Assembly: GCA_036169595.1 (NCBI GenBank)
Contig: CM069766.1
Coordinates: forward strand, 3,920,001 to 3,940,000
Direction: 5' to 3'
DNA: 20,000 bases
Source: Dictyostelium firmibasis
Lineage: Eukaryota > Evosea > Eumycetozoa > Dictyosteliales > Dictyosteliaceae
Positions within the stretch are counted from its first letter, which is position 1; each line of letters starts with the position of its first letter. Below the pieces are notes generated by a model that made no database searches, was not told the origin of the DNA, and saw only the letters and a list, made by a program, of their open reading frames with translations. Shown in pieces: positions 1 through 20,000 of the stretch. A program made the position numbers and the translations under genes.

Positions 1-2100
<2,100 letters not shown>

Positions 2101-2122
2101 GTTTTATATCTTTTTTTTTCTA

Positions 2123-2158
<36 letters not shown>

Positions 2159-2423
2159 TAAATATTTGGAAATTGTATAAAATAAAAAAAAAAAAAAAAA
2201 GAAAAAAAAAGCTTTACAAAAAAAAAATAAAAATAAATTTATTTTTTTTATTGATATTTATTTGTGGAAAAAAACTAAATATTTAATAAATAATAAGAAA
2301 AAAAAAAAAAAATGGAATTAATATATATATTAATTTATTAACTTTTATTATTATTATTATTTTTATTTTTATTAAATAAACTGGATAAAATTCAATAAAA
2401 ATTAATTAGGATTGAGAAATACG

Positions 2424-2458
2424 AAAATACCTCCATATATATTGGTATTTTTATATGG
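2424..2458. repeat. Overlapping inverted repeats, two exclusive hairpins
   Basis: AAAATACC (2424-2431) pairs perfectly with GGTATTTT (2444-2451). CCATATA (2433-2439) pairs with TATATGG (2452-2458). The two hairpins share sequence, so only one could form at a time. The element lies about 330 nt upstream of the minus-strand gene's ATG. In such AT-rich DNA short inverted repeats are common by chance, although the CC/GG pairs make this one less trivial. Function is unknown. Confidence 0.4.
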
Positions 2459-3149
2459 TAGTTTTATGTGTGTTTTTGACTTTACAAAAAAAAATTAAAA
2501 TAATTAAATTAGATATAATAATGAATTAAATTAAAAACAATTATTAATTTTTTTTTTTTTTTTTTGTTATTTAAATAATTTTTTTTTTTTTTTTTTTTTA
2601 TATATATATCGATAGCAATTAATTGATAAAAAACACACTTTCAAATAATTAAGCACAATATTATTTTTATTATTGTTATTTATCATCAATTAAAGATACA
2701 AACATGGGGTTGTGAAGTTGTGTGCTAAAAAAAAAAAAAAGAAAAAAAAAAAAATAAAAAAAATAAAAAAATTCACAAAACACCCACTCAAAATTCAAAT
2801 TTCCAGGTTTTGAAAAAAAAAAAACAACGGCTAAAATGAGATTTAAGTGTGGGTATATTATTTTTGTTTTTCCAATTTTTAATATTTTTTTTTTTTTAAT
2901 TTATTTAATATGAATAGTACCAGTAAAAATCATATTGTATTAAGTGATTCAAAATAAAAAAAAAAATAATAATAAAAAAAAAAAAAAAAAATGATATCAC
3001 AATTTCCAATTATATTAAATAATTAAATAATCAAAAGATTTGAAATGAATGTATGAATTGTTTCATAACGTACATTGTAAAAACAAATTAAATAAAATAA
3101 TTAAAAAAAAAAAAAACCAAAAACGATAAAAACAGTTTTAACTGATGAG

Positions 3150-3253
<104 letters not shown>

Positions 3254-3342
3254 AAATTATAAATGGATTGTTAAAGAGACAGGAAAAAAAAAAAAAAAAA
3301 AATAGAATAAGGATATAATTTATTAAAAACAAAAAGATAAGA

Positions 3343-3441
3343 AAATAATAATAATAATAATAATAATAATATTATGATAATAATATAATGTTTTTTCCTA
3401 ATTGAATGTCAATTAGGGTAATGATGATGATGATGATGATG
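3343..3441. repeat. Short (TAA)n and (GAT)n microsatellites
   Basis: A run of TAA units at about 3343-3371 and about seven ATG/GAT units at 3421-3441 are separated by roughly 50 nt of AT-rich sequence. They are simple repeats with no coding frame around them. Confidence 0.8.
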
Positions 3442-3803
3442 TGAGATGATAACAATAAATCTGATTAACTCTACTTTATAAATTATTTTTTTATTTTTTT
3501 TATTTTTTTTATTTTTTTATAATTTTTTACAAACTTGCACACATACTTTTTTTTTATATAAAAAAACAAAACATGATCTTCAAAAAGAAAAGAAAAAAAA
3601 AAAAAAAATTAAAAACTAAGCTTGCCGTATGCATAAAAAAAAAAATAAAAAAAATAAAAAAAATAAAAAAAATAAAAATAAAAAAAAGTTTTTTTTTTTT
3701 TTTTTTGAAGTTTAAGAAATAAAAAAGACCGAGCTTTTAAAGAAATAATATCATAAATTTTATATGTATATTAACAACCCTATTTTTAAATTCGAAAAAG
3801 GTT

Positions 3804-3842
<39 letters not shown>

Positions 3843-5058
3843 TTTTGTGGGGATTCAAAAAATAATAATAATGCGATAGCTATGAGAGAAAAAAAAAAAA
3901 AAAAAATAAAAAAAAACGCAGATCAAAGAAAAGATACTAAAATTGATCATGGCAAAAAAAAAAAATAAAAAAATAAAGAAATAAAATAAAAATAAAAAAA
4001 TATATATATTTTTCAGTGATGAAAATTAAAAGTGATCGAAAAAAAAAATCTGCAAATATGAATCATATGATTATCCAATTCCAGAAAAAAAAAAAAAAAA
4101 AAAAAATTTTGAAAAAAAAAAAATTTCCACAACCCAAACGACAAATTTTTTTAAGAGATATTATTGGGGGAGGGGTGGAGTTTGCCAATTTATTTTGCCT
4201 CCAATTTATTAAATTTTTAAATTTTATTGCGGTTTGGAAAAAAAAAAAAGCAAAAAAAAAAAAAAAAAGCGTATTTTTTATATGTGAGAGATACACAAAA
4301 AGATATGAATGAATAAAAATAAACAAAATATCGGGTAAAATAATAAACATATGAATTAAATATTTATTATTTGTTCTAATCTTTTTTTTTTTTTTTTTTT
4401 TTTTCTCTTTTCTTTTTTTTTTTTCATAATTGTTTATGTTTTTTTTTTTTTTATATGTTTTTTTTTTTTTTTTATGTGTATTATTTTTTTATGTGCATTA
4501 TTTTTTTTTTTTTTTTTTTTTAAAGAACTAATAAATAAAATAAAAAAAAAAATATACAACAGATCAGAACCAAATTTATACTTACTGTTTAATTATAATT
4601 TATATTGAGAAATTTCAGTCTTGAATATATAAAGAATAGAAACATCAGATAAGTAATTTATGACAATAATTTTTTTTTTTTAATTAAAAAAATAAGGAAA
4701 AAAAAAAAAAAAAAAAAAAAAAGTTTTGATCATTTTTTTTTTTTTTTTTTTTTTTTTTTTCATTCCAAATTTATTATTAATTTTTTTTTAAAATTTTTTT
4801 TTTTTTTATTATTTTTTTTTTCTTAGTTATTGTGTCATATGAGACCGCTCCCCCTATATAGAGCAGACAATCAAGAAAAAAAAAAAAAAAAAAAAAAAAA
4901 AATTAAATAATATTTGCTATGCATTGATATTTTTAGTTTTTGCGCATCTCTTTTCCGCCATTTAATTTCGATTTTTATTTGTTTTTTTTTTTTTTATTTT
5001 TTTTTTATTTTTTTTTTTCATAAAACACCATAATTTAAAAAATTTCAGTTCAATGAAA

Positions 5059-5090
<32 letters not shown>

Positions 5091-5834
5091 TTACATCATT
5101 ATTTATACCAAAATTTTTATTTTTTTTTTTTCCCTCAAAAACTACCATATAAAATTTTAACATAAACCCATTTTTATATATCATAGTTTTTATTGGATTC
5201 TAAAATTCTGATCTTTTTTTTATTTTTTTTTTTATTTTTTTTTTTTTCAAAATTTCATTCCAATAATTTTTGATTTCAATTAATGATCAAAAAACAATCA
5301 TAGTTTAATTAATAATTTTTGGGTTTAATTAATATTTGCGTGTATTATACTCGACTATGGCTAAAAAAAAAAAATAAAAAAATTGGTTGGTATTATAATG
5401 GTTGTGTATTTGATTTTTTTATTGGAGAAAAAAAAAAAAAAAAAGTATAAAAACCATATAATTAAAAGAAGATGGTGCACTAAAAACTAACCAAACGAAA
5501 ATATCAGTAATCTCAATATCAATCTTTATTGGCGCTCTTTTTTTTTTTTTAAATAAAAAAAAAAAAAAATCTATTCCATATGATTTTTTTTTTTTCTTTT
5601 GTTTTAAGGTCACACACTCGGCAATTAATAATAATATTATGAGAATAGTAAACGTATTTTTTTTATTTATTTTTTTTTAAATAAAAAATTATTATAATTT
5701 TTTGTATAATTAATTTTTCAAGAATATCTTGATCTGAATTTGGATAAAATAAAATAAAATAAGATTATACATAGCACGACTTTATACATTATATTAAATT
5801 GATTATTTTTTTTATTTACAATAAAAACCATGTA

Positions 5835-5910
5835 AATTGACATTTTGGTAGAATGGTGTCAGGCAAACAACAACTGCCCAACGAAGCATTTGTCTGTTCA
5901 TCTGCAAATT
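5835..5910. other. Complex-sequence island of near-coding base composition
   Basis: About 75 nt of much higher G+C and complexity than anything within several hundred bases. It contains the small inverted repeat GGCA (5862-5865)/TGCC (5875-5878) with a nine-nt loop. Both strands are open over about 26 codons: the plus frame includes WCQANNNCPTKHLSVHL, and the minus frame begins MNRQMLRWAVVVCLTPFY. Neither is flanked by convincing splice sites. It could be a conserved regulatory element, a small RNA, or a remnant of a lost exon or element. I cannot choose between them. Confidence 0.45.
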
Positions 5911-5914
5911 CATT

Positions 5915-5946
<32 letters not shown>

Positions 5947-6258
5947 TGAAAATAAAAAAAAAAAAAAAAAAAAATCTTACCAAATCTATTAAAATTCATT
6001 TACTTTAATTAATTTGATTCCATTTTAAATTTATGATAAAGAGTTTATAGCCAATCTATTTTTGTTTATTTTTTTTATTTATTTATTTATTTCCTTTTTT
6101 ATATCTTATTTTATCTTTAGTTTTTTATTTTATTATTGTTTTTATTTTTTATTTTTTTAATTTTTAATTTTTAAATTTTTTTTTTTTTTTATAATTTTTT
6201 TTTTTTAAAATTTTATTTTTTTTTATTTAATTTTTTTTCAATATTTTTTTAATATGTA

Positions 6259-8209
<1,951 letters not shown>

Positions 8210-8532
8210 TAAGTAAAATGTTTTTTTTTTTTTTTTTTTTTCACAAATAAAACCAAGTAAAAAGTTTTTTCTAAATTTTTTTTTTTATTTTTTTTTATTG
8301 GTAGTCTCCCTTTTCTGAGAAACCTTTGATTTTTTTTTTCAAAAAAAAAAAAAAAAAAAAAAAAGTTTTTTTTTTTATTTTTTTTGTTTTAATTTTTTTA
8401 ATATTCAAAAAAAAAAAAAAAAGAATATTACTCTTTACTACCATTAAATAATAAGAGTAGTAATTGATAGTAAAAATTCATAATAATATTACTACATTAC
8501 ATAGTTAAAAATAATAGATAGAAACATTAAAA
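8210..8532 (+). other. GPHR to ligase III intergenic spacer
   Basis: 323 nt of T and A runs between two same-strand genes. A poly(A) signal AATAAA lies at 8246-8251, about 40 nt after the GPHR stop. The last 90 nt before the ligase ATG are the only mixed-sequence part (ACTACC, AGAGTAGTAATTG) and probably hold the ligase 5' UTR and core promoter. No small gene is visible. Confidence 0.6.
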
Positions 8533-11500
8533 ATGTCAGAAGATAAATCAGGATCACTTTATTCTATGCATAAATTATGCGGTGAGCTTCAAAACGAATC
8601 ATCACATTCCGGTAAAACTCAATTGATTAAATCATTTTGTAATGTTTTTAAGTATGTATATTCTATTTATTTATTATATTTATGATCAATTTATTGGTTC
8701 GCTAATATTAATATTTTTTTGTGGAAAAAAGGGGAGATTTATATTTATTGGCAAAATTAATGTTATGTAAAGAGGATAAAAGAGTGTTTAGAATAAAGGA
8801 CAAAGCAATGTTAAAAATTTGTTCACATATTTGGGATTGTGATTTAGATGACATGATTTCAGATTTAGATAGTGGTGATTTCACTGAAACTTGTAAAAAA
8901 GTAATAATTCCATATTTATATCTATATTTAATTAATCAATTTATTAATAAAATGGTTAATATTATTATTATTATTAGTTTTATATAGAATATGGTAAATA
9001 TCCAGAGAAAAGTACATTAACATTAAAAGAAGTTGATCAAGTTTTAGATTCATTGACAGCCTCAGGTAAATTCGATGACCAAGTAAAGATTATCAATAAA
9101 TTATTGAAAAGATGTACACCATTTGATTTTAGATTAATTTGTAGAATTATTGATAGTGATCTAAAGATAAATACTGGTGCAAAATTCTTTTTAGATGCAC
9201 TTCACCCACAAGCATATGATGCATTTAAAAAAGCAAATAATTTAAAAGGTGTAATCGAAAAAATTCAACAACATGATTTTGATAACAATGATGATGATGA
9301 TGATGATGATAACGACGAAGATGATAGTGATAGTGGAAAGAATAAAAAAAAGAAAAAATCAAGTTCTTCGAGCGATGGAGACAAGAAAAAAGGTAAATCA
9401 TTTGAAGTTGCAATTAAACTAATGACACCAGTTAAACCAATGTTACCAAAAGCAGTTAAAACAGTTGAGGGTGTTATAAAGAGTAGTGAATGTTTTTATG
9501 CAGAGATTAAATATGATGGTGAACGTATTCAAATTCATAAAGATGGAAATCAGTTTAGTTGTTATTCACGTAATCTTAAACCATTGATGCCATGGAAAGT
9601 GGAAGAAGTTAAATCATACATTCCAAAGTCTACAAAGGCTCAACAGATGATATTAGATGGTGAAATTCTTTTAATGGATACCAAAACATGTACTCCTCTA
9701 CCATTCGGTACCTTGAGTGTACATAAAAAGAATGGCTTCGTCGACGCAACAGTTTGTGTATTTCTTTTCGATATTCTATTTATAAATGGTAAATCATTGA
9801 TTCATTTACCATTGAAGGAGAGAAGAGAGATATTGGAGAAGAATGTATCGGTTGTAAAGAATCGTATCGAGTTCTCAGAGGTCACCGTTGTTAATGGCGC
9901 ATCGGAGAAATCGAAATTAACAGCATTGTTGAATAGAGCTTTCAAAGAGAAACTTGAAGGTTTGGTAATTAAAGATGCAATGTCTGAATATGAACCTGGT
10001 TGTAGACATTGGATTAAAATTAAAAAGGATTACATTCAAGGTATGGCTGATAGTGCAGATTTAATAGCTGTCGGTGGTTATTATGGTTCCGGTTCAATGG
10101 GTGGTTTGGTAACCGTTTTCTTAATGGTTTGCTATGATAAACAAAATAAAATCTATAAAACTGTCGTGAAAGCAAGTGGTGGTTTGGATGATAATGCCAT
10201 AGCAAAACTTCAACCAAAAGTAATGAGTACTATGACAAAGATTTCAAAAGATGTTTCAAAGATTCCTTATTGGTTAGATTGTAGTAAACAATATGCTCCA
10301 GATTTCATTGTAAAAGATATCAAACAAGCAATGATATTTGAAATAGAATCGGCTGAATTCACAAAAAGTGATCACCATTCCACAGGTTATTCAATGCGTT
10401 TTCCACGTATCATTAAAATTAGAAATGATAAAGATTATAAAACTGCCACAACACTTGAGGAGTTAATTGATATTGGTAAAGATGTTAAAATTGTTCCATA
10501 TGGCAAAGATGATAAAGTTGCAAAAACATCGTCACCAACAACTAGTACTACAACAACAACATCTACTACTTCATCAAAATTAATTAAAAAACAATTATCA
10601 GATGACGAAGGAGATAATAATAACGATGAATCTAATAAATTAAAACAACAAGAATCATCCAAATTAACATATGTAAGTGGTGATTTAACAGATCCATTTT
10701 CAAATTCAGGTGATGAATCCAATAAAACCTTTATATTGAATTATGTTGATAATTCTGGTAATTGGAATGAAAAAGGTTTATCTGGAGCAATTGGTAAGAA
10801 ATGGCCCTCAGTTCCAAAAGCATTTTCTCAAGGTGAATCAACTATAAAGAGTGGTGAGATTCGGGTTGAAAAAGTAAAATGTGATACTACCATCCCATCA
10901 GGCAAAAAGATTTATGTTTGTAATGTCTCTTGTATCGTTCCACCAAAATCTAAAAAAGAATCCTATTCTTTCTCATTGAAGGATTTTAAATCTGCAATAA
11001 AGGAAGCAAAAGGTGCTATCAATCAACAAAAGGCTTCAGTTCATTTAGTTAAACCACAGTTCTCTTCACCTTCTTGGTCTGAACTTGATGAACTATTAAC
11101 AAAAGAATTATTTAATAGTGGTATAAAAGTATTTGTACATTCAATTTCAAAATCATCACCAATAATTCAATCAAAACAGAAAACTACAACAACAACAACA
11201 ACAACAACAACAACATCGCCACAATTATCATCATCACCATCAGAATCAACTTCATCTTCAAAAATTAGTCCATTGAAAAGGGGTAGAGATGAAAAATTAG
11301 AACATGAAATAATAAAAGATATTGAGCCTTCTTTACCAATATTCGAAGATGTTAATGCTGTGATCGATAGTAAAACAATTAGTGATATTGATAGAAAAAG
11401 ACTGGTAAATTCAATTAAAACCATGGGTGGCCGTATATCAGAGAAATGGGAACAAGTTGGTGTGGGTAAAACAACACATTTAATTTGTAATGGAATGAGT

Positions 11501-12145
11501 GATCTATATTTACATGTCGATCGTTTAGGTGGCACAATTGTTTTACCCGATTGGGTTGACCAATGTTTTGGCTCTGATAAATTACTCCCATTACATGATG
11601 ATTTCATTTATTTCAATAAGAAAGATCATCCAGATTATTCACAATCTTCATTGCTAATTGAAGAGGATAAAGTTGTCATTACCTCTGAAGATACCACAGA
11701 GGGTAACCAACAACAAGAAGATAAAAAAGTTATTAAAGAATCTAAAATCATCCAATCAAAAAATCAATCCTCCACTACCACCATCGATACTACAATAACT
11801 ATAACATCCACAAATAACAATACTAGAAAGAAACAACATCTTTTATCAATTTTCCAAGAATGTAATATATTTTTACATGGCAATGTAAATGATAGAGAAA
11901 CTTTAAAAAGATATATCATTGCCTATGGTGGTGATATTTCAGATTCAATTGGTGAAAATACCACTCACTTAGTTGCTTCCCTTCCAAATAATTTCTCAAA
12001 TGTAAAACCAAGAGATCTTTTTAAATCTATAGTTAATAATAATAATAGTTGTAGTAAAAATGGTATGATTGTAAATTCTTTATGGCTATGGGATTCAATT
12101 AATATGAGTGACCTTTTAGATGTAAAAAATTATAAACTTTTTTAA
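8533..12145 (+). CDS. lig3: ATP-dependent DNA ligase III with macro-like region and two BRCT domains
   Basis: Exons 8533-8651, 8732-8900 and 8978-12145 give 1151 residues. The introns are 8652-8731 (GTATGT, phase 2) and 8901-8977 (phase 0). It seals nicks in nuclear (and in animals mitochondrial) DNA. The N-terminal DNA-binding domain (about 1-195) matches human LIG3: HKLCGEL, GDLYLLAKLMLC, DDMISDLDSGDFTET, LICRIIDSDLKINTGAK and LDALHPQAYDAFK. An Asp-rich/Lys/Ser linker follows (about 196-235). The catalytic core has motif I EIKYDGER with the adenylated Lys at residue 274, motif III CVFLFDILFINGKSL, motif IV EGLVIKDAMSEYEPG and motif V HWIKIKKDYI, then the OB fold ending near MRFPRIIKIRND. 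After a Thr/Ser linker, residues 659-820 resemble an ALC1/CHD1L macro domain. Two BRCT domains follow: about 885-977 (GGRISEKW, THLI, DWVDQC) and 1051-1151 (GGDISDSIG, THLV, LWLWDSI). There is no N-terminal PARP-type zinc finger. The second junction is chosen because FYIEYGKYPEKSTLTLKEVD aligns with human LIG3. Confidence 0.95.
11184..11216 (+). repeat. ACA/Thr run between macro-like region and BRCT1 of the ligase
   Basis: About a dozen consecutive Thr codons, almost all ACA, open a Ser/Thr/Pro-rich linker in the ligase. It marks a flexible spacer between the macro-like region and the first BRCT domain. Confidence 0.8.
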
Positions 12146-12595
12146 ATAAAAAAATAAAAATAAATAAAAAAAAAAAAAAAAATGAATCATTTTTATTTAA
12201 ATGGTAAGTGTAAATATTTTTATTTAAAAAAAAAAAAGCGCCAAGTTGAAATAACACTTTTTTTTTTTTTATTTTTTTTTAAATTTTTTTATTTTTTGAA
12301 TTTTTTTTTTGAATTTTTTTTTGAATTTTTTTATATATTTTTGACACTTAATTTTTAATATCACCAATCTAATGTTTTGTGAACAATTTAACATAAGATA
12401 GCAATAATAAATTTATACAATATTGTATAAAAAAAAAAAAAAAAAACGAATAAAAAAATATATACTTAAATTAGATAGTTTTAACAATCATATTATTGTT
12501 TTTTTTTTTTATTTTTTATTTTTTTTTATTTTTTTTTTACTTCAATAATTTTTCTATTTTAATTTCTGCATAAAAAAAAAAAAAGAAAAAAGAAA
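12146..12595 (+). other. Ligase III to BRPF-like intergenic spacer
   Basis: 450 nt of mainly A/T runs. AATAAA-type sequences directly follow the ligase stop (from about 12144) and can serve as its poly(A) signal. The region includes a GCGCCAA element at 12238-12244 (reverse complement TTGGCGC, which fits the general E2F-type consensus) and a mixed stretch at about 12340-12425 without long runs, the likeliest promoter body for the downstream gene. No coding frame is credible here. Confidence 0.55.
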
Positions 12596-13104
12596 ATGGT
12601 AATGATGGAAGGAGCCACCCCACCAGCAAAATTAGTACCATTTTCATTAAAAAAAAAGAAACCAGCTGCAATAGTACCAACTTCTGCAACTGTGGCATCA
12701 ACAACACAAACAACAAATACAGCAATTACACCATCAACAGAAAAACAAACTTCAACTAATGATACACTAATATTTGAAACTAGAAAAAAAACAGAACCGG
12801 TAGAGTCACTAGAACCAGTGGAAGCAGCAAAAGAAAAAACAGCATCAACAACAGAAAATATTAATGATTCACCAAGTACACTAATACCAAATATATCAAT
12901 TATAGGACCATCAAATCCTGCGCCAATAGTTTCAAATAGCAGTAATAACAATAGTAGTAATAATAATAAAAATGATAATGATACATCAATGAAAAATATT
13001 GGAGAGGAGGAAGAGGATTTATATGCAGATATTACATTTGTTAGTGGACCTTCCACGAATGTTGATACTGATGATGAAGAACAGTATCATCAACAACAAC
13101 AACC

Positions 13105-13162
<58 letters not shown>

Positions 13163-16100
13163 CCGGAATTAGATATAAATAAAAAAACCGATACAAATAT
13201 AAATGGTATGATACCAATGGATACAGATTCAAAATCATCATCGAGAAACCAAAAAACACCAAAAAAAAACAATAATTTAATAAACAACAAAGCGAGCAAT
13301 GAAGCATTTTTCGATAAAGATTCATTTAAAATAAAACTACAGGTTATAAACCCAGAATCATATACAGAGGAGGAAATCCACGATATTAATTTAAATTCAG
13401 TTCCGTCTGAAATTTATATGAACCCAACGACAATTGGTGACAAACTACAACAACAGCAACAACAACAGCAACAACAACAGCAAAAACAACAAAAGCAAAA
13501 AAATAATAGCAATAAAAATAATAGTAATAAAAATCATGGCCATATCCATGTTGTTGGTAGTAAAGATCAAATTAATTCCTTAGAGGATGAAAAGAGGTAT
13601 ACACAAAGATATAGATATTTAAAGAGTAATGAGGAGATATTGAATAAACCAATTTTTAAAGAGATCGAAGAAAATCCAAATGCACCATACAATAAGCCGT
13701 CTGGGTATATCATTTACCAAGAGAAATCAAGTGAAACATTACATGATGAGGTTGAATATGATATGGATAGTGAGGATGAAAAATGGCTAGAAGAATATAA
13801 TAAAACTCAACCTACTAATAATAAATATTCTGAAGATGATTTTGAATTTGTCGTAGATCGATTAGAGAAAGAAACTTTTAAATATGTATGTAATTACATC
13901 TCTCTCTCTCTATTTTCAAGTTTTATTTGAGTTTATATTTATATATTAATATTGTTAAAATTATAATTTATTTGTTATTTGTTTATTTTTATTATTTACT
14001 TATGTTAGAAACAAGAGATTGGAAGTGATATGTTTCCCCATTTTAGTTCAGTTGAAGCAGATGATGTTTGTGGTGTTTGTTTTGATGGTACTTCAGATGA
14101 CACTAATCAAATCGTATACTGTGATGGTTGTGATATAGCAGTACATCAAGATTGTTATGGTATACTATTGATTCCCGAAGGTCATTGGTTCTGTCAAAAA
14201 TGTGAATCATCAGAGAAAGATTCAATTTCATGTGTTTTATGTTTTAAAAAGAATGGTTCTTTCAAACAAACTATGGATGGTGAATGGGTTCATTTGGTTT
14301 GTGCTTATAATATACCCGAATTAAATCAAATTATAAGTAAGTAAATAAATAAATAAATTAAATAATAATCAATTTTATTTACAAAATATTATTACTATTT
14401 TAGAAAAAGGTAGTGGTAGGGAAAAACTTGGTCCCCCTGGACTGCTTGGTAATATTTTAAAGAAAAGAAAGAAATTAAAATGTATTATATGTAAAAAAAT
14501 AGGTGGTGCTTGCGTTCAATGTCGTGAAAGACATTGTTCTGTGGCATTTCATCCTTATTGTATAAAAATGAATCAAAAATCGATGATAGATGAAAATCTA
14601 AATCCTCATATAATATTTTGTAAAAAACATGTATGTATACTAAATACAAAATATTAGTTTCCCCAATTTTTTACAATAGAAACCTAACGAAATATTTGTT
14701 ATTATTTTAGTTTTTAAGAAATAATAATATAAATGGTAATATAAAGGACTTTTTAGATGATGGAGATGGCAATGATATTAACAGCAGTAGCGGTGGTAGT
14801 GAAGAGGATAGCGATGGTGATTATATAGAAAGTGATCAAGACGAATCTAATGATGATGATAATTTCGAGGTAATTAAAACGCCCTCAAAAAAATCAAACC
14901 TATCAAATAAATCCACACCTTCAAAATCTAAACCACATCCACCAAAACCAAAGTTCAAATCTAAAAAACAAACAAACCATAAAAAGAATAAAAAAATAAT
15001 AGATTCAACAGAAGAAGACGACAATGATGAAGGAGAAGATGACGATGATGAGGAGGAAGAAGATGACGATGATGAAGAAGAAAAAGAGGAAAAGGAGGAA
15101 AAAGAGGAAGAAGAGGAAATTAAAAATAAAAACAAAAAGAGAAACAATAGTAACAATAAAAATAATAAGAATGAGATAGCTGATGATAGAGAAAAGAAGA
15201 AATTAAAAGCGGCCAATAGTAGTAATAATAATAATAGTAATAATAATAATAATAATAATAATTATAATAATAATAATAATAATAAAGCAGCCACCTCTAA
15301 AAAAACTATAGAAAATAATACAACAGCTGCAACAGCAACAACTTCCACATCAACAACAACAACAAAAACCACTACTACAACAGGTATCACAGCAAAGAAA
15401 GTAGGATTAATATCCTCATCAAGGGCGGCAAAAGTAATTAGAGAGCATCCAAGTTCATTCGTTCATGCAGTTTATGATTATTGGGTAAAGAAGAGAATAT
15501 CAAGAAGTGGATTGGCATTAATTAAAAGATTTCAACCATCGATTCTATTTAGTTTGAGATCTACATTACATGCCAAAGATCCAGGTATCAATTCAGTGTC
15601 TGATTATAATAAGATGTTGGCACTTCGTGAAGATCTAGAAAGAACCAGAACCATTTTAGAGTTAATAAAGAAAAGAGAGAGGCAAAAGAGAGAACTAATT
15701 ATAAATATGCGTAATCAAATTGAGGCTACAATTCTTAATGACTATCATTTTCTAAGAATGGTTTTAAAGAGTTTGGAATCGATTGAACAATTGAGACCAT
15801 TCTATGTACCAGTTTCAGAAGAAGAAGCACCCTCTTACTTTTCAATAATCAAACAACCAATGTCATTTCAACAAATTAAACAATCTTTAAATACTTATGC
15901 TTACGAGAATACTGATGATTTTTGGAAAGATTTGACCTTGATCTATACAAATGCTCAATTTTTTAATTGTTCAAAAACTGTAGTTTATAGAGCATCTCGT
16001 TTACTTCAAGAGATTACCAACAGATTAGAATCCAATTGTCCTTCTAATGTAACACCTCAAGAATTGGATGACTTTATAAAAAATGTTAAATATCCTTCAA

Positions 16101-17725
16101 AGAAACCTTCTACCATTGATTCATCGTCAAAGAAATTACCAACGCCATCAAAATCAAAAAATGTAAAATCTTCGTCTTCAACCACAACTACAACAAATGC
16201 AACAACAACACCAACAACACCAACAACACCACCAACAACCCCAATAAAAATCTCAACCCCAGCCATATCTACAGTTGAAACACCAAAAGCAACAAGTAGA
16301 ACAAGATCAATGGTAGCTCATGAACAAGAAAAGGAAAAAGAAAAGGAAGAACAGGAAAAACCAAAGAAACCAAAAGGTTTACCTACACAACCCACTCCTC
16401 GAACAAGATTGGCAGATTCGAGATTAGCTACAATAGAATCTCCTGCTAAATCAACTCCACTACCCAAAGACCAAGAACAATCAAAAACTCCATCGAAAAA
16501 GCTACAACCTCCACCAAAAACTCCACCACCTCCAACGTTAAAAACTACGAAAACCACACCGCCAAAAACACCAATTACCTCTCCGACATCGGCACCTAAA
16601 ATAATTACAAGATCTACCACACCATCAAAAACACCCCTACCACAAAAGGATGCAACTCTAACATCAATCAAAGTGGCCACAAAGGGAACTCCTCCACCAA
16701 GAACAGTCAAACCAAATCCAAAACCACCCCCAAAACCTCAACAAATAGCAACAACAACACCAAGATCAAAGTCCAGGTTATCTACAGAACCTCTACCTTC
16801 ATCATTAGTATCATCCTCATCTTCAAGAATACCATCCCGAAGAAATTTACAAAAACAACTTGAAGAGTCATTGGATGATCAAATGGAATTGGATGATGAA
16901 AATGAAAATGAAAACGAAAACGAAAATGAAAATGAGAATGAAAATGAAAATGAAAATGAAAATGAAAATGAAAATGAAAATGAAAATGAAAATGAAAATG
17001 AAAATGAAAATGAAAATGAAAACTTAGAGACCGAGAAAAATGAAGAGGAAGAAAAAATTGGAGAAGATTGTGAAGAAATGGAAGAAGGAAATGATCAAAA
17101 AGAAAATGACTGTGATGAAATAGAAACAGATGTAGAAGATTATGGAATAAGGAGAAAAAAAAGATCATTATCACCATTGAGAGTAACTCTACCAAATACA
17201 CAACAACTAATGCTATTGGATACAGTCAATACTCAAACTGATATTAAAAGTAGGAGTAAATCCAATCTTGATCAAACAACCAAAGCATTGTTTAATGTTC
17301 CTCAAATCATCAAAAGGGTTGCCGTGATTGGGCAACTCAAACATATTCCTCTGGAAATCAATTTCTCAAAAGAACTCACCGATGACCTTAGAGAGTTACT
17401 GTCAATCACAAAAGAAATTCAAGCTGTTGAAAAAGATGGTTTCCTCTCCCAATCCAACAGGTCCGTCACTATCAAAGAGGGTTTAAAATTCATTGAGCAT
17501 GTTGATTTACGTATTCTAAAAGGTGCTTATGATCGTAACAAAAAAACATTTTGGGATCATATTGAGAAAATTGCTCGTCGTATTCCTTCGGAATATACAA
17601 ACTCAAAAAAACTAACACTTGAAAAAATTTTTGAATTAAAAGAAAAATATAAGCAAAATCACCCAGAAATTTTTCAAGAAGCAGAGGAGGAAGAAGAGGA
17701 AGAGGAGGAAGAAAAAGATGACTAA
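12596..17725 (+). CDS. BRPF/Jade-type chromatin reader: EPC-like, PHD, zinc knuckle, extended PHD, bromodomain
   Basis: Exons 12596-13885, 14009-14336, 14404-14630 and 14711-17725 join to 1619 residues. The introns are 13886-14008 (phase 0), 14337-14403 (phase 1) and 14631-14710 (phase 0). BRPF proteins are nuclear scaffolds of MYST-type histone acetyltransferase complexes. A low-complexity N-terminus with two Gln runs leads to an EPC/EPL1-like segment ending EYDMDSEDEKWLEEYN...DRLEKETFKY (to 430). The PHD finger (about 450-500) has CGVC, YCDGCDIAVHQDCYG and GHWFCQKC. The linked knuckle and extended PHD (about 503-615) have CVLC, GEWVHLVCAYNIPE, CIICKKIGGACVQC and AFHPYC. An acidic/Lys/Asn-rich spacer follows, then a BRPF-like helical stretch (YWVKKRISRSGLALIKRFQ, LELIKKRERQKRE), then a bromodomain (about 955-1058) keeping the acetyl-lysine Asn in FFNCSKTVVYRAS. 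A Pro/Thr-rich region, 21 Glu-Asn dipeptides and a charged C-terminal segment follow. I see no PWWP domain, unlike animal BRPFs. The ATG at 12596 is the first of three clustered in-frame ATGs. Family confident; exact orthology not. Confidence 0.9.
13091..13162 (+). repeat. CAA repeat coding for Gln run 1 of the BRPF-like protein
   Basis: Four Gln, one Pro, then 19 Gln, all CAA codons. This is an expanded microsatellite in the disordered N-terminal region, upstream of the EPC-like segment. Confidence 0.95.
13448..13498 (+). repeat. CAA/CAG repeat coding for Gln run 2 of the BRPF-like protein
   Basis: Twelve Gln codons with a regular CAA-CAA-CAA-CAG rhythm, then a Lys/Gln alternation. The mixed codons suggest an older run than the pure CAA tract upstream. 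Confidence 0.9.
15010..15120 (+). repeat. Asp/Glu-rich purine-dense coding tract
   Basis: About 37 codons of nearly continuous Asp and Glu with a few Lys. The coding strand is almost all purine apart from the T and C of Asp codons. The tract sits between the extended PHD finger and the bromodomain, in an intrinsically disordered acidic linker. Confidence 0.85.
16898..17023 (+). repeat. Hexanucleotide repeat (GAAAAT)21 coding for 21 Glu-Asn dipeptides
   Basis: Exactly 126 nt of GAA/GAG-AAT/AAC pairs. The few synonymous changes (AAC, GAG) cluster at the 5' end and the last unit, so the centre looks recently amplified. A dipeptide repeat from a six-base unit is less common here than single-residue runs. 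Confidence 0.95.
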
Positions 17726-18057
17726 TTTTAAATAATCAATAAAGAGTGATTCATCATGAAAATGTTAAAATTTATTGTAAAGAAAAAAAAAATTCATATG
17801 TTGATCTTTGTTTATTTTCATATTCTCATTTAAATTGATTTGGGCTATTGTTTCGTTTATTGTTTTTTTTTTTTTTTTTAATTATTTTTTTTTATTTTTT
17901 TGGTTTTATTTTTTTAGTTTTTTTCATATTTTTTTATTTTTTTATTTTTATTTTTTTTCATTTTTTTTTTATTTTTTTTTATTTTTTTTTATTTTTTTTT
18001 TTTTTGTCTGCGCAGTGATACGTTTAATTAGAGAAAATCAAATATATATAAAAAAAG
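17726..18057 (+). other. BRPF-like to bL9m intergenic spacer
   Basis: 332 nt. An AATAAA at 17738-17743, 13 nt after the upstream stop, is the likely poly(A) signal of the BRPF-like gene. The middle is T-dominated (17860-18005). The only mixed sequence near the next start is at 18005-18035, containing the palindrome CTGCGCAG. The T-rich block is open in a plus frame rich in Phe, which is a composition artefact. Confidence 0.6.
18008..18015. promoter_or_regulatory. CTGCGCAG palindrome upstream of bL9m start
   Basis: A perfect 8-bp palindrome, the most GC-rich string in the spacer, lies 43 nt upstream of the ATG and just after a long T run, a common position for dictyostelid core promoters. A TGCGCA core also occurs at 4941-4946. 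Binding factor unknown; regulatory role inferred from position and composition only. Confidence 0.35.
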
Positions 18058-19279
<1,222 letters not shown>

Positions 19280-19582
19280 ATAATTTAAAAAAAAAAAATA
19301 AAAAATAAAAACAAAAACAAAAATAAAAACAAAAACAAAACAAAAAACACTAATAAATATAATTTAAGAAATATTTATAATATCATATATTTTTATTAGA
19401 GAGTATGAAAATCAAAGATTCTCCAAAAATAAAAGAAAAATAAAATTGGAAGAGAAAAAGTTGAAATCTTATATCAAATAAATATGGGATTTTTTTTTTT
19501 TATTATTAGCTCATCGATTTACAGGTTATTGTTATATTTACATATATTTCTTATTATATATGTGTTGACAAATAGAATAAGT

Positions 19583-19611
<29 letters not shown>
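19280..19611. other. Convergent spacer between bL9m and inositol kinase genes
   Basis: 332 nt holding the 3' ends of two convergent genes. An A-rich block with AAAAAC units (about 19310-19350) is followed by AATAAA at 19352-19357, a likely poly(A) signal for bL9m. A 27-nt or longer T run next to 19611 would be an A run in the inositol kinase 3' UTR. No gene seen. Confidence 0.6.
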
Positions 19612-19617
<6 letters not shown>

Positions 19618-20000
19618 AGTTTCTCCAATATTTACATTTGAAACTTGAACAAGATTATTTATAATTTTTAAAAGGTTTTTTAAACCAAATAAATAGCCCT
19701 CATCCAAAGCACTATCGAATTCAAAATTATTATTTTTTTCATGATGGTTGTGATTTGGAGAGGCATGGGCGAAATCAACCATTTTAATATTGATCTTTGC
19801 GTCTTGAACGTTTGTGCTCTGAGCATCATAAATAAGTAAAAGTGAACCACCATAGAACTTAAAGCATTGTTGGCTTTCAAATAATGATATCAATTGATAT
19901 AATCTCTTTGCTATTCCACTCAATATCTCTGTTCTATGTCTTAATCCATTGTCTACAAATTTACAAATTACTGATGGTATATCATTATCTCTTAACTTTC
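19612..20000 (-). CDS. Inositol polyphosphate kinase family protein (C-terminal part, runs off right edge)
   Basis: The minus strand is open from the window edge to a TAA at 19614-19612, giving about 128 C-terminal residues. IPK-family enzymes phosphorylate soluble inositol phosphates. Visible hallmarks are FKFYGGSLLLIYDAQ (the SSLL-type strand), INIKMVDFAHASPNH (the metal-binding DFAH of the IDFAH motif) and DEGYLFGLKNLLKIINNL, the C-terminal helix. The DFAHxxP plus DEGYxxGLKxL combination looks closer to inositol polyphosphate multikinases than to IP6 kinases or IP3 3-kinases, but this is a judgement from a short stretch. A His/Asn/Lys-rich insertion (about 19725-19760) separates DFAH from DEGY, longer than in compact family members. 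The N-terminal substrate-binding PxxxDxKxG motif lies outside the window. No intron is apparent in this part. Confidence 0.85.

Follow-up and report, generated by a model that had tools for sequence, protein, structure and literature searches.

Animal DNA ligase III has an N-terminal PARP-type zinc finger and reaches breaks by way of this finger and XRCC1; the human enzyme, LIG3, has a single BRCT domain. In Dictyostelium discoideum, Gunn et al. searched with macrodomain profiles, with ALC1 among the queries, and reported in 2016 six macrodomain proteins, three of them unannotated until then, among these three the DNA ligase III orthologue (DDB_G0283857) (PMC5087659). A 2021 review repeats the presence of a macrodomain in this ligase III (PMC8529158). 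In the text examined, neither paper assigns the ligase III macrodomain to a class or tests it, and the 2016 report (PMC5087659) presents neither an analysis of its residues nor a binding assay; no dedicated study of it was found in a literature search that mostly covered journals outside subscription. The ALC1-like class is defined by similarity to the macrodomain of ALC1 (CHD1L) (PMC7050489). In ALC1 this domain is fused to a chromatin remodeler, and two bacterial proteins of this type, SCO6735 and BT1257, have been solved as single-domain proteins. Here we describe the ligase III gene (lig3) of Dictyostelium firmibasis and the domain inserted in its product.

Gene model and domain order of lig3

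The window, which is the whole 20,000-nt stretch of DNA that was analyzed, contains a complete lig3 gene (Table 1). A D. discoideum lig3 primer published as lying at -753 matched without mismatch at 7780, which places the start codon at 8533 (7780 + 753), in agreement with the gene model. Eight D. discoideum lig3 primers were tried, with cloning tails removed from four of them. Two matched exactly, both in the upstream gene; four fitted best within lig3, at 2-5 mismatches (P14 may have an engineered end), and two had no clear place. One of these four, dnR, falls at +3042 here compared with 3112 in the paper. When D. discoideum exo1 and polq primers were searched against the whole genome with their tails removed, one of the three matched with 2 mismatches and the other two had no match within 3. 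The mismatches speak against D. discoideum as the source, and the first-pass annotation was right in taking the DNA for that of a dictyostelid. The upstream neighbor (6754-8209), a Golgi pH regulator (GPHR) family gene, appears as two ORFs and contains a long stretch of Asn. Downstream lie an enhancer-of-polycomb-like (EPL1) ORF (12596-13930) and an ORF that encodes a bromodomain and a long Glu-Asn repeat (15512-17725).

Table 1. Features of the lig3 gene (positions are those of the window).
Feature	Position	Strand	Basis and remarks
lig3 gene, 3 exons, 1151-aa model	8533..12145 (8533-8651, 8732-8900, 8978-12145)	+	Sole open GT-AG combination among those tried
DNA_ligase_A_N (DNA-binding domain)	8566..9205	+	Pfam E=9.8e-33; two introns interrupt the domain
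Ligase catalytic core	9437..10432 (DNA_ligase_A_M 9437-10024, DNA_ligase_A_C 10103-10432)	+	Pfam 3.8e-54 / 1.2e-10
Macrodomain, assigned with near certainty to the ALC1-like class; residues about 658-819, low-complexity linkers on both sides	10661..11146	+	Sequence profiles and fold
Asp665 codon, aligned with ALC1 Asp723, conserved	10682..10684	+	Alignment
Gly696 codon, aligned with ALC1 Gly750, conserved	10775..10777	+	Alignment
Phosphate-binding (second) loop: VKPQFSSPS, replacing a PRIGCGLAGG-type segment	11048..11074	+	Alignment
First BRCT domain	11336..11569	+	Pfam BRCT
Second BRCT domain, LIG3_BRCT type	11840..12136	+	Pfam LIG3_BRCT 2.8e-15, BRCT_2 1.2e-16

In the protein, 11 residues precede the DNA-binding domain, which is followed by the adenylation and OB domains, a low-complexity linker (residues 612-655 or so, some 45 in all), the macrodomain, a Thr/Ser-rich linker, a BRCT domain and a LIG3-type BRCT domain. 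We compared the core with PDB chains and found human LIG3 to be the nearest (E=6.8e-128), with LIG4 (2.2e-46) and LIG1 (1.3e-41) far behind. Given this core and the LIG3-type BRCT domain, the gene product is, as judged from its sequence, a genuine DNA ligase III, and the first-pass annotation had named the host protein correctly. The amoeba protein shares the ligase core and the C-terminal LIG3-type BRCT domain with animal DNA ligase III but differs from it in the absence of a zf-PARP domain and in the presence of the macrodomain and an additional BRCT domain. Searches of lig3 showed no zf-PARP: the first 197 aa rose above the Pfam cut-off solely for the ligase N domain, and a zf-PARP profile search of the genome (E up to 10) gave four matches, every one of them on contig C1, whereas lig3 lies on contig C2. 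The contrast with the zinc finger of animal LIG3, implied in the first-pass annotation, is borne out by these searches.

Evidence for an ALC1-like-class macrodomain

The first-pass annotation had placed an ALC1/CHD1L-type macrodomain at 10664..11150. Position 10664 opens codon 659 in the 1151-aa model and thus shares the reading frame of the ligase, and the ALC1-like motifs that had been quoted are present in the translation. A domain does occupy this span; its limits are better given as in Table 1, approximately, from residues 5-166 of the structure model described below.

The insert was compared with PDB chains by phmmer. ALC1/CHD1L (7enn_K) ranked first, with an E-value of 4.9e-5 for the 176-aa query and 3.1e-7 for the 242-aa query, the lower value being partly owed to the flank. 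BT1257 was the second match (E 0.002-0.016 across the two queries). We then relied on an HMM of three members, ALC1, BT1257 and SCO6735, from which lig3 was excluded against circularity. The 176-aa lig3 fragment scored 43.5 bits with this HMM, compared with 5.9 bits for the highest-scoring of 2000 shuffles. Of the 190 six-frame pieces (at least 40 aa) that the window yields, the lig3 ORF alone was significant (E=1.4e-11; the next was 0.23). ALC1 alone gave 31.6 bits against the lig3 domain (best of 2000 shuffles, 8.0), and an HMM of 18 bacterial relatives gave 38.2 bits (best of 2000 shuffles, 6.6), which is half of the 79.8 bits that the same HMM gives for ALC1.

The 18 bacterial relatives were obtained from a scan that yielded at least 591 candidate stretches; tblastn confirmed their kinship with lig3, at 20-25% identity and with E-values that are relative to the candidate stretches only. 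The DNA pattern of the scan required an HxCNDxGGWG-like motif, so the conservation of this motif in the 18 is partly by construction. All 18 loci entered the alignment (A3), each trimmed at its match start and two (L013 and L020) also at the match end. No macrodomain was found on the insert by Pfam-A or NCBIfam, and the curated cut-off of Pfam Macro (PF01661) was not reached. TraI_2_C, the best Pfam match on the insert (E=0.016), was under the cut-off and was set aside as a chance match.

A model of the domain had a pLDDT of 83, and its top fold matches were BT1257, SCO6735, ALC1, TARG1 and DarG. This model used an alignment with the 18 bacterial ALC1-like proteins, and so its fold does not count as evidence separate from the sequence comparisons. 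Single-sequence AlphaFold2 gave a pLDDT of 41 and was left out of the fold search. The titles of 50 VIA-align rows name macrodomains, ADP-ribose phosphatases and designed serine hydrolases, apart from a few that are uninformative; the designed hydrolases are built on a macrodomain scaffold. The Foldseek list turns to unrelated proteins from about rank 40 downward. The predicted fold is that of a macrodomain and is nearest to members of the ALC1-like class.

Similarity to the ALC1 macrodomain, which defines the class, was thus found for the insert, and we are almost certain that the insert is an ALC1-like-class macrodomain. The proposed kinship with ALC1/CHD1L now rests on a top phmmer match, on lig3-free HMM scores far above those of shuffles and on a significant match in fold. 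The two domains are 25-26% identical and share D723 and G750 (ALC1 numbering) and the KASVHL strand. Both contain a VD(D/N)SG(H/N)W segment that is one residue longer than the bacterial sequences at this place; as a sign of relationship, this extra residue is only suggestive. The first-pass annotation had also asked whether other dictyostelid ligases carry the domain, and the macrodomain reported for D. discoideum Lig3 (PMC5087659) supplies a case.

We also searched for macrodomains elsewhere. The Pfam Macro profile marked three places in the genome, lig3 not among them, in line with the three macrodomain proteins that had earlier annotations in D. discoideum (PMC5087659). A BT1257 fragment (E up to 10) had one match in the genome, the lig3 insert (E=0.005), in a search that scored the best candidates only, exon by exon, and that may miss more distant relatives. 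When viral contigs (IMG/VR) were scanned with the lig3 domain alone, no relative was found among 14 stretches; with alignment A2, relatives were found in 5 of 44. These five (L029-L033) are SCO6735/BT1257-type macrodomain frames of 172-275 aa, and one of the contigs is 369 kb long. By eye, none of the five frames is long enough for a ligase, and two start at or near the DNA edge or have an uncertain upstream frame. Such viral frames possibly act as counters to DNA ADP-ribosylation.

Ligand pocket and candidate roles

The pocket was examined by alignment with ALC1 and SCO6735, with residue equivalences that, at about 25% identity, depend on where MAFFT places its gaps. Two residues reported to be needed for PAR binding in ALC1 are conserved in lig3 (Table 1): the ALC1 variants D723A and G750E are described as PAR-binding mutants, and the G750E primer printed in the same paper fits the second Gly of GRGGLF (PMC7895907). 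The second loop is different. A glycine-bearing loop of the PRIG...G form is a common trait of the class and not its definition; ALC1 has PRIGHATKG there, the bacterial sequence L010 has PRIGSGLAGG and the other 17 of the 18 bacterial loci have PRIGCGLAGG. The lig3 loop is two residues shorter and has no glycine, and the replacement of the PRIG-like loop suspected at first sight is thereby upheld. SCO6735 Gly126 and Gly128 correspond to K788 and Q790, and a Gly128 mutation impairs SCO6735 (PMC9411070).

Furthermore, SCO6735 Gln85, His24 and Asn27, whose roles are described in PMC9411070, correspond to Ile749, Asn684 and Asp687. Gln85 is the equivalent of TARG1 Lys84 and DarG Lys80 and is conserved in ALC1 homologues (PMC9411070). 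ALC1 retains it as Gln804, whereas lig3 has neither Lys nor Gln there. At the place of Asn27, ALC1, which is a reader, has Asp as lig3 does. At least 17 of the 18 bacterial relatives agree in 56 columns of the alignment; lig3 has the conserved residue in 18 of these columns and differs in 38, with a gap in three of the latter. This residue pattern makes an eraser unlikely and a reader plausible, and a loss of binding is also possible.

We lean slightly toward the reading that the insert acts as an ADP-ribose reader in DNA ligase III. ADP-ribosyltransferases would deposit ADP-ribose at the break, and the macrodomain would hold the ligase close to it, with the BRCT end bound to XRCC1. In this way the macrodomain would do some of what the PARP-type zinc finger does for animal LIG3. 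Here we infer the binding, the recruitment, the XRCC1 contact and the division of labor with the zinc finger. The reader role is supported by the retention of D665 and G696 at the sites of the ALC1 PAR-binding mutants, by the loss of the hydrolase Gln/Lys position together with the changes at the His24 and Asn27 places, and by the ALC1 match, the lig3-free profiles, the bacterial relatives and the model fold. It also fits the lack of zf-PARP in lig3 and the presence in the genome of a coding region for XRCC1_N, which the profile matches once. In addition, D. discoideum APL, a different protein, needs its macrodomain for chromatin enrichment after cisplatin (PMC5087659). Against the reader, disruption of D. 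discoideum lig3 is reported to leave the tolerance of PARP inhibitors unchanged (PMC8529158, PMC5622368), which provides no PARP-linked phenotype.

The shortened, glycine-free second loop, the effect of the Gly128 mutation in SCO6735, Ile749 in the place of ALC1 Gln804, the changes at 38 of 56 family-conserved columns and a bacterial-profile score half of that of ALC1 also speak against the reader. Apart from the SCO6735 mutation, they are what a degenerate macrodomain would show, one that has kept its fold as a spacer or protein-protein module and lost useful ADP-ribose binding, with recruitment left to XRCC1 and the BRCT domains alone. We regard such a loss as possible but doubtful, since lig3 keeps Asp665 and Gly696, which correspond to ALC1 residues important for binding PAR, and the domain is probably present in the ligase III of two species, D. 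discoideum and D. firmibasis. The hydrolases SCO6735, DarG and TARG1 are among the closest folds, and a hydrolase of this kind could clear ADP-ribose from DNA or protein before ligation; with Ile749 at the Lys84/Lys80/Gln85 position and the His24 and Asn27 places also altered, we consider this very improbable. In ALC1, the macrodomain keeps the motor inactive until PAR binds (PMC7895907, PMC5745148). By analogy, the lig3 macrodomain, which comes after the catalytic core in the chain, could pack on the core and be released by PAR, but the low-complexity linker of some 45 residues favors loose tethering, and a regulatory switch of this kind seems unlikely to us. We give little more credence to a bolder proposal by the same analogy, in which the ligase would read the PARP signal itself and the macrodomain would both replace the zinc finger and gate the core until ADP-ribose is bound.

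Meaning for dictyostelid ligase III

The ligase III macrodomain was already published for D. discoideum in 2016, and the present analysis confirms and refines a known oddity. What is new is the assignment of the class, the state of the pocket at residue level and the absence of zf-PARP from lig3. D. firmibasis is probably the second species with a ligase III macrodomain, and lig3-disrupted strains exist in D. discoideum (PMC5622368). The domain adds a dictyostelid member to a class that a review describes as easy to find in animals and patchily distributed in bacteria (PMC7050489). If it is a reader in a ligase that has no zinc finger, it would show that the last step of ligation can become coupled in evolution straight to the PARP signal.
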